Assembly (NCBI GenBank): GCA_039028155.1 | Contig: JBCCIS010000003.1 | Location: forward strand, 89,904-153,903 | Source: Pseudomonadota bacterium | GTDB taxonomy: Bacteria > Pseudomonadota > Alphaproteobacteria > SP197 | Length of the DNA stretch: 64,000 bases | Direction: 5' to 3' | Part shown: positions 1 through 64,000 of the stretch, in pieces | How the letters are laid out: each line of letters starts with the position of its first letter | Position numbering within the stretch: the first letter of the stretch is position 1 | The notes under the pieces: model-generated | Database searches by the model: none | Told to the model about the DNA's origin: nothing | The model's input: the letters and a program-made list of their open reading frames with translations, nothing else | Program-made: the position numbers and the translations under genes

Positions 1-1161
1 GTCGCCTCGGACCGGTTCGAAAGCTCGCCCTTCCTCGACAAGCACATCACGCCAAACGCCATGTTCACCGTTTACGCGGGCCGGCTCGTCGCGTTCATGA
101 CAGACGTTGATCCGGCTGACGACTACTGGCGTTTGAGGCAGCAGGCTGGTCTGTTCGACATTCCCGAACGTCCGATCGAGATCGCCGGACCGGACAGCCT
201 GCGACTTCTCGAGACAATCTTCTCGCGCACCATCGCGACACTGAAGGTCAATCGCGCGCGCTATGCGGTCGCGTGCCTTCCCGACGGCGGCATCCTTATG
301 GACGGCGTGGTGATACGCCTAGCCGACGATAGATTCTGGTATGTCGTGGCCGATGGCGAGTTCGACCTTTGGCTCAAAGCTCATGCCTATGGCCTGGACG
401 TCCAGATCAAGGACCCGCAGTCCTGGGTGCTGCAGATTCAGGGCCCGACATCGCTGGATGTTCTCGACAGCGTGACCGGCGGGGCGGTCGGGCAAGGGCT
501 CGGCTACTTCCACACGGCCATGGTCGATATGGGCGGCCAGAAAGTCCTGGTGTCCCGCACGGGCTGGACCGGCGAACTCGGGTTCGAGGTCTATACGCAG
601 GGCGACAAGACCGACTGTCCGGCCCTGTGGGATCATCTGATCGCCAAGGGCGAGCCGCACGGATTGGCGTTCTGCAACCCGGTGGCCATGGGAATCCGGC
701 GGGTCGAAGCCGGTATTCTCAACAACGGATCGGACATGGATGCGACCATGACACCGTTTGCCGCGGGGCTGGGCCGTTTTGTCGAACTCGACAAGCCCGA
801 CTTCATCGGCCGTGAGGCGCTGCAGGACGCGGATCAGACCTGTTTGTTGCTGGGGCTGATCTGTCGTGACGCCGGGGCAGATTTCGGGCGGTTCGGCCTG
901 ACGTTTGCCCCAGGTGCCGACGTCTATGACGGAAACAGACAGGTCGCCCAGCTGACGGCCAAGCATTGGTCGCCGAGCCTCAACGCCGGCATCGCTTATG
1001 TCCGGTTCGACGAACCCGGCGATTGGGTCGGCCGCACGCTCGCGCTCGACTCACATGACGGCACACGCCTATCGTGCGAGATCGTGCCGTTGCCGTTTTA
1101 TGACCCCGCCAAAGAGATCGCACGCGGCATCGACCGGACCATTCCCAAGCGACCGGGCTGA
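1..1161 (+). CDS. GcvT/DmdA-like aminomethyltransferase family protein, 5' end outside the window
   Basis: The frame is open from base 1 through the first in-frame ATG at 61. Residues just before that ATG (SSPFLDKHI then NAMFTVYAGR) fit the N-terminal part of the GcvT/DmdA family, so the gene most likely starts upstream of the window. The GcvT fold is visible: DYWRLRQQAGLFDIPERPIEI near the start, then IQGP, SRTGWTGELGFEVY and a C-terminal beta-barrel part ending in PFYDPAKE. Family members use tetrahydrofolate to take a methyl or methylene group from glycine, dimethylglycine, sarcosine or DMSP. The substrate cannot be read here. It is clearly distinct from the DmdA-like protein at 24219-25328. 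Confidence 0.8.
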   Translation, partial: VASDRFESSPFLDKHITPNAMFTVYAGRLVAFMTDVDPADDYWRLRQQAGLFDIPERPIEIAGPDSLRLLETIFSRTIATLKVNRARYAVACLPDGGILMDGVVIRLADDRFWYVVADGEFDLWLKAHAYGLDVQIKDPQSWVLQIQGPTSLDVLDSVTGGAVGQGLGYFHTAMVDMGGQKVLVSRTGWTGELGFEVYTQGDKTDCPALWDHLIAKGEPHGLAFCNPVAMGIRRVEAGILNNGSDMDATMTPFAAGLGRFVELDKPDFIGREALQDADQTCLLLGLICRDAGADFGRFGLTFAPGADVYDGNRQVAQLTAKHWSPSLNAGIAYVRFDEPGDWVGRTLALDSHDGTRLSCEIVPLPFYDPAKEIARGIDRTIPKRPG

Positions 1162-1175
1162 GCACGACCCACCCT

Positions 1176-1413
1176 CTAGTGGTCGTCTGGACCTGCGTTT
1201 ATGCGTTGCCGTTTCAGTTCGCCACGCCGCCGTCTGTTTTCGGCGACCCGTCGATTGGACGCGGCCGAGGGTCTGGTCGGCCGGGCACGCTCGGGCGGCG
1301 CGGCACCGTCACGGCGGCATGCGGCTTTCGGCCAGCGCCCTCAAACGCCGCAGCTCAGCATTGGATAGGGCTGTTGGCGGCGTCATTCTCCGCGCTGTCG
1401 AATCGATCGCCGT
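1176..1413 (-). pseudogene. Decayed copy of arfB (ribosome-rescue factor)
   Basis: The reverse strand still encodes the arfB C-terminus. A frame ending at the TAG at 1176-1178 reads RRRRGELKRQR then AGPDDH, and the intact gene at 4644-5069 reads KRRRGELKRQR then AGPDDH. Further upstream RPTRPSAASNRR matches RPTKPTAGSKRR. Then, in another frame, LRRLRALAESRM matches LRRLRSLAGSRM, and finally RFD and DAANSP match the intact protein. About 30 codons between SRM and the basic tail are missing and at least one frameshift is present. No GGQ segment is visible. This explains most of the 333-base stretch between the flanking genes. It is a fossil, not a working gene. Confidence 0.85.
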
Positions 1414-1494
1414 GTGCTAGTCTGTGTTCAGCGAGCGCCGATGGGCGATTTGCTGCCGTAGCAACCAATGCGGCGCAAATCTCGGGAGAGGACC

Positions 1495-4400
1495 ATGGAC
1501 CCTCGCTGGATGATGCCAATCTTTGCCGCCGTCGTAACTCTCGCATGGATCTCGCCGGGTTCAGCCGAAGACCCTGTAGCGGACTACGGCGAGCCTGGGA
1601 ATGATGAGGGTGAGTTCAGCGGCGCCAGGGGCATCGATATCGATGGCGCCGGGAACGTTTTTATTGCCGACCGACAGAAGAATCGAATTTTGCGGTACGA
1701 CATTGATGGCGCGTTCGTGGATCAGTCCCCGCTTTTTTTCGACGGCTCGCCCTTCATAACATTCGATCAGGTAACCGACGTGGCACTCGCCCCCGGTGAG
1801 CGCCTCTTTGTCGCGAATGAAGACGACAATCAGGTCGTTGTCCTCGATTACGAATTTAACGTGATCAACACTTTCGGTAGCCAATGCATCGCGGTGACCC
1901 TTCCTGGGCCGGACTGCATCGACCCCGATGGAGGCGGGCCATTGGCGGTCGGTGACGGGCAGTTTGACGAGGTTAGCGGTGTCGCCTTTGCCCCGAACGA
2001 TCGAATCGTGACGGTGGAAGCCGGAAATGATCGGGTTCAGGTCTTCGATCTCGACGGCAACTTCGTTCTCAAGTTCGGCAATGAGGGTTCCAACAATGGA
2101 CAGTTCCAGAATCCCAGCGACGTCGCTGTGGATAACGCCGGCAACATTTATGTCGCCGATCTAGGAAATCGACGGGTTCAAGTCTTTGATTCCGATGGCG
2201 GCTTTCTTCGTGCCTTCGGCAGCTTCTGCAATCTGGATACGTCGGCTGGCTGTGTCGATCCGGATGGCGGCGGCCCGCTCGAGCTCGGCGACGGACAGTT
2301 CATCGCACCGAATGGTCTTGCGGTTGACTATGCCGGGAACGTTTACGTCGCGGACGGTAGTGTCAATCACCGCGTCCAAGTCTTCGATCCCAACGGCGAT
2401 TTTGTCGCCAAGTTCAGTTTGCCCGAAGATGCCGCCAATCTACGCGACGTCGCAGTCGATGCCATGGCGCGCCTACACGTCACCACGGGGAACCCTGGAG
2501 GCACGCCGTCGGATGTCCCGTTTGTCGTTGGCGTCTTCGTGATCGATACAGACGGCGACTCGCTTCCGGACCTTTGGGAACAAGCCGGCATTGACGTCAA
2601 TCTCGACGGTGACATCGACCTGGACTTGACCGATCTCGGCGATGACTATCGGGGTGTTCCGATGGTCGCGGACCCGAACCGCAAGGATATCTTCGTCGAG
2701 ATCGACTATTTCGATTGCAACGTCCCTGGCAACGATTGCGACGGCGGTACACATTCGCACCGGCCGCGTGACGAAGCGCTTGACCTCATCGTTCAGGCTT
2801 TCAACAACGCACCGGTGACCCAAGGCAACGGCATCAATCTATGGGTCCAGGTGAACGAAGGCCTGCCGCATCAACAGTTCTGCGACTTCGAGGATGGCGG
2901 CTGTTTCGACGATATCAAAGCGACCAGTTTCGGTACGCCGGCCGAGCGCGGTAACCCCGACACGTTGGCCGCAAAGGCTCTCGTATTTCGCTACAATCTG
3001 TGGGTTCACGACCAGAAAGAAGGTAGCTCCGTGCGCGGCACGGCCGAAGGATCCGCAGGCGAAGTGGGCAACGACTTTATCGTCTCGCTCGGCAGCTTTA
3101 TCGGCGGCGGGTCAACCAACGACCATGCCGGCGTCTTCATGCATGAATTGGGGCACACCCTCGGGCTGGGCCATGGCGGTGGAGACAATCGAAACTGCAA
3201 GCCGAACTATCTGAGTGTCATGAGCTACACGTTCACTGACGGACTGCAACCATATGGACAGTTCGACTATTCGCGGTCGGTCCTGCCGACATCCGGCGCG
3301 CTCGTTGAAGACGACCTGGATGAGACAATCGGGATTCAGGATGGCGCTTTTCTTACGTTCTATGGCCCACCTCGCGACGTGGATGGTATCGATCAGGGCG
3401 ATGACGGCGATTTCAACGATGACTGGGCGGTTGGCTTAGGCGCCGGCGCCATCGATTGGGATTTCGACGGGAGTGCTGACGACAATCCCGCAACGCCGAC
3501 GGACCTTAATTTCCTCGGCATCATAGGCTGCGGCCTCGATAAGTCCGGCGCGGGAGCGCCGGATGACGATGCGGCCGACACGCTCACCGGTCATAACGAT
3601 TGGGACAACATTCAGATCGGCTTTCGTGACTCCCCCTTCTTTGAGGACGGTAAACACGGCGATCCCGTGGTTGAGATCGATTTTGCGACGACGCAGTTCA
3701 TACGCGACCAGGTTTGGCGCGCCCAACTTGAGGAGATTCACGAGTACAGCGCAAAGTTCATCTGCGGCATTCAGGACGATCCCGATGAGTTCCGGCTCAC
3801 ACCTGGCCGCTACGCGACCATCGTCAACATTCGCAACCCGAACAGGGAACCCGTCACGTTCAAGAAGATGCTGGCTCTTGCGTACCCTCCAGAAGAGCAA
3901 GTATCTGGTGAGATGTATGAGATAAGCCTCGATACGCTGCGCTATGGCGAGGCACTGAAAGTCGATTGCGAAGACGTTCGAAAGAACCTGTTCGATGGCA
4001 AGTTCCCAGAACCATACATCGAAGGGTTTCTCGTTGTGCATAGCCCTGAAAGCCTTGATGTCGCTTCCGTTTACACCACGGCGACAGTGGGGGGTGACGA
4101 TGATCCACCGCGCCACAGCGACATCGAGATTGTCAGCGTCGCGGAGCGGATCATTGAGTTGGAAGGAGAAAAGCGGCCTGACCTCGTGATCGACGAGCGC
4201 CTCGATTTCCAGATCGATTGCCTGGGATCTGATGCCACGCAGAAATGCAAGGTCAAGATCGCTTTTAGTGTGCGCAACATAGGCGACGCTGCCGCCGGAC
4301 CGTTCAACGTCCGGATCGTCCTTGAGCATAACGATACCCTGCTCGAAGACATGCCGATCAATGAGCAGCTTGCACCCGGCGAGGTGGCCAACCGGACCCT

Positions 4401-4527
4401 GAACGCGGAGTTTGCCATCTTCGGCCAGGATCCCGACGGCAAGACGATTTGCCTCAAGGCTGACGCGCCGACCAATCAGGTGGAGGAGAAGAGCGAAAAC
4501 AACAACGAGCGATGCTTGGACTTCTAG
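1495..4527 (+). CDS. Secreted NHL-repeat zinc metalloprotease with C-terminal CARDB-like domain
   Basis: The start is set at ATG 1495, behind GGGAGAGG; an in-frame ATG 27 bases earlier lacks this site. The product is about 1010 residues. A signal peptide (PIFAAVVTLAWISPGSAED) is followed by NHL beta-propeller repeats at about 25-345, each with patterns such as GQF..P..VAVD..GNIYVAD. An acidic calcium-loop-like stretch (DTDGDSLPDLW) lies near 350. A metzincin zinc site HELGHTLGLGH covers 550-560, with a Met-turn VMSY near 576. A CARDB-like beta-sandwich (VRNIGDAAAGPFNVRIVL) lies at about 890-1008. The known chemistry of HExxHxxGxxH proteins is peptide hydrolysis; the propeller and CARDB parts probably bind partners outside the cell. 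The substrate is unknown. Wobble positions look less GC-rich than in its neighbours, and arfB sequence lies on both sides. Confidence 0.85.
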   Translation: MDPRWMMPIFAAVVTLAWISPGSAEDPVADYGEPGNDEGEFSGARGIDIDGAGNVFIADRQKNRILRYDIDGAFVDQSPLFFDGSPFITFDQVTDVALAPGERLFVANEDDNQVVVLDYEFNVINTFGSQCIAVTLPGPDCIDPDGGGPLAVGDGQFDEVSGVAFAPNDRIVTVEAGNDRVQVFDLDGNFVLKFGNEGSNNGQFQNPSDVAVDNAGNIYVADLGNRRVQVFDSDGGFLRAFGSFCNLDTSAGCVDPDGGGPLELGDGQFIAPNGLAVDYAGNVYVADGSVNHRVQVFDPNGDFVAKFSLPEDAANLRDVAVDAMARLHVTTGNPGGTPSDVPFVVGVFVIDTDGDSLPDLWEQAGIDVNLDGDIDLDLTDLGDDYRGVPMVADPNRKDIFVEIDYFDCNVPGNDCDGGTHSHRPRDEALDLIVQAFNNAPVTQGNGINLWVQVNEGLPHQQFCDFEDGGCFDDIKATSFGTPAERGNPDTLAAKALVFRYNLWVHDQKEGSSVRGTAEGSAGEVGNDFIVSLGSFIGGGSTNDHAGVFMHELGHTLGLGHGGGDNRNCKPNYLSVMSYTFTDGLQPYGQFDYSRSVLPTSGALVEDDLDETIGIQDGAFLTFYGPPRDVDGIDQGDDGDFNDDWAVGLGAGAIDWDFDGSADDNPATPTDLNFLGIIGCGLDKSGAGAPDDDAADTLTGHNDWDNIQIGFRDSPFFEDGKHGDPVVEIDFATTQFIRDQVWRAQLEEIHEYSAKFICGIQDDPDEFRLTPGRYATIVNIRNPNREPVTFKKMLALAYPPEEQVSGEMYEISLDTLRYGEALKVDCEDVRKNLFDGKFPEPYIEGFLVVHSPESLDVASVYTTATVGGDDDPPRHSDIEIVSVAERIIELEGEKRPDLVIDERLDFQIDCLGSDATQKCKVKIAFSVRNIGDAAAGPFNVRIVLEHNDTLLEDMPINEQLAPGEVANRTLNAEFAIFGQDPDGKTICLKADAPTNQVEEKSENNNERCLDF

Positions 4528-4643
4528 GTCTAGGAACTGTGTCGCACGTTGCTGGCGAATGATCGCCTTTGATCGATGTTGGACGACCCCCCACTTGCCG
4601 AAGAACGACGGCTGTTCACGGCTCGGTCTCAGCGGGTCATCGC

Positions 4644-5069
4644 TCAGTGGTCGTCGGGACCTGCCTTTCTGCGTTGCCTCTTCAGTTCGCCACGCCGTCG
4701 CTTGCTTTCTGCGGCCCGGCGCTTGGATCCGGCCGTGGGTTTTGTCGGCCGCCGGCGCGCGGGCGGCGTGGCGGCGTCGCGGATCAGCGTGATCAAGCGT
4801 TCCAACGCGTCCTCGCGGTTCCTGCTCTGGGACCTCGACCGGTTGGCGGTCAGCACGATCACGCCGTCCCGGGTCATGCGGCTCCCGGCCAGTGATCTCA
4901 GGCGGCGCAAGACGGCGTCGGAAAGCGCCGGGCTGTTGGCCGCATCGAAGCGCAGTTGAACGGCCGTCGCGACCTTGTTGACGTTCTGACCACCGGGACC
5001 CGGGGCGCGAATGAAGTGTTCCTCGATCTCATCATCGGCAAGGCTGATGGTGTTGGTGATGCGAATCAA
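4644..5069 (-). CDS. arfB: Alternative ribosome-rescue factor ArfB (peptidyl-tRNA hydrolase)
   Basis: The protein has 141 residues, the usual ArfB/YaeJ size. The RF1-like catalytic loop reads RAPGPGGQNVNKV with GGQ at residues 26-28, the same position as in E. coli. The long basic tail (SKRRAAESKRRRGELKRQRRK) is the part that enters the empty mRNA channel of a stalled ribosome. Known role: hydrolysis of peptidyl-tRNA on ribosomes that have run off the end of an mRNA. It follows the DJ-1 gene after 29 bases on the same strand, so the two may be co-transcribed. A decayed copy lies at 1176-1413. Confidence 0.93.
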   Translation of the reverse strand: MIRITNTISLADDEIEEHFIRAPGPGGQNVNKVATAVQLRFDAANSPALSDAVLRRLRSLAGSRMTRDGVIVLTANRSRSQSRNREDALERLITLIRDAATPPARRRPTKPTAGSKRRAAESKRRRGELKRQRRKAGPDDH

Positions 5070-5098
5070 GACTGCTTCCGGACGGACCTGGTCGCCGC

Positions 5099-5707
5099 TC
5101 AGACCAAACCGCTGCTTTTGGCGAAGGGGTCCCAGCTCGCGTCATCGTGCCACTCGTACTCCGTCCCCTCCGCGACCTCCTCGGCGGTCGCCTTGCCGAA
5201 CAGATGGGCAATGGCGGCAAGCGTCATATCCATCCCCGCCGACACGCCCGATGAGGTGAAGTACTTGCCGTCCTCGACCCATCGGGCCTGGCGCACCCAG
5301 TCGACCTCGGGACCAAGCGGCACGGTCTTCGTGAAGTCCAGCTTGTTGGTCGTCGCCCGGCGGCCATCGAGCAGGCCGGTCGTGGCCAGCAGAATGCTGC
5401 CGGTGCACACGGTCATGACGAGTTCGGCCTTGTTTGACGTCTCAACGATCCAATCTGTGACGGCGGGCCTCTTTGCCGCCTCGAGTGCCGTGTCACCACC
5501 CGGTATCAACAGCAGGTCATAGTCGCTGCCATCCGACACCGTCTTGTCGACCAAAAGGCCCTGCCCGTGAACGCTGGGCACCGGCTCTGACGTCTCCGCG
5601 ACGATGGTGATGTCAATCTGGTCGCCGAGATCACCCAGCATTTCGAGCGGGCCAAAAAAGTCGAGGGTTTGGAAGCCTGGAAACACCAGTGCGGCAAGTG
5701 TCTTCAT
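5099..5707 (-). CDS. DJ-1/PfpI family protein (isonitrile hydratase-like)
   Basis: This 202-residue single-domain protein has the DJ-1/PfpI fold. It opens MKTLAALVFPGFQTLDFFGP, the family's substrate-pocket strand, and carries the nucleophile elbow VCTGSILLA with Cys101. The following GLLDGRRATTN and the TSSGVSAGMDM segment are typical of the isonitrile hydratase/AraC-N-terminal branch. Members act as hydratases, glyoxalases or stress-response chaperones, so the reaction here is not certain. It lies 24 bases downstream of the choline-sulfatase gene and 29 bases upstream of arfB on the same strand, so all three may share a transcript. Confidence 0.85.
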   Translation of the reverse strand: MKTLAALVFPGFQTLDFFGPLEMLGDLGDQIDITIVAETSEPVPSVHGQGLLVDKTVSDGSDYDLLLIPGGDTALEAAKRPAVTDWIVETSNKAELVMTVCTGSILLATTGLLDGRRATTNKLDFTKTVPLGPEVDWVRQARWVEDGKYFTSSGVSAGMDMTLAAIAHLFGKATAEEVAEGTEYEWHDDASWDPFAKSSGLV

Positions 5708-5731
5708 GAACAGTCCTTTGCAAAAGACGGA

Positions 5732-7246
5732 TTAGCGCAGGGTCGCCTTGTGTTCGGTGTCCTGCCAGGGTTCGCGGAAGCTGCGCTGATAGTGGCGCCA
5801 GGGATCGTTGTCGACCGCGTAGTCCCAAACTGGGGGATTACCCTTCTCAAAGGTCGCATAGATCATGCGGCGCCGGTGCCAACTCTCCTCGACATCCGCT
5901 TCCCAGCGTTGGAGATCCCACTTGGCGTCGACCGCGGCCTTCATGGAGGTCACGACGTCGGCCCAAGCCGGGTTGTCTGCCAGATTGTTCAGCTCCTGGG
6001 GATCGCTCGCCAGGTCGAACAGCATCGGCGGATCGGCTTCGCAGTGAATGAACTTGTGGCTGCCGCGTTTCACCATGGCGCCGGGTTTGACACATCCCTC
6101 CGCGGCGATCTCGGCATAAACCGTGTCGTCATCGTCCGCCGGCGCTCCGCCCTGGGCGAGCGGCACCAGGCTGCGGCCTTCGATCGGCGTCGCCAGGTCA
6201 GGAGGGTTTCCCCCGCTTGCGAGATCCAGCAGGGTTGGGAACAGATCGACCAAGGAGACATTTGCCGGCACCCGGCGCGGTGCGAAGCGGCCGGGCGCGT
6301 GCAGAATGAATGGCACGCGCATGGTCCATTCGAAGAAGTTGACGATGCACCACATGCCGCGCTCGCCGATCATCGCGCCATGGTCGGCGGTCACGATAAC
6401 GATGGTGTCGTCGGCCAGCTTCGTTTCGTCCAAGGCGGCCAGCAGGCGGCCGACCTGTTGATCGATGTAGCTCACCATGGCGTAGAAGCCGTGACGCGCA
6501 CGCACGATCTGCTCGTCGGTCAGCGCGTTCTTGTCGATCCCCATCAGCTCATAGAGTCGACGGCTATGGGCATCCCAGTCGGCTTCGTCCAGCAGCGGCA
6601 CAGAGGGCAAGCCGATCTCGCCGTCGCTGTAGCGATCCCAGCATTCTTGCGTCGTTCGGTAGGGCTCGTGCGGTTCGATATACGATACCGTCAACAGGAA
6701 CGGATCGAGGTCGGGATCGCGGGCGAAGTCGTACAAACGCCGGATCGCCCGGTGGGAGACCTCCTCGTCGAAGTCGAGACCCAGCGTCCGCGCGGCAACG
6801 CCGGACTCGCGGATCGGATCGACATTCGGCCAGTCGCCGTCCAGCTCCCGTGTCGGCATCCAGCCGAAATCCGCCGGCACCGTGTCGGTCGTTAGCCGCT
6901 CGTCGAACCCGTGCAGCTGATCCGGCCCGACAAAGTGCATCTTGCCGGAGAGCTCGCAGCGGTAACCGAGGTCGCGCAGATAGTGCGCGAAGGTCGGAAT
7001 GCTCGCTGGGAACTCCGCGCCGTTGTCGTGGACGCCGATCTCCGACGGCAGCAGGCTTGCCATCATCGAGGCCCGCGACGGCGCGCAAAGCGGATAGTTG
7101 CAATAGGCGTTCTCGAACACGACACCGTCGTCGGCAAGGCGCGCCATGTTCGGCGTCTTCGCAATCGTGTTGCCATAGGGTGGCAGAACCAGCGCCCCCA
7201 TGAAGTCGGCCATGATGATGAGGAAGTTCGGCTTCTTGGCGGTCAT
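5732..7246 (-). CDS. betC: Choline-sulfatase (choline-O-sulfate hydrolase)
   Basis: This type I sulfatase has about 504 residues counted from the ATG at 7246. That start follows GGGAAAG; an ATG seven codons upstream has no usable spacing. Asp14 (LIIMADF) and the sulfatase signature CAPSR, with Cys54 as the residue converted to formylglycine, fall where they do in rhizobial BetC. GKMHFVGPDQLHGF and TTDTVPADFGW are characteristic of choline-sulfatases rather than arylsulfatases. The reaction releases choline and sulfate from choline-O-sulfate in the cytoplasm. A BetA-like oxidase that could use the choline lies at 15131-16786. No betB or betI is in view. Confidence 0.87.
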   Translation of the reverse strand: MTAKKPNFLIIMADFMGALVLPPYGNTIAKTPNMARLADDGVVFENAYCNYPLCAPSRASMMASLLPSEIGVHDNGAEFPASIPTFAHYLRDLGYRCELSGKMHFVGPDQLHGFDERLTTDTVPADFGWMPTRELDGDWPNVDPIRESGVAARTLGLDFDEEVSHRAIRRLYDFARDPDLDPFLLTVSYIEPHEPYRTTQECWDRYSDGEIGLPSVPLLDEADWDAHSRRLYELMGIDKNALTDEQIVRARHGFYAMVSYIDQQVGRLLAALDETKLADDTIVIVTADHGAMIGERGMWCIVNFFEWTMRVPFILHAPGRFAPRRVPANVSLVDLFPTLLDLASGGNPPDLATPIEGRSLVPLAQGGAPADDDDTVYAEIAAEGCVKPGAMVKRGSHKFIHCEADPPMLFDLASDPQELNNLADNPAWADVVTSMKAAVDAKWDLQRWEADVEESWHRRRMIYATFEKGNPPVWDYAVDNDPWRHYQRSFREPWQDTEHKATLR

Positions 7247-7320
7247 GTTGCTTTCCCGATCTGCCATCCCCTGGTCAGGTCACGTCAAAAAGCCGCCCCG
7301 ACCCGTCGGCTTGCACTGGA

Positions 7321-8067
7321 TCACAGGTTCTGGGCGCCGTCGACAGCGATCACCTGGCCGGTTACCCAGCTCGCCGCGTCCGACAACAGGAAGGCGGCGA
7401 GGCGCGCGACTTCGTCGGGCCGCCCGAAGCGCCCGAACGGGATCGACGCCAAGGTCGCTTCGTAATCCGCCGGACGTTCGACCTTCACCTGCTGCCATAA
7501 ACCGCCGGGGAAGTCGATCGATCCGGGTGCTATGGCGTTGACACGGATCTTGTCGGCCGCGAACGACCGCGCATGGGACTGGCTCAGCTGATTGACCGCC
7601 GCCTTGGCCGCGCCATAGGGAAATCCGCCCGAAGCGCCGATGCCGGAAATTGACGATGTGTTGACGATCGACCCGCCGCCGTCTGCTTTAAGATGCGGCA
7701 GGGCGGCCCAGGTGGTGCGCACGGTACCCATCAGGTCGACCTCCATGCTCTGGCGCCAGCCGGTTTCGTCATCGCTGCTGCCGAAGCCCGACGGGTTGTT
7801 GGCAAGACCGTCGAGGCCGCCCAACGCCTTGACTGCGCCATCGATGAAATGGGTGACCTGCTCGGGATCGCCGATATCGCAGGTCGCCGCGAAGACCGTC
7901 CCGCCGTGGGCCTCGAGTTGCTCGCGCGCGGCGTCCAGGTGGTCGGGCCGGCGCCCGCAGATGGCGACCGACGCGCCTTCCAGCGCGCAGGCTTCGGCGA
8001 TGGCCAAGCCGATGCCCCGCGTCGAGCCGGTCACGATGATCGCCTTGCCCGATAAACCGAGGTCCAT
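7321..8067 (-). CDS. SDR family oxidoreductase
   Basis: A classical short-chain dehydrogenase of 248 residues. The cofactor motif TGSTRGIG sits near residue 13, NNPS replaces the common NNAG, and the catalytic Ser and YGAAK are in place (SSISGIGASGGFPYGAAKAA). It ends in VTGQVIAVDGAQNL. Substrate and reaction direction are unknown. The gene lies 74 bases upstream of betC on the same strand, so it may be transcribed with it. It diverges from the amidase gene, with an 80-base gap between their start codons. Confidence 0.88.
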   Translation of the reverse strand: MDLGLSGKAIIVTGSTRGIGLAIAEACALEGASVAICGRRPDHLDAAREQLEAHGGTVFAATCDIGDPEQVTHFIDGAVKALGGLDGLANNPSGFGSSDDETGWRQSMEVDLMGTVRTTWAALPHLKADGGGSIVNTSSISGIGASGGFPYGAAKAAVNQLSQSHARSFAADKIRVNAIAPGSIDFPGGLWQQVKVERPADYEATLASIPFGRFGRPDEVARLAAFLLSDAASWVTGQVIAVDGAQNL

Positions 8068-8147
8068 GGTCTACTCCTTATAGAGGTGCTGACGGCTGCT
8101 GGCTGACTCCATAGACTGCGCGCGCTACAGCGACAAGGGGTGCCGCC

Positions 8148-9533
8148 ATGGACGCGACCGATCTCTGTTATCTCTCCGCCGTCGAGCAAAAGGACCTTCT
8201 GGATAGGAAGGAGATCAGCACCGTCGAACTGATCGACGCCCATGCCGACCGGATCGAGCGTATCAACCCCCAGATCAACGCCTTCGTCACCCTGCGCCTG
8301 GACGGTGCCCGCGACGATGCCAAGGCCGCGGACAAGGCCCGCGCGAAAGGCGGCGACCTCGGCGTGCTGCACGGCCTGCCCGTCGGCGTGAAAGACTGCT
8401 TCCCGACCAAGGGCCTGCGCACGACCTTTGCCTCGCTGGCGTTCAAGGACAACGTGCCCGACGTCGACCACCTGGTGGTCGAGCGCGAGAAGGCCGCAGG
8501 CGCCATCATCCTGGGCAAGCTCAACACGCCCGAATACACGATGGCGCGCAACACCTGCGACAACCCGGTGTTCGGCCCGACGCGCAATCCCTATGACCTC
8601 TCAAAGTGTCCGGGCGCCAGCAGCGGTGGCAGCGGCGCAGCACTGGCCGCAGGCCTGACGCCGCTGGCCGACGGTTCGGATATCGGCGGCTCGGTGCGCA
8701 ACCCGGCGGCCTGGTGCAACATTGTCGGCCATCGACCGACAGCCTTCATGGTCCCCGACGTACCCAATCCCCTGCCCTGGCACAACATGAACACGCCTGG
8801 TCCGATGACCCGCACGGTCGCGGACGCCGCGCTCTTTCTGTCCGCCCTGGCTGGCCCCGATCCGCGCGCGCCCGTCTACGTGCAGGCGCCCTTTCCACCT
8901 GGCCTGCCCGATCTCGCGCGCGACCTCAAAGGCCTGAAAGTCGGTTGGGGATGCGATCACGGATCGATCGGCGTCCACCCCGACATCGCCCGTCACTTCA
9001 ACGAACAACGCGCCGTGTTCGAAAGCCTCGGCTGCGTGATAAGCGACCACGATATTGATCTTCGTGGCCTCTTCGACGGCGCCTATGACGTGCTTGCCCA
9101 TCAACGCGTCGCGGCCGAGGTTGAACCCGCCGTCGGAAACGGTCTCGACCCCGGTCTGGAGGAACGGGCGGCTTGGTCGCGCGGCCTGACCGGCAACGAC
9201 ATTTTGGAAGCCGAGGCGCGCCGCTACCGACTTTGGCGTGACATGGCCGCGGCGTTCGAGGCGTACGACGTGCTGGTCTGGCCTGACGATCCGCACGACC
9301 CCTTTGGTTTTGATGATGAAGCCGCCGGCGATGACATCGACTGGAGCCTCTTGACCGTCGCGCCGTTGCTCGGCCTGCCGGCCGTCACCGTTCCCTTCGG
9401 GTTCTCCGACGCCGGTTTGCCGCGCGGCCTACAGGTCCACGGCCGGCCGGGCGACGATCTCCTGGTCTTGCAGGTGGCACAGGCCTTCGAACAGGCAACC
9501 GGGCACGGCAAACGACGTCCGGTGCTGGAGTGA
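8148..9533 (+). CDS. Amidase signature family hydrolase
   Basis: 461 residues, a normal size for the family. The Ser-cisSer-Lys triad can be placed: Lys82 in GVKDCF, the cis-Ser at 158/159 in GASSGGSGAALAAG, and the nucleophile Ser182 in GSDIGGSVRNPA. The family cleaves amides, including indoleacetamide, nicotinamide and aryl amides, and GatA belongs to it. There is no gatB or gatC nearby and the sequence lacks the GatA context, so a stand-alone catabolic amidase is the better reading. The substrate is unknown. Confidence 0.88.
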   Translation: MDATDLCYLSAVEQKDLLDRKEISTVELIDAHADRIERINPQINAFVTLRLDGARDDAKAADKARAKGGDLGVLHGLPVGVKDCFPTKGLRTTFASLAFKDNVPDVDHLVVEREKAAGAIILGKLNTPEYTMARNTCDNPVFGPTRNPYDLSKCPGASSGGSGAALAAGLTPLADGSDIGGSVRNPAAWCNIVGHRPTAFMVPDVPNPLPWHNMNTPGPMTRTVADAALFLSALAGPDPRAPVYVQAPFPPGLPDLARDLKGLKVGWGCDHGSIGVHPDIARHFNEQRAVFESLGCVISDHDIDLRGLFDGAYDVLAHQRVAAEVEPAVGNGLDPGLEERAAWSRGLTGNDILEAEARRYRLWRDMAAAFEAYDVLVWPDDPHDPFGFDDEAAGDDIDWSLLTVAPLLGLPAVTVPFGFSDAGLPRGLQVHGRPGDDLLVLQVAQAFEQATGHGKRRPVLE

Positions 9534-9596
9534 CGTCGCCGACGATAGTGACCGCCATCGTGGCGCCACCCCGCCGTTAGGCGCTAAAAGGCCCCC

Positions 9597-11285
9597 ATGC
9601 AGATCGACGACATCGACGACATTGCGGCGCTCAGGCGCCATGAGGCCGCCTGGCGTGCCGCCTACGACGCCGATCCGGACGCCCAGTACTTCATGTCCTG
9701 GCCGTGGATGGCGAACTGGCTCGACCTGATCGACGACCAGTGGCTGGTGCTCGCCGCCAGGGAAGATGACGCCTCGCCCTATACCGGTTTTCTTCCGATC
9801 CAGCTGTGGTCGGAGTTCAACACCGAGATCGGCTTCCACAACACGATCCGCATGGGCGGGTGCTACTATGCCGGCTACACCGGCATCATGTGCAGTGCCG
9901 AGGATGAAGAGCGCGTCGTCCCGGCATTCGCAAAGCGCCTGAAGCAGCTCAACTGGCTCGCGATCAGTGTCGACCGTGTCGTCGCCTCGCCGCGACGCAT
10001 GAAGCTGTTCTTGGGCGCCTTTGCGCCGTCCGAGTTCGACGTCCAGGCCGCCGAACCGAAACCGGATGAAAACGGCATCGACTTCACGGTCTACCCTTGC
10101 GTCGCGCTGCCGGACGACTGGGAGACGTTCCTGAAGAACCATATGGGGCATACGACGCGCAAGCATGCGCGGCGCGCCATGCGGCTTGTCGATGGCGGCG
10201 AGCTCAGCGTCACCCATGCGACGCCCGAAACCATCGATCGCGATCTCGGTATTCTGCTCGATCTGTGGAAGACAGCCTTCACACCAATCAAGACGGAGGC
10301 CGCCCTTGAGACCGAGATCAAGCATCACCGCACCATGCTGCGCGCCTGCTTCGACGAAGGCGATGTCATGCTGCCCGTGCTGTGGCAGGGCGACAAGCCG
10401 ATCGGCGCGCGCGCCAGGCTGCTGGATCAAAAGAATCGATCGATGATCTGCCTGGTCGGTGCCCGCGACCTCTCGGTCCGTCGCCCGCCGCCGGGCTTTA
10501 TTGTTCATCTCTATTCGATCCGTTGGGGTATCGAAAACGGCTACAAGACCTACGACCTGCAGCTCGGCGACTACAGCTACAAGTACGATTTCGGGCCCGA
10601 GGAACGGCGCATCATCAACCACGCGATCGTAACGAAGAGCAAACAGAACCTGCGTGGCAAGGTCGAGCCGCGAAGCCTGCCTTATGTCTTCGCCATGACG
10701 CAGAGTTTCGCGGCCGGCGGTCAGGCGGCCAACGCGGCGGCCGGGTGCCGCCAGATCCTGCAGATCGACCCCGACCACGCCGGTGCCCGCGAGATGCTCG
10801 AGAAGATCGAAGCGGCGTCGAAACCCGCCGACGACCCGGTTGCGGAGGCGCGTCAGCTGGTCCAACAAGGATCGTTCAGCGCGGCCGAGGAGATGCTGTC
10901 CCAACTGCTTGAGGACGATCCCAAGAACTTCGACGCGCGGTACACGCTGGGCCTGACGTTCCTTCAGCAGGGCGACAGCAAAAACGCCGAACAGCACTTA
11001 AGGCGCGCAATCGCGCTCAACGGCAAAGTCGCGTCAGCTTACTACAACTACGGTAACGCGCTGGCAGCGCTAAACCGACATGCCAAGGCGCTCAAGAGCT
11101 ACAAAAAGGCGATCTCGCTAAGGCCCGACTACCCGCAGGCGCATAACGCCCATGGCGAAGCCCTCATGGCACTTGGCCGGCGCGGTGAGGCGGCAAAGAG
11201 CTTCGATCAGGCGCTGGCGCTCCAACCAACCTATGCGCTGGCCCGACAAAACCGCGACAAGCTGAGCACGACGCGTCGCGCCTGA
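9597..11285 (+). CDS. BioF2-like (FemAB/CelD-type) acyltransferase fused to TPR repeats
   Basis: 562 residues in two parts. Residues 1 to about 370 look like the BioF2-like acetyltransferase domain (GNAT fold, CelD/FemAB group): YFMSWPWMANWLDL, then HTTRKHARRAMRLV, and a C-terminal GYKTYDLQLGDYSYKYDFG. From about 375 to the end there are tetratricopeptide repeats, for example FDARYTLGLTFLQQGDSKNAEQH and ASAYYNYGNALAALNRHAKALKS. The N-terminal domain is often found with exopolysaccharide genes. The TPR part suggests docking on a partner. No polysaccharide cluster surrounds it, so its role stays open. Confidence 0.78.
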   Translation: MQIDDIDDIAALRRHEAAWRAAYDADPDAQYFMSWPWMANWLDLIDDQWLVLAAREDDASPYTGFLPIQLWSEFNTEIGFHNTIRMGGCYYAGYTGIMCSAEDEERVVPAFAKRLKQLNWLAISVDRVVASPRRMKLFLGAFAPSEFDVQAAEPKPDENGIDFTVYPCVALPDDWETFLKNHMGHTTRKHARRAMRLVDGGELSVTHATPETIDRDLGILLDLWKTAFTPIKTEAALETEIKHHRTMLRACFDEGDVMLPVLWQGDKPIGARARLLDQKNRSMICLVGARDLSVRRPPPGFIVHLYSIRWGIENGYKTYDLQLGDYSYKYDFGPEERRIINHAIVTKSKQNLRGKVEPRSLPYVFAMTQSFAAGGQAANAAAGCRQILQIDPDHAGAREMLEKIEAASKPADDPVAEARQLVQQGSFSAAEEMLSQLLEDDPKNFDARYTLGLTFLQQGDSKNAEQHLRRAIALNGKVASAYYNYGNALAALNRHAKALKSYKKAISLRPDYPQAHNAHGEALMALGRRGEAAKSFDQALALQPTYALARQNRDKLSTTRRA

Positions 11286-11304
11286 TGCGGCTCACGTCAT
11301 TCCA

Positions 11305-12333
11305 TCAACCCAACAACGCACGCGCCCGTTTCGCGATGCCTTCGGCGTCCAGTTCGTAATGGGCGTAGAGCGCTGCCGGCGGGCCGATCAGCGCGTAGGT
11401 ATCGTCAATGCCGTGGCGTGCGAAGGGGACACGGTCCATCTCAACCAACACCTCGGCAACGGCGCTGCCCAGGCCGCCGATGACATTGTGCTCCTCGACG
11501 GTCATGACGGCGCCGGTCTCGCCGGCCGCCGCGGCGATAGCATCGCGGTCGAGCGGCTTGATCGTGTGCATGTCCAGCACGCGCACGGAGAGACCGTCGG
11601 CTTCCAACATCGCCGCCGCCTCTAGCGATGGATGCACCTCAGACCCCGTCGCGATCAGCGTCAGATCTTTGCCATCGCGCAACGTAATCGCCTTACCGAA
11701 CGTCAGGTCTCCAGGCACCGTCTCGTAGACGTCGGGGTCGCGGCCGCGGCCCAGGCGAATGTACATGGCGCCCGGATGATCGACCGAGGCGCGCAGCACC
11801 GCGCGCAGATGGTTGGCGTCGGTCGCGCACACCACGGTCAGTCCGGCGATCGTGCGCATCATGCCCAGATCCTCGGTCGCGTGGTGGCTGGTGCCGTAAA
11901 AACCCATCGAAATGCCGGAGTGGTGGCCGACCGCGCGCACCGGCATCTCCGGATAAGCGCAGTCGGTGCGGATCTGTTCGGCGCAAAGGATCGCGCAGAA
12001 CGCCGCAAAGGTCGCCGCATAGGGGATCTGGCCCGACGCCGCCATGCCGGCCGCCGCCGTCACCATGTTCTTCTCCGCGATCCCGAAATCGAAGTAGCGA
12101 TCGGGATGGCGCGCCTGGAACTCGGTCGTGCGGTTGGCGGTGGCCAGATCGGCGGTCAGCACGACAACGCGCGGGTCCTTGTCGGCCAACGCCGCCAGTT
12201 CGTCGCCCAGCACGAAGGCCGGCAGGCGCGAGGCAGGCGTGCCCTTAACCGACTCGCTTTCGGAGAGCTCCGCGATGCCGGTGAAGATGTCGCTCTGGTT
12301 CTGACCGCTATCGTAGTCCGGGCGCCCGCTCAT
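11305..12333 (-). CDS. Transketolase, C-terminal (pyrimidine-binding plus C-terminal domain) subunit
   Basis: 342 residues corresponding to the second half of transketolase: the Pyr domain (FGIAEKNMVTAAAGMAASG, with the Glu that activates thiamine diphosphate) and the C-terminal domain (ATGSEVHPSLEAA, TVEEHNVIGGLG). It overlaps the N-terminal subunit gene by four bases (ATGA), so the two are translationally coupled. An N-terminal extension of about 35 residues (GQNQSDIFTGIAELSE) is not part of the fold. Two-gene transketolases may act in the pentose phosphate pathway or in a dedicated sugar-acid route. Confidence 0.9.
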   Translation of the reverse strand: MSGRPDYDSGQNQSDIFTGIAELSESESVKGTPASRLPAFVLGDELAALADKDPRVVVLTADLATANRTTEFQARHPDRYFDFGIAEKNMVTAAAGMAASGQIPYAATFAAFCAILCAEQIRTDCAYPEMPVRAVGHHSGISMGFYGTSHHATEDLGMMRTIAGLTVVCATDANHLRAVLRASVDHPGAMYIRLGRGRDPDVYETVPGDLTFGKAITLRDGKDLTLIATGSEVHPSLEAAAMLEADGLSVRVLDMHTIKPLDRDAIAAAAGETGAVMTVEEHNVIGGLGSAVAEVLVEMDRVPFARHGIDDTYALIGPPAALYAHYELDAEGIAKRARALLG

Positions 12334-13214
12334 AGCCCGGCCCCAGGACGCATCACGGCGTCGGGACCCAACTGGATCTCCTTCACCACAGCGTCATAGT
12401 CGCGGCCCACCAGGTTGCCGACATGCCAGTTCAGGCTCATCTCCATCATCTTGACGCCGCGGCCTTTGACCGTGTCGGCGATGATCATCTGGGGTTTGCC
12501 CTCGCCCGGCGGCTTCAGCTTGCCGAAGGTTTCCAGGATCGCGTTGAGATCGTGGCCGTCGATGCGCTGGACGTCCCAGCCGAAGGACCCGAAACGCTGC
12601 TCCAGCGGTTCGACACTCATGATTTCTTCGGTGTGGCCGTCGATGCACAGACCATTGCGGTCGACAATGCCGACCAGCGACTGCAGGCCGAAATGACCTG
12701 CTGACATCGCGGCTTCCCAGACCTGGCCCTCGTTCAGCTCGCCATCACCCAGCATGCAGAAGACGCGGTGCTTTCGCCGCTGGACACGCGCGGCAAGCGC
12801 CATGCCGACCCCGACCGACAGCCCATGCCCCAGCGAACCCGAACTGAAATCGGCGCCGGGGATCTTTTTCATATCCGGATGATCGCCGAACGGCGAGCCG
12901 AGCCGCGTGTACTCTTCCAGAAGCGCCTTATCGAAGTAGCCGAGATCGGCCAGGATCGGGTAAAGCCCGATCGCCGCGTGCCCCTTGCTCAGGATGAACC
13001 GGTCGCGGTCCGGCCAGTCTGGCTCGTGCGGCCGGATGTTGAGCTCGGCGTAATAGAGCGCGGCGAACAGTTCGGCTGCCGAGAATGTGCTGGAATAGTG
13101 GCCGGCGCCGGCGATCTTGGTCAGGCGCACGGTCTCCAGGCGGACGAACTTGGCGCGGTCGGCCAGGAAGGCCTCGGTCACATTGCGCCGGTCGCCTTGG
13201 GTTGTCGCAGACAT
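12330..13214 (-). CDS. Transketolase, N-terminal (thiamine diphosphate-binding) subunit
   Basis: About 294 residues from the ATG at 13214, which has CGAGGA in front; an ORF start 69 bases earlier adds residues unlike the family. Visible are SKGHAAIGLYPILADLG, the SLGHGLSVGVGMA segment and the thiamine diphosphate/Mg motif GDGELNEGQVWEA with a following VGIVDRN. It is the first gene of a two-gene operon. It diverges from the hydrolase gene at 13349, leaving a 134-base shared promoter region. Confidence 0.92.
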   Translation of the reverse strand: MSATTQGDRRNVTEAFLADRAKFVRLETVRLTKIAGAGHYSSTFSAAELFAALYYAELNIRPHEPDWPDRDRFILSKGHAAIGLYPILADLGYFDKALLEEYTRLGSPFGDHPDMKKIPGADFSSGSLGHGLSVGVGMALAARVQRRKHRVFCMLGDGELNEGQVWEAAMSAGHFGLQSLVGIVDRNGLCIDGHTEEIMSVEPLEQRFGSFGWDVQRIDGHDLNAILETFGKLKPPGEGKPQMIIADTVKGRGVKMMEMSLNWHVGNLVGRDYDAVVKEIQLGPDAVMRPGAGL

Positions 13215-13348
13215 GCCGTGTCCTCGTCGTGAATGACATTGCCATCGCGACCTTAGAGCCGGCAGCCGATGCAATCCAGACATGACGGCACTATGGTACG
13301 GTCTCGTAGGGTAGCTAACGCAGATCGTTCGAAAGAGGGAGAGCGCGT

Positions 13349-14158
13349 GTGATCGACGTGAGAAGGGTTCAGACCGCGACGGGTTTGGAGTTTGAAGTTG
13401 CCTGTTGCGGTGACATGGAAAACCCCATTGTCATGCTGCATGGCTATGGCGACAGTTGGTATTCCTTCAACGGGATGCTTGAGGCCCTGCCCGACGACAA
13501 GTCGGCCGTCGCGATTACCCAGCGCGGCCACGGCAACAGCGTCAAGCCCGAAGAAGACTATTCAACGCAGCAGTACGCCCGCGACGCCATCGGCGTCCTC
13601 GATGCTCTTGGCATTTCCCAGGCGCCGATCGTCGGTCACTCCATGGGAACGTTTATCGCGCAAGAGATCGCGCTTACGGCGCCATCCAGGGTCACCCACC
13701 TCATCCTGATCGCCTCTGCGGTCACCGCGGACAACGACGTCGTCGCCGGCCTTGCCGAAGAAGTCGCAAAACTGGGCGATCCCGTACCCCGGGCCTTTGT
13801 CCACGAATTCCAAGCCGGCACCTGCGCCAATCCACTGGGGCCTGGCATGGCGCTGGACCACATCGTCGACGAGAGCATGTTGCTGCCCGCGCGGGTCTGG
13901 CGCGACGCCCTGCAAGGCCTGCTCGCCTATCGGCCCAGGGACGTCGATCCGGATCTATCATCGATCGACTGTCCGACGCTCATCCTGTGGGGCGACGAGG
14001 ACGGGTTGTTCCTGGAGGCCGAGCAAACGCGCCTCAACCAGAAAATCACCGGCTCTGAACTGATGATCTATGAAGGCGTCGGGCACGGCCTCCAATGGGA
14101 GGCCCCGGTAGAGGCGATGATCGATACCTTGTCGTTCATCGCACGGCGCGGCGCATAG
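13349..14158 (+). CDS. Alpha/beta hydrolase
   Basis: 269 residues starting at a GTG behind GAGGGAGAG. The alpha/beta hydrolase fold is shown by the oxyanion region MLHGYGDSWYSF, the nucleophile elbow GHSMG with Ser98, an acid in TLILWGDEDGLF and a C-terminal His in EGVGHGLQWE. The cap region does not tell esterase, lactonase, haloalkane dehalogenase and C-C hydrolase apart, so no substrate is assigned. It ends 12 bases before the converging methyltransferase gene. Confidence 0.87.
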   Translation: MIDVRRVQTATGLEFEVACCGDMENPIVMLHGYGDSWYSFNGMLEALPDDKSAVAITQRGHGNSVKPEEDYSTQQYARDAIGVLDALGISQAPIVGHSMGTFIAQEIALTAPSRVTHLILIASAVTADNDVVAGLAEEVAKLGDPVPRAFVHEFQAGTCANPLGPGMALDHIVDESMLLPARVWRDALQGLLAYRPRDVDPDLSSIDCPTLILWGDEDGLFLEAEQTRLNQKITGSELMIYEGVGHGLQWEAPVEAMIDTLSFIARRGA

Positions 14159-14170
14159 GCAAGGCGACCG

Positions 14171-15022
14171 TCACCGCGACAGCCAGAAGCCCGGACCCCA
14201 ATACCAGACCTTCCGTTCGTTGCCTTCGGGCGGTGCGCCACGATGCAGCGACTTGATGGGCACCGGCTTGCCCTTCAGCCGCTTAAGCGCCCTGGCAAGC
14301 CGCTCGCCTGCTTCCTCATCGCGCCCGACAAACGGAATGAAGCCGGCCGGTCCCAGCGCCTCGGCACGGAAGCCGTCGTCCAGGCGCGTCGCCATCAGCA
14401 TGAAACCCCACATGCTGGGCCCGGTCAGGCCGACCATGAGGCGCCCGCCGACGGCGAGCCGGTCGAGCCACAGGGGCAGCGGATGGGTAACACCGGCAAA
14501 GGCCACGACCAGATCGACTTCGCCAGGATCAAAGGTTGCACCGTCGCCGTGGATCAGGTCGATCTGCGACCAGGATGCCGTGTTCGCCGCCGCCTGGGCC
14601 GCCAGACCGGCATCGTATTCGACCGCGGTGACGTGGCCATTTGCACCGACCAACTCGGCGAAAAGTGCTGTGTAGTAGCCTGTGCCCGCGCCGACCTGAT
14701 AGACGCGCTCACCCGGCCGGATGGCGAGGCGGTCGAACATATAGGCCCACAAGCTCGGCTGACCGTTATTGATGTCGCGCGCGGCGTCCAGCGGCACCAG
14801 AACATCGTGATAGACCCGGCGCGGATCGGTATCCGGCGTCTCGTAGCTCTCGCCCCAGCGCGCGCCCGGCAAAATGGTCCAGGGACCTGGTCCCAGAAAC
14901 CGCTCGCGGGGCACGGTGGCGAACGCGTCGACCACTGACTCGTTTTTCAGGACCGGCGATGTTGCACGCAGTTCCTCGGCGAAGGCGCGGCGCGCGGCGG
15001 CAAGGTCATGTTCGGTCGGCAT
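14171..15022 (-). CDS. Protein-L-isoaspartate O-methyltransferase-like protein
   Basis: About 283 residues from the ATG at 15022, chosen because CGGGAG precedes it and the family begins with FAEELRATS..LKNESVVDAFATVPRERFLGPGPW. The SAM motif is VYQVGAGTGYYTALFAELVG, and a methyltransferase core follows (VDLVVAFAGVTHPLPLWLDRLAVGGRLMVGLTG). The C-terminal third diverges from canonical Pcm. It may repair isoaspartyl residues or modify another substrate. Confidence 0.75.
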   Translation of the reverse strand: MPTEHDLAAARRAFAEELRATSPVLKNESVVDAFATVPRERFLGPGPWTILPGARWGESYETPDTDPRRVYHDVLVPLDAARDINNGQPSLWAYMFDRLAIRPGERVYQVGAGTGYYTALFAELVGANGHVTAVEYDAGLAAQAAANTASWSQIDLIHGDGATFDPGEVDLVVAFAGVTHPLPLWLDRLAVGGRLMVGLTGPSMWGFMLMATRLDDGFRAEALGPAGFIPFVGRDEEAGERLARALKRLKGKPVPIKSLHRGAPPEGNERKVWYWGPGFWLSR

Positions 15023-15130
15023 GGCGTACTCCCGGATAGCGTGTGGCGGGCAGCATAGGAATTGTCGCCGTGCGGCACCAGAAAAGCTTGCTATAGTCCG
15101 CCCCATCTTTGATGCGGGAAGGGCGCGTTC

Positions 15131-16786
15131 ATGGTCGAAACAGTTGATTATCTGATTGTCGGCGCCGGCTCAGCCGGTTGCGTGTTGGCCAACCGGCTGA
15201 GCGAGGATGACGCCGCCACCGTCAAGGTGCTGGAAGCCGGTCCCATGGATAACAGCCTCTACCTATTGCGCATGCCGGCGGCCGCCTGGATCATCATCAC
15301 CGGGCGCAAGTACAACTGGTACTATCATAGCGAGCCCGAGCCCTTCATGGACGGCCGGCGCATCTTCTATCCGCGCGGCAAGGTGGTCGGCGGCTCGTCG
15401 TCGATCAACGGCATGGTCTATCTGCGCGGCCTGCCGCTGGACTATGACGGCTGGTCGACCAACCAGCTCAACAACTGGTCCTTCGCCCACTGCCTGCCCT
15501 ATTTCAAGCGCATGGAGACGAGCGAGCGCGGCGCGAGCGAGTGGCGCGGCGGCGACGGTCCGCTGGAGGTCTCTACCGGCGGCGATCTCACCCCGCTCTA
15601 CCGCGCCTACATCGAAGCGGGCGTGGAGGCCGGATACCCTTACGTCGAAGACGTCAACGGCTATCAGCAGGAAGGCGTCTTCGCCATGCAGCGCACGGTC
15701 GTCGGCGGCGTGCGCAACAGTGCCGCGCGCGCCTATTTGCACCCCGCGCTCAAACGCCCCAACCTGACACTGGAAACAGATGCCCACACCAACCGCGTCC
15801 TGTTCGAAGGCACCCGCGCGGTCGGGGTCGAGTACATCAAGAACGGCCAGACCAAACGCATTCACGCCGAACGCGAGGTCATCCTGTCCGGCGGCACCTT
15901 CAACTCACCCCAGATCCTGCTGCGCTCGGGCGTCGGCAACGCCGAACATCTGCGCGAACTCGGCATCGATGTCGTGCATGACCTGCCCGGCGTCGGCGCG
16001 AACCTGCAGGACCATCTGGACTGGCCGATCCAGTACGAATGCACGCAACCAGTCTCGGTTTATGGCTCGACCACCAAACTCGGCCAGCTCAAGACCGGTC
16101 TGCAGTGGTTTATGGGCAAATCGGGCGTCGCGGCATCCAACCTGTTCGAAGCCGGCGGCTATTTCCGCAGCCGGCCGGGGATCGAGTACCCCAACATCCA
16201 GCATCACTTCGTCGCCATCGCCATGAACTACGACGGTTCGATGCCGCACAAGGGGCACGGCTTTCAGGTTCATATCAGCCAGATGCGCCCGACCAGCCGC
16301 GGCTTCGTCCGCCTGCGCTCAACCGATCCGTTCGAGCCGCCGGTCATTCAGTTCAATCATATGCAGACCGAAAACGACCGTCAGGAGTTCCGCGACGCCC
16401 TCAAACTGACCCGTGAGATCATCGCGCAAGATGCGCTGAAACCCTATTGCGGCCGCGAGCTGACGCCGGGCATCGACGTGCAGTCCGATAGCGACGTCGA
16501 CGCCTTCGCACGCATACACGGCGAAACGGAACACCACCCCTCCTCGACCTGCGCCATGGGCTATGACGAGATGGCGGTGGTCGATGGTGAGACCCGTGTC
16601 CATGGCTGCCAGAACCTGCGCGTGGTCGATGCCTCGGTCATGCCGCGGGTGGTCAGCGCCAATCTGAACGGCCCGACCATCATGATCGCCGAGAAGGCAT
16701 CGGACATGATCGCCGGCAAAACACCGCTGGAGCCGGACTACCGGGCGTTCCATCGGTCGCCAGACTGGGAGATCAACCAGCGCTGA
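15131..16786 (+). CDS. betA: GMC-family choline dehydrogenase-like flavoprotein
   Basis: 551 residues, the length of BetA. It starts with the FAD dinucleotide fold (YLIVGAGSAGCVLANRL) and contains GKVVGGSSSINGMVYLRG, NGYQQEGVFAMQRT, GVGANLQDHLDW and MGYDEMAVVDGETRVHG. These blocks track BetA closely. The catalytic His is His468 or His469 in EHHPSSTC, and the paired Asn lies in SANLNGPTIM. BetA oxidises choline to betaine aldehyde at the membrane. BetB and BetI are not adjacent, so an alcohol other than choline remains possible. Choline-sulfatase lies 8 kb upstream. Confidence 0.72.
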   Translation: MVETVDYLIVGAGSAGCVLANRLSEDDAATVKVLEAGPMDNSLYLLRMPAAAWIIITGRKYNWYYHSEPEPFMDGRRIFYPRGKVVGGSSSINGMVYLRGLPLDYDGWSTNQLNNWSFAHCLPYFKRMETSERGASEWRGGDGPLEVSTGGDLTPLYRAYIEAGVEAGYPYVEDVNGYQQEGVFAMQRTVVGGVRNSAARAYLHPALKRPNLTLETDAHTNRVLFEGTRAVGVEYIKNGQTKRIHAEREVILSGGTFNSPQILLRSGVGNAEHLRELGIDVVHDLPGVGANLQDHLDWPIQYECTQPVSVYGSTTKLGQLKTGLQWFMGKSGVAASNLFEAGGYFRSRPGIEYPNIQHHFVAIAMNYDGSMPHKGHGFQVHISQMRPTSRGFVRLRSTDPFEPPVIQFNHMQTENDRQEFRDALKLTREIIAQDALKPYCGRELTPGIDVQSDSDVDAFARIHGETEHHPSSTCAMGYDEMAVVDGETRVHGCQNLRVVDASVMPRVVSANLNGPTIMIAEKASDMIAGKTPLEPDYRAFHRSPDWEINQR

Positions 16787-16857
16787 GACGCGCGGACGGG
16801 TTCTTTCACACGCCCTTTTGTCGATTTCTCCCCGCCGGTTTTCTGGGACTGAACCCT

Positions 16858-17394
16858 CTATAGCGGCCGCAGATGCTCAACCGTTACGCCGTAGCGGTCG
16901 GCCAGTCGCTGGGCAATCAAGGAGCGGTGGCACGCCTCTGGGTCACGCTCGACACAGAACAGCGCCGCAGGCCCGCCGGTCGACGCCGCGGCGACAACAG
17001 GCTCGAGATCGGCGAGGTCGAGGATCTCGGAGGTGTAGCGGCGGGTGTATTCAGCGGCGAGCTCGCGGCGCGAGCGCTTGCCGACGCCTTGCCGGTCATC
17101 TTCGGCGTACTGAACCTGACGCAATTCCGTGGTCGGCGCGAGATCGAGGTGGTGCGCGTAGGCAATTCCGGCATCGGCCAGGGCCGCCTGCAGCCGGCGG
17201 GCGTTAGCCCAGGCGTATTCGCGGCCACGCACACCCCGGCGCTGACGCACATCGAGCAGCAGGCGGACTTCCGCGTCCCGCAGTCGCTGCAGGAACGTCT
17301 CGCCGTCGAAACCGTAGACGCCGATCGTCATGATGGTGAACGGCGCGACGTCGTCCTTCTTGCGTGGTCTCGGTTTCTTCGGCGTTGTGGTCAT
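16858..17394 (-). CDS. DUF488 family protein
   Basis: 178 residues after a short Lys/Arg-rich N-terminus. DUF488 features are TIGVYGFDGETFLQRL, LLLDVRQRRGVRGREYAW and the terminal CVERDPEACHRSLIAQRL, which holds the conserved Cys-His pair. The biochemical function of the family is not established. The gene lies 66 bases downstream of the PhyH gene on the same strand and converges with the BetA-like gene. Confidence 0.82.
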   Translation of the reverse strand: MTTTPKKPRPRKKDDVAPFTIMTIGVYGFDGETFLQRLRDAEVRLLLDVRQRRGVRGREYAWANARRLQAALADAGIAYAHHLDLAPTTELRQVQYAEDDRQGVGKRSRRELAAEYTRRYTSEILDLADLEPVVAAASTGGPAALFCVERDPEACHRSLIAQRLADRYGVTVEHLRPL

Positions 17395-17460
17395 GCGGCG
17401 GCCCCAGTAACAGTCTCGTTCCGGACCTCGAAGATTACCCGCTGGATCTGGTTGCGCATG

Positions 17461-18390
17461 TCACTTGGATTCTGCGGATGGTGGGCGCTCGTAACCGGGC
17501 CGCGCGAAACGCGCCTCGAAATCGTCGGTCGCGCCATAGCTCTGCCAGAGTTCAAAACCCAAGAGCGCGCGCATCTCGTCCGACAGGGCTGCCTGCGCCT
17601 GGGGCCGCAAGCCGCAGGTAAAGTTCTGTAACTGGCGGAACTGCGGCCCGCAATAGGTCGCAGTGATGCCGATGCGTGGCGCATTACCGTCGTTGCGCCC
17701 CGACGCATGCCACGTCCGGGCATCCCAGATCACCGCGCTGCCCGCGGGCACCTCCGCATCGACGGTGTCGTAGATCTCGGCGGGATCGGGGTGCAGACCG
17801 GACAGATGGCTGCCCGGCACCAGCCTAGTCGCCCCGCTCGCGGTCGTGAAATCGGTGACCGCCCACATGACATTGATGACCACCGCCGGGTTGATCGGAC
17901 GTGTCGCGGGCGCCGGCGAGCCATGGGGCTGCGCCTCGCGTGTTATGTCACCGGCCTTGGTGCCCACCTCACCCGGCATCACCGGCTGAGGCATCCACCA
18001 CTGGTCGGTATGCAGGTCCATGACCTGATTCCCCGGGTGGACGATGTGCGACGAAAAGCCGGACAAATGGATGCGCGCGCCCAACAGGTGGCGCGCCAGG
18101 GCAATGGCGGTCGGGTGCAACGCTAGGTGATCCAGCCCATCCTCGCCGGCCACCAGAAGCTGCCACTGATCGCCGCCGCGCTGCGGCCAGGCAAGCGTCT
18201 CGTCGCGGTCGCCGCCGCAGGTTTCATCACCTCGCGCACGACGAAAGACGATCTCGCGAACACGGTCGGTTTCCTGCTGTGACAACATCGTTTCCGCCAG
18301 GCAAAACCCTTGGCGGTCCAGATCATCACACAGCTGCGCGACGTCGCCGGTCAACCGCGGCATGTCACCATTTTTGACTGGACCCGTCAT
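17461..18390 (-). CDS. Phytanoyl-CoA dioxygenase (PhyH) family oxygenase
   Basis: About 309 residues from the ATG at 18390, which has GGAG seven bases upstream; a further ATG at 18363 is possible. It is an Fe(II)/2-oxoglutarate-dependent oxygenase of the PhyH type. The iron site is visible as HTDQW (His and Asp), with the distal His in ARTWHASGRND and the 2-oxoglutarate Arg in APRIGITATY. FTTASGATRLVPGSH is the usual core. Such enzymes hydroxylate lipids, osmolytes (ectoine) or secondary metabolites; the substrate here is unknown. Confidence 0.85.
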   Translation of the reverse strand: MTGPVKNGDMPRLTGDVAQLCDDLDRQGFCLAETMLSQQETDRVREIVFRRARGDETCGGDRDETLAWPQRGGDQWQLLVAGEDGLDHLALHPTAIALARHLLGARIHLSGFSSHIVHPGNQVMDLHTDQWWMPQPVMPGEVGTKAGDITREAQPHGSPAPATRPINPAVVINVMWAVTDFTTASGATRLVPGSHLSGLHPDPAEIYDTVDAEVPAGSAVIWDARTWHASGRNDGNAPRIGITATYCGPQFRQLQNFTCGLRPQAQAALSDEMRALLGFELWQSYGATDDFEARFARPGYERPPSAESK

Positions 18391-18732
18391 GCCCCTACTC
18401 CGCTTGCAGCTTTGATCGCATGGCGGACATGCGTTGTTTGCAGACGACACGATAAATCAAGGCTCACCCTGGCGCGAAACCGAAAATTGGCGATCACATT
18501 TTCGATCATCCCGCCACAAAGCGGCGGCGGGGTCTTTATCTTTGCCGGCTTGTGCATCAAGTATGGCACTTGGCCCGTGGGGGATTGGATCGGCGCTGCA
18601 CACGTCGTGTGTCGTCGCTTCACATGGACCGCTTGTTGAGACCACAAACTGGCAGCCGCTCCGGCAGCCCGGCACCTTGTCGTGCGGGTCTTCTGGTCGC
18701 TGCACGCTTTGATTCAACAGGGATGATTTGCC
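18391..18732. promoter_or_regulatory. 342-base divergent intergenic region upstream of the RND pump operon
   Basis: The region between the divergent PhyH and RND adaptor genes holds no convincing ORF. It contains an exact 13-base palindrome CACACGTCGTGTG at 18599-18611, a plausible operator size, about 120 bases before the adaptor start. A bulged hairpin built from CCCGGCAC and GTGCGGG lies further downstream. No regulator gene adjoins it. The operator reading is an inference. Confidence 0.35.
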
Positions 18733-19914
18733 ATGGAGAATGGGCTGATTTGGCGATTTCGAATGCCAGGGGCGCGGTCCGGCTTGCTGGTGAGCGCCGT
18801 CGCCGGCGCGTTGCTGTTGGCGGCATGCGATAACGAGCCCAATGAGGCGCGCGGGGAACCACCGCCGCCACCCGCCGTGACCGTCGCCCATCCTGTCGTC
18901 AAAAAGATCGTAGAAGATGACGAGTTTGTCGGTCGTTTCGATGCGGTCAGCGAGGTCGAGGTGCGCGCCCGCATTGGTGGCTACCTGCAGACCATCCAGT
19001 TTGTCGATGGCGATATCGTGGAGCAAGGCGACCTTCTGTTCACCATCGACTCGCGACCCGTCGAAGCCGCCCTGGCCGAAGCCCAGGCCGAACTGGAGAG
19101 TGCGCTGGCCGCGCTCAACAACACGCGAGACGAACTGAACCGCGCCGAACAGCTGCTGGAGAGCGGCAACATATCGATCCAGACCGTCGACGAGCGGCGC
19201 CTCAACTTTCTTGCTGCCCAGGCGCGGGTCGCCGCCGCCGAGGCGGCCGTCCAGCGCGGCATGCTGGACCTTGAATACACGCAGATCAGCGCACCGTTGA
19301 CCGGGCGCATCGATCGCAACTACCTGTCGGAAGGCAACCTGGTCGAGGCCAACGCCACGGTGCTGACCAGCATCGTCAGCACCGATCCCATCTATTTCTA
19401 CTTCGACATCGACGAGCGCACGTTCCTGGCCTATGCGGATGACGCGCGGGCGCGCGGCACCAATCTGCAGGAAGGTAGCGGTCTGCCAGTCGTGATCACG
19501 CTGGCCGACAACGGCGATTCCGTGTTCCCCGGCGAGCTCGACTTCTCGGAAAACCGCGTCGATCCGGAAAGCGGCACCATGCGCGTGCGCGCCGTCGTGC
19601 CCAACCCGGACCTGATCCTGCTGCCCGGCCTGTTCGGCCAGATCAACGTGCCGGGATCCCTGCCCTATGACGGCATCCTGCTGCCCGACGAAGCGATCGC
19701 CAGCGATATGGACCGGCGCATCGTCTTCGTCGTCGACGAGGAAGGCGTCGTCTCGGCGAAACAGGTCCGGCTTGGCCCCAGGATCGACGGCTACCGCGTC
19801 ATCCGCGACGGCCTGACCGGCGACGAACTGATCGTGGTCGCCGGTTTGATGCGCGTGCGGCCCGGCGCCACGGTGACGCCGGAGATCATCGAACTGCCTG
19901 ACATCGCGGAATAG
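18733..19914 (+). CDS. RND efflux periplasmic adaptor (membrane fusion protein), lipoprotein
   Basis: 393 residues. A signal with lipobox LLLAAC (Cys32) is followed by a short acidic and Pro-rich linker. The adaptor architecture comes next: a barrel-sandwich half (GRFDAVSEVEVRARIGGYLQ), an alpha hairpin (about 105-165), the second lipoyl half (LEYTQISAPLTGRIDR) and beta-barrel/membrane-proximal parts (GVVSAKQVRLGPRIDGY). It links an inner-membrane RND pump to an outer-membrane channel. The pump gene follows after 15 bases. No outer-membrane factor gene is in the window, so a distant TolC-like protein is probably used. Confidence 0.92.
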   Translation: MENGLIWRFRMPGARSGLLVSAVAGALLLAACDNEPNEARGEPPPPPAVTVAHPVVKKIVEDDEFVGRFDAVSEVEVRARIGGYLQTIQFVDGDIVEQGDLLFTIDSRPVEAALAEAQAELESALAALNNTRDELNRAEQLLESGNISIQTVDERRLNFLAAQARVAAAEAAVQRGMLDLEYTQISAPLTGRIDRNYLSEGNLVEANATVLTSIVSTDPIYFYFDIDERTFLAYADDARARGTNLQEGSGLPVVITLADNGDSVFPGELDFSENRVDPESGTMRVRAVVPNPDLILLPGLFGQINVPGSLPYDGILLPDEAIASDMDRRIVFVVDEEGVVSAKQVRLGPRIDGYRVIRDGLTGDELIVVAGLMRVRPGATVTPEIIELPDIAE

Positions 19915-19929
19915 GCGCGGACGTCGGCC

Positions 19930-22900
19930 ATGAAGTTCGCCCATTTCTTCGTCGACCGGCCGATCTTCGCGACGGTTCTGTCGCTGGTCCTGATTATTAC
20001 CGGCTTGATCGCGTTCGTGCAGTTGCCGGTGTCCCAGTATCCCGAGATCTCGCCGCCGACCGTCGTGGTCGAGGCGGTCTTCCCCGGCGCCAACGCCGAG
20101 ACCGTCGCCGCCACCGTCGCGACGCCGCTGGAGCAGGAGATCAACGGCGTCGAAGGCATGATCTACATGTCGTCCTATTCGACCAGTGACGGGCGCGCGC
20201 AGATCACCATCACCTTCGGTCTGGGCACCGACATCGATCAGGCGCAGGTGCTGGTACAAAACCGCGTCGCGGTCGCCGAGCCGCGCCTGCCCGAAGAAGT
20301 CCGCCGCCAGGGCGTGACGACGGCAAAAAGCTCGCCCGACCTGATGATGGTCGTGCACATGCTGTCGCCGGACGAAACCTATGACCAGCTCTACGTCTCC
20401 AACTACGCCCGCGCGCGGGTGCGCGACGAACTCGTGCGCCTTCAGGGCATCGGCAACCTGCTGCTGTTTGGCGAGCGCGAGTATTCGATCCGCGTCTGGC
20501 TCGACCCCGACAAGCTGGCGTCCTATGGCCTGACCGCCGCCGATGCGATCGCCGCCTTGCGCGAACAGAACGTCCAGGTCTCCAGCGGCGCCATCGGCGC
20601 GCCGCCGTCGCCTGATGACACGGCGTTCCAGGTGACGATCTCGACCCAGGGCCGGTTCTCCGATCCCCGCGACTTCCGCAATATCATCGTGAAGTCGACT
20701 GACGACGGCCGCACGGTCAGGATCTGGGATATCGCGCGGGTCGAACTGGGCGCGCGCGACTACATCACCAACAGTTACCTCAACGGCAAACCGGCGGTCG
20801 CGCTCGGCATCTTCCAGCGGCCCGGCACCAACGCGCTGGAAACCGCCGATCAGATCAAGGCGACCATGGCGCGCCTGGCCGAGGATTTCCCGCCCGGCCT
20901 TTCCTACGAGATCGTCTACAACCCCACGGAGTTCATCGAGCAGTCGATCGACGCGGTCTATATCACCCTGTTCGAAGCGGTGATCCTGGTCGTGCTCGTT
21001 GTCCTGATCTTCCTGCAGTCGTGGCGGACCGCTCTGATCCCGATCGCCGCCATCCCGGTCTCCCTGATCGGCACCTTCGTCTTCATGGCGGCGATGGGTT
21101 TCTCGATCAACCTGCTGACGCTGTTCGGTCTGGTGCTGGCCATTGGTATTGTCGTCGATGACGCGATCCTGGTCGTCGAAAACGTCGAACGGAACGTGCG
21201 CGAAGGGCTCTCTCCGCGCGAAGCCGCGCACAAGACCATGGACGAGGTCGGTTCGGCCATCATTGCGACCTCCGTCGTGCTGGCTGCGGTCTTCGTGCCG
21301 ACCGCCTTCATCCCCGGCATTACGGGTCAGTTCTATCAGCAGTTCGCCGTTACCATCATCGTCTCGACGGCGATCTCGACCTTCAATTCGCTGACGTTGT
21401 CGCCCGCGCTCGCGGCGCTTCTCCTGAAACCCCACGACGCCCCGAAACCGAAGTTCTTCCTGGCACGCGCGGCGGCCTGGTTCGCCGGTCGTTTCAACGC
21501 CGGCTTCGACCGCTTCAGCGGCGGTTATGCCGCCACCGTCAAGCTTCTGGTCGGCGGCAAGGTCATGCGGCTTGGCATGATGCTGGTCTTTGCCGGCCTG
21601 CTCTATGGCACCTATCAGGCGTTCCAGTCGGTGCCGCGCGGCTTCATCCCACAGCTTGACCAGGGCTACGCCATCGTCGTCGTCCAATTGCCCGACGGCG
21701 CTTCGCTGAACCGCACCGACGAGGTCGTCCTGCGCGCGACCGAGATCGTCAAGAACACGCCGGGCGTCAAGAACGCCGTCGGGTTTGCCGGCTTCTCCGG
21801 CGCGACCTTTACCAACGCGACGAACGCCGGCGTCATCTTCGCCGCCTTCGAACCGTTCGACACGCGTCTGGCCGACGACCAGCCGGCGGGCTCGATTATC
21901 GGCCAGCTCTATGGCGGCCTGCAGCAGATCCAGGAGGCCTTCATCATCGCCATCCCGCCGCCGCCGGTGCGCGGCGTCGGCAATGCCGGCGGTTTCAAGC
22001 TGATGTTGCAGGAGCGCGAGTCCGCCGACATGAGCCGCGTGCTGGGCCTTGCCTATCAGTTGATGGGATCCGCCAATCAGGACCCGAACCTGACCTCGGT
22101 CTTCACCACGTTCAGCGCGTCGAGCCCGCAGATCTTTTTAGAGATCGACCGGACTCGCGCGCAGATCCTGAACGTGCCGATCGAGCGCATCTTCGAGACG
22201 CTCTCGATCAACCTGGGCACGACCTATGTGAACGACTTCAACGCCTTTGGCCGCGTCTATCAGGTGCGCGCCCAGGCCGACACGCCCTATCGCCTGGAAA
22301 TCGAGGACATCGAGCAGTTAAAAGTGCGCGCCGATAACGGCGCCATGGTGCCGCTCGGCACGCTGGCCGATGTCCAGCTCGTCTCCGGCCCCGACCTCGT
22401 GCAGCGCTATAACCTCTATACCGCCGTGCCGCTGCAGGGCGAGGCCGCGCCCGGTGTCTCGTCTGGCGACGCACTCGATACGATGGAGGTGCTGACCGAC
22501 GCCTCACTGCCGCCGGGCATGAGCTATGAGTGGACGGAACTCGCGTTCCAGGAACGCCAGACCGGCGATACCGCCGTCTATATCTTCATGCTCTCGGTGC
22601 TCTTCGTCTTCCTGGCCTTGGCCGCCCAGTACGAAAGCTGGGTCCTGCCGCTCGCCATCATCCTGATCGTGCCGATGGCCGTGCTGTCGGCCATGCTAGG
22701 CACCATGGCGCGCGGCATGGACAACAACATCCTGACCCAGATTGGCCTGGTCGTCTTGATTGCGCTGGCCGCCAAGAACGCGATCCTTATCGTCGAGTTC
22801 GCCAAACAGGCGGAGGAGCGCGGGCTGGATGTGGTCGCCGCCGCGGTCGAGGCCTGCCGCCTGCGCCTGCGCCCGATCTTGATGACGGCGTTTGCCTTCA

Positions 22901-23151
22901 TCCTGGGCGTCGTGCCCTTGATGATCGCCACCGGCGCGGCCGCCGAGATGCGCCAGGCACTCGGCACCACCGTTTTCTCCGGCATGCTGGGCGTCACCTT
23001 CTTCGGCCTCATCCTGACACCGGTCTTCTACGTCGTCCTGCGCCTGATGGTGCGCCGGCGCGACAAGAAGGAGATCGCGGCCGAACCGCCACCGGAACCG
23101 CCGGCCGGAGAGCCGGCTGGCGGAACGGCGTCAAGCGGCGCGGCCAAGTGA
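19930..23151 (+). CDS. RND multidrug efflux permease (AcrB/MexB-type, HAE1 family)
   Basis: 1073 residues, the normal HAE1 size. It begins MKFAHFFVDRPIFATVLSL and has the two-fold repeated RND plan of 12 membrane helices with two large periplasmic loops. The proton-relay pair in helix 4 is present as Asp410-Asp411 in LAIGIVVDDAILVVENVERN. A helix 10-11 block reads GLVVLIALAAKNAILIVEFA. The product pumps hydrophobic drugs, dyes, detergents or bile-type compounds by proton exchange. It forms an operon with the adaptor. The C-terminal tail is Pro/Glu/Gly-rich. Confidence 0.95.
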   Translation: MKFAHFFVDRPIFATVLSLVLIITGLIAFVQLPVSQYPEISPPTVVVEAVFPGANAETVAATVATPLEQEINGVEGMIYMSSYSTSDGRAQITITFGLGTDIDQAQVLVQNRVAVAEPRLPEEVRRQGVTTAKSSPDLMMVVHMLSPDETYDQLYVSNYARARVRDELVRLQGIGNLLLFGEREYSIRVWLDPDKLASYGLTAADAIAALREQNVQVSSGAIGAPPSPDDTAFQVTISTQGRFSDPRDFRNIIVKSTDDGRTVRIWDIARVELGARDYITNSYLNGKPAVALGIFQRPGTNALETADQIKATMARLAEDFPPGLSYEIVYNPTEFIEQSIDAVYITLFEAVILVVLVVLIFLQSWRTALIPIAAIPVSLIGTFVFMAAMGFSINLLTLFGLVLAIGIVVDDAILVVENVERNVREGLSPREAAHKTMDEVGSAIIATSVVLAAVFVPTAFIPGITGQFYQQFAVTIIVSTAISTFNSLTLSPALAALLLKPHDAPKPKFFLARAAAWFAGRFNAGFDRFSGGYAATVKLLVGGKVMRLGMMLVFAGLLYGTYQAFQSVPRGFIPQLDQGYAIVVVQLPDGASLNRTDEVVLRATEIVKNTPGVKNAVGFAGFSGATFTNATNAGVIFAAFEPFDTRLADDQPAGSIIGQLYGGLQQIQEAFIIAIPPPPVRGVGNAGGFKLMLQERESADMSRVLGLAYQLMGSANQDPNLTSVFTTFSASSPQIFLEIDRTRAQILNVPIERIFETLSINLGTTYVNDFNAFGRVYQVRAQADTPYRLEIEDIEQLKVRADNGAMVPLGTLADVQLVSGPDLVQRYNLYTAVPLQGEAAPGVSSGDALDTMEVLTDASLPPGMSYEWTELAFQERQTGDTAVYIFMLSVLFVFLALAAQYESWVLPLAIILIVPMAVLSAMLGTMARGMDNNILTQIGLVVLIALAAKNAILIVEFAKQAEERGLDVVAAAVEACRLRLRPILMTAFAFILGVVPLMIATGAAAEMRQALGTTVFSGMLGVTFFGLILTPVFYVVLRLMVRRRDKKEIAAEPPPEPPAGEPAGGTASSGAAK

Positions 23152-23223
23152 GGATTTTGAGATCGATCTAGCGTTTCCCCGGCGGCGGCACCATCATCGG
23201 TCTGCCCCGCGTAAGGAAATGCC

Positions 23224-24141
23224 ATGCCCTATCTGGTCGCCGCCGATCTGCCGAGACAAGCCGCCGGCGAGACCTTTCGCGCCCTGGTTGGCGCTGACGA
23301 CATCCTGCGCCTGCCCGGCGCCCATAACGGGATGGCGGCGCTGCAGGCCAGGGCCGCCGGTTTCAAGGCGCTCTATCTCTCCGGCGCGGCGATGTCGGCG
23401 TCCATGGGCCTGCCCGACCTCGGCCTAGTGACCATCAACGATGTCTGCTTCTTTATCCGCCAGGTCGCCCACGCCAGCGGCCTGCCCGTTCTGGTCGATG
23501 GCGACACCGGCTATGGCGAGGCGCTTAACGTCATGACCATGGTGCGCGCGTTCGAAGACGCGGGCGCGGCCGCCGTTCATATCGAAGACCAGCATCTGCC
23601 GAAGAAGTGCGGGCACCTGAACGACAAGCATCTCGTCGACGCACACGATATGGCACACAAGATCGCGGCTGCCGCCAAAGCGCGCCGCCACCTCTACGTC
23701 ATCGCGCGAACTGACGCCGCGGCCAGCGAAGGCGTCGACGGCGTCGTCGCCCGCGCCAGGCTCTATGTCGAAGCCGGCGCCGACGCCATTTTTCCCGAGG
23801 CGCTGACCAGCGCCGACATGTTCAAGACAGTCGCCGATCGCCTGCCCGGCGTGCCGCTGCTCGCCAACATGACGGAGTTCGGCAAGACACCCTATCTGAC
23901 CGCCGATGCGTTTCGCGAACTAGGCTACCGCATGGTGATCTGGCCCGTCTCGTCCCTGCGCGTCGCCAACAAGGCTCAAGCAACCCTCTACGCGACGCTC
24001 AAACGCGACGGCGAGACGCGCGCCATGCTCGACGCCATGCAAACGCGCGAGGAACTCTATAACCTGCTCGACCTCGCCGGTTACGAAGCACTCGACACAT
24101 CCATCGTCGCCAGCGTGCCGCCGCGCCCGGGCGACAGGTAG
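23224..24141 (+). CDS. Isocitrate lyase/PEP mutase family protein, methylisocitrate lyase-like
   Basis: 305 residues with a good AAGGAA site before ATG 23224. The TIM-barrel core shows LYLSGAAMSASMGLPDLG, the metal-binding DGDTGYGEALNV and EDQHLPKKCGHL, with the signature KKCGH (Cys129) shared by methylisocitrate lyase PrpB and close relatives. PrpB splits 2-methylisocitrate into pyruvate and succinate. Without prpC or prpD beside it, a carboxyphosphonoenolpyruvate mutase-like or other oxaloacetate/malate-type lyase is also possible. It is followed after 77 bases by the DmdA homologue. Confidence 0.85.
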   Translation: MPYLVAADLPRQAAGETFRALVGADDILRLPGAHNGMAALQARAAGFKALYLSGAAMSASMGLPDLGLVTINDVCFFIRQVAHASGLPVLVDGDTGYGEALNVMTMVRAFEDAGAAAVHIEDQHLPKKCGHLNDKHLVDAHDMAHKIAAAAKARRHLYVIARTDAAASEGVDGVVARARLYVEAGADAIFPEALTSADMFKTVADRLPGVPLLANMTEFGKTPYLTADAFRELGYRMVIWPVSSLRVANKAQATLYATLKRDGETRAMLDAMQTREELYNLLDLAGYEALDTSIVASVPPRPGDR

Positions 24142-24218
24142 GTTCGACGCTAGAGAGTTGCCCGTCACCCTGCGGGCGTCTATACGCGCGGGGTCACTTC
24201 GCCGGAGTCGTCGCTGTC

Positions 24219-25328
24219 ATGACATCACCGATCATCGCCCTATCGCGCCGCTTGCGCCGCACGCCGTTTTCGCCGCGCGTCGAAGCCGCCGGTGTCAAAG
24301 GGTTCACCGTCTACAACCACATGCTTCTGCCGACCGCCTTCGTCTCGGTCGAGGACGACTACCGGCATCTCAAAGACCACGTGCAGGTCTGGGATGTCAG
24401 CTGCGAACGTCAGGTCGAGATCAAGGGGCCGGACGCCGCGCGCCTGGTGCAGTTGATGACGCCGCGGGATCTGGCAAAGGCGCGGGTCGGACGCTGCTTC
24501 TATGTTCCGCTCGTCGATGAGACCGGCGGGATGATCAACGACCCCGTCGCGCTGAAGCTGGCCGAAGATCGGTATTGGCTGTCTATCGCCGATTCCGACG
24601 TCGTCCTGTGGGGCAAGGGGCTTGCTACCGGCATGGGGCTCGACGTCAGCGTCGAGGAGCCGGACGTCTCGCCGCTCGGCGTGCAGGGACCAAAGGCCGA
24701 CGACCTGATGGCCCGCGTGTTCGGCGATGCCGTGCGCGAGATCCGCTTCTTCGGTTTCGCCCTCCTCGACTTCCGTGGCCACCCCCTGATCGTCGCGCGC
24801 TCGGGCTGGAGCAAGCAGGGCGGCTTCGAGATCTATCTCGACGACTTCTCGCTCGGCCTCGACCTGTGGGACGCCCTGATGGAGGCGGGCAAGCCGCTCA
24901 ACGTCCGCGCCGGCTGCCCCAACCTGATCGAGCGCATCGAAGGCGGTTTGCTGTCCTATGGCAACGACATGACCTACGAGAACAACCCGTTCGAATGCGG
25001 CCTCGACAGGTTCTGCAATCTCGACGCACCGACCGAGTTTCTGGGGCGCGACGCGCTTCAGGCCGTCCACGACAAGGGCCCGGATCGCCTGATCAAAGGC
25101 ATCCGCATCGACGGCGAGCCGGTACCCGCCTGCGTCGACATCTGGTCGGTCGCTGTCGACGGCGCCAGCGTCGGCATAGTGACATCCGCCGCCTGGTCAC
25201 CCGACCTCAGCACCAATGTCGCCTTCGCCATGCTGGAGCGTGGCCACTGGGATGTCGGGCACGAGGTCGCGGTCGAGACGCCGACGGGAACACGGTCCGG
25301 CACCGTCGCCGACATTCCGTTTATCTAG
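24219..25328 (+). CDS. dmdA: DmdA-like dimethylsulfoniopropionate demethylase
   Basis: 369 residues, the length of DmdA. It carries the blocks that separate DmdA from other GcvT proteins: RRLRRTPFSPRVEAAGVKGF, TVYNHMLLPTAF, HVQVWDVSCERQVEIKGP, LMTPRDLAKARVGRCFYVPL, GMINDPVALKLAEDRYWLSI and CPNLIERIEGGLLSYGNDM. DmdA moves a methyl group from DMSP to tetrahydrofolate, giving methylmercaptopropionate. The later genes dmdB, dmdC and dmdD are not adjacent. The call rests on recalled family blocks, so demethylation of a related sulfonium or betaine compound cannot be ruled out. Confidence 0.8.
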   Translation: MTSPIIALSRRLRRTPFSPRVEAAGVKGFTVYNHMLLPTAFVSVEDDYRHLKDHVQVWDVSCERQVEIKGPDAARLVQLMTPRDLAKARVGRCFYVPLVDETGGMINDPVALKLAEDRYWLSIADSDVVLWGKGLATGMGLDVSVEEPDVSPLGVQGPKADDLMARVFGDAVREIRFFGFALLDFRGHPLIVARSGWSKQGGFEIYLDDFSLGLDLWDALMEAGKPLNVRAGCPNLIERIEGGLLSYGNDMTYENNPFECGLDRFCNLDAPTEFLGRDALQAVHDKGPDRLIKGIRIDGEPVPACVDIWSVAVDGASVGIVTSAAWSPDLSTNVAFAMLERGHWDVGHEVAVETPTGTRSGTVADIPFI

Positions 25329-25462
25329 ACGGGCAGCCCGCCGACCCCACTTCCTCTCCTCGCTTCTGACGGTCGGTCTTTCTGGCCGGACGCAATCGAC
25401 AAGAGCACTGCACGCGTTAGACGCGCTGTTTCCAGTGCCGTGCGCGCAGCGAACTAGAGTTA

Positions 25463-25490
25463 TTGAAAAAAATAATAGACAATCTACAAT
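25463..25490 (+). promoter_or_regulatory. Near-consensus sigma-70 promoter for the lipoprotein gene
   Basis: TTGAAA at 25463-25468 and TACAAT at 25485-25490 are separated by 16 bases within a strikingly AT-rich stretch. Transcription would begin near 25497. That lies after a GTG at 25494 and before the ATG at 25524, so the ATG is supported as the start codon. Confidence 0.6.
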
Positions 25491-25523
25491 AGCGTGTATC
25501 CAGTCGATGTGGGGGGCGCATTG

Positions 25524-27005
25524 ATGGTACTCGACAAGATGATCTCAAGTTCTGTTGTCCTGGTGTTGTTCCTGGGCGGTTGCGCGCTTTCGGATACCGG
25601 AGCCGTCGACTATCGGACCACGGATCTAAGGGAACCGTGGGAACAGGACGAGTTGGACGAGCGGTTGGGCTCACCTTCTCGGTCCGGCGATACCGACATC
25701 ATGCTTCCACTCGACCTGGTGTGGCGAAACTGGTCGCCCGACAGTTTGGACCGAGAGATCGAGGCCGGGGACTCGGTCGCGATCAGGCTTCAACAGGCCT
25801 ATATCGAAGATTGTATCGAAGGTGGCTTCGACCCGACCGATGGTTGGGGCCACAACTGCGAGATTGCTGTCATCGTAGACGTCTTCGAGTTTGACGGATC
25901 AGCCCAGCACGACTTCGATTTCTCTGCCGAAGGCAAGGAACGCGGTCGTGTGGTCTACTATTCCGAAGACGTCGTGCCCGGCCAGCACCTCAACTTCAAC
26001 AACATGCCGATCTACGGACCGATCGAATACAATGGCGGGCCGATTGGCATGAACATCTTCATTCTTGAGCTGGAAACCGAGAACGCCCAGGCGTCGGCCC
26101 TCTTGGATACGTTGGCCTCGATCGGTGGGATGGCTTACGCGCCGGCACAGCCAATATTCAATGCCCTTAACAGCCTAGGCTCGGCCTTGCTGACAGGCAG
26201 TACTGACGACACCAACTTCGAGTACGCCGTGACATTCGATCCCGACTCCAACGGTGCATACCCGTACGCTCGTCTCGCCGTCGGCGATTACATCTTTGTG
26301 CGCGAACAAGACCGCAGCGCTGAAACGCCGTGGGACATGCTGACCTACGATCAGAACACAGGCCGCCTGTTCTACAAGACCAGCCGCTACAATGATGACG
26401 GAACACTTCTTGCCCGAGCCGGCGACCCCTTTTTGGAGAGCACCTACATCTCCATCCAAATCAACAAGAACCTCTCGTCCGTACGGCTCGACCTGTCGCA
26501 GAACACTTATGGTGTGTTGCGGGCGAAGCTTGACGAAGCCGATGCGGCGGCGGCGAACCGACTGAGCGAAGCCGGACAAGACATTATCAAGGAAACCGCC
26601 ACGCTCCTCACCATGCGCCGGCAGATCGTCGTGTTTGACGAGGCGCGATCGCAACTCAACATCATAAGGCAGGCACAGCTGGACCCCGAGAACGCAGCGC
26701 TCGTAACGGCTGCCCGGCAGGCCGCCAACAGTCTGCTGTTGACGCTCAGCAGCGCCATCACGGCGACCAACAAACTAGCCGAGACCGAAAATACCGATCA
26801 AGACCAAGTCACGGATGCACCAGATCTCAATGTAACCCAGATCAAGTACCTTCTGAGCAATCTGGAAGCGATTGCTGGTGTTACAGACCTGGCGCAAATG
26901 TCTCTGTTCGAGATTAAGACCTTCCCTGTTGATGATATCGCAAAGATTTACAACTTGATTGAGTTCTCTAATCCACCTGGCTCTGAGCCTTCTGGTGAAG
27001 GTTGA
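25524..27005 (+). CDS. Lipoprotein of unknown function
   Basis: I do not recognise the family. The product is about 493 residues from ATG 25524, with GGGGGG about eight bases upstream. A hydrophobic signal ends in the lipobox FLGGC (Cys20), so the mature protein is lipid-anchored and outside the cytoplasm. The region to about residue 300 is acidic and rich in aromatic residues, beta-type in look. The C-terminal part (about 330-470) is helical, with Ala/Glu/Asn-rich stretches such as LTMRRQIVVFDEARSQLNI. Codon use is less GC-biased than in neighbours, and an AT-rich promoter precedes it, which suggests recent acquisition. It stands alone, not in an operon. Confidence 0.75.
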   Translation: MVLDKMISSSVVLVLFLGGCALSDTGAVDYRTTDLREPWEQDELDERLGSPSRSGDTDIMLPLDLVWRNWSPDSLDREIEAGDSVAIRLQQAYIEDCIEGGFDPTDGWGHNCEIAVIVDVFEFDGSAQHDFDFSAEGKERGRVVYYSEDVVPGQHLNFNNMPIYGPIEYNGGPIGMNIFILELETENAQASALLDTLASIGGMAYAPAQPIFNALNSLGSALLTGSTDDTNFEYAVTFDPDSNGAYPYARLAVGDYIFVREQDRSAETPWDMLTYDQNTGRLFYKTSRYNDDGTLLARAGDPFLESTYISIQINKNLSSVRLDLSQNTYGVLRAKLDEADAAAANRLSEAGQDIIKETATLLTMRRQIVVFDEARSQLNIIRQAQLDPENAALVTAARQAANSLLLTLSSAITATNKLAETENTDQDQVTDAPDLNVTQIKYLLSNLEAIAGVTDLAQMSLFEIKTFPVDDIAKIYNLIEFSNPPGSEPSGEG

Positions 27006-27044
27006 CGGAACGACGCGGCCTCATCTTGAGGCAACCAATCTTGA

Positions 27045-27512
27045 TCACCTCATCGAAGCCTCGGCCAGCACGCCGTCCAACAGAACGAACATCTGCGTCC
27101 ATTCCTTATTGGTGAAGTCGACAAACTTCGCCCAGTAGGGATGCAAGTCGTGGTGCAGTGTCAGCACACAGCCCTCACCGTCCGGGGTGATCATCACCGT
27201 CAGCAAGTCAGGTGCCGACGGTTCCTCGGCGGTCCAGAAGCGGAAGACGAGACGGTGCGGACGGTTGATTTCCAGATACGTGCCTTGATGTTCAACCGTC
27301 TTGCCGTCGCGCTGGTCGACAAAGACGAAGGAACCGCCGACGCTGGCGTCGATCCCGACGCGGCTGATCGCGCTGCCTGGCGAGGTGAAGAGCCAGCGGC
27401 GCGCGACATCCGGGTCAAGCCAGGCATCGAATACCTCTTCAGGTGCCGCGTCGAAGCGGCGTTCGATGGTGACGCGGACCGTGTCGCCGCTCGCCGCCGC
27501 ACCGCCCATCAC
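27045..27512 (-). CDS. SRPBCC/AHSA1-like domain protein
   Basis: 155 residues of the START-like SRPBCC (Aha1 C-terminal type) fold: VTIERRFDAAPEEVFDAWLDPDVARRW at the start, a VGGSFVFVDQRDGKTVEHQGTYLEI middle and a C-terminal helix. Such proteins bind hydrophobic ligands in a deep cavity; no enzymatic role is evident. It is the last gene of an arsR operon and overlaps the preceding SRPBCC gene by four bases. The two SRPBCC genes are paralogues of each other. Confidence 0.87.
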   Translation of the reverse strand: MMGGAAASGDTVRVTIERRFDAAPEEVFDAWLDPDVARRWLFTSPGSAISRVGIDASVGGSFVFVDQRDGKTVEHQGTYLEINRPHRLVFRFWTAEEPSAPDLLTVMITPDGEGCVLTLHHDLHPYWAKFVDFTNKEWTQMFVLLDGVLAEASMR

Positions 27513-28006
27513 ACCCTCACGGTGGCGAGATAGTCGCCCAGTTGCTCCAGCCCCTTTGCCCAGTGGCCGGCATAGCCGGTCTCGTCCGCTGCCGCGCAGG
27601 CACCTGGTGTCTTGAACCGTGTCTCAACGGTCAGGCGGGTCTGATCGCCTTCCTCGGCGAAGGTCACGCGGACCTCCGCACCCGGCGGCATGCCGGCGCC
27701 GCCGGCGTTGCGGTCATCGGGCGTGCCGTCATAGACGATGCGCTCTGGCCGGACGACCTCGCGAATGGTGGCGCTGCTTAGATAATCGACTCCGTCCGGC
27801 GAGCGCACGACATGACGAAAGTTGCCGCCGGCACACAGCTCGATCGTCGTGTCACCGACCGACCAGCCGGCCGGGAACCACCAACGGCGCAGATGGGCGG
27901 GATCGGTCCAGGCCTCCCACACAAGGGTGCGCGGTGCATCCAAAAGGCGCGTCACGACGACATGGGTGTCTTCGGTATCCACGGTGCGTTCAGCGTTTGC
28001 GGCCAT
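27509..28006 (-). CDS. SRPBCC/AHSA1-like domain protein
   Basis: 165 residues. The family pattern is VVVTRLLDAPRTLVWEAWTDPAHLRRWW, followed by FRHVVRSPDGVDYLSSATIREV, EVRVTFAEEGDQTRLTVE and a final helix GHWAKGLEQLGDYLA. It is the second gene of the arsR operon; its start lies inside the end of arsR (17-base overlap), so translation is probably coupled. The usual context of such arsR-SRPBCC pairs is a ligand-responsive local operon of unknown physiological role. Confidence 0.88.
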   Translation of the reverse strand: MAANAERTVDTEDTHVVVTRLLDAPRTLVWEAWTDPAHLRRWWFPAGWSVGDTTIELCAGGNFRHVVRSPDGVDYLSSATIREVVRPERIVYDGTPDDRNAGGAGMPPGAEVRVTFAEEGDQTRLTVETRFKTPGACAAADETGYAGHWAKGLEQLGDYLATVRV

Positions 28007-28346
28007 GGTTCTTCCCCTTGGTTTTCAATTCGACCAGATAGTCCTCCAAACGATCCAGGCGGCCCTCCCAGATGGCGCGCTGTTCGGCGATCCAGGCTTC
28101 GGCGGCCGACAGGTTCTTGGCGTCCATGGCGCAGGTGCGCACGCGTCCGGTTTTTTCGGAGCGAACCAGGCCGCTCTCTTCCAGCACCTTCAGATGCTGA
28201 AGAAAGGACGGCAGCGCCATATCGAAGGGCTCGGCCAGTTGGCTTACCGCCTGGGGGCCACGGCTGAGCTGGTTCAAGACGGCGCGGCGCGTCGGATCGG
28301 CCAGCGCGTGAAAGACGGTATCGAGATCGGCTTGATAGTTAGGCAT
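27990..28346 (-). CDS. ArsR-family winged-helix transcriptional regulator
   Basis: 118 residues. The N-terminal winged helix is clear: FHALADPTRRAVLNQLSRGPQAVSQLAEPF, then MALPSFLQHLKVLEESGLVRSEKTGRVRTCAM. The metal-binding ELCVCDL box of metal sensors is absent, so it belongs to the non-metal ArsR group that often heads SRPBCC operons. A palindrome overlaps its own start codon and a second lies about 50 bases upstream, which points to autorepression. Confidence 0.92.
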   Translation of the reverse strand: MPNYQADLDTVFHALADPTRRAVLNQLSRGPQAVSQLAEPFDMALPSFLQHLKVLEESGLVRSEKTGRVRTCAMDAKNLSAAEAWIAEQRAIWEGRLDRLEDYLVELKTKGKNHGRKR

Positions 28347-28355
28347 TTACCTAAC
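28338..28355 (-). promoter_or_regulatory. Operator-like palindrome overlapping the arsR start codon
   Basis: GTTAGG, six bases, then CCTAAC forms an exact inverted repeat of 18 bases that covers the arsR start codon (28344-28346). A dimeric winged-helix protein bound here would block translation initiation or early transcription. The same pattern recurs at 28389. Confidence 0.6.
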
Positions 28356-28388
28356 TTAAAGATGGCCCGGGCTTGGCACAAGAAAAAA

Positions 28389-28415
28389 GTTAGGTGATTT
28401 ACTAACTAAATCACC
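28389..28415. promoter_or_regulatory. Second operator-like palindrome upstream of arsR
   Basis: GTTAGGTGATTTACTAAC at 28389-28406 repeats the pattern of the palindrome on the arsR start. It is interlocked with a second exact inverted repeat, GGTGATTT and AAATCACC, at 28393-28415. The centres of the two GTTAG-type sites lie 51 bases apart, close to five helical turns. The site also lies upstream of the divergent gene at 28495, so one regulator could control both directions. Confidence 0.6.
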
Positions 28416-28494
28416 AGCGCCCGTGGCGCGCGGCCGTCCGGCCTCTGCTATCATCGCTGCCACCTTGGACGTCACGCCATCTGGGAGCACCATC

Positions 28495-28950
28495 ATGAAC
28501 AAGCACCTTGTCGCCGGGGCCCTGGCCCTATGCGTCACCCTGCCCGCGGTTGCCGCGCGCGCCGATGACGACGAAGACGAAATCCGCGCCGCCAGCATCC
28601 AGTTTCAGGAGAGCTTCGCCGCCGCCGACGCGGCGTCCGTGGCGTCGTACTACACCACCGATGCGGCCCTGCTGCCCGCCGGCGGGCCGCGGGTCGAGGG
28701 CCGACAGGCCATTCAAGACTACTGGCAGGCAGCCATGGACGCCGGCATCGCCGATCTGCAGCTCAACACGCTGGAGATCGAAGACGACGACGATCTGGCC
28801 TACGAGTCCGGCACCTATTCGCTCTCCACGCCGATGGAAGACGGCACGCTTGGCACGGTCACCGGCCACTATCTGGTCGTCTGGGAAGAAGGTGACGATG
28901 ACCTGTGGCGCATGCATCGCGACATCTGGAACATCGACGCCGCCCAGTAG
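28495..28950 (+). CDS. Exported SnoaL/DUF4440-like protein
   Basis: About 151 residues from ATG 28495, with GGGAG in front; the longer ORF start lacks a site. A cleavable signal (LVAGALALCVTLPAVAARA) is followed by a cone-shaped NTF2-like domain: IQFQESFAAADAASVASYYTTDAALLPAGGP, then VEGRQAIQDYWQA. Such domains bind small hydrophobic ligands or act as isomerases or hydrolases. It is transcribed away from the arsR operon and shares the palindromic region. Confidence 0.8.
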   Translation: MNKHLVAGALALCVTLPAVAARADDDEDEIRAASIQFQESFAAADAASVASYYTTDAALLPAGGPRVEGRQAIQDYWQAAMDAGIADLQLNTLEIEDDDDLAYESGTYSLSTPMEDGTLGTVTGHYLVVWEEGDDDLWRMHRDIWNIDAAQ

Positions 28951-29078
28951 AAATCGAGGCGATGGGGCTGCTGGCGGCCTGATACGTCGCTCGCCAGGAC
29001 CACACGGCCCAACGCGGCTTGATCGGCGCACGAACCAGCGGCACGATTGCCATGCGCAGACGGGAGAGGACTGAGACA

Positions 29079-29507
29079 ATGTCACAGGCCAAGCAGATCA
29101 CGCATGACTTCGACGGACGACTTCAGAAGATCTTTCAGGAGTTTTTCTTCAACTGGTTCTTCTCCTCGAAGATGAGCGACCAGGACATCGTCGATACGTA
29201 CATTGCCGACGACTTTCATGCGATCATCGACGGCGTTGAACTGAACAGGGACGACTTCGCGCAACGGGTCAGCCTGATGCGGCGCTCGGCGGTTATCGAA
29301 AGGCAGGAGTTCGTCCAAATGATGGAACAGGGCGATCGCCTGTTCAGCATGCACGTGGTCAATGGCCAGTCGCTTAAGACCGACAGCGCCTTCAAGACAC
29401 GCGCCATCGCCCTCTTTGTATTCGACGGCGACAGAATCAAGGATGCCTATCTGAACAGCGCGACTGAGGGCGATCCCCGCGACGCCGATATCGCGTTCCG
29501 CCACTAG
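29079..29507 (+). CDS. NTF2-like/SnoaL-type small protein
   Basis: 142 residues from ATG 29079, which follows GGGAGAGGA; the upstream ORF extension is discarded. The sequence resembles the NTF2-like fold in secondary structure and size: IVDTYIADDFHAIIDGVELNRDDFAQRV, then ALFVFDGDRIKDAYL. No catalytic residues can be named. It lies 128 bases after the exported SnoaL-like gene. A palindromic repeat overlaps its last codon. Confidence 0.65.
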   Translation: MSQAKQITHDFDGRLQKIFQEFFFNWFFSSKMSDQDIVDTYIADDFHAIIDGVELNRDDFAQRVSLMRRSAVIERQEFVQMMEQGDRLFSMHVVNGQSLKTDSAFKTRAIALFVFDGDRIKDAYLNSATEGDPRDADIAFRH

Positions 29508-29570
29508 AGCGGATCGCGACTTATCAGAGCCACTGAGTGTCTCTGATAAGTCGCGTGAATTCGCTCCAGA
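29506..29570. repeat. 65-base palindromic element, copy 1
   Basis: An exact 15-base stem (29515-29529 with 29541-29555, 11-base loop, core ACTTATCAGAG) is enclosed by AGAGCGGATCGC on the left and GTGAATTCGCTCCAGA on the right. It starts on the stop codon of the preceding gene and lacks a T-run. A second element with matching ends and nearly the same length lies at 63432-63495, so this is probably a dispersed intergenic repeat that may also act as a terminator or mRNA stabiliser. Confidence 0.65.
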
Positions 29571-29657
29571 GCAACGCGCGTGCGGCATTAAGCCGCAGGA
29601 CGATGCCAATTCCCGCGCGAATGGCGTAACGTGGATGCCGGTCAGGGATCGGCAGCC

Positions 29658-31214
29658 ATGGCGGAACCAAAAGACGATCTGAGCGCGCGACGGCGGGGAC
29701 GGCGAGAACGTCGCCAGGCTGGCGGCGACGCCGTGACGGCGATACCGCAACTGGCCTGGAACCAGCCGCGCCGCCCCTTTCCGGCCGTCGACCTGATTTC
29801 GGCCGACGAGCTCGAGTCGATCCATCAGGCCTCGCTCAAGGTGCTCGAAGAAATCGGCATGCAGATCTTGCTGCCCGAGGGCCGTCAGATGCTGCAAAAG
29901 GCCGGCGCCCTGGTCGACGGCGAGATGGTCCGCATCGGTCGCGACGTCGTCGAGGCCTCGATCGGCACGGCGCCGGAGGAATTCACCTGGCACGCGCGCA
30001 ATCCCGACCACGCGCTTCGTATCGGCGGACCGTGGATCGTGTTCACGCCGGTTGGCGGTCCGCCCAACTGCTCCGACCTCGACAACGGGCGCAGGCCCGG
30101 CCTGCTGGCCGACGCCGAGGCTTTCCTCAAACTCAGCCAGGCCTTCAACATCATCCATATGGCCGGTCCCGGCGTCGACGCGCTGGACGTGCACCCCTCC
30201 ATCCGCCATCTGAAGGTCGGCCGCGCACGCGCCATGCTGACCGACAAGGTGGGCTTCACGTCGTCGACAGGACGCCACCGGCTTTATGACGGCATCCACA
30301 TGGCGCGCATCGCGCGCGGCGTTTCCGAAGACGATATCGTCGATCAGCCCTCCGTCATCACCGTCGTCAACACCAACTCGCCGCTCAAGCTCGACGGGCC
30401 GATGACCATGGGCATCATCGAGATGGCGCGCATGGGTCAGATCTGCTGCGTGACGCCGTTCACGCTGGCCGGCGCCATGGCGCCCGTCACCATGGCGGGT
30501 GCCCTGGTCGAACAGAATGCCGAGGCTCTGGCCGGCCTGACCCTGCATCAACTGGCGCGGCCCGGCGCGCCGTTCATCTATGGCGGGTTTACATCCAACG
30601 TCGACATGAAATCGGGCGCGCCCGCCTTCGGCACACCGGAATACATGAAGGCCTGTTTGGTCGGCGGCCAATTGGCGCGGCGCTACCGCCTGCCCTACCG
30701 CACCTCGAATACCAACGCCGCCAACGCGGTCGACGCCCAGGCGGCCTATGAAAGCGTGTTCTCGTTATGGGGCGCGATCATGGGCGGCGGCAACTTGATC
30801 GCCCATGGCGCCGGCTGGATGGAAGGCGGTCTGGTGGCAAGCTTCGAAAAGTTCATCGTCGACATCGAACTCCTGCAGACGGTCGCGGAGTTCCTGAACC
30901 CACTCGACACCTCCGATGCCGCGCTCGGCCTCGACGCCATGCGAGAGGTCGGCCCCGGCGGCCACTTCTTCGGCGCCCAGCACACCCTGGAGCGCTACAC
31001 CAGCGCCTTCTACGCCCCGCTCGTCTCCGACTGGCGCAACTTCGAACAATGGCAGGCCGCCGGCTCGCCGACCGCGGAGACGAAAGCCAACAAACTTTGG
31101 AAACAGGTACTCGCCGAGTTTGAAGAACCGCCCATGGACCCGGCAATCCGGGACGCATTCGACGCCTTCATCGCTAAGCGCATAGAAGAAGGCGGCCAGC
31201 CAACGGATTTCTAA
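29658..31214 (+). CDS. Trimethylamine methyltransferase (MttB) family protein, non-pyrrolysine
   Basis: About 518 residues from ATG 29658; a GTG at 29631 is an alternative. The family core is seen in LEEIGMQILLPEGRQMLQKAGA, HARNPDHALRIGG, the PSVITVVNTNSPLKLD block and GGFTSNVDMKSGAPAFGTPEY. There is no in-frame UAG, so it belongs to the large non-pyrrolysine branch, members of which demethylate quaternary amines such as glycine betaine and pass the methyl to a corrinoid protein. No corrinoid protein or reactivase gene is near. The substrate is therefore open. Confidence 0.85.
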   Translation: MAEPKDDLSARRRGRRERRQAGGDAVTAIPQLAWNQPRRPFPAVDLISADELESIHQASLKVLEEIGMQILLPEGRQMLQKAGALVDGEMVRIGRDVVEASIGTAPEEFTWHARNPDHALRIGGPWIVFTPVGGPPNCSDLDNGRRPGLLADAEAFLKLSQAFNIIHMAGPGVDALDVHPSIRHLKVGRARAMLTDKVGFTSSTGRHRLYDGIHMARIARGVSEDDIVDQPSVITVVNTNSPLKLDGPMTMGIIEMARMGQICCVTPFTLAGAMAPVTMAGALVEQNAEALAGLTLHQLARPGAPFIYGGFTSNVDMKSGAPAFGTPEYMKACLVGGQLARRYRLPYRTSNTNAANAVDAQAAYESVFSLWGAIMGGGNLIAHGAGWMEGGLVASFEKFIVDIELLQTVAEFLNPLDTSDAALGLDAMREVGPGGHFFGAQHTLERYTSAFYAPLVSDWRNFEQWQAAGSPTAETKANKLWKQVLAEFEEPPMDPAIRDAFDAFIAKRIEEGGQPTDF

Positions 31215-31297
31215 GTCCCCGCACCCCGGCTCAACCCACGCAGTGCGCCGCCATCAGCACGACAATTCTACGTCCTCTGCAGAAAGAACGCGCATGG

Positions 31298-31332
31298 CCG
31301 GTTGAAAATCCAACCGGACAGATCATGTCTGT
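31298..31332. repeat. Two adjacent small inverted repeats
   Basis: CCGGTTG-aaaatc-CAACCGG (31298-31317) is directly followed by ACAGA-tcatg-TCTGT (31318-31332), in the gap between the MttB-family gene and the GNAT gene. Either could be a terminator stem without T-run or part of a GNAT leader. Function is unknown. Confidence 0.4.
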
Positions 31333-31400
31333 GTGCTGAAACTGCCGCCGGCACGCTGAACCGTCTGCTCGATCAGCGGAGCCGTCCATGGAGGGAGACG

Positions 31401-31949
31401 TTGACACATTGGTCATGCCGGCCAGCCCGGCGCGATGAGGCATCCGTGATCGAGGCGCTGCAGGTTCGCTGTGCAACGGCGCAAGAGGGCGGGTTCTACA
31501 CCACGAACGAGATCCGATCCTATTTGCGTGAGATCGGCACGTTCGACATGGCTCTGATCGAGGACGGCACCTATTACGTCGTCGAGCTTGATGGACACGT
31601 CATTGGCTGCGGCGGATGGAGTGCGCGCACGACACCTCGCGCGGTGGACGATGCGGACATCGACGTCAGGTCCGCGACTCCCAGGATCCGAGCGATGTTT
31701 GTCGACCCGCGTCATGCGCGCAACGGTGTCGGCCGCGCCATGATGGCCCATATCGAGCAGGCGATCCGTAACGCCGGATACGACACCGTGGTGTTGACCG
31801 CGATGTTATCGGGTGTCGCCTTCTACCACGCACTCCGTTATCGCAAGATCGCCGACAATCCCGTCACCCTGCCTAGCGGGGTGTCCTTGTTCTCGATTGA
31901 CATGTTGAAGCAGTTCGACGAACCGGGTCGCCACATCGCGGCATCCTGA
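31401..31949 (+). CDS. GNAT family N-acetyltransferase
   Basis: About 182 residues. No ATG fits: the start is put at TTG 31401, because GGAGGGAG lies right before it and the residues after it (THWSCRPARRDEASVIEALQ) begin the GNAT domain. Motif A is PRIRAMFVDPRHARNGVGRAMMAHIEQA, with the acetyl-CoA loop RNGVGR; motif B follows as GYDTVVLTAMLSGVAFYHALRYRK. The acceptor substrate is unknown. Confidence 0.82.
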   Translation: MTHWSCRPARRDEASVIEALQVRCATAQEGGFYTTNEIRSYLREIGTFDMALIEDGTYYVVELDGHVIGCGGWSARTTPRAVDDADIDVRSATPRIRAMFVDPRHARNGVGRAMMAHIEQAIRNAGYDTVVLTAMLSGVAFYHALRYRKIADNPVTLPSGVSLFSIDMLKQFDEPGRHIAAS

Positions 31950-31977
31950 CGCACAGTTACGGTCCAAGGGTCCGTTC

Positions 31978-32715
31978 CTAGCTCACATAATCCGGCTGCT
32001 CTCGGTCGAGGATGCGTTTCAGCGCGGCGAAGTGGGCGTGCGCCCCTTCGCGTCCACTGTTCTGGCGGTTCATCTGGCTGGCCGTCTTGGCGACGATGTC
32101 CTGGGGCACGCGTTTCAGAGGCTGGCCTGTCGAGAGCGCCAAGACGAGCGTTCGGCAGGTCTGCTCGAAGTAATAGAGGTCGTCATAGGCCTCGGCGATT
32201 GTACGGCCCGCAATCATGACGCCGTGGTTCGCCATCAGCAGGATATCGGCGTCGCCCATGACGTGGGCCAACCGGTCGCCTTCGTCGGTGTCGAAGGCGA
32301 GCCCCGTGTAGTCGTCGTCATAGGCGATGCGGCCGTAGAAACCGAGCTCGTTCTGGCTCGCCATCGGCAACCGAAAATCCTCCAGCATGGTCAGCGCCGT
32401 CGCCCACGGCATGTGGGTGTGCAGCAGGCAGCGCGCGTCAGCCCGCGCGCGATGGATCGGCGCGTGAATGCAGAACGCGGTCGCCTCGGCAACACCCTCG
32501 CCGGCGATGACGTTACGGTCGAAGTCGACCTCGATCAGGTTGGTCGCGGTCACCTCCGACCAGTGCAGACCATAGGGAATCAGCAGAAAGCGATCGTCGC
32601 TATCCGGCACCATCATGGTGAAGTGGTTGCAGATGCCCTCGTTGAAGCCCTGCTTGGCAGCCAGCCGGTAGGCGGCGGCAAGGTCGATACGAGTCTGCTG
32701 GACGTCGTCGGCCAC
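31978..32715 (-). CDS. Class II aldolase/adducin family protein
   Basis: About 245 residues. The open frame runs much further upstream into the MFS gene, but only from the GTG at 32715 does a GGAG site (six bases before) coincide with aldolase homology (RIDLAAAYRLAAKQGFNEGICNHFTMMV). The zinc-binding histidines are in HTHMPWATAL and the distal NHGVMIAGRTIAEAYDDLYYFEQTC. Bacterial members cleave sugar phosphates or decarboxylate sugar acids; adducin-like members may be inactive. The product is unassigned. Confidence 0.85.
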   Translation of the reverse strand: MADDVQQTRIDLAAAYRLAAKQGFNEGICNHFTMMVPDSDDRFLLIPYGLHWSEVTATNLIEVDFDRNVIAGEGVAEATAFCIHAPIHRARADARCLLHTHMPWATALTMLEDFRLPMASQNELGFYGRIAYDDDYTGLAFDTDEGDRLAHVMGDADILLMANHGVMIAGRTIAEAYDDLYYFEQTCRTLVLALSTGQPLKRVPQDIVAKTASQMNRQNSGREGAHAHFAALKRILDREQPDYVS

Positions 32716-32789
32716 GGTTGTCTCCGAAAGGTGTGTTTGTTGTCCGCGCCGCAACTCTAAAGCCAATCGCGGCGTCGTGGAACAGCCCG

Positions 32790-34058
32790 TCAGGGCAGCG
32801 TCTTGCCGGCCATTTCTTTGGTGAAGAGAACGGCGATCAGCGACAGGCAGGCCAGACCGATCAGGTAATAGGCCGGCGAGAAGTCGTCGTGGGTGCGGTG
32901 CACCAGATAGGCGGCGACCATCGGCATGGTGCCACCGAAGATCGCCATCGAAATGTTGGTGCCCAGCGTCAAGACGGTCGCGCGAACCCGGCGCGGCGCG
33001 GCCTCTGTCTGCGCGGCCGGGTTGGCCCCGAAGATCCAACTGAACAATAGCGCGAAGCCGACTTGCCCCAAAAACACCGGCCAGAACGCACTGTGGTGGA
33101 TCAGCAGGAACAGCGGATAGGTCAGCAGGATCATGCCTAGCAAACCGGTGATCAGCATCGGCTTGCGCCCGATCCGGTCTCCCACCATGGCGAACAGCAC
33201 CGGCACCGTCGACAACAGGAAGACGCAGAAGACGTTGATGTTCGTCGCCGTGCTGACCGGCATGTGCATGATGTCGGTCAGATAGGAAATGACGTAGACG
33301 AAGATCAGGTAGAAGCCGGAATTCACCGCGAGATAGAGGCCGCCGACCTTCACCACGTCGCGCCAATGCTCGCGCAGCGTGACGATGATGGGCAGTCCGT
33401 TGAGCGGCTCGATGTCGGCCGGTTGCGGCGGTTCCGTCAGCCCGCGGCGCAGCAGCAACGCCAGCAACGCCACGCCGCCGCCGACCAGAAATGGCACCCG
33501 CCAAGCCCAGGCTTCCAGCGTCGCCTGGTCGAACAGTTCGGTGATGATGGCGGCGACACCAGCGCCGACGAGAAACCCGGCGCTGGCGCCGGCATTGACG
33601 ATGCTAGTGAAGAGGCCACGCCTGTGGGGTGGCGCGTGCTCGGCCATGAAGGTCAACGCGCCGCCGTATTCGCCGCCGACCGACAGACCCTGGATGATGC
33701 GCAGGCCGAACAGCAGCGCCGCCGCCGGCCAGCCGATCTGCGCCTCGACCGGCAGCAAACCGACCGCCATCGTCGCCAGGCCCATCATCAGGACCGATAT
33801 CAGCAACATGCGCTTGCGGCCAAACTTGTCGCCGATATGGCCGAACAGGATGCCGCCGATCGGCCGGAAGACGTAGCCGGCAGCGAACGCCCCGAAGGTC
33901 GCAATCAACGACGCGAAGGGATCGTCGCTGGGAAAAAACAGGTTGGCCAGGATCGGCGCCATATAGGCATAGGCGGCGAAATCATACCACTCCAGCACGT
34001 TGCCGGCGGCGCCACCGATGATGGTGCGCCGCAGATCGATTGATGTCGCAGCCGTCAA
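32790..34058 (-). CDS. MFS metabolite:proton symporter (MHS family)
   Basis: About 422 residues from a TTG at 34058, six bases after GGGGGG; a TTG at 34091 would add 11 residues. The N-terminus RRTIIGGAAGNVLEWYDFAAYAYMAPILA is characteristic of MHS carriers for carboxylates or betaine-type osmolytes (KgtP, ProP, ShiA). The loop 2-3 motif is GHIGDKFGRKRML, and RIIQGLSVGGEYGGA follows. It lies 74 bases upstream of the aldolase gene on the same strand, so it may import that enzyme's substrate. Confidence 0.88.
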   Translation of the reverse strand: MTAATSIDLRRTIIGGAAGNVLEWYDFAAYAYMAPILANLFFPSDDPFASLIATFGAFAAGYVFRPIGGILFGHIGDKFGRKRMLLISVLMMGLATMAVGLLPVEAQIGWPAAALLFGLRIIQGLSVGGEYGGALTFMAEHAPPHRRGLFTSIVNAGASAGFLVGAGVAAIITELFDQATLEAWAWRVPFLVGGGVALLALLLRRGLTEPPQPADIEPLNGLPIIVTLREHWRDVVKVGGLYLAVNSGFYLIFVYVISYLTDIMHMPVSTATNINVFCVFLLSTVPVLFAMVGDRIGRKPMLITGLLGMILLTYPLFLLIHHSAFWPVFLGQVGFALLFSWIFGANPAAQTEAAPRRVRATVLTLGTNISMAIFGGTMPMVAAYLVHRTHDDFSPAYYLIGLACLSLIAVLFTKEMAGKTLP

Positions 34059-34132
34059 CCGTTGCCCCCCAAAGAAACCGGCACGGATCAAGCGGTTACT
34101 GTGTCAACCGCCTCGTGCAAGCGCAAGCACCG

Positions 34133-34942
34133 TCACCGTTTACCGACCAGGACGTAACTGACCGGCATATTGGTTGCGCGCTGATGATAGATGTCGAACT
34201 CGACAGCGCTGATGTTGTTGGGGTACTCGCGGAACGTCTCGATCGTAAAGCCGGCGCCCAGCATCGCCGTCATGACATCGCTCAGCGTGTGGAAAAACCA
34301 GTAGTGGGTTCCGCCCTCGCCCGTTCCGGTGCCGTCATAGACAATCGCGCCTTCGTCTTCGAAGGGCGCTGAACGGAAGTAATCGTAGGACGGCTCGAAC
34401 GGTTTGTCGCACGCCGGTTCGAACATGTTCATGACCGGATGCTCTTCGTGAATGACCAGATGGCCGCCCGGCCGAAGCAACCGGGCCGGCAGATCGAAGA
34501 ACGCTTCGAGGTCCGGCATCCAACCGAAGACGCCGATGGTGATGAGGGCGACATCGAAGGAGTGATCCCAGTCCGCTTCGATGGCATAGACGTCGCGCGC
34601 ATTGAGCTCTATCTCCTGGCCGGCAAGGCGTGCGAGCTCGCGGCCCTGTTCCAGAAACGGTTCGGATTGGTCGAAACCGACACAACGCGCCGCGCCCATG
34701 TTCTTGACCGACAGCAACTCGCGCCCGTTGTTGCAGCAGATTTGCACGACGTCACGACCGGCAACGCCGATGTTTTCCAGGAGCGCCGTCTCGACATCGT
34801 CCAGGCATGAGTAACCGGGCTCGGCAAACCCGTCGTACAGTTCCTTACCCAGGGCGTTGTCCCGGTGGAACTGCGCCGAGTGATCCCAGGCCGCCCGGTT
34901 GGCAGTTGTATAGCGCTCGCGCTGCGCGATATCGCTGGTCAT
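34133..34942 (-). CDS. SAM-dependent methyltransferase (class I)
   Basis: 269 residues. The N-terminal RAAWDHSAQFHRDNA is followed by a Rossmann SAM site that is slightly degenerate in motif I (VVQICCNNGRELLSVKNMGAARCVGFDQS), then FDVALITIGVFGWMPDLEAFFDLPARLLRPGGHLVIHEEHP. The C-terminal part includes HYWFFHTLSDVMTAMLGAGF, as in methyltransferases acting on small molecules. The substrate is unknown. It diverges from the flippase gene. Confidence 0.85.
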   Translation of the reverse strand: MTSDIAQRERYTTANRAAWDHSAQFHRDNALGKELYDGFAEPGYSCLDDVETALLENIGVAGRDVVQICCNNGRELLSVKNMGAARCVGFDQSEPFLEQGRELARLAGQEIELNARDVYAIEADWDHSFDVALITIGVFGWMPDLEAFFDLPARLLRPGGHLVIHEEHPVMNMFEPACDKPFEPSYDYFRSAPFEDEGAIVYDGTGTGEGGTHYWFFHTLSDVMTAMLGAGFTIETFREYPNNISAVEFDIYHQRATNMPVSYVLVGKR

Positions 34943-35079
34943 TATCCTCTCCCGTTTGAAGGACGCCGGTCATTAGCCAAATCCGGACGCCGCAAAAGCA
35001 TCTTTGGCGTCGTGCCTGTTGTGTTTTGGGAACGTTTGCCGCAAGAAACATCAAACGCCGATCACGCAGGTCGCGAACC

Positions 35080-36369
35080 GTGGACCCATCGCTCGACAGC
35101 TTACACAGACTCATCCTGCGTCGCAGTCTTGGCGCGATGCCCGGTTACATCGGGAACTTCATTACCGCCTCACTGATGGCCATCGTGTTTGCGCGCTGGA
35201 TGGGTATCCAGGATCTCGGCGCCTTCGCGTTTGCATTTCATGTCGTGCGTATCGTGGTTCTGGTCGCGGGGATGGGATTGAACATGGGTGCCGTCCGGCT
35301 CATACCCCGCTACATGGAACAGGGCCGTCATGCGGAGATCACCGGGTTCGTCATGGGCTCGGTGCTGGTAACGGCCGCGGCTTGCGCCATATTCGGCGCG
35401 CTCGTCTTCTTGTTCTCGTTACCCGCCATAGAGGGCACGTCGTCACAAGCTGCCCTGTGGCACGCCGATTGGCTGGCCGCGATCCTGGGCGTCGGAATCC
35501 TGCTCGCTGGCGTCATGCGTGCCCACGGGCACACATTGACCGCCGCGATTGCCCAGAAGAGTGGCCGTAACATTGCCGCCATGGTCATCGCTTTGCTCAT
35601 GGTCGAAAGCGGCGGTGCGCTCGATGCGCGCGACGGGCTGGTCGCGCTCGCGCTCGCCGTTCTCCTCGCGTTGATCGGCCAGATCGCCGTCCTGATCTGG
35701 AACCGGCGTCTGCCCTTCGTCAGGCCGGTTTTTCGCCCTGGTGAGTGGTTGTCGACATCGACGCCGATGATGGTCACCGCGCTCGGCCGGCTGATTATCG
35801 CGGGCGGCGATGTCATCATCATCAGACTTCTGCTCGGCGAGGCCCAGGCCGGGCTCTATCACGCCGCCATCACGCTGGCGGTCGCCGCCAATCTTGCCGG
35901 CCTCGCGGTCTCTGCCAGTGTCGCGCCCGAACTGGCGCGTCGCGACGGACCCGGCGATGTCGCCGTGTGGCGCGCAATGTTCCGCTATGGATTGAAGCTC
36001 GCGCTTGTCTGCGACGTCATTCTGGCTGGATTGATCATCGCGTTTGGCCGAACCTTGCTTGCCTGGTTCGGATCCGACTTTGTCGAGGCCTATCCGCTGT
36101 TGATCGTTCTGACGCTTGGCGTGCTGTTCCAAAACGTCTCTTTTTTCTGTGGTACCGCGAACAACATGACGGGCGGCGCCCGCAAGGCCCTGCCTTACAT
36201 CCTTGTCATGCTCACGGTCGCGGTCTGCCTCTCCATCGCTGCGACAGCGACCTTCGGCCTGATGGGGACCGCGGTCGCCTATGCCTTCTCGCGTGCGATG
36301 GCCTCCGGCCTGCTGATCGTCCTGCTGCGCCGCCACCGCGCAAGCCAGGCGGCCGGAACCGAATCTTGA
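35080..36369 (+). CDS. Polysaccharide/lipid flippase-like membrane protein (MOP superfamily)
   Basis: About 429 residues from a GTG at 35080 with AGGT upstream; a TTG at 35026 would add 18 residues. Around 12 hydrophobic segments are evident, starting with GNFITASLMAIVFARWMGIQDLGAFAFAF, typical of Wzx/PST-type flippases that move lipid-linked oligosaccharides across the inner membrane. No glycosyltransferases are adjacent, so the cargo cannot be assigned. Confidence 0.78.
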   Translation: MDPSLDSLHRLILRRSLGAMPGYIGNFITASLMAIVFARWMGIQDLGAFAFAFHVVRIVVLVAGMGLNMGAVRLIPRYMEQGRHAEITGFVMGSVLVTAAACAIFGALVFLFSLPAIEGTSSQAALWHADWLAAILGVGILLAGVMRAHGHTLTAAIAQKSGRNIAAMVIALLMVESGGALDARDGLVALALAVLLALIGQIAVLIWNRRLPFVRPVFRPGEWLSTSTPMMVTALGRLIIAGGDVIIIRLLLGEAQAGLYHAAITLAVAANLAGLAVSASVAPELARRDGPGDVAVWRAMFRYGLKLALVCDVILAGLIIAFGRTLLAWFGSDFVEAYPLLIVLTLGVLFQNVSFFCGTANNMTGGARKALPYILVMLTVAVCLSIAATATFGLMGTAVAYAFSRAMASGLLIVLLRRHRASQAAGTES

Positions 36370-36422
36370 CGGTGATGCCCCACGCCATCTTGCGCTAGTA
36401 TGACGGCCAGGAGGATGCGGCG

Positions 36423-37709
36423 ATGGCAACGCTGTGCCGGGACTGTGGCGAGACACAGGCAGAGGACGTTCGGGCCTGCCCGGCCTGTGGTTCGGAACGG
36501 GTCGTCTTGCACCCGGAGCTGCTCCAGCTGCCGATCGCCCATCTGGATTGCGATGCCTTCTATGCGTCGATTGAAAAACGTGACAATCCGTCGCTGATCG
36601 ACAAACCCGTGGTCGTCGGCGGACGCCAGAGGGGTGTCGTGGCGGCAGCCTGCTATAACGCCCGCACCTACGGCATCCGTTCGGCGATGCCGATGTTCAA
36701 GGCGCTTCGCGCCTGCCCCCATGCCGTCGTCATTCGTCCGGACATGAAGAAGTACGCTGCCGTTGGCCGTCAGGTGCGCGAGATGATGGAGGCGCTGACG
36801 CCCCTGGTCGAACCGCTCTCCATCGACGAGGCGTTCATGGACCTGAGCGGCACCACCGCACTCCACCGTGGTGCGCCGGCCAAGACCCTGGCGCGGCTGG
36901 TGCGCCGCATCGAGGATGAGCTCAAGATCACCGTCTCGATCGGGCTCAGCTATAACAAGTACCTGGCCAAGATTGCGTCCGACCTCGACAAACCACGCGG
37001 CTTCGCCGTCATCGGCGTCGCGGAGGCCAGAAGCTTCCTGGCCGACAAGCCGGTCAGCATGTTGTGGGGCGTCGGCAAGGCGATGCAGAAGACGCTGGCG
37101 CGCGACGGCATCACCCTGATCGGCGAGATCGCGCGGCTCGATGAAGAGGAAATGGTGCGCCGTTACGGCGAAATCGGGCATCGGCTGTCCCAATGCGCGC
37201 GGGGCGAGGATGCGCGCCCGGTCGATCCGCGTGGCGAGGCGAAAAGCGTTTCATCGGAAACCACCTTCGACAGCGACATCGCCGATGTGGCCCGCTTGAA
37301 GCCGATCCTGTGGCGTCTGACCGAGACGGTATCGCGACGCATGAAACGTTCGGGCATCGCCGGCGGCGGCGTGACGCTGAAGCTGAAGACCTCGGATTTC
37401 CGCATCATCACCCGCAGCCGCCAGCTCGCCGGGCCGACCCAGCTTGCCGCGCGGTTCTATGAAGCCGCCGAGCCTCTGCTGGAACGCGAGGCCGATGGCC
37501 GCCCGTTCCGCTTGATCGGCATCGGCGCCCACGATCTCGGACCCGCCGACGCCCCGGGCCAGATTGACATGTTCGGTGGCGGCGAGGCCCAGGACGACAA
37601 GGTCGAAGCCGCTCTCGATGCGGTGCGTGAACGGTTCGGCGAGGAAGCCGTCGTCAAGGGCCGCGGCTTCGGCACCAAGCTGGTCCGCCAGGGACCGGCG
37701 AAGACTTAA
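36423..37709 (+). CDS. dinB: DNA polymerase IV (Y-family) with N-terminal zinc ribbon
   Basis: 428 residues. A four-cysteine zinc ribbon (Cys5, Cys8, Cys19, Cys22) precedes the Y-family palm. Catalytic residues are Asp42 (HLDCDAFYASIE) and Asp135-Glu136 (SIDEAFMDLSG). Other family marks are SIGLSYNKYLAKIASDLDKP and the HhH region VSMLWGVGKAMQKTL; the little finger covers about 250-360. Pol IV copies past lesions with low fidelity. The C-terminal QIDMFGG resembles a beta-clamp-binding peptide (QxxLF type). There is no LexA box that I can identify. Confidence 0.92.
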   Translation: MATLCRDCGETQAEDVRACPACGSERVVLHPELLQLPIAHLDCDAFYASIEKRDNPSLIDKPVVVGGRQRGVVAAACYNARTYGIRSAMPMFKALRACPHAVVIRPDMKKYAAVGRQVREMMEALTPLVEPLSIDEAFMDLSGTTALHRGAPAKTLARLVRRIEDELKITVSIGLSYNKYLAKIASDLDKPRGFAVIGVAEARSFLADKPVSMLWGVGKAMQKTLARDGITLIGEIARLDEEEMVRRYGEIGHRLSQCARGEDARPVDPRGEAKSVSSETTFDSDIADVARLKPILWRLTETVSRRMKRSGIAGGGVTLKLKTSDFRIITRSRQLAGPTQLAARFYEAAEPLLEREADGRPFRLIGIGAHDLGPADAPGQIDMFGGGEAQDDKVEAALDAVRERFGEEAVVKGRGFGTKLVRQGPAKT

Positions 37710-37721
37710 AGCCCACCGCCC

Positions 37722-37744
37722 TCTCCCTCAAAGGCAGAGGGAGA
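37722..37744. terminator. Hairpin between dinB and the fasciclin gene
   Basis: TCTCCCTC and GAGGGAGA form an exact 8-base stem with a 7-base loop, 12 bases after the dinB stop and between two converging genes. There is no T-run, so it would be an imperfect intrinsic terminator. Confidence 0.5.
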
Positions 37745-37928
37745 CAAGACCGTGCCTTCACACGCAAACAGGGCGCCCCGGAAAACCGAGGCACCCTGCA
37801 AGATAACGGGCGGAGTCACGTGGCAGGTGGATCGGCAAGCCGATACCACCTACCACGATCCGCTCTGGCTTGGTTCGGTTGACGCGGGGAAGGATACGAA
37901 AACCGGAACTGTTGCCAAAGGCTTGCGT

Positions 37929-38411
37929 TTACATCGGCGGCAAGATCACCGTGTCGATGACGTGGATGACGCCGTTGTCAGTTTCGATATCGGCGGCGAC
38001 CACCTGCGCATCGTTGACGAAGACATTGCCGGACGAGCCGTTGACGTGAATTTTGCTACCCTCGACTGTCTCGACCGACGCCTTCTGACCGGCGACTTCG
38101 CTCGACATGACCTTACCGGGCACGACGTGATAGGTGAGAATGGCGACCAGCGTATCGCGGTTCTCCGGCTTCAGCAGGTCATCGACCGTGCCGGCGGGAA
38201 GCTTCGCGAACGCCTCATCGGTCGGCGCGAAAACCGTGAACGGGCCAGGACCCTGCAGGGTCTCGACAAGGCCGGCGGCCTGAACCGCGGCAACCAGGGT
38301 GTTGAAATCATCGGCCGCGACGGCGGTTTCGACGATATCGGCGGCGCGCGCCGAAAGGGAGGCAAGAGCGACCGTGGCGGCGACGGCGCCGGCCATCAAA
38401 AAGCGTTTCAT
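37929..38411 (-). CDS. Exported fasciclin (FAS1) domain protein
   Basis: About 160 residues from ATG 38411, behind AGAGGAGAA. A signal peptide ([19 protein letters not shown]) is followed by a single FAS1 domain: [37 protein letters not shown] (H1 box) and [16 protein letters not shown], with the C-terminal [17 protein letters not shown]1 proteins mediate adhesion or bind small molecules outside the cell. It stands as a single gene. Confidence 0.93.
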
Positions 38412-38582
38412 GAGTATTTCTCCTCTGCGTTTAAAGCCCAACGGGACGGTGACCACGCGGCGCCGCGAGTCATGTAAGGAACGTTCTGCCCGGACTTACG
38501 CAAGCCCCACCCCGGTGGATCAGGAGGAGGAGAAAAAAGTTACCGAACCGTCAACGGTCGACCGTCGCCGACCTCAGAACCG

Positions 38583-39818
38583 TCAGCTTTCGCCTGGATG
38601 ATCGATAATGACCGTTTCACTGGTCAGGGTTTGGTGCACCGGACAGCGCTCGGCGATTTCCATCAGGCGCTGCCGTTGCTCGGCATCCAACTCGCCTTCC
38701 AGCGTGACCGTGCGTTCGATGCGGTCGACCCGGCCCTCGGCCGTTTCGCACTCGGCGCAATCCTCAGCATGGATCTTCTTATGCGAGAGGGTGATGGATG
38801 TGCGTTTCAAAGGCCACTTCTTGCGGTTGGCGTACATCCTGAGTGTCATCGACGTACAGGCGCCAAGTGCGGCGAGCAGCAGGTCATACGGTCCCGGCCC
38901 GCCGTCCAGCCCGCCAACATCCATTGGTTCGTCGGCGATGAAACGGTGGCGGCCGGCCTCCACGGTCTGGCCGAATGGCCCCATACCTGACTCGGAGACC
39001 CGGACCGTTCCCGCCGGCAGATCGCCCGCCGTTGCAGCGTCCCGGGCAGCCTGCGGCGCCGGCAGGTAACGCTCGGCCCAGGCGGCCAGGACGCCCGCGA
39101 CATACGTGCTGTCGGCTTTGTCGGTCAGCAGATGATCGGCATCATCCAGCGAAACGAAGCTCTTTGGATGTTTCGCGGCGTTGTAGATCTGCCCCGCGTT
39201 CTCGACGCCGACGGTCTGGTCGAGCGGTGAATGGAAGACAATCAGCGCCTTCTTCAGCTTGGCAACATCGTCCAGCAGCTTCTGGTTCTTCAGATCCTCC
39301 AGAAACTGATTGCGGATGGTGAAGGTTCGCCCGCCCAAATCGACAACGGCCTCGCCGTCCTTGGCAATATTGTCAACTGAGTCCGCGAAGAGATGGGCGA
39401 CATGGGAGGGATCGGCCGGCGCTCCAATGGTGGCGACCGCGACAGCTTCCGGTATGTGCCGCGCGGCCGCCAAAACGGCGGCGCCACCCAGGCTGTGGCC
39501 AATCAAAAGCGCCGGCGGTTTCTCGTGCTGCCTCAGCCAGTCGGCCGCCGCCAGGATGTCATCGACATTCGACGAGAAGTTCGTGTTGGCGAAATCGCCT
39601 TCGCTGCCGCCGAGCCCTGTGAAGTCGAAGCGCAGAACGCCGAAACCCAATTCGCTCAACGCACGCGACACCCTGGCCGGCGCCAAGCTGTCCTTTGAGC
39701 ACGAGAAGCAATGGGCAAACAGGGCGACCGCATGCAATTCACCCTCCGGCAGGTCGACCCGCGCGGCAAGCTTGCCGCCCATGGACCCCGGAAACTCAAT
39801 CTTCTTTGATCGCGCCAA
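38583..39818 (-). CDS. Bifunctional alpha/beta hydrolase-OsmC family protein
   Basis: About 411 residues. The start is put at a TTG (39818) because a very strong site, AAGGGGAGG, lies just upstream and the hydrolase fold starts directly after (ARSKKIEFPGSMGGKL). Residues 1 to about 260 are an alpha/beta hydrolase with nucleophile elbow LIGHSLGGAAV. Residues about 270-411 form an OsmC/Ohr-like domain with GACTSMTLRMYANRKKW and CPVHQTL, the two cysteine regions of peroxide-reducing relatives. It follows the dehydrogenase gene after 28 bases on the same strand. Confidence 0.88.
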   Translation of the reverse strand: MARSKKIEFPGSMGGKLAARVDLPEGELHAVALFAHCFSCSKDSLAPARVSRALSELGFGVLRFDFTGLGGSEGDFANTNFSSNVDDILAAADWLRQHEKPPALLIGHSLGGAAVLAAARHIPEAVAVATIGAPADPSHVAHLFADSVDNIAKDGEAVVDLGGRTFTIRNQFLEDLKNQKLLDDVAKLKKALIVFHSPLDQTVGVENAGQIYNAAKHPKSFVSLDDADHLLTDKADSTYVAGVLAAWAERYLPAPQAARDAATAGDLPAGTVRVSESGMGPFGQTVEAGRHRFIADEPMDVGGLDGGPGPYDLLLAALGACTSMTLRMYANRKKWPLKRTSITLSHKKIHAEDCAECETAEGRVDRIERTVTLEGELDAEQRQRLMEIAERCPVHQTLTSETVIIDHPGES

Positions 39819-39846
39819 CCTCGCCTCCCCTTTGCCCGCTTGCGCC

Positions 39847-40809
39847 TTAAGCGTTTGGACTGTCATCCGCCAGGTAGGCGTCGATGACGTCATCGATGGT
39901 TGCGTCTCCCTTGAATCCCAGATCGGCGGCGCGGTGCGCCGCAATGGCGCGCGGCCAGCCGTCAACAATGGATTGGATCGCCGGGTCATGCTCGAAGGAG
40001 ATTCTATTGGCCGCGGCGTCGCCGCCGGCCCGACGGACCGCCTCGATCATCTCGGTCATCGTGACGGTGATCCCCGGAAGCAGGATTGATCGGTCATGCC
40101 CCAGCGTCTCACCCGCCAGCCCGGCCACCCAAACGAACGCGTCGACCGCGCGGCGCGGCGACAGGATCACCATGCTGCTTTCCGGCGTAACCGGACAGGC
40201 GAACTCAACGCCGTTCAGGGGCTCGCGCGCGATGCCGCTGGCGAAGCCAGAAGCTGCCTTGTTCGGTTTGCCCGGGCGCACGGCAATCGTCGGCAGGCGC
40301 ACCGAACGGCCATCGACCAGGCCGCGCCGCGTGAAGTCGATGACCAACAGTTCGCACGCAACCTTCTGCGCGCCATAGGACGTGGCGGGTGTCAACGGTG
40401 TCGCATCGTCGATCGTCGTCGGCAGGTCGCCGCCATAGGCAGCGACGGAGCTGGAGAAGACGAGAAGCGGCTTGCGTCCGCCAGCGCGGCACGCCTGCAG
40501 CACGTTGCGCGTGCCGTCCAGGTTGACGCTTAGGCCAAGATCCAGGTTCTGTTCCGCCTCGCCGCTGACGATTGCGCCCAGGTGAAACACCGCGTCCGCA
40601 TCGCCAATCATGCCCGCTACCTGATCGGGATCGGTCAGGTCGCCGATGACGGTCAAGACGCGTTGATCGTCAAACGGCGGGGCACCGGCGACGCGATCAA
40701 ACAGGACGATTTGATCGATCGTCCGCCCGTTCAGCGCACCGGCGGCCAAGAGTCGTTCGGCAAGTTTGCGGCCAAGAAAGCCTAGCCCGCCGGTGATGAC
40801 GACTTTCAA
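39847..40809 (-). CDS. NAD-dependent sugar-acid dehydrogenase/epimerase family protein (DenD-like)
   Basis: 320 residues from a TTG whose TTGA overlaps the stop of the upstream gene by four bases, which decides the start; the longer frame has no homology. It is an extended SDR with KVVITGGLGFLGRKLAERLL, VFHLGAIVSGEAEQN, the catalytic SSSVAAYG..YGAQK set and RLPTIAVRPGKPNKAASGFASGIAREPL. The last block is characteristic of D-erythronate dehydrogenase-like enzymes. The class II aldolase at 32 kb belongs to a family used with DenD in erythronate catabolism, but the two are not in one operon. Confidence 0.82.
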   Translation of the reverse strand: MKVVITGGLGFLGRKLAERLLAAGALNGRTIDQIVLFDRVAGAPPFDDQRVLTVIGDLTDPDQVAGMIGDADAVFHLGAIVSGEAEQNLDLGLSVNLDGTRNVLQACRAGGRKPLLVFSSSVAAYGGDLPTTIDDATPLTPATSYGAQKVACELLVIDFTRRGLVDGRSVRLPTIAVRPGKPNKAASGFASGIAREPLNGVEFACPVTPESSMVILSPRRAVDAFVWVAGLAGETLGHDRSILLPGITVTMTEMIEAVRRAGGDAAANRISFEHDPAIQSIVDGWPRAIAAHRAADLGFKGDATIDDVIDAYLADDSPNA

Positions 40810-41729
40810 GGCGCTAGTTCGCTGCGAGCCGCTGCCAGGGCGCGAACGTGGTCGGGACCAAGCCCACAGCATCCACCGACCAGGCGCGCACCCCATGCGA
40901 CCCAGTTCTTGGCTTCTTGCACAAGGTCGGCGGGCTCGATGATATCGACGAATTGCCAGTTCGGCATCGTGAAGTAGCCGGACTCCGGGTAGACGCCCAG
41001 CGGCCCTGACCAGCGCGCCTTGACCATGGCAAGCGCGTCCTCGGTGACGCGGATATCGCTGTGCATGATGTTGACCACGTCGGGGCTCATCGGCAGCAAG
41101 GCGTCGAGAACATCGGCGAAGCGAATATCGGGATAGTCGAAACTGACCATATCGTCGCTGCCCTCCGCGCGGCCGCACGACACCCCTAGCCAGACCGGCA
41201 GGCGACCCCGTTTCGCAGCCGCCATCGCCAGCGGCGCGCGATCCAGATCCTCCATCATCTCCAGCGCGATCGCGTCACAGCCTTCTTCCTCGAACACCCG
41301 CACCATATGGTCGAAACCCTGCGCCGCCTCGTCGGGCCTCGGCGGTGCGATCGGGCTGTCGATATCGCCGCCTGCGCCCATGGTCGAGATCGAGCCGATG
41401 ATCGCGATGTCGGGACGGCCGGCCTCGTCACGCGCCTGGTGCGCCAGCCGCACAGCCCGGCGCAGACTGTCATCGGCCTTATCCGCGTGACGTGTCTTGG
41501 CCAGCATGAAGGGCGACATGCCGAAGGTGTTGGTGATGATCGCCTCGGCACCGGCCTCGATATAGTCGCGGTGGGCGGCAACGACAGCGTCGGGGTAGTC
41601 GATAACGGCCGCACCGCTCCAGGCGAGCGCATCCATCGGCACGCCACGGTGTTCCAACTCGGTGCCCATGGCGCCGTCAATGATGACGAGTTCGCCATCG
41701 CGCAGTTTTTCTTCGATCGTTGCCAACAC
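40806..41729 (-). CDS. Homocysteine S-methyltransferase family protein
   Basis: 307 residues; GGAGG precedes both a GTG (41729) and a TTG (41726). The barrel starts VIIDGAMGTELEHRGV. The zinc-thiolate ligands are present: a Cys in GVSCGR and the pair in VGGCCGLGP. Members move a methyl group from betaine, S-methylmethionine or a related donor to homocysteine (or selenocysteine). The donor is not readable. It is the first gene of a coupled pair with the dehydrogenase. Confidence 0.88.
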   Translation of the reverse strand: MLATIEEKLRDGELVIIDGAMGTELEHRGVPMDALAWSGAAVIDYPDAVVAAHRDYIEAGAEAIITNTFGMSPFMLAKTRHADKADDSLRRAVRLAHQARDEAGRPDIAIIGSISTMGAGGDIDSPIAPPRPDEAAQGFDHMVRVFEEEGCDAIALEMMEDLDRAPLAMAAAKRGRLPVWLGVSCGRAEGSDDMVSFDYPDIRFADVLDALLPMSPDVVNIMHSDIRVTEDALAMVKARWSGPLGVYPESGYFTMPNWQFVDIIEPADLVQEAKNWVAWGARLVGGCCGLGPDHVRALAAARSELAP

Positions 41730-41872
41730 CCGCCTCCTCTGAACTGCCTAGAGAACGGTTATAGCAAGCAACATCACCGCGGGCGAAGGCCCACGACATC
41801 GATGCTGGCAACGGCTGGATGCTTGTTAACGCGCCCGACGGTCAGGCTTTTGTTCACATTCGTTAGTTGACG

Positions 41873-42064
41873 CTACGAGACGGCGGCTTGGCCGCCATCG
41901 CTGTCCGGGCAGGCGCTGGCCGACGCACGGCGCTTCCGCTTTGCCGAATCGGCCGATTCGCCGGGCGAGCAATCGCGCGAAGATGCTTTTGGCGCCGCGC
42001 TATGCACGGTTGCGAAACCGGAGGAACCGGCAACGGCCACCGTACCGGGTTTCTTCTTTTCCAT
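41873..42064 (-). CDS. Small basic Ser/Ala-rich hypothetical protein
   Basis: 63 residues: MEKKKPGTVAVAGSSGF at the start, then Ser-, Ala-, Lys- and Arg-rich and low in hydrophobic residues. The main support is AAGGGAG exactly six bases before the ATG. No family is recognised. It lies upstream of and divergent from hemA, in a 500-base gap otherwise without a gene. It may be a small structural or intrinsically disordered protein. Confidence 0.4.
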   Translation of the reverse strand: MEKKKPGTVAVAGSSGFATVHSAAPKASSRDCSPGESADSAKRKRRASASACPDSDGGQAAVS

Positions 42065-42168
42065 GAGCATCTCCCTTTTGTTTGAGCCACTTGGCGGGCT
42101 TATAGCCACCAGCCGTGACGCCGTGATGACATGCAGGGATCGCGACCCACACATGTCGAACCGGTGTC

Positions 42169-42197
42169 TTGACCGGGATAGATTGAACAACTTATGG
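42169..42197 (+). promoter_or_regulatory. Possible hemA promoter
   Basis: TTGACC and TTATGG are 17 bases apart, giving a start of transcription about 25 bases before the hemA ATG. The -10 half is weak. Confidence 0.3.
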
Positions 42198-42228
42198 AGG
42201 AACTGCGCCTCTGGAGGCTCTGTATAGC

Positions 42229-43449
42229 ATGACAAGCAGCCATGACGAACGGTTACGTGACAGCCTCGACAATCTGAAGGCCGAAGGACGTTATCGCATC
42301 TTTGCCGATTTGGAGCGCATTGCCGGGCGTTTCCCGCGCGCGAACTACCGTAATGAAAAAGGTGAGGTTCGCGAGGTAACCGTCTGGTGTTCCAACGATT
42401 ACCTGGGCATGGGACAACACGAAAAAGTTGTATCGGCGATGCACAGTGCGCTGGACACCTGTGGCGCCGGGGCCGGCGGCACACGCAATATATCCGGCAC
42501 CACGCACAATCACGTTTTGCTGGAAATGGAGCTCGCCGAGCTGCACGGCAAGGAATCGGCGCTTCTGTTCACCTCCGGCTACGTCGCCAACCAGACCACG
42601 CTGGCGACACTGGGCCGCCACCTGAAGGACTGCGTTATTCTGTCGGACGCGGACAACCACGCGTCGATGATTGACGGCATACGCGCCAGCGGCGCCGAAA
42701 AGCACATCTTCCGCCACAGCGACCCCGAAGACCTCGATCGCCTGCTGAGCCAGGTGCCTGCCGGACGCTCCAAGCTGGTCGCCTTTGAAAGCGTCTATTC
42801 CATGGACGGCGACATCGCGCCGATCGCCGCCTTGTGCTTTGTCGCCGAACGCCACGGCGCCATGACATTTCTGGACGAGGTTCACGCCGTCGGCCTCTAT
42901 GGCCCGCACGGCGCCGGTATTGCCGAGCGTGACGGCGTTGCTGACCGGCTCGACATCATTCAGGGCACGCTGGGCAAGGCCTTCGGCTGCATGGGCGGCT
43001 ACATCACCGGCTCGGCGACGCTCTGTGATTTTGTCAGGAGCCACGGGTCCGGTTTCATCTTCACCACGTCGCTACCGCCGATGCTGCTGGCTGGCGCCTT
43101 GGCCAGCGTGCGCCACTTGAGAGAATCCAGCGCCGAACGCGAACGCCATCAGGAGCGTGCCCAGCGGCTGAAGGATCTTCTGAGCACCGCCGGTCTGCCG
43201 GTGGCCATGACCCCCAGCCACATCGTCCCGGTCATGGTCGGCGATCCAACCGCCTGCAAGCAGGCGAGCGACCTTTTGCTCCGCGACCACGCGATCTACG
43301 TACAGCCGATCAACTATCCGACCGTGCCGCGCGGGAGCGAGCGCCTGCGCATAACGCCAACGCCGTTGCACAGCGATGGCGATATGGACCATCTGGTCCG
43401 GGCCCTCGATGACGTCTGGTCGCAACTGGGTTTGAAGGACGCAGCCTGA
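42229..43449 (+). CDS. hemA: 5-Aminolevulinate synthase
   Basis: 406 residues, the size of alphaproteobacterial HemA. The glycine loop GAGAGGTRNISGTTHNH, the cofactor-binding DEVHAVGLYGPHGAG and the PLP lysine, Lys250 in GTLGKAFGCMGGY, are all present. It condenses glycine with succinyl-CoA to 5-aminolevulinate, the entry to haem, chlorophyll and cobalamin in the Shemin pathway. The N-terminus (LRDSLDNLKAEGRYRIFADLER) fits the family better than 8-amino-7-oxononanoate synthase or glycine C-acetyltransferase. GGAGG lies 11 bases before the ATG, a long spacing. Confidence 0.95.
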   Translation: MTSSHDERLRDSLDNLKAEGRYRIFADLERIAGRFPRANYRNEKGEVREVTVWCSNDYLGMGQHEKVVSAMHSALDTCGAGAGGTRNISGTTHNHVLLEMELAELHGKESALLFTSGYVANQTTLATLGRHLKDCVILSDADNHASMIDGIRASGAEKHIFRHSDPEDLDRLLSQVPAGRSKLVAFESVYSMDGDIAPIAALCFVAERHGAMTFLDEVHAVGLYGPHGAGIAERDGVADRLDIIQGTLGKAFGCMGGYITGSATLCDFVRSHGSGFIFTTSLPPMLLAGALASVRHLRESSAERERHQERAQRLKDLLSTAGLPVAMTPSHIVPVMVGDPTACKQASDLLLRDHAIYVQPINYPTVPRGSERLRITPTPLHSDGDMDHLVRALDDVWSQLGLKDAA

Positions 43450-43468
43450 CGAGCGGACCTAGCCGCGG

Positions 43469-43879
43469 TCAGTCGTCGCCGTCCCGCGCGATGTTCAAGA
43501 AATCCTGCAACGGTCGGTCAACCTCGATGATGTGCTGCATCGACTTCTCCAGGTACTCGGCCAGTTCGTCACTCAATTGATGCAGGTTCTCCAGGCTGAT
43601 CAGCCGGTAGATGCTGTGCAGCGTGTCGATCAGACTGGTGTGGCTGGTTTGGTGGTGATCAGCATGCGGATAGCGATAGCGCTCCATCAACGCGACCTCG
43701 TGATCGAAGTGGGCCTGCTGATGCACCTGAAGCTGCACGATCAGTTTCGTCGCGCCGGCCACGTCATTGGCGCCAATGGCTTGCTTGATCTCGTCGACCG
43801 TGCGGATCAGCTGGTCATGCTCGGCCCGCATCTGATCGAGCGCGCCGTCGATCGAAGCGGTGCCGCTTTCATCGCTCAC
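43469..43879 (-). CDS. Bacteriohemerythrin-like oxygen/iron-binding protein
   Basis: About 136 residues from a GTG at 43879; the start is not firm because no clear ribosome site is seen, and the frame is open to 43975. The diiron pattern of hemerythrins is clear: AEHDQL, HQQAHFDHEVALMERYRYPHADHHQTSH and, near the end, MQHIIEVDRPLQDF. Hemerythrins bind oxygen, nitric oxide or iron in the cytoplasm. It converges with hemA with a 19-base gap. Confidence 0.85.
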   Translation of the reverse strand: MSDESGTASIDGALDQMRAEHDQLIRTVDEIKQAIGANDVAGATKLIVQLQVHQQAHFDHEVALMERYRYPHADHHQTSHTSLIDTLHSIYRLISLENLHQLSDELAEYLEKSMQHIIEVDRPLQDFLNIARDGDD

Positions 43880-44121
43880 GCCAAACTCGCGGCCGGTTGG
43901 GACTGACTCGCGCTCTGGTGCCACAGGTCGGGCATTCTCGACACTCCCCGGTCTGATGACGCACCGGTCGCGCAACCCCGGACGCCTTTGCTACAGGCAC
44001 CGACCCTGTCCCTGCCGGCAAACCGGCGCATTGACGCATGTCAAAATAGACTGGCCAATGATGGCGGCGGGCGCCTGATCGTGGGACACTCGCGCGCGAG
44101 AGCCAGGGGAGGCAGCCACCC

Positions 44122-44415
44122 GTGTGGGTGATCGAAACCTTGTTCACGAGCGCCGCGGGATCGCTTGCCGACCCCGTCTACTTTGTCGTCTACCTGATTG
44201 CCGGCATCGTTATCCGCAACATCTGGTGGGCGCTCGCCGCGGGCCTGGCCTGGCCGGTCATCATCGAGGCCGGCGCATGGATCATCTATCCCGGCGAAAG
44301 CCTGCCCTGGGCGCATATCGGCCCCTTCATCGCCGGTCCCATCGCAACGGCGGTCGTGTGGTGGATCAGGAATCAGTTCCGCCGGAAACCGGACGTCTCC
44401 ACGAAAACCGACTAG
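44122..44415 (+). CDS. Small integral membrane protein of unknown function
   Basis: 97 residues from a GTG at 44122, eight bases after GGGGAGGC. Three hydrophobic segments can be drawn (VYFVVYLIAGIVIRNIWW, ALAAGLAWPVIIEAGAWIIY, IGPFIAGPIATAVVWWI), followed by a basic C-terminal tail. No family is recognised. It faces a convergent peptidase gene with a strong hairpin between them. Confidence 0.6.
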   Translation: MWVIETLFTSAAGSLADPVYFVVYLIAGIVIRNIWWALAAGLAWPVIIEAGAWIIYPGESLPWAHIGPFIAGPIATAVVWWIRNQFRRKPDVSTKTD

Positions 44416-44465
44416 GTGTTTCCGAGCTAGCTGGCAACACCGGCCCAGGCCCCCGCCTCCGGGGC

Positions 44466-44485
44466 AAAACGCCGAGAGGCGTTTT
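44466..44485. terminator. Bidirectional intrinsic terminator
   Basis: AAAACGCC-gaga-GGCGTTTT is an exact 8-base stem with a 4-base loop and a T-run on both strands. It lies between the converging membrane protein gene and M55 peptidase gene. Confidence 0.8.
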
Positions 44486-44567
44486 CGCCGAGGCCACCCA
44501 TGGCAGCATCCTCGGGATGGCCGGGCTGGGCGTGGGCCGGTGCCGAATCAGCGCGAGCGAGGACCGA

Positions 44568-45386
44568 CTAAGCGTCGGCGTCGTACATGGTGACGAACTC
44601 CAGGAACTTGGATGCTTCCAGCATGTCGTCGGCGACAAAGCGCACCGTATAGGCAGCCGGTCGCTCGACATTCGGCAGATAGTCCAGCAGTTCGGGCTGC
44701 ATGCGGTTCTTGAAGTCGATCTCCATGGTGACCGGCGCCGTCACGCCGCGCGGCTTGAAGTCGCGGAGCCGTTCCAGGGCGGCCGCCGCTTTGTGGCCGA
44801 CGAGATCGCGGGCCTCTTCCGGACGCATGGTCCGTGCCGACAGCGTGCCATGCGCCCACTTCACCTCCGCCGTCTCGATGTCGCCGAACACGGCGCGCGC
44901 ATGGGCGCAATAGACGTCATCGCCGGTCGCCAGAACGACAGGCACATCAAAGTGCCCGGCGATGGCCGCGCTCAGCACCGTCTCCGACGCGACCTCGCCA
45001 TTCAACCTGATCTCGCGGATGCCGCCTGTCATGGTGTGGGCGAGAACGCCGCCCATATCGGTCGAGCCGGCGTGATAGCCGATCAGCATGGCGGCCGCGA
45101 ACGGACCAGTCTCCAGGCCCTGCATCATGGCCAGCGGCCGGGGCCACGAACGGATGACCTGGGTACCCTTGGGCAGCCGTTCCAGCAGCAGGTTTTCGCC
45201 GCTGCCATGGGAATCGCTGACAACGATCTCCTCCACGCCGGCGACTTCGGCCGCTTCACACGCCGCGACGACCTCGCCGGTCATCCATTCGCGCGCGCGC
45301 TCGTACTCGAACCCTTCGGGCGACGTGTGGCTGCGCGTGACGACACCGGCGATGCCTTCGATGTCGGCGGAAATGTATAGACGCAT
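44568..45386 (-). CDS. M55 family peptidase (DppA-like D-aminopeptidase)
   Basis: 272 residues, the size of Bacillus DppA. Zinc-binding Asp8 and Glu10 are in YISADIEGIAGV at the same positions; further metal His residues are in VSDSHGSGEN and LIGYHAG. The family removes N-terminal D-amino acids (D-Ala) from short peptides, often derived from peptidoglycan, and forms decamers. No dipeptide transporter genes are adjacent. Confidence 0.9.
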   Translation of the reverse strand: MRLYISADIEGIAGVVTRSHTSPEGFEYERAREWMTGEVVAACEAAEVAGVEEIVVSDSHGSGENLLLERLPKGTQVIRSWPRPLAMMQGLETGPFAAAMLIGYHAGSTDMGGVLAHTMTGGIREIRLNGEVASETVLSAAIAGHFDVPVVLATGDDVYCAHARAVFGDIETAEVKWAHGTLSARTMRPEEARDLVGHKAAAALERLRDFKPRGVTAPVTMEIDFKNRMQPELLDYLPNVERPAAYTVRFVADDMLEASKFLEFVTMYDADA

Positions 45387-45462
45387 GGCGGTTCTCCCCT
45401 GGTGCAGATCATAGCGTGCGGGGAAGAAACCGTATCGTTCAATTCACCTCGAGCCCGCCGCT

Positions 45463-46650
45463 CTAAGCGGCGAGTGCTCGTGTCAGGTCGTCCTTAACGT
45501 CTTCGGCGTCTTCCAGACCGACATGCAGGCGCACCAGACCGTCACCGATGCCAAGATGATCGCGATCCTCCTGGCTCAGCCGCTGATGTGTTGTGGTCGC
45601 GGGATGGGTGATGAGACTCTTCGAGTCACCCAGATTGTTCGAGATATCGATCAGCTTGAGCGCGTTCAGGAAACGGAACGCACGGTCCTTGCCGCCATCC
45701 AGCTCGAACGATAGGACACTGCCGCCGTCCGACATCTGTTGTTGCACCAGCGCGCGTTGCGGATGGCTGGCCAGCGTCGGATAGAGCGTGCGGATGATGC
45801 CGTTGCGGGTCTCCAGATGGCTCGCCACGTCAAACGCGTTCTGGCAATGGCGCGCTACTCTGAGATCGAGTGTCTCCAATCCCTTTAACAGGAGCCACGC
45901 GTTGAATGGGCTCAGCGACGGACCGGTGTGGCGCATGAACGGCACCAGGTTGTCCTTCACAAAATCGTCGCTGGCCAGGATGGCGCCGCCCAGGCAGCGG
46001 CCCTGCCCGTCGATATGTTTGGTCGCCGAATAGACAACGACATCGGCGCCCAGTTCCAGTGGCTTTTGCAGCAATGGTGAGGCGAAGACATTGTCGACCA
46101 CCACGGCCGCGCCCGCCTCGTGCGCGAGGTCGCAGACCGCCGGCAGATCGATAATCTCCAGAGTTGGGTTGGACGGCGTTTCCAGGAACACGGCCTTGGC
46201 GCCCGGCTTCAAGGCGTCGCGCCACTGGTCCAGATCGGTGCCGTCAACCAGGGTCGTGACGACGCCATAGCGCGGCAAAATTTCAGTGACGATATAGTGG
46301 CACGATCCGAACAGGGCGCGTGACGCGACCACCCGATCGCCCGCTTTCAACTGGCACATCAGGGACGCGAACACCGCGGCCATGCCGCTCGACGTGGCAC
46401 GGCAGGCTTCGGCGCCTTCCAACAAGCGCAGGCGTTCCTCGAACATGCCGACGGTCGGGTTGCCGTAGCGTGAGTAGATATAGCGGGGATCATTGCCTTT
46501 GAAGGCGGCCTCGGCCGCTTCGGCAGTCTCGTAGACGTAACCCGACGTCATATAGAGCGCTTCCGACGTCTCGGCGAACGCGCTTCGCGCCAGACCGCCG
46601 CGCACAAGCTCGGTCTGGGGACGGTAGGTCGGGGTATTCGTGTCGGTCAT
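45463..46650 (-). CDS. metZ: O-succinylhomoserine sulfhydrylase
   Basis: 395 residues from ATG 46650 with GGAGG eight bases upstream; the longer frame reads through the leader and is discarded. A Cys/Met metabolism PLP enzyme: YSRYGNPTVGMFEERL, GMAAVFASLM, FLETPSNPTLEI and the PLP lysine in VYSATKHIDGQGR (about Lys211). It converts O-succinylhomoserine and sulfide to homocysteine, the direct sulfhydrylation route of methionine synthesis. Its leader has a SAM-II riboswitch followed by an intrinsic terminator, which distinguishes it from cystathionine gamma-synthase or MetY in this context. Confidence 0.93.
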   Translation of the reverse strand: MTDTNTPTYRPQTELVRGGLARSAFAETSEALYMTSGYVYETAEAAEAAFKGNDPRYIYSRYGNPTVGMFEERLRLLEGAEACRATSSGMAAVFASLMCQLKAGDRVVASRALFGSCHYIVTEILPRYGVVTTLVDGTDLDQWRDALKPGAKAVFLETPSNPTLEIIDLPAVCDLAHEAGAAVVVDNVFASPLLQKPLELGADVVVYSATKHIDGQGRCLGGAILASDDFVKDNLVPFMRHTGPSLSPFNAWLLLKGLETLDLRVARHCQNAFDVASHLETRNGIIRTLYPTLASHPQRALVQQQMSDGGSVLSFELDGGKDRAFRFLNALKLIDISNNLGDSKSLITHPATTTHQRLSQEDRDHLGIGDGLVRLHVGLEDAEDVKDDLTRALAA

Positions 46651-46667
46651 GACGCGGCCTCCAATTG

Positions 46668-46692
46668 AAAAAACCCCAACCGGCAGAGGGGT
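46668..46692 (-). terminator. Intrinsic attenuator in the metZ leader
   Basis: On the minus strand ACCCC, a 10-base loop and GGGGT run directly into TTTTTT, 18 bases before the metZ ATG and about 25 bases after the riboswitch core. Position and T-run indicate control of metZ by premature termination. Confidence 0.6.
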
Positions 46693-46717
46693 CAGGGCTT
46701 TCGTTTCGGAAACCGCG

Positions 46718-46774
46718 ACCTCTTTAGCGTTTTGTTTAACGTGGCCGCAAGCCGGTCGGCACAAATCACCACGT
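46718..46774 (-). promoter_or_regulatory. SAM-II riboswitch (metZ leader)
   Basis: The minus strand shows the SAM-II consensus in order: stem strand CGTGG (46769-46773), the conserved TGATTTG, CCGACCGGCTTGCGG, the closing CCACG (46740-46744) and the pseudoknot tail TTAAACAAAACGCTAAAG. SAM-II elements bind S-adenosylmethionine in an H-type pseudoknot and repress downstream methionine genes in alphaproteobacteria. Confidence 0.93.
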
Positions 46775-46840
46775 GATTTGCTAGGTAATCCCGCAAGCCC
46801 CGCGTGTCAAGGGGCGTACTGAGCGGTCCGGTCTATAGGG

Positions 46841-47464
46841 CTAGAGGCCGGGGTGCGTGGTGATGCCTTCGATGACCATCTCGACGGCAATGGCCAGGAC
46901 AATCATGCCGGCCAGCCGGTTGATCACCAACAGGCCGGCCGTGCCCAGCACGCGCCCGATCGGCCCCGCCGCGCAGTAGGCAATCGCGACGGTGACGCCG
47001 AGGCCCAGAATGATGAGCGAGATGATGCCTTGATGCTCGATCCCGGCGCTCTCGTGCGATTCGACAATGACCTTGGCGATCGCCCCGGCTCCGCCCAGCA
47101 TCGGTATGCCGATCGGTACAATGCCAATATGGGTCCCGGATTGCCCGGTGACTTCGTCCTCGACGTCGACCTCCGGCATGGGTGTCATGGCCAGCATTTG
47201 CAGGCCGACGATGGCGATCACGATCCCGCCGGCGATCTGGAACGATGGCAGCGACGAACCCAGCGCTTCGACCACACTCTCGCCTGTGTATTGAAACAGC
47301 AGCAGCGTGATCGTCACGGTGACGGCCGCGGCCAGCGCCGCCTTGATCCGGCCGTTGCTCGTCAAATGCGCGGTCAACGCCAAGAACAAGGGGATGCTCG
47401 TGAAGGGATCGACCAGGGCCAGCAGCCCGACCGTAAACCGCGTGTACTCAGACCAGGTTTCCAA
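46841..47464 (-). CDS. MarC family integral membrane protein
   Basis: 207 residues with six hydrophobic segments. It starts FTVGLLALVDPFTSIPLFLAL, the MarC signature region, and continues with FQIAGGIVIAIVGLQMLAM and GPIGRVLGTAGLLVINRLAGMIVLAIAVEMVIEGI. The function of the family is unknown; the earlier link to multiple antibiotic resistance was not upheld. It lies upstream of the metZ leader on the same strand. Confidence 0.92.
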   Translation of the reverse strand: METWSEYTRFTVGLLALVDPFTSIPLFLALTAHLTSNGRIKAALAAAVTVTITLLLFQYTGESVVEALGSSLPSFQIAGGIVIAIVGLQMLAMTPMPEVDVEDEVTGQSGTHIGIVPIGIPMLGGAGAIAKVIVESHESAGIEHQGIISLIILGLGVTVAIAYCAAGPIGRVLGTAGLLVINRLAGMIVLAIAVEMVIEGITTHPGL

Positions 47465-47681
47465 GATTCGATCCCAGACAATTCATCGCCAATGCCCCGG
47501 GGCCCATCGGCAACGGTCGACGGCCTTCTCGGCCACGCCTCCACGTTTTCGCAGCGCCCCGCGCCAAGCAATAAACCACCAACCGGCCTGTGCCAACACC
47601 GTGGCGCCAGCGCCAAGGCTTGTCATTGTCGCGAATGCCTGTTTTTAGTGTACCCGGCGGGTTGATGAGGGGACTCAGAGG

Positions 47682-48308
47682 ATGTCGTGGGAATTGTGGA
47701 TCGCCTTCGTGGTGGCCAGTTCGGCGCTGTTAGCGATACCAGGGCCGACGGTCTTGATCGTCGTGAGCTATGCGCTCGGCAAGGGCCGGCAAAGCGCGTG
47801 GGCGACCGTGCCGGGCCTGACGCTGGGCGACTTTGTCGCCATGACCATCTCGTTGATGGGTGCCGGCGCGGTCCTGGCGGCCTCGGCTGAGCTTTTCACG
47901 ATCCTGAAACTCGCCGGCGCCGGCTACCTGATCTGGCTTGGCGTCAAGCTGTGGCGCGCCCGGGCCGATCCCGGTGCGACCGTCGGCGCGGCCATCGATG
48001 GCGAGGGCCGGCGGATGTTCTGGAACAGTTTCGTCGTGACGGCGCTGAACCCCAAGAGCATCGTCTTCTTTATTGCCTTTGTGCCCCAATTCATCGATCC
48101 CACCGCGCCGGTGTTCTGGCAGTTCGTCGTCTTGGAATCGACGTTCCTGTTCCTGGCGGCGGTCAACGGCGTCATCTGGGCGGTCTTGGCCGGCAACATG
48201 CGCGCGCGGTTCCAGCGCCCCGCGACGCTGCGCCTGGCCAACCGGATCGGCGGTTCGTTTCTGATCGGCGCCGGTCTGTTGACCGCCTTCGCGCGACGCG
48301 CTGGCTAA
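47682..48308 (+). CDS. LysE/RhtB family amino-acid exporter
   Basis: 208 residues, six membrane segments. MSWELWIAFVVASSALLAIPGPTVLIVVSYALGKGRQ holds the conserved PGP of the family. KLAGAGYLIWLGVKLWR and NSFVVTALNPKSIVFFIAFVPQFI are other family blocks. A GAGG lies immediately before the ATG, with GAGGGG further upstream. It exports amino acids such as threonine, homoserine or lysine. The cfa gene starts six bases after it. Confidence 0.92.
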   Translation: MSWELWIAFVVASSALLAIPGPTVLIVVSYALGKGRQSAWATVPGLTLGDFVAMTISLMGAGAVLAASAELFTILKLAGAGYLIWLGVKLWRARADPGATVGAAIDGEGRRMFWNSFVVTALNPKSIVFFIAFVPQFIDPTAPVFWQFVVLESTFLFLAAVNGVIWAVLAGNMRARFQRPATLRLANRIGGSFLIGAGLLTAFARRAG

Positions 48309-48314
48309 CTTCGG

Positions 48315-49616
48315 GTGGGCGATGAACGGCGGCTCCGGGCGGCGCGGCGCGCGATCGCCCTGCTGCGCGAGCGGGTCGACGCGCACTTTTCGATCCGCTT
48401 GTGGGATGGATCGCTGGAGCCGCTGGGGACCACGGTAGTGCCTGGCCTTGCCATTCAGATCAACACGCCGGGCGTGCTGCCGTCGGTGCTGCGCCGGCCC
48501 AGCCTTGACCGGCTGATCCGTCACTATGCCCACGGTCGTCTGGATATCGAGGGCGGCACGCTGATTGATATCGCCGGACCGTTCGCGGTCGACAAGGCGG
48601 CGCGGCGGCGGCTCAAGACCGTCAACAAACGCGCGCTCGTGACCGCGCTGTGGCCGCTGTTGATCGCCAAGGGTGATCACCCTGACGCCAGCCGGCAGTT
48701 CGGCGACGACGCGGAAGGCGCGGAGCGCGCCAGCGACGACAACCGGCGCTTCATCCAGTTCCACTATGACGTCGGCAACGACTTCTACCGTCTCTTTCTG
48801 GACCCCCGGATGCAGTACTCCTGCGCCTGGTACCCGACATGGGAAACCGGACTGGATGACGCTCAGGAAGCCAAGCTCGACACTACCTGCCGTAAACTTC
48901 GCCTGAAGCCGGGTGACCGTCTGCTCGATATCGGCTGCGGCTGGGGCGGCCTATTGCTTCACGCCGCACAGAACTACGGCATCACCGGCCATGGCGTCAC
49001 CTTGTCGGAAGAGCAACTGGCCTTGGCGCAAGAGCGTGTCGATGAGCTGGGTCTCAGCGACCGCATCACGCTGGAACTTAAGGACTATCAGAACCTTGAT
49101 GGCCAGTTCGATAAGATCGCGTCCATCGGCATGTATGAACACATTGGCCTCGACAACATTCCCGCCTACTTTTCCAAGGTGCAGACCCTGCTCGCCGAAG
49201 GCGGACTGTTCCTCAACCACGCGATCTCACGTGGCGCCAAGAAACGTAAGAAGCGCTTTTCCAAGCGCCCCGAACAACAGGCACTGCAGAAGTACATTTT
49301 CCCCGGTGGCGAACTCGACGATATCGGCCACACGATCGCGGCGATGGAGCAGCACGGTTTCGAGGTCCACGATGTCGAGGGCTGGCGCGAACATTACCAA
49401 AAGACGACGCGGATCTGGTGCGAGCGGCTGACCGCCCGGCGCGAAGAGGCGGAGGCGCTGGTCGGACCGGAGACCTACCGCATTTGGGTCGCCTATCTTG
49501 GCGGCTGTTCCCTGGCGTTCCAACGCGGCTCGGCGCGTATCTATCAGACGCTTGCGGGTAAGTCGGCAAAGGGCCCGGCCGCCGTGCCGCCCAGTCGCGC
49601 TGATCTCTATCGCTGA
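48315..49616 (+). CDS. cfa: Cyclopropane-fatty-acyl-phospholipid synthase
   Basis: 433 residues from a GTG. The N-terminal lipid-binding part (IRHYAHGRLDIEGGTLIDI) precedes the SAM site LLDIGCGWGGLLLHAAQNYGITGHGVTLSEEQ and the catalytic region YDVGNDFYRLFLDPRMQYSCAWY. It adds a methylene bridge from SAM to unsaturated acyl chains in membrane phospholipids, usually in stress or stationary phase. The C-terminus (GPETYRIWVAYLGGCSLAFQ) has a fossil copy after the next gene. Confidence 0.93.
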   Translation: MGDERRLRAARRAIALLRERVDAHFSIRLWDGSLEPLGTTVVPGLAIQINTPGVLPSVLRRPSLDRLIRHYAHGRLDIEGGTLIDIAGPFAVDKAARRRLKTVNKRALVTALWPLLIAKGDHPDASRQFGDDAEGAERASDDNRRFIQFHYDVGNDFYRLFLDPRMQYSCAWYPTWETGLDDAQEAKLDTTCRKLRLKPGDRLLDIGCGWGGLLLHAAQNYGITGHGVTLSEEQLALAQERVDELGLSDRITLELKDYQNLDGQFDKIASIGMYEHIGLDNIPAYFSKVQTLLAEGGLFLNHAISRGAKKRKKRFSKRPEQQALQKYIFPGGELDDIGHTIAAMEQHGFEVHDVEGWREHYQKTTRIWCERLTARREEAEALVGPETYRIWVAYLGGCSLAFQRGSARIYQTLAGKSAKGPAAVPPSRADLYR

Positions 49617-49637
49617 CGCGTTGGGAGCGCCAGCGCG

Positions 49638-51176
49638 GTGGCGATGATAACCGATGACAACCGGCGTTGGTGGGTCGCGGGCACCATGGGGCTTCCGCTC
49701 ATCACGCTGACCATCGACGTGTTTGGTGTCACCGTCGCCCTTCCCTCGATCGGTCGCGATCTCAACACCGGCACCGTCACGCTTGCCTGGGTTATCAATG
49801 CGTTCATGCTGGGCTTCGCCAGCATGCTGATCGTCGGCGGCCGGCTTGGCGATCTTCTGGGCCGGCGCAAGTTGCTGCTTGCCGGCGTCGTGCTCTTCGT
49901 CGCCTCTTCCATACTGTCCGGCCTTGCGCCATCCGGATCCTGGCTGATCGCGGCGCGTGGGATCCAGGGCGTCGCGGGCGGTTTTGTCTACGCCAACTCA
50001 CTTTCTGTGGTGGCGAACGCCTTCCCCAGCGAACAACGCCATCTCGGTATCAGTTTGTGGATTGGCATCGGTGCCGTCGGTTCGGCGGTCGGACCGTTTG
50101 TCGGCGGCTTGTTGACCGAAGAACTGTCATGGCGCTGGTTTTTCCTTTTGAACGTGCCCATCGGCGCGGTCGCCGTCATCATGACGTTCCTGTTGGTCAA
50201 GGAATCCCGCGATGAAGAGGCACCGCCAAAGATCGACTGGTTCGGCTGCGCGCTTTCGGTCGCCGGCCTCGTCCTCATCGTCATGGGACTGCAACTGGCC
50301 GGCAATCTCGGCTGGTCGTCATTGACCGTTTGGGCATGCCTTGTTGTCGGTCTCGCCGTTTCGGCTGCCTTCATCGTGTTCGAGACCAAGACCAGGTTCC
50401 CCTTGATCGACTTCCAGTTGTTCCGAAACCGTAACTTCGGCAGCAGCGCGTCCGTCGGCTTCGTGATCAACTTCACGCTGGGCGCGTTGATGTTGTATCT
50501 GGCGCTCTACCTTCAGCACGTTTTGAAGCTCTCGCCGCTTTCCGCTGGCCTGGTGTTTCTTGGGTACTCCGGCATGATGGCGGTGATATCGACGTCCAAT
50601 GCGTATTTCATGAACCGCTGGGGCGCACGGCGGACGATGGCCACGGGCATGCTGTTGAATGCCGCCAGCTTTCTGGTCCTTGCGTTCGCGGAGCCGACAA
50701 CCGGTCTGGTCATCATCGTCGCGGCTCTCGTCTTGGGTGGCGCCGGCCAATCGTTCGCCTACACGACCGCGACATCGCTGGCCATGGCGTCCGTGTCCGA
50801 GCAGAAATCCGGCGCCGCATCCGGCGCTGTTGGCATGATCAGGATTTCCGCCACGACGGTTGGCGTGGCCGTTTCGACAGCGGTCTTCAAGGCGATCGAA
50901 AACGGAGAGCTGGTATCGCATATCGGCAAGGCCGGTGGTCGTCTGACGCGCGCGGAGGCCCGCGACATTCACGTCTTGGTGGCCGGTTCCGATCAGGCCG
51001 CCGCTAAGCTGGCCCATGACGTACCGGCAGCCGCGGGCAAGATGTCGGACATCGTCAATCAGGCTTTGATGGCGGGCTTCGGCGGCGCGATGTTTCTTTG
51101 CGTTGCTGCATCGGTGGTTGGTTTAATGGTCGCCTTCCTGGCCCGGTCGCGACCTCCGGCTGGCGAAAAGAGCTGA
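49638..51176 (+). CDS. DHA2-type (14-helix) MFS drug exporter, paralogue 1
   Basis: 512 residues from a GTG at 49638 with GGGAG upstream; an ATG follows two codons later. The protein opens ITDDNRRWWVAGTMGLPLITLTIDVFGVTVALP and carries LGRRKLLLAG (motif A), FVGGLLTEELSWRWFFLLNVPIG and 14 hydrophobic segments, as in EmrB/QacA exporters. It is followed by two close paralogues. No EmrA-like adaptor is near, so single-membrane export is likely. Substrates are unknown. Confidence 0.9.
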   Translation: MAMITDDNRRWWVAGTMGLPLITLTIDVFGVTVALPSIGRDLNTGTVTLAWVINAFMLGFASMLIVGGRLGDLLGRRKLLLAGVVLFVASSILSGLAPSGSWLIAARGIQGVAGGFVYANSLSVVANAFPSEQRHLGISLWIGIGAVGSAVGPFVGGLLTEELSWRWFFLLNVPIGAVAVIMTFLLVKESRDEEAPPKIDWFGCALSVAGLVLIVMGLQLAGNLGWSSLTVWACLVVGLAVSAAFIVFETKTRFPLIDFQLFRNRNFGSSASVGFVINFTLGALMLYLALYLQHVLKLSPLSAGLVFLGYSGMMAVISTSNAYFMNRWGARRTMATGMLLNAASFLVLAFAEPTTGLVIIVAALVLGGAGQSFAYTTATSLAMASVSEQKSGAASGAVGMIRISATTVGVAVSTAVFKAIENGELVSHIGKAGGRLTRAEARDIHVLVAGSDQAAAKLAHDVPAAAGKMSDIVNQALMAGFGGAMFLCVAASVVGLMVAFLARSRPPAGEKS

Positions 51177-51177
51177 G

Positions 51178-51270
51178 GTGATGGCGCTGATCGGGCGAGC
51201 GACTTATCGTGTGTGGCTTGACGGTCGGGGCGGCTGTTCGCCGGCCTTTCAGCGTCGCCTAGCAGCGCCG
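51178..51270 (+). pseudogene. Fossil of the cfa 3' end between MFS paralogues 1 and 2
   Basis: Translated in one frame, this stretch reads ALIGRATYRVW, then GGCSPAFQRRLA, against ALVGPETYRIW and GGCSLAFQRGSA in cfa. About half of 33 aligned residues are identical and many of the matching codons differ only at the third base. There is no start and no other cfa sequence. It is best explained as the upstream edge of a tandem duplication that copied the 3' end of cfa together with the MFS gene. Confidence 0.8.
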
Positions 51271-51305
51271 ATCCTTGCCACTGAGATGTCGTGGGTACCG
51301 GTGCG

Positions 51306-52844
51306 ATGACGATCATAACGGACGACAACCGCCGCTGGTGGGTCGCAGGCGCCATGGCGCTGCCTCTCGTGGTGCTGACCCTCGACTATTTCGGCGTGTC
51401 CGTTGCCCTGCCCGCTATTGGACGCGACCTCAAGATCGGCACGGTGACCCTGGCCTGGATCATCAACGCTTACATGCTGGGTTTGGCAAGCATGCTGATC
51501 GTCGGCGGCCGGCTTGGCGATTTGCTCGGCCGGCGAAAGATGCTGTTCGCCGGCGTCACGGTCTTTGTCGTAGCGTCCGTCGTCTGCGGCCTCGCACCGA
51601 CCGGTGCCGTGCTTGTCGGCGCGCGCGCTGTCCAGGGTGCGGCCGCCGGGTTCATCTTCACCAACACGCTCTCCATCGTCACCAATGCGTTTCCCAGTGA
51701 CCAGCGGAATGTCGGCGTTAGCTTTTGGGTTGGCATCGGTGCCGTCGGCTCGGCGATCGGTCCGTTCGTCGGTGGCCTGCTGACCGAATTGGTGTCATGG
51801 CGCTGGTTCTTTTTCCTGAACGCGCCGTTCTGCATCGCCACCCTGGCCTTTTTGCTGCTGCTGATACGCGAGTCACGTGACGAGGAATCGCCGCCGAAGA
51901 TCGACTGGTTGGGTTGCGCCACGTCGATTGGCGGACTCGCCTGCGTGGTGCTGGGGCTGCAGCTCGCCGGCAATGTCGGCTGGACGGCCTGGGCGGTCTG
52001 GCTGTCTCTGGCCATCGGTGTGACCCTCCTGATCGCCTTCCTCATGATCGAAAACAGGGTCGCGTTCCCGCTGATCGACTTCCAGCTGTTCAAGAGCCGC
52101 GATTTCGGTAGCTGCGCCAGCGTCGGCTTCCTGATCAACCTTTCGCTTGGTTCGCTCATGCTGTTTCTGGCGCTTTACCTGCAGCATGTTCTGAACCTTT
52201 CGCCCATAGGCGCTGGGCTCGTGTTTCTGGGCTATTCGGTCATGCTGGCGATTACCGCGTCATCCAATGCGTTCGTCTTGAACCGGTTGGGCGCGCGCCA
52301 GACCATGGCGGCCGGTATGCTGCTGAACGGTCTGAGCTTCCTGATCCTCGTCTTCTCGGAGATGACAACCGGTGTTGCCGTCATCGTCGGCGCGCTCGTC
52401 CTGGGCGGCGCCGGCCAGGCGCTAGCCTATACGACATCGACATCCCTGGCGGTGGGCTCCGTGTCCGAACAAAAAACCGGGGCGGCGTCCGGTATTGTCA
52501 GCATGGTCAGAATGGTCGCGGTCACGATCGGTGTCGCTATCTCGACCGCGCTTTTCAAGTTTCTTGAGACCGGCGCTATGGTATCGCTGATCGGCAAGGC
52601 CGGCGGCGACCTGTCGCGCGCGGAGGTGCGGGACATTCACGTGTTGGTGGCCGGCTCCGACCAGTCGGCCACCAAGCTCGCCCACGATGTACCGGCGGCC
52701 GCCGATGAGATGCCGATGATCGTCGATCAGGCCCTGATGGCTGGATTCGGTGGCGTCATGATCATGTGCGTCGCCGTGTCGATCATCGGCTTGGCGGCAG
52801 CCTTCGTGGCGCGCCCAAACAAACCGGATGCGGTCGACGACTAA
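51306..52844 (+). CDS. DHA2-type MFS drug exporter, paralogue 2
   Basis: About 512 residues from ATG 51306, chosen because IITDDNRRWWVAGAMALPL matches the N-termini of the neighbouring paralogues; a GTG five codons upstream is possible. It keeps LGRRKMLFAG, FVGGLLTELVSWRWFFFLNAPF and a C-terminal tail ARPNKPDAVDD. It is separated from paralogue 1 by a fossil of cfa, which shows that it arose by duplication. No strong ribosome site is seen. Confidence 0.9.
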   Translation: MTIITDDNRRWWVAGAMALPLVVLTLDYFGVSVALPAIGRDLKIGTVTLAWIINAYMLGLASMLIVGGRLGDLLGRRKMLFAGVTVFVVASVVCGLAPTGAVLVGARAVQGAAAGFIFTNTLSIVTNAFPSDQRNVGVSFWVGIGAVGSAIGPFVGGLLTELVSWRWFFFLNAPFCIATLAFLLLLIRESRDEESPPKIDWLGCATSIGGLACVVLGLQLAGNVGWTAWAVWLSLAIGVTLLIAFLMIENRVAFPLIDFQLFKSRDFGSCASVGFLINLSLGSLMLFLALYLQHVLNLSPIGAGLVFLGYSVMLAITASSNAFVLNRLGARQTMAAGMLLNGLSFLILVFSEMTTGVAVIVGALVLGGAGQALAYTTSTSLAVGSVSEQKTGAASGIVSMVRMVAVTIGVAISTALFKFLETGAMVSLIGKAGGDLSRAEVRDIHVLVAGSDQSATKLAHDVPAAADEMPMIVDQALMAGFGGVMIMCVAVSIIGLAAAFVARPNKPDAVDD

Positions 52845-53068
52845 GGCGCCGTGACCTGGTAGTTCCGATTAAGGCGTTCAACGCGCAGCGGATTGAACTC
52901 GTAGCAGTCATCTGGCGAGCGGCCGCGTCCACATGTCGGCTTCACCGGTTGCCGTTCGATGGCGACGCATGTCGCCAGCGGCGCGCTCATCAGAAATACC
53001 AAAAATCCGCGCCGGCCAAGGCCCTTTTCAGTGCGCTGCGTCGACGCTGTCGTAGCGTGTTTCTTCAT
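52841..53068 (-). CDS. Possible small exported lipoprotein
   Basis: 75 residues: a basic N-terminus, a hydrophobic stretch with a twin-Arg (GRRGFLVFLMSAPLATC) that could be a lipoprotein signal with Cys34, then a short Cys-containing tail (PTCGRGRSPDDCYEFNP). It overlaps the end of MFS paralogue 2 by four bases on the opposite strand. No good ribosome site precedes the ATG and no family is recognised, so it is tentative. Confidence 0.35.
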   Translation of the reverse strand: MKKHATTASTQRTEKGLGRRGFLVFLMSAPLATCVAIERQPVKPTCGRGRSPDDCYEFNPLRVERLNRNYQVTAP

Positions 53069-53323
53069 GGTGAGGAATCTATCAAGCTGCGCCAGAAAAC
53101 AAAAGAGCGCCGGGCTGGGAGCCCATGACGACGAGGTGGTGACCTTGGTCGAGCCGGCGACCTGTTGTATACCGTTTACCTGTCTGACCACGTGATCGCG
53201 TGCTGTTCAGAGCGGCTCGGTGCACAGCCACCTGATGCTAGCCGATAGGTCGCCCTGGCACCAAGTGCCGCGCCGCCAAGCGGCGCCGATCCCAACCGTT
53301 GGGCTGCGCAGGGGGAAGAATCA
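53069..53323. other. Duplication scar between MFS paralogues 2 and 3
   Basis: This stretch has no gene. At 53092-53115 it matches 55004-55027, downstream of MFS paralogue 3, in 22 of 24 bases (core AAAGAGCGCCGGGC); here the hairpin behind it is mostly decayed. At about 53144-53195 a weak trace of the cfa end can be read (TLVEPAT against ALVGPET). The order, terminator relic then cfa trace then MFS, is what tandem duplication would leave. Confidence 0.55.
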
Positions 53324-54886
53324 ATGGGTATCGTTACCGAAGACAATCGCTACTGGTGGGTCGCCAGCGCGATGGCTCTGTGCGTCGTCGTGCTGACGAT
53401 CGACTTTTTCGGCGTTTCGGTAGCACTACCCTCGATTGGACGCGAACTGGGCACCAGCACGTCGACCCTCGCCTGGGTCATCAATGCCTTCATGCTGGGC
53501 CTGGTCGGCACACTGGTCGTCGGTGGACGCCTTGGTGATTTGCTTGGTCGACGCAGAATGCTGTTGGCCGGGCTCCTTACCTTCACCGCAAGTTCAATCC
53601 TGTGCGGCCTCGCGCCGTCAGCCGTGTGGCTCATCGTTGGGCGCGCAATTCAGGGCGCGGCGGCGGGTTTTCTGTTCAGCAATTCTCTCTCCATTGCCAC
53701 GAATGCATTTCCCAGCGACAAGCGTCATGTCGCCGTCAGCTTTTGGGCCGGCATCGGCACGGTGGGTTCGGCGGTCGGTCCCTTTGTCGGCGGCCTGTTG
53801 ACCGACGAACTGTCCTGGCGCTGGTTCTTCTTCATCAACATTCCGTTCGGTGTCGCCGCGCTGTTTTTGATCCTGCTGGTCGTTCGCGAGTCGCGGGACG
53901 AAGACGCACCACGGATCATCGATTGGATGGGCTGTACACTGACGATCGCCGGCATGGTGCTTCTCGTCTTGGGATTGGAGCTTTCCAACAGCCTGGGCTG
54001 GCAAGACCTTGCCGTCTGGATCACGCTGGTCGTGGCGGTGGTGGTCTTGGCGGCCTTTGTCATTGTCGAGCGGAAGGTTCGGTTTCCCCTCATTGATTTC
54101 CAGCTCTTCTCCGGCCGGGACTTTGTCTGCGCGTCGCTGATCGGTTTTTTGATCAACTTCACGCTGGGCGCGCTGATGCTGTTTCTGGCGCTCTACCTGC
54201 AGCATGTGCTCCGTCTCTCACCGCTTACCGCCGGCCTTATCTTTCTCGGGTACTCCGTGATGCTGGCGGTTGTATCGTTGCTGAACGCCAAGATCATGGA
54301 GACGCTGGGTCCCCGGCACACCGTGATCATCGGCATGGCGCTGAATGCCGCCAGCTTTCTCATTCTCTTCTTCTGCGACACGGAAACCGGTATCGCCGTG
54401 ATCGTCGCGGCGCTCGCGCTGGGCGGTGCCGGCCAGGCGCTCGCCTATACGACAGCTGCCTCGATCGCCATGGCATCCGTGCCCGAACAGAAGGGCGGCG
54501 CGGCCTCCGGCACGCTTGGCTGCGTGCGGATCGCTGGCACGGCGGTTGGCGTCGCGGTCGCCACCGCTCTCTTCAAGGCCCTGGAGAACGATGAACTTTC
54601 GGCGCTGATCGCCAAGGCCGGCGGGTCCCTTTCTGCCGCCAGTATTCGTGAGATCAAAGGCCTGCTTGCCGGCACCGATGCCGCCGCCGCCGAGCTCGCC
54701 AAGGCGGCGCCTGCCGCGGCGTCAACGATGAGAACGATCGTGGACCAGGCATTTGTCACCGGTTTCGGAGGTCTGATGGCCTTTTGTGCCGTCTTGTCGG
54801 TGATTGGCGTCGCCGTTGCCTTCATGCTTCGCCCCGTCCTTGTCACAGCCAAGGACGAAGTCATCGAGGAGATCGAACCTGAATAG
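53324..54886 (+). CDS. DHA2-type MFS drug exporter, paralogue 3
   Basis: 520 residues from ATG 53324, preceded by GGGGGA. It opens GIVTEDNRYWWVASAMALCVVVLTIDFFGVSVALP, keeps LGRRRMLLAG and FVGGLLTDELSWRWFFFINIPFG, and ends in a short acidic tail (KDEVIEEIEPE) absent from the other two. It is the third member of the tandem family. The intact terminator of the converging hsp20 gene follows it. Confidence 0.9.
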   Translation: MGIVTEDNRYWWVASAMALCVVVLTIDFFGVSVALPSIGRELGTSTSTLAWVINAFMLGLVGTLVVGGRLGDLLGRRRMLLAGLLTFTASSILCGLAPSAVWLIVGRAIQGAAAGFLFSNSLSIATNAFPSDKRHVAVSFWAGIGTVGSAVGPFVGGLLTDELSWRWFFFINIPFGVAALFLILLVVRESRDEDAPRIIDWMGCTLTIAGMVLLVLGLELSNSLGWQDLAVWITLVVAVVVLAAFVIVERKVRFPLIDFQLFSGRDFVCASLIGFLINFTLGALMLFLALYLQHVLRLSPLTAGLIFLGYSVMLAVVSLLNAKIMETLGPRHTVIIGMALNAASFLILFFCDTETGIAVIVAALALGGAGQALAYTTAASIAMASVPEQKGGAASGTLGCVRIAGTAVGVAVATALFKALENDELSALIAKAGGSLSAASIREIKGLLAGTDAAAAELAKAAPAAASTMRTIVDQAFVTGFGGLMAFCAVLSVIGVAVAFMLRPVLVTAKDEVIEEIEPE

Positions 54887-55014
54887 GCCGTTGTCCGTTT
54901 TCCGCTAGGGGGAGAACATCAACGTGATCCAGATCGAGAAAAGGGGTTCGCGCAACCGCCTGTAAACGGCGCCGATGTCGTGGAACGAGACTGATCGGCT
55001 ACTCCGGAAAACGA

Positions 55015-55044
55015 AAGAGCGCCGGGCCAAAAGCCCGACGCTCT
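55015..55044 (-). terminator. Intrinsic terminator of hsp20
   Basis: On the minus strand GAGCGTCGGGC, TTTTG and GCCCGGCGCTC form a long GC-rich stem followed by TTTCGTTTT. It lies 21 bases after the hsp20 stop. A degraded near-copy of one arm lies at 53092-53125. Confidence 0.8.
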
Positions 55045-55065
55045 CCTTAGACCATTCAACGATTG

Positions 55066-55542
55066 TTAAGCGGCCTTCTTGTCGCTCTCGTCGATCAGCT
55101 TGCCGGCGACCTTCTCGCCAGACTGGATCGCGATCTTGCGCGGCTTTTTCTCTTCAGGAATTTCGCGCTTCAGATCGATGTGGAGCAGGCCGTTGACCAA
55201 CCGTGCGCTCACGACCTTGACGTGGTCGGCGAGCTGGAAGGTGCGCTTGAAGCTGCGCCCGGCAATACCGCGATAGAGGAAGTTGCGGTCGTCTCCGGTC
55301 TTGTCTTCGGAGATCCGGCCGCTGACGTGAAGGGTGTCCTCACGCGCCTCGATCTCGACATCGTCCTCACTGAAACCGGCGACAGCCATCGTGATCTGAT
55401 AGGTGTCGGCGTCCAGCTTCTCGATGTTGTAGGGCGGATAACCGGTCTGATCGGCGACACCGGTCGTCGAATCAAGCAGGTTCATCATGCGGTCGAAGCC
55501 GACCGTCGAACGGAAAAGGGGAGAGAAATCATAACGGGTCAT
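55066..55542 (-). CDS. Small heat-shock protein (Hsp20/alpha-crystallin, IbpA-like)
   Basis: 158 residues from ATG 55542, with AGGAGG about ten bases upstream; the longer frame covers the leader. The N-terminal TRYDFSPLFRSTVGFDRMMNLLD is typical of class A rhizobial Hsp20. An alpha-crystallin domain follows (YQITMAVAGFSEDDVEIEAREDTLHVSGR to GLLHIDLKREIPEEKKPRKI), with the IAI-type C-terminal anchor. It is an ATP-independent holdase that forms oligomers on unfolding proteins. A sigma-32 promoter and a ROSE-like thermometer precede it. Confidence 0.95.
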   Translation of the reverse strand: MTRYDFSPLFRSTVGFDRMMNLLDSTTGVADQTGYPPYNIEKLDADTYQITMAVAGFSEDDVEIEAREDTLHVSGRISEDKTGDDRNFLYRGIAGRSFKRTFQLADHVKVVSARLVNGLLHIDLKREIPEEKKPRKIAIQSGEKVAGKLIDESDKKAA

Positions 55543-55546
55543 TGCC

Positions 55547-55654
55547 ACATATCCTCCTATGAGCAACATGTAGTTCCAAGTGGCCCACCCATCTGGGCTG
55601 GGCCGGTGAAGTGTCCGCAAATGGCGTTCCCGCAACGCGGCGAACGCCGGACAC
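55547..55654 (-). promoter_or_regulatory. ROSE-like RNA thermometer in the hsp20 leader
   Basis: Three hairpins can be drawn in the minus-strand leader. The first has GTGTCCG paired with CGGACAC (55611-55654) enclosing GGCGTTC/GAACGCC. The second is GGCCCA with TGGGCC (55582-55604). The third is ACATGTTGCT-cat-AGGAGGATATGT (55547-55571), in which the Shine-Dalgarno AGGAGG pairs with TTGCT. A U(U/C)GCU facing the Shine-Dalgarno sequence, with a bulged G, is the hallmark of ROSE elements, which melt on heating. Confidence 0.8.
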
Positions 55655-55661
55655 GCTCTTG

Positions 55662-55689
55662 ATATGGGGCCGATCGGACCGGTTTCAAG
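55662..55689 (-). promoter_or_regulatory. Sigma-32 (RpoH) heat-shock promoter of hsp20
   Basis: CTTGAAA (55683-55689), 13 bases, then CCCCATAT (55662-55669) on the minus strand match the RpoH consensus. The predicted start near 55655 gives a leader of about 110 bases, beginning right before the first thermometer hairpin. Confidence 0.88.
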
Positions 55690-55753
55690 TCCCACGGAAG
55701 GCCATCTAACCTGCTGATAAGGAACGAAAGTCAGGCGAAATCATGGCGTCTGG

Positions 55754-56179
55754 CTATTCCTGGCGCCAGGGCAGACCGGCGAGCTTCCAGCCACCGACAC
55801 GGCCGCGATGGCCTTCGGCGTCCTTGTCGCCTTCGAAGCCCTCGGCGACGTTGTAGCAGGGGCCGAAACCGGCCGCGGTCATCGCCATCGCCGCGTTGCG
55901 CGAACGCGCGCCCGAGCGGCAGATGAACAGCAGCGGCTGACCGGCTTCCAGCCCTTGGGCCTTCAGGTCGTCGACAAACGCCTGGTTGGGTGCGCCGTCG
56001 GGATAACGCAGCAGCTCAACCAACAGCACGTGTTTGCCGATCGGCGTCAGGTCGGGCACGCCGACATAGCGCCACTCGGCCTCGGTTCTGACGTCGATCA
56101 GAACAGCGTTTTCATTTTCGTCCAGCAGCGTCCAAGCATCAGGCGGCACCAGATCACCGGCATAAGGCGGCGTGTTCAT
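55754..56179 (-). CDS. Rhodanese domain protein
   Basis: About 141 residues from ATG 56179, with AGGGA seven bases upstream. One rhodanese domain: AWTLLDENENAVLIDVRTEAEWRYVG and the active loop LLFICRSGARSRNAAMAM, whose Cys carries the persulfide. A C-terminal segment GFEGDKDAEGHRGRVGGWKLAGLPW matches the family found near thiosulfate and sulfur-relay genes. The acceptor is unknown. Confidence 0.9.
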   Translation of the reverse strand: MNTPPYAGDLVPPDAWTLLDENENAVLIDVRTEAEWRYVGVPDLTPIGKHVLLVELLRYPDGAPNQAFVDDLKAQGLEAGQPLLFICRSGARSRNAAMAMTAAGFGPCYNVAEGFEGDKDAEGHRGRVGGWKLAGLPWRQE

Positions 56180-56559
56180 GGCTCGTCCCTTCTTTCCTTC
56201 AGAAAAGTCCCGGCTCGGCGGCTCTACCGGCATGCCCGAAAAGAACAACAAACGCAACCACGCGCGGCGATGTCAACCATTGCTCATTGGCAGGGAGGAA
56301 ACGCTCCGTTCCTCCCCTCTCCCCAGCTGGAGAGCGAGCGTGACTTCTGAACTTCTTTACTCAATGCCCGCGGACAAAGGGCGACGTGATGTCTTTATGG
56401 CTGCAAGAGTTCGAATCCGCCCGGCAACGTGGCCGGTGCACGCAACCACAAAGATGTGTCTTTGCGCTCGGCTACTCGCCGATGCAACACGCAACCGCCT
56501 TCCGATTATCGAACGAGTGGTTTAGGTTCACCGCCGGGTTCGATCGTTTGGGGGACAGT
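56180..56559. other. 380-base divergent intergenic region
   Basis: The region between the rhodanese and SDR genes contains one exact inverted repeat, GGGAGGAA-acgctccg-TTCCTCCC, at 56293-56316. No T-run follows on either strand and I see no clear promoter. A GTTCGAATCC string near 56409 resembles a tRNA T-loop, but its flanks do not pair. I see no gene. Confidence 0.4.
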
Positions 56560-57309
56560 GTGGAGTTTAACGACAAGGTCGTGTTGATCACCGGCGCGAC
56601 ATCGGGCATCGGCGAAGCGACCGCGCGTGCGTTTGCCAACGCCGGCGCACGCTTGATGTTGACCGGGCGCAATACCGAACGCGGTTGCGCGCTGGCCAGC
56701 GAAACACGCGGTGCGTTTACCGCGGGCGACATTTCCGATCGCGCGTTCGCCGACCGCTTGGTCGGCGACACCGTCGCGCGTCACGGCCGGCTCGACGTTC
56801 TCGTCAACAACGCCGGCACGATCTATCGCCGGACAGTCGCCGACATGACCGACGAAGAGTGGCGGACCACCATGGATGTCAACGTAAACGCCGTCTTCTA
56901 TCTATGCCGCGCTGCGATCATCGCCATGCGCGAACAAGGTGGTGGCGCCATCGTCAATGTTTCCTCCGACGCCGCCTTTATCGGCGCCAGCGCCATGCCC
57001 GCCTATTGCGCCAGCAAGGCCGCCGTCATGCAGATGACCCGCGCAATGGCGCTGGACCATGCGCGCGAGGGCCTGCGGATCAACGCCGTCTGTCCCGACA
57101 TGGTCAGAACACCCATGCTGGCGAGCGAGGCGCGCCAAATGGGCAGCGACCCCGAAACCTATTTCGCCGAAGGTGGCGAGGGCATTCCCATGGGCCGAAT
57201 CGGCGAGCCCGAGGAAGTGGCCGATGCCGTTCTTTACCTCGCCTCCGACAAGGCCAGTTTCGTGACCGGTGCCGGCCTCCTGGTCGACGGCGGCGCGACG
57301 GCGACATAA
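56560..57309 (+). CDS. SDR family oxidoreductase
   Basis: About 249 residues from a GTG at 56560 behind GGGGGA; the upstream frame has no homology. Classical SDR marks are VLITGATSGIGEATARAFANAG, DVLVNNAGTIYRR, SSDAAFIGASAMPAYCASKAA and the terminal VTGAGLLVDGGATAT. It is the first gene of a run of four and a close paralogue of the next gene, sharing RAMALDHAREG and IPMGRIGEPE blocks. The substrate is unknown. Confidence 0.9.
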   Translation: MEFNDKVVLITGATSGIGEATARAFANAGARLMLTGRNTERGCALASETRGAFTAGDISDRAFADRLVGDTVARHGRLDVLVNNAGTIYRRTVADMTDEEWRTTMDVNVNAVFYLCRAAIIAMREQGGGAIVNVSSDAAFIGASAMPAYCASKAAVMQMTRAMALDHAREGLRINAVCPDMVRTPMLASEARQMGSDPETYFAEGGEGIPMGRIGEPEEVADAVLYLASDKASFVTGAGLLVDGGATAT

Positions 57310-57321
57310 GGGGCGGCACTC

Positions 57322-58077
57322 ATGTTTCACGGTAAGACAGCGCTCGTCACCGGGGCGACATCGGGCATCGGACGCGCGACCGCGCGTGCCTTCGCCAAGT
57401 CCGGTGCCAAGGTCATGCTGACCGGGCGCAACGAGTCGCGCGGTCAGGACGTTTTGGCGGAGTGCGGCGAGGACGCCGGTTTCCTGGCCGGCAACGTCAC
57501 CGACTCGTCCTTTGCCAGCCAGCTGGTCAGCCAAACGGTCGAACGGTTTGGCAGTTTAGACATCCTGGTCAACAACGCCGGCATCGATGTTGGCCTCGAT
57601 GCGCCGCAAACCACGGACGAACAATGGCTCGACGTCATGGCGACGAACCTCGACGCGGTCTTCTATTTCTGCCGCGCCGGTGTGCGCCAGATGCGCCGCC
57701 AGGGCACCGGCGGCGCCATCGTCAATATCGGATCCGACTGGTCGCTGGTGGCCGGCAAGCAGGCCGTTGCCTATTGTGCGTCGAAGGGCGGTGTCCTGAT
57801 GCTATCGAAATCCATGGCGTTGGACCACGCGCGCGAGAACATCCGTGTCAACGTCGTCTGCCCGGCGGAGATCGACACGCCGATGATCGACGAAACCGCG
57901 AAAGCCCACGGCAAGGACGTCGCCGAAGCGCGCGCCGCCTTTGCCGAGGCGATACCCATGGGCCGCATCGGCGAACCGGAGGACGTTGCCGCCGCCGTCT
58001 TGTTTCTGGCATCCGATGCCGCGCGCTTCATCACCGGCACGGCGCTCAGCGTTGATGGAGGCACCACCGCGCAATGA
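57322..58077 (+). CDS. SDR family oxidoreductase (paralogue of the preceding gene)
   Basis: 251 residues with ALVTGATSGIGRATARAFAKSG, DILVNNAGIDVG, the Ser in IGSDWSLVAGKQAVAYCASKGG and a C-terminal ITGTALSVDGGTTAQ. The central residues SDWS..YCASK are the catalytic set. It starts 12 bases after the previous SDR and overlaps the hydroxyacid dehydrogenase gene by four bases (ATGA). The pair may oxidise successive hydroxyls of one substrate or form a hetero-oligomer. Confidence 0.92.
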   Translation: MFHGKTALVTGATSGIGRATARAFAKSGAKVMLTGRNESRGQDVLAECGEDAGFLAGNVTDSSFASQLVSQTVERFGSLDILVNNAGIDVGLDAPQTTDEQWLDVMATNLDAVFYFCRAGVRQMRRQGTGGAIVNIGSDWSLVAGKQAVAYCASKGGVLMLSKSMALDHARENIRVNVVCPAEIDTPMIDETAKAHGKDVAEARAAFAEAIPMGRIGEPEDVAAAVLFLASDAARFITGTALSVDGGTTAQ

Positions 58078-59051
58078 CACGCACACCGCGAATCCTGCTC
58101 CATTGCAGTGAGGATTCTTCGACACGGATCGGCGCGCAGATTGAAGCGCATCTGCCGGGAACGGAAACCGCGATCGTCAACGACTACGATGGACTGGCCG
58201 CCGGCATAGCGTCCTTTCAGCCGAACATCGTCTACAGCGAGGTCTTCATGCGTGAGGACTATCCGCGTGAGGCGCTGTTCAGCCAGGACGGCTTAACCTG
58301 GGTCCATGTTTCCGGTGCGGGCATCAACCACCTGGTGCCCTGGAACACGGATGCGGTGACGGTCTCCAATGCCGGCGGCGTCCAGGATGACGGCATGGCA
58401 CAGTTCGCCTTCGCGCGCCTGTTCGCGATCAACTGCAACTTCTTCGCCTATCACGAACAGCAGCAGCGCCATGAATGGCGCGAGCTGGACAACCTGAACT
58501 CTGTCGGCGGCACCTTGACCGTTGTCGGTCTGGGACGCATCGGCCGCGCGTGCGCGCGCGTCGGCGCGCAACTGGGCATGACCGTTTACGGCGTGCGCGC
58601 CAGGCCTGAACCGATGGACGGCGTCGCCGAGGTGGTCAGTCCCGACCGCATGAACGAGGTGCTGGCGAAGAGCGATTATGTCATCGTCGTGACACCGCTG
58701 ACCGATGCCACGCGCGGGCTGATCGGCGCTGAGGCATTTGCCGCGCTGAAACCGGGCGCCATCATCCACAACATGGCGCGCGGCCACGTCGTCGACGAGG
58801 ACGCCATGGTCGAGGCGCTCAACACCGGCCGCCTGCGCGCGGCCTCCGTCGATGTCTTCGCTGAGGAACCGCTGCCAGCCTCGAGCCCCTTGTGGGATCA
58901 ACCCAACCTCTATATCACACCCCATATCGGCGGCATGCTGACCTATGAGGAGTATGACCGCCGCTCGACCCAGGTGTTTCTCGATAACCTCGACCGGTGG
59001 CGCGCCGGTGAGCCGCTCGAAAACATCTGTCATCCGGTGCGCGGATACTGA
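58074..59051 (+). CDS. D-2-hydroxyacid dehydrogenase family protein
   Basis: 325 residues. The NAD-binding motif is TVVGLGRIGRACARVGAQLGM, and the catalytic Arg, Glu and His lie in HNMARGHVVDEDAM, VFAEEPLP and YITPHIGGM. An N-terminal half typical of the GyaR/PdxB group is present. It reduces 2-oxoacids or oxidises D-2-hydroxyacids. It is translationally coupled to the upstream SDR, so the three dehydrogenases probably form one pathway. Confidence 0.92.
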   Translation: MTRTPRILLHCSEDSSTRIGAQIEAHLPGTETAIVNDYDGLAAGIASFQPNIVYSEVFMREDYPREALFSQDGLTWVHVSGAGINHLVPWNTDAVTVSNAGGVQDDGMAQFAFARLFAINCNFFAYHEQQQRHEWRELDNLNSVGGTLTVVGLGRIGRACARVGAQLGMTVYGVRARPEPMDGVAEVVSPDRMNEVLAKSDYVIVVTPLTDATRGLIGAEAFAALKPGAIIHNMARGHVVDEDAMVEALNTGRLRAASVDVFAEEPLPASSPLWDQPNLYITPHIGGMLTYEEYDRRSTQVFLDNLDRWRAGEPLENICHPVRGY

Positions 59052-59085
59052 CGTCATCCGACACCAGGAAAGAGGGAAGAAGGTC

Positions 59086-59727
59086 ATGAGTGAACCGGCC
59101 CTGACACCACCGTCGCCGCGACGCATCACGTCGATCGAGGATCTGGAAGCGCACTATGACGCGCCCGTGCCGCGCTCGCTGATCAAGGAGCTCGATCACC
59201 TCAACGAGCACTATCGTCAGTTCGTCGAAAAGTCGCCGTTCGTCGCCGTCGCGACAAGCGGCCCCGGTGGCCTTGACTGTTCACCGCGCGGCGACCCCGC
59301 CGGTTTCGTGCGCATCGCCGACGACAAGACGCTGATGATCCCGGACCGGCGCGGCAACAACCGGCTGGATACCCTGCGTAACCTGGTCGCGGATCCGCGC
59401 ATCTCACTGCTGTTCTTGATCCCCGGCATCGGCGAGACCCTGCGCATCAACGGGCACGCGGAGATCGTCGTCGACGAGGCGCTCAACGACAGCTTCGCGA
59501 TGAACGAAAAAGCGCCGCGTAGCGTCATCGTGGTCACCATCAACCGCGTCTACTACCAGTGCCAGAAGGCGCTGCATCGCTCGCGTCTGTGGGACCCCGA
59601 CGCGCAACTGCCGCGCTCGGCCCTGCCGTCGGCGGGCACGATGAACAAGGTCTTCGCTGACGGCGACTTTGACGCCGAGGCCTATGACCGGAACTATCCC
59701 GAGCATATGAAAAAGACGATCTACTGA
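59086..59727 (+). CDS. Pyridoxamine 5'-phosphate oxidase-like FMN-binding protein
   Basis: About 213 residues from ATG 59086, right after GAGGGAAGAAGG. It belongs to the PPOX-type split-barrel group (MSMEG_1061-like): EKSPFVAVATSGPGGLDCSPRGDPAGFV, LMIPDRRGNNRLDTLRNLVADPRISLLFLIPG and MNEKAPRSVIVVTINRVYYQCQKAL. Such proteins use FMN or F420 to reduce small molecules; pyridoxamine oxidation itself is not implied. It is the last gene of the four-gene run. Confidence 0.87.
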   Translation: MSEPALTPPSPRRITSIEDLEAHYDAPVPRSLIKELDHLNEHYRQFVEKSPFVAVATSGPGGLDCSPRGDPAGFVRIADDKTLMIPDRRGNNRLDTLRNLVADPRISLLFLIPGIGETLRINGHAEIVVDEALNDSFAMNEKAPRSVIVVTINRVYYQCQKALHRSRLWDPDAQLPRSALPSAGTMNKVFADGDFDAEAYDRNYPEHMKKTIY

Positions 59728-60095
59728 GATCGCCTTCCTGACGGGTCGGACGCCCTGATTGGCGCGTACGCGCCTGGCACCACCGCGCCAAAGCGGCGGG
59801 TGTCAGGCCGTCGGGCCCCGTGTCTCTGCCTGCTGGCCCGGCTCCTCACCATACAGAACTGAAACGTTCTTTGCGTCTCGACGCAACGAAGTGGAAACAC
59901 GGCGCTCCAATCTACGTCAGCGCCGTTCAACGGTTCGTGTTCGCCCCGTGATCACACGTGTCGCACAACAGACACGTGGCCCCCTCCCCGGCGATCAGGC
60001 GACCTGTGAACGGCTTGGCGTTTGAATGACCAGAGCGTCACGCGCCGGTTCAATAAACAGCAACAGCTACTGCGGTATTAGGAAGGAAGAGAGAA
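59728..60095. promoter_or_regulatory. 368-base region upstream of glnII with inverted repeats
   Basis: No gene is seen. GGCGCGTACGCGCC at 59761-59774 is an exact palindrome; CACGTGTC and GACACGTG (59955-59962, 59971-59978) form an 8-base inverted repeat with an 8-base spacer, 118 bases before the glnII ATG. A sigma-54 promoter, expected for GSII in rhizobia, could not be found. GGAAGGAAGAG precedes the ATG. Confidence 0.4.
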
Positions 60096-61190
60096 ATGAG
60101 CACGCTGAGTTTTGCCGAGTATATCTGGCTAGACGGCGACTGGCCCACCCAGTCGTCCCGCTCTAAAGCCCGTGTTGTCGCGGTTCCCGAAAACCCCGAA
60201 CCGTCCGATTTCCCTGAATGGAGCTTTGATGGCTCGTCGACGCAACAGGCCGACGGAGACGATTCCGACTGCCTGTTGTCACCGGTCCGTGTGGCGCGCG
60301 ACCCGCTGCGCGGTGACAACGCCTATCTGGTGCTGTGCGAGGTTCTGAACCCCGACGGCACGCCCCATGAGTCTAACCATCGCGCGACCTTGTGTCGTGT
60401 GCTGGACGCCGCTGGTTCCGAGGTCGATGCCTGGGCCGGATTCGAACAGGAATACACGATCTATCATGACGGCCGTCCGCTCGGCTTCCCGGCGAACGGC
60501 TTCCCCGGCCCACAGGGCCCCTACTATTGCGGCAACGGCGCCGATCGTGCTTTCGGGCGCGATCTGGTCGAGGCCCACGCCGGCGCATGCACCGAAGCCG
60601 GTTTGATGTTCTACGGCATCAACGCGGAAGTCATGCCCGGTCAATGGGAGTTCCAGATCGGCTATCGCGGCATCGATGGCGAGAGCGGCGATGCGCTGAA
60701 GATCGCCGACCATCTGTGGCTGGCGCGTTTTCTGCTGCAACGCCTGGGCGAGCGGTTCGAATTGAAGGTGTCGTTCGACAACAAGCCGATCGACGGCGAC
60801 TGGAATGGCGCGGGTCTGCACACCAACTTCTCGACCGCCGAGACCCGCGATCCCGCTAAGGGTCTGGACGCCATCCATGCGGCCATCGACGCGTTGTCCC
60901 ATCGCCACGAACACCACATCCCACACTATGGCGAGGGATTGCATGCGCGCCTGACCGGCCTGCATGAGACCTGCGACATCAACACGTTCAAGTCCGGTGT
61001 CGCCCATCGTGGCGCGTCGATCCGCATTCCCCAGCCCGTGGCCCTGAAGGGCTACGGCTACTTCGAGGACCGCCGACCAGGCGCCAACGCCGATCCCTAC
61101 CGGGTTGCGGCATGCCTGGTAGCCTCGGTGTGCGGTGTCTACGACGCTGAACTCGAACTTGCAGATGGGCCCGTTTCGATCGCGGCCTGA
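60096..61190 (+). CDS. glnII: Glutamine synthetase type II (GSII)
   Basis: 364 residues, far shorter than GSI (about 470) and matching the eukaryotic/rhizobial GSII type. SFAEYIWLDGDWPTQSSRSKARVV, then PEWSFDGSSTQQADGDDSDCLL, AGFEQEYTIY and GQWEFQIGYR carry the family blocks, with metal-site glutamates and the ATP-site region GAGLHTNFSTAETR. It makes glutamine from glutamate and ammonia. A hairpin and a glutaminase gene follow directly. The adenylylation tyrosine of GSI is not expected in this type. Confidence 0.95.
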   Translation: MSTLSFAEYIWLDGDWPTQSSRSKARVVAVPENPEPSDFPEWSFDGSSTQQADGDDSDCLLSPVRVARDPLRGDNAYLVLCEVLNPDGTPHESNHRATLCRVLDAAGSEVDAWAGFEQEYTIYHDGRPLGFPANGFPGPQGPYYCGNGADRAFGRDLVEAHAGACTEAGLMFYGINAEVMPGQWEFQIGYRGIDGESGDALKIADHLWLARFLLQRLGERFELKVSFDNKPIDGDWNGAGLHTNFSTAETRDPAKGLDAIHAAIDALSHRHEHHIPHYGEGLHARLTGLHETCDINTFKSGVAHRGASIRIPQPVALKGYGYFEDRRPGANADPYRVAACLVASVCGVYDAELELADGPVSIAA

Positions 61191-61210
61191 AGATCTTCTT
61201 TGTCATCGAC

Positions 61211-61239
61211 GAGGGGCCGGACGCTGTGTCCGGCCCCTC
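61211..61239 (+). terminator. Strong hairpin between glnII and the glutaminase gene
   Basis: GAGGGGCCGGAC-gctgt-GTCCGGCCCCTC is an exact 12-base stem with a 5-base loop, 20 bases after the glnII stop and 18 bases before the glutaminase ATG. No T-run follows, so it may attenuate read-through or protect the glnII message rather than terminate fully. Confidence 0.65.
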
Positions 61240-61257
61240 AACTCGGGAGTCTCAGAC

Positions 61258-62832
61258 ATGCACGGCAAAGACAACAACGCGGTGTTTCGCGCGCTCGATC
61301 AGTCCGGACAGGGTGTTGTCGCGGTGCGCGATATCCTGGCACGCCTGGAAGGCGCCGGTCTCGATGCCAACGATCCGCGGCTCGACGCCCTGACGCGGGA
61401 ACTCCAACGCCACAGCGACGGCAACCACGGCGCCATCGACAGCATCAGCTTCGATGCGCTGGTGACCGCCGGTCAGTCGCTGCTGGAACGCACCGTCAAG
61501 GAAGAACTGGTCATCCCCCAGTTCTCGAAATTCGCCGACCAGGTGCGCGACATCTTTGACAAGACGAAGGATAACCGGTCAGGCAGCGTCGCCAGCTACA
61601 TTCCCCAGCTTGCCCGCGTCGCGCCTGACCAGTTCGGTGTCGCTGTCTGCACGACAGACGGCCAACGGCTGATCCTGGGCGATGCCACGGTCCCGTTCTC
61701 GTTCCAGTCGAGCTGCAAGCCGATCCTCTACAGCGCCGCGCTTGAATGCCATGGTGCCGATCGTGTCCATGCTCATGTCGGACGCGAACCAAGCGGCCAG
61801 TCGTTCAATGAGCTGACGCTCGACAAGCAGGGTCGGCCCCACAACCCCATGATCAACGCCGGCGCCATCATGTGTTCCAGCTTGCTGCAGCCTGAAGGCG
61901 CCATGGCGGACCGGTTCGAACACTTGTCCAGTCTTATCGAAACATTGGCGGGTGGCCGCCGGCCTGGCTTTGACAACGCCATCTACCACTCAGAGCGTGA
62001 CACGGCCGACCGGAATTTCGCACTTGCCCACTACATGCGTGAGCGCGGCGCCTTTCCCGAAGGAACCGACATCTTCCGAACGCTTGACCTATACTTCGCT
62101 GCCTGTTCCATCCAGATCACGGCAGAGAACATGGCGACGATCGCCGCGACCTTTGCCAATGGCGGCGTTTGTCCCCCGACGGGTGAGCGCGTGTTCAAGG
62201 ACGACACCGTCAAGAACTGCCTGTCGATGATGTACTCCTGCGGGCTTTACGACTATTCGGGCGAGTTCGCGTTTCGTATCGGCATGCCGGCGAAGTCTGG
62301 TGTCTGCGGCGCCATCTTTGCCGTCGTTCCTCAAGTGATGGGCATCGCCGTGTGGTCGCCACGTATCGACGAGCTGGGCAACAGCGTGCGCGGCGTCGAG
62401 TTCTTCAAGCGCCTGGTCGAGACGTTCAACTTTCACAACTACGACGGCATGGTCGACTCGCGGAAGCTCGATCCGCGCCGCCGCCGTCAGACGGCGGAGT
62501 CAAACGCTACCTTCAGCGCGATCCAGGCGGCCAGTCGCGACGATGTCGATGAGTTGAAACGCCTGGTCGCCTGCGGCTATCCGCTAGACCGCGCAGACTA
62601 TGACGGGCGCACACCGCTGCACCTGGCGGCCGCCGAGGGTCATGTCGAAGCGGTGACCTATCTGCTGGTGCAGGCCGTCGCCAGGAATCCCATCGACCGC
62701 TGGGGCAACACTCCGCTCGACGATGCGATACGTCACGATCATCCGGACGTCGCGGATCTGCTGCAACAGTCAGGCGACGAGAACACTTCCGACACGACAG
62801 ATGATGAGGCGGCGAACCGTCAGATTCACTAG
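61258..62832 (+). CDS. glsA: Glutaminase with N-terminal EF-hand-like domain and C-terminal ankyrin repeats
   Basis: 524 residues from ATG 61258, preceded by GGGAG; the ORF is open further upstream but overlaps glnII. Residues 1 to about 95 resemble the EF-hand-like helical domain of animal kidney-type glutaminase (VFRALDQSGQGVVAVRDILARLEGAGL). The serine-dependent glutaminase core spans about 105-410, with the catalytic SxxK as Ser151-Lys154 (QSSCKPILY) and NPMINAGAI. Two ankyrin repeats follow (DGRTPLHLAAAEGHVEAVTYLL, WGNTPLDDAIRHDHPDV). The enzyme hydrolyses glutamine to glutamate and ammonia, the reverse of its neighbour. Confidence 0.92.
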   Translation: MHGKDNNAVFRALDQSGQGVVAVRDILARLEGAGLDANDPRLDALTRELQRHSDGNHGAIDSISFDALVTAGQSLLERTVKEELVIPQFSKFADQVRDIFDKTKDNRSGSVASYIPQLARVAPDQFGVAVCTTDGQRLILGDATVPFSFQSSCKPILYSAALECHGADRVHAHVGREPSGQSFNELTLDKQGRPHNPMINAGAIMCSSLLQPEGAMADRFEHLSSLIETLAGGRRPGFDNAIYHSERDTADRNFALAHYMRERGAFPEGTDIFRTLDLYFAACSIQITAENMATIAATFANGGVCPPTGERVFKDDTVKNCLSMMYSCGLYDYSGEFAFRIGMPAKSGVCGAIFAVVPQVMGIAVWSPRIDELGNSVRGVEFFKRLVETFNFHNYDGMVDSRKLDPRRRRQTAESNATFSAIQAASRDDVDELKRLVACGYPLDRADYDGRTPLHLAAAEGHVEAVTYLLVQAVARNPIDRWGNTPLDDAIRHDHPDVADLLQQSGDENTSDTTDDEAANRQIH

Positions 62833-62886
62833 AGCGCCGCCATGCTTTTCCGCTGCCGTTTCGCTGGCTACCCAGAACGGAGGCAT

Positions 62887-62925
62887 GTGGTTGGGTGGAA
62901 CCGTATCAACGCTTCACCTAACCAC
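62887..62925. terminator. Hairpin between converging glutaminase and SnoaL-like genes
   Basis: GTGGTTGGGTG and CACCTAACCAC form an 11-base stem with one G-U pair and a 17-base loop, placed between the stop codons of two converging genes. It lacks a T-run. Confidence 0.5.
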
Positions 62926-62932
62926 GGCCCCT

Positions 62933-63298
62933 TTAGAACGCGGCCTTCCATTGCTCGGTGTCGATGAACCAGCGTTCTTCGAAGACGAGACTGTCTTTGA
63001 GCTTGAACAGAACCGCGAGTTGGCTGCCATCCGGCACCTTCTCACTCGTCCACTCCATGATCGAGACGACCTCTCCGGCATCGCCGATCTGACGGATTGA
63101 CGTGATGTTGAAGCCCGGCGGCAGCACGGCGCCCAGGTTCTCCAGTGCGCTTCGAAACGCCGCCGTGCCTTCAAGCACATCGTTCTGACCGGGCATCACA
63201 AAGATCATGTCCTCGGTGTAGTCCGCGATCAGCGTATCCCAGTCGCCCCGCGCAACCGCTTCCCATCCACGTTGTACAATGTCAGCATCACTCGCCAT
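62933..63298 (-). CDS. SnoaL-like (NTF2 fold) protein
   Basis: About 121 residues from ATG 63298, which follows GGGGGAGG by five bases. The pattern is typical: DIVQRGWEAVARGDWDTLIADYTEDMIFVMPGQ, VLEGTAAFRSALENLG, IRQIGDAGEVVSIMEW and SLVFEERWFIDTEQW. Relatives include ketosteroid isomerase-like and polyketide cyclase proteins, with many of unknown function. It stands alone. Confidence 0.85.
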   Translation of the reverse strand: MASDADIVQRGWEAVARGDWDTLIADYTEDMIFVMPGQNDVLEGTAAFRSALENLGAVLPPGFNITSIRQIGDAGEVVSIMEWTSEKVPDGSQLAVLFKLKDSLVFEERWFIDTEQWKAAF

Positions 63299-63431
63299 GT
63301 CACCCTCCCCCTCGAATGCATGCATCGTTGATTGCTACGTTGGTCCATTGGTGACTTTGTCAACAGACCCGCATTTTGCACACTAGCGAATCGTCGTTGG
63401 CGAGCCCACAAACCATGGCGGGAATGCGCCG

Positions 63432-63495
63432 AGAGCAGATCGCACTTTATCTGACTCGCTTGCGATACAGATGGAGTGTGTGAATCTGCTCTAGA
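63432..63495. repeat. 64-base palindromic element, copy 2
   Basis: AGAGCAGATCGC on the left and GTGAATCTGCTCTAGA on the right; AGAGCAGAT and ATCTGCTCT are exact inverted repeats. Length and both ends match copy 1 at 29506-29570, while the interior differs and forms a weaker stem. It sits just after the stop of the alpha/beta hydrolase gene. Confidence 0.6.
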
Positions 63496-63497
63496 CG

Positions 63498-64000
63498 TCA
63501 TGCACCGCGTTCACCGCGCGCAATCGCCTCCAGCAGATCGGCCGTCGCCTCGGGCGCGATCACCATGGCGTCGTGGCCGGTGTTGAGTTCGTGGACCGGC
63601 CAGCCGCGCTCTTGCGCGCGCTCTAGGGCGCCACGCGCCGGCGGATAGGCCGGATCGGTGCAGGTGATGTAGTGGGCCGGCAGACCGTTGCCGACCGGAT
63701 GGTCGAGATTGACCGGCGTCGTGAACGTGGCGAACGGATGGGGTGTCAGACGTGGCTCCACAAACGCCACATCGTCCGGCTTCGTTACGCCCAGGCCTTC
63801 CAAAGGCCCGACCGGCAGGCTGACGCCGCCGCTGGACGTTTCGGCAAGCTGGCGCCGGTCTTCGGCCATGTCGGGCGGCAGCAACGAGAACCAGGTCTCG
63901 CCGTCTTCCATGATGGCGGCGTCCAGATAGATCAGCGTAGCGATCCGCTCGGGCACCCGGTCGGCGGCGCCCGTGACGGAACAGCCGCCGAAGCTGTGGG
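63498..64000 (-). CDS. Alpha/beta hydrolase, 5' end outside the window
   Basis: The frame is open to the window edge. The first complete codons spell HSFGGCSVTGAADRVPERIATLIYLDA, so the nucleophile Ser is within the last 14 codons seen and the N-terminal third of the enzyme lies beyond the edge. A catalytic His is in ELNTGHDAMV near the end, and HYITCTDPAYPP precedes it. It resembles the esterase/hydroxynitrile lyase-like group (HSFGG, then LDAAIMEDGETW). The GTG at 63956 is internal, not a start. Confidence 0.88.
   Translation of the reverse strand, partial: HSFGGCSVTGAADRVPERIATLIYLDAAIMEDGETWFSLLPPDMAEDRRQLAETSSGGVSLPVGPLEGLGVTKPDDVAFVEPRLTPHPFATFTTPVNLDHPVGNGLPAHYITCTDPAYPPARGALERAQERGWPVHELNTGHDAMVIAPEATADLLEAIARGERGA

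Follow-up and report, generated by a model that had tools for sequence, protein, structure and literature searches.

A DHA2-type MFS gene array with copied cfa ends and a copied hsp20 terminator in its spacers: very probably an old tandem amplification

Gene organization of the locus

The locus was analyzed within a 64,000-nt stretch of DNA (the window), to which all bare coordinates refer. A cfa-like gene (48315..49616, plus strand) is followed by three MFS genes on the same strand and then by a convergent hsp20 gene (55066..55695, minus strand; Pfam HSP20 PF00011, 68.7 bits). The MFS genes, copy 1 (49638..51176, with a GTG start), copy 2 (51306..52844) and copy 3 (53324..54886), all on the plus strand, repeat in register with start-to-start spacings of 1668 and 2018 bases. 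The initial annotation had described three open MFS genes after cfa, and all elements of that description were recovered in place. Scanning the region for promoters gave no sigma-70-like site.

The product of the cfa-like gene shares the CMAS domain with cyclopropane-fatty-acid synthase (Pfam PF02353, 311 bits) and is 94% identical to its counterpart in a sister genome. While it reaches the family-level threshold of PF02353, it stays below the cut-offs of the curated Cfa equivalogs, with 251.6 against 400 for NF008686 and 346.1 against 650 for NF040703, so that its identity as Cfa is only putative.

The search for close relatives yielded a single one, a MAG of a sister species in the same genus (L009, JANQGO010000061.1), which has the same MFS triplet in the same gene order. 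Genome G001 contains the same contig as L009, and the independent genomes with the locus thus number two. Between its MFS copy 3 and the hsp20 terminator, L009 carries an extra minus-strand gene (13261-13800), putatively VOC-like and named by eye; the corresponding site in the window is occupied by about 120 bases of unrelated sequence.

Common ancestry and maintenance of the three MFS genes

The three MFS copies share 60-67% identity with one another, and the next-closest gene in the genome reaches about 34-36%. In a tree of the six proteins of the two species with the ten nearest paralogues of both genomes, the six form one clade with support 100/100. The phylogenetic check suggested by the initial annotation thus places the three proteins together against their closest outside relatives, and they share a common ancestor. 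Within the clade the copies pair by position across the species, with support of 100/99 for copy 1, 80/71 for copy 2 and 100/100 for copy 3. Which two copies are sisters is not settled by the tree, the alternatives to the best topology having p-AU values of 0.19 and 0.08. No close MFS homologue was found in the family, order, class and phylum samples.

All three proteins score well above the gathering cut-off of the Pfam MFS model PF07690 (156-169 bits against 33.4), and they have this MFS_1 domain in common with the DHA2 (14-helix drug:H+ antiporter) exporters EmrB, QacA, LfrA and EfpA. The best curated models are EmrB/LfrA, and of the relatives with solved structures the best are EfpA and QacA-type proteins. 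The antiporter-type motifs GSAxGPFVGG and GGRLGDLxGRRK/R can be read in the sequences of all copies. Relative to the DHA2 family as a whole, however, only copy 3 exceeds the cut-off of TIGR00711 (243.0 bits against 230.2), with copies 1 and 2 below it at 213.6 and 183.5 bits, and the clade formed by the copies was found in this genus only. Another run of three MFS genes occurs elsewhere in the same genome (G000:C10:119465-124872, minus strand), with 24-34% identity to copy 1.

Synonymous distances (Nei-Gojobori) are 0.89-1.15 among the copies and 0.47-0.63 between the species, and because of these distances the duplication must be regarded as old. Between-species dN/dS values are 0.16, 0.13 and 0.21 for copies 1, 2 and 3, respectively. 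There was no sign of gene conversion among the copies, with 13-20 sites of the species pattern against 186-269 of the paralogue pattern. Therefore, each MFS copy is maintained by purifying selection. The initial annotation had gone on from the open frames to selection for separate functions. Purifying selection on each copy agrees with the first half of that claim, but the second half reaches beyond the evidence, and a division of labor among the three pumps is a plausible idea.

Decayed cfa ends in the spacers

Each of the two spacers between the MFS genes holds a decayed copy of the 3' end of cfa. Fossil 1 (51175..51304, plus strand) corresponds to this end plus the cfa-MFS spacer, and fossil 2 (about 53127-53300, plus strand) to this end. 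For each of them, 0 of 500 dinucleotide shuffles matched the score obtained with the cfa tail. Since cfa is coding and GC-rich, we also applied a stricter control with real sequence, in which the cfa tail was aligned to tiles covering the two strands of the window (1008 in all). Spacer 2 ranked first (268) and spacer 1 second (213), against 164 for the best unrelated tile and a background mean of 84 (sd 17.5). A tblastn search with the cfa protein gave a match at 51190-51255 (E 0.003). Preservation is better in the sister genome, where spacer 1 (9538-9728) can be aligned with the entire 3' end of that genome's cfa gene, its stop codon position included, and with the cfa-MFS spacer. The cfa-like segments thus also come through the alignment check that the initial annotation had proposed. 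These alignments bear out the earlier reading of fossil 1 as a copy of the cfa C-terminus, now with 51175-51304 as the best register. They also bear out the cfa trace after the terminator block of the second spacer, although that trace had been called weak and actually scores higher than fossil 1.

The codon pattern of fossil 1 needs a different explanation than the one given initially. Compared to the live cfa gene, differences over the first 27 codons are distributed as 5/8/13 over the three codon positions. When live cfa is compared across the two species, the same codons differ by 1/1/10, whereas fossil 1 differs from the sister cfa by 6/7/8. The third-base excess therefore belongs mainly to silent drift of the live cfa gene and not to selection on the fossil. 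Consequently, the great age that the initial annotation had deduced from third-base changes stands, but it is the MFS synonymous distances that support it and not this bias.

In both species the stop codon of MFS copy 1 (TGA) shares bases with the GAG at the start of fossil 1, so that part of this stop was apparently contributed by the copied cfa end. An open frame crosses the fossil (51181-51309), starting with an ATG 4 bases past the stop of MFS copy 1; its TGA stop and the start codon of MFS copy 2 overlap in the sequence ATGA. The frame is open in both species, with 42 and 62 codons, and such a frame was open in 36% and 21% of shuffles. The encoded peptide differs largely between the species, its conservation being lost after an indel. 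It seems unlikely to us that fossil 1 has been reused as a translational bridge by which ribosomes would be passed from MFS copy 1 to copy 2 through reinitiation.

A copied hsp20 terminator and a small gene in spacer 2

The live terminator of hsp20 (55008..55046, minus strand; fold z -4.7) consists of a hairpin and a U-rich tail located about 20 bases past the hsp20 stop. As noted in the initial annotation, 22 of 24 bases are identical between 53092-53115 and 55004-55027, and the whole repeat covers 39 nt with 79% identity, giving a decayed terminator copy at 53086..53126 (minus strand). Elsewhere in the family, in several genera and species, counterpart hairpins of the GGAGCGCCGGGC...GCCCGGCGCTCTTTT type lie 3' of hsp20, and the home of the terminator is therefore hsp20, the copy in spacer 2 being the derived one. 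What had been described as a terminator following copy 3 is indeed repeated in spacer 2, but it belongs to the convergent hsp20 gene and acts on the minus strand. Exact sites of the motif occur in both genomes at these two places only, and the possibility that it is a dispersed repeat was rejected.

Spacer 2 also holds a small gene of 75 amino acids (52841..53068, minus strand), convergent with MFS copy 2 and overlapping its stop codon with its own. Its N-terminus is twin-arginine-like (GRRGFLVFLMSAPLATC; read from sequence) and lipobox-like. The gene is kept in the sister genome (L009 11264-11491, minus strand) with 84% amino acid identity and a dN/dS of 0.18. The product had no Pfam match, and a search of the family and class samples found the gene only in the two sister genomes.

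The sister genome preserves the same components. In its spacer 2, an intact hairpin copy, folding as an 11-pair stem, is followed directly by the cfa trace. In its spacer 3, the VOC-like gene is followed by the string CATGGTGAGGAACCTATC...GAAAACGAAAGAGCGCCGGGCC, which is repeated in spacer 2. The repeat shared by these two L009 spacers (CATGGTGAGGAACCTATC...GAAAACGAAAG) represents, in spacer 2, the beginning of the small gene together with the terminator.

The duplicated unit and its joint

Spacer 2 thus contains the small gene, the hsp20 terminator and the cfa 3' end, and spacer 1 the cfa 3' end only; no remnant of the small gene or of the terminator was detected in spacer 1 of either species. 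The duplicated unit is the cfa 3' end, an MFS gene in the same orientation, and the small gene and the hsp20 terminator in the opposite one, about 2.0 kb in all. This length equals the 2018-base step between MFS copies 2 and 3. The unit proposed initially (cfa 3' end, MFS, terminator) was right as far as it went, but it was incomplete, missing the small convergent gene and the placement of the terminator on the other strand.

The right edge of the unit is fixed by the fact that the terminator belongs to hsp20 elsewhere in the family, and it falls at the terminator arm GCCCGACGC (55033-55041). At the joint in spacer 2, this arm meets the cfa sequence GCCCGGCGC (49434-49442, plus strand), the presumed left breakpoint of the unit, which shares microhomology with the arm. 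The joint between cfa and terminator sequence sits on GCCCG(G/A)CGC. Near-matches of 9 bases as good as that of the joint occur in 0.16% of random position pairs, and GCCCG(G/A)CGC is a likely microhomology breakpoint.

The same layout and the same joints are present in both genomes, and the triplication therefore predates the split of the two species. A single-copy ancestral arrangement was found neither in the family and order (16 genomes) nor among the sampled genomes of the class (385) and phylum (398), so that the polarity of the events rests on the fossils and on the position of the terminator elsewhere.

History of the array

Very probably, the locus goes back to a single DHA2-type MFS gene that was amplified in tandem long ago, with decayed flanks left at the joints. 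The ancestral order would have been cfa and MFS in one direction, followed by the small gene, the terminator and hsp20 in the other. A head-to-tail duplication of about 2.0 kb would then have copied the segment running from about cfa codon 374 through the terminator of hsp20 to its 3' side; the probable mechanism is illegitimate recombination or replication slippage between the cfa and terminator-arm sequences described above. The third MFS copy would have come from a second event. The non-coding parts would subsequently have decayed to fossils, while purifying selection kept three MFS genes and one small gene.

For the second event, the composition of spacer 1 could be explained in two ways. 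The first two units may have undergone homologous unequal crossing-over that produced the third copy, and spacer 1 may later have lost the small gene and terminator; alternatively, a second, independent breakpoint may have been used at the MFS stop codon. That cfa homology begins at nearly the same base in fossil 1 (49446) and fossil 2 (49434-49443), as expected for an inherited joint, argues for crossing-over. On the other hand, the lack of any small-gene or terminator remnant in spacer 1 of both species means that the deletion would need to have ended almost exactly at the joint. We consider the chances of crossing-over with subsequent deletion to be about even.

A different origin of the fossils would be the duplication of complete cfa-MFS modules, with the extra cfa genes expressed for some time and later deleted to their 3' ends. 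The codon-like pattern of fossil 1 could be taken to point in this direction, but it is accounted for by drift of the live gene. Moreover, the fossils in both species start within about 10 bases of one cfa position, which fits a shared breakpoint better than two independent deletions and makes whole-module duplication very improbable. Still less credible is that the cfa-like and terminator-like traces are chance similarities in GC-rich DNA and the MFS genes separate acquisitions: although the traces in the window are short and gapped when taken alone, with only z = 2 for fossil 1 against fossil 2 directly, both outrank every other one of the 1008 tiles, the near-complete cfa tail in the sister spacer refutes chance, the terminator motif is confined to two sites, and the MFS proteins are one clade.

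Comparison with known tandem duplications

Tandem duplication joints with an age of about one synonymous change per site are thus still readable in bacterial spacers, their edges being fixed here by comparison with a sister genome and by where a neighbor's terminator lies. The locus also illustrates how the ends of copied genes turn into spacer sequence and may go so far as to provide a stop codon.

The process itself is known and common. Bacterial tandem duplication and amplification give head-to-tail copies of short segments, the joints being marked by truncated neighbors and the breakpoint by a short match, as found here. Tandem duplications studied experimentally are recent and may be lost again. 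Compared to the studied cases, the present array is very old, with synonymous divergence near 1, and all copies have been kept while the joints are still legible. Engineered duplications are an example of such experimentally studied cases (PMC12607827), and our literature search returned general papers on tandem duplication but no locus of this kind. The array described here is an unusually legible and well-preserved case of a common process.
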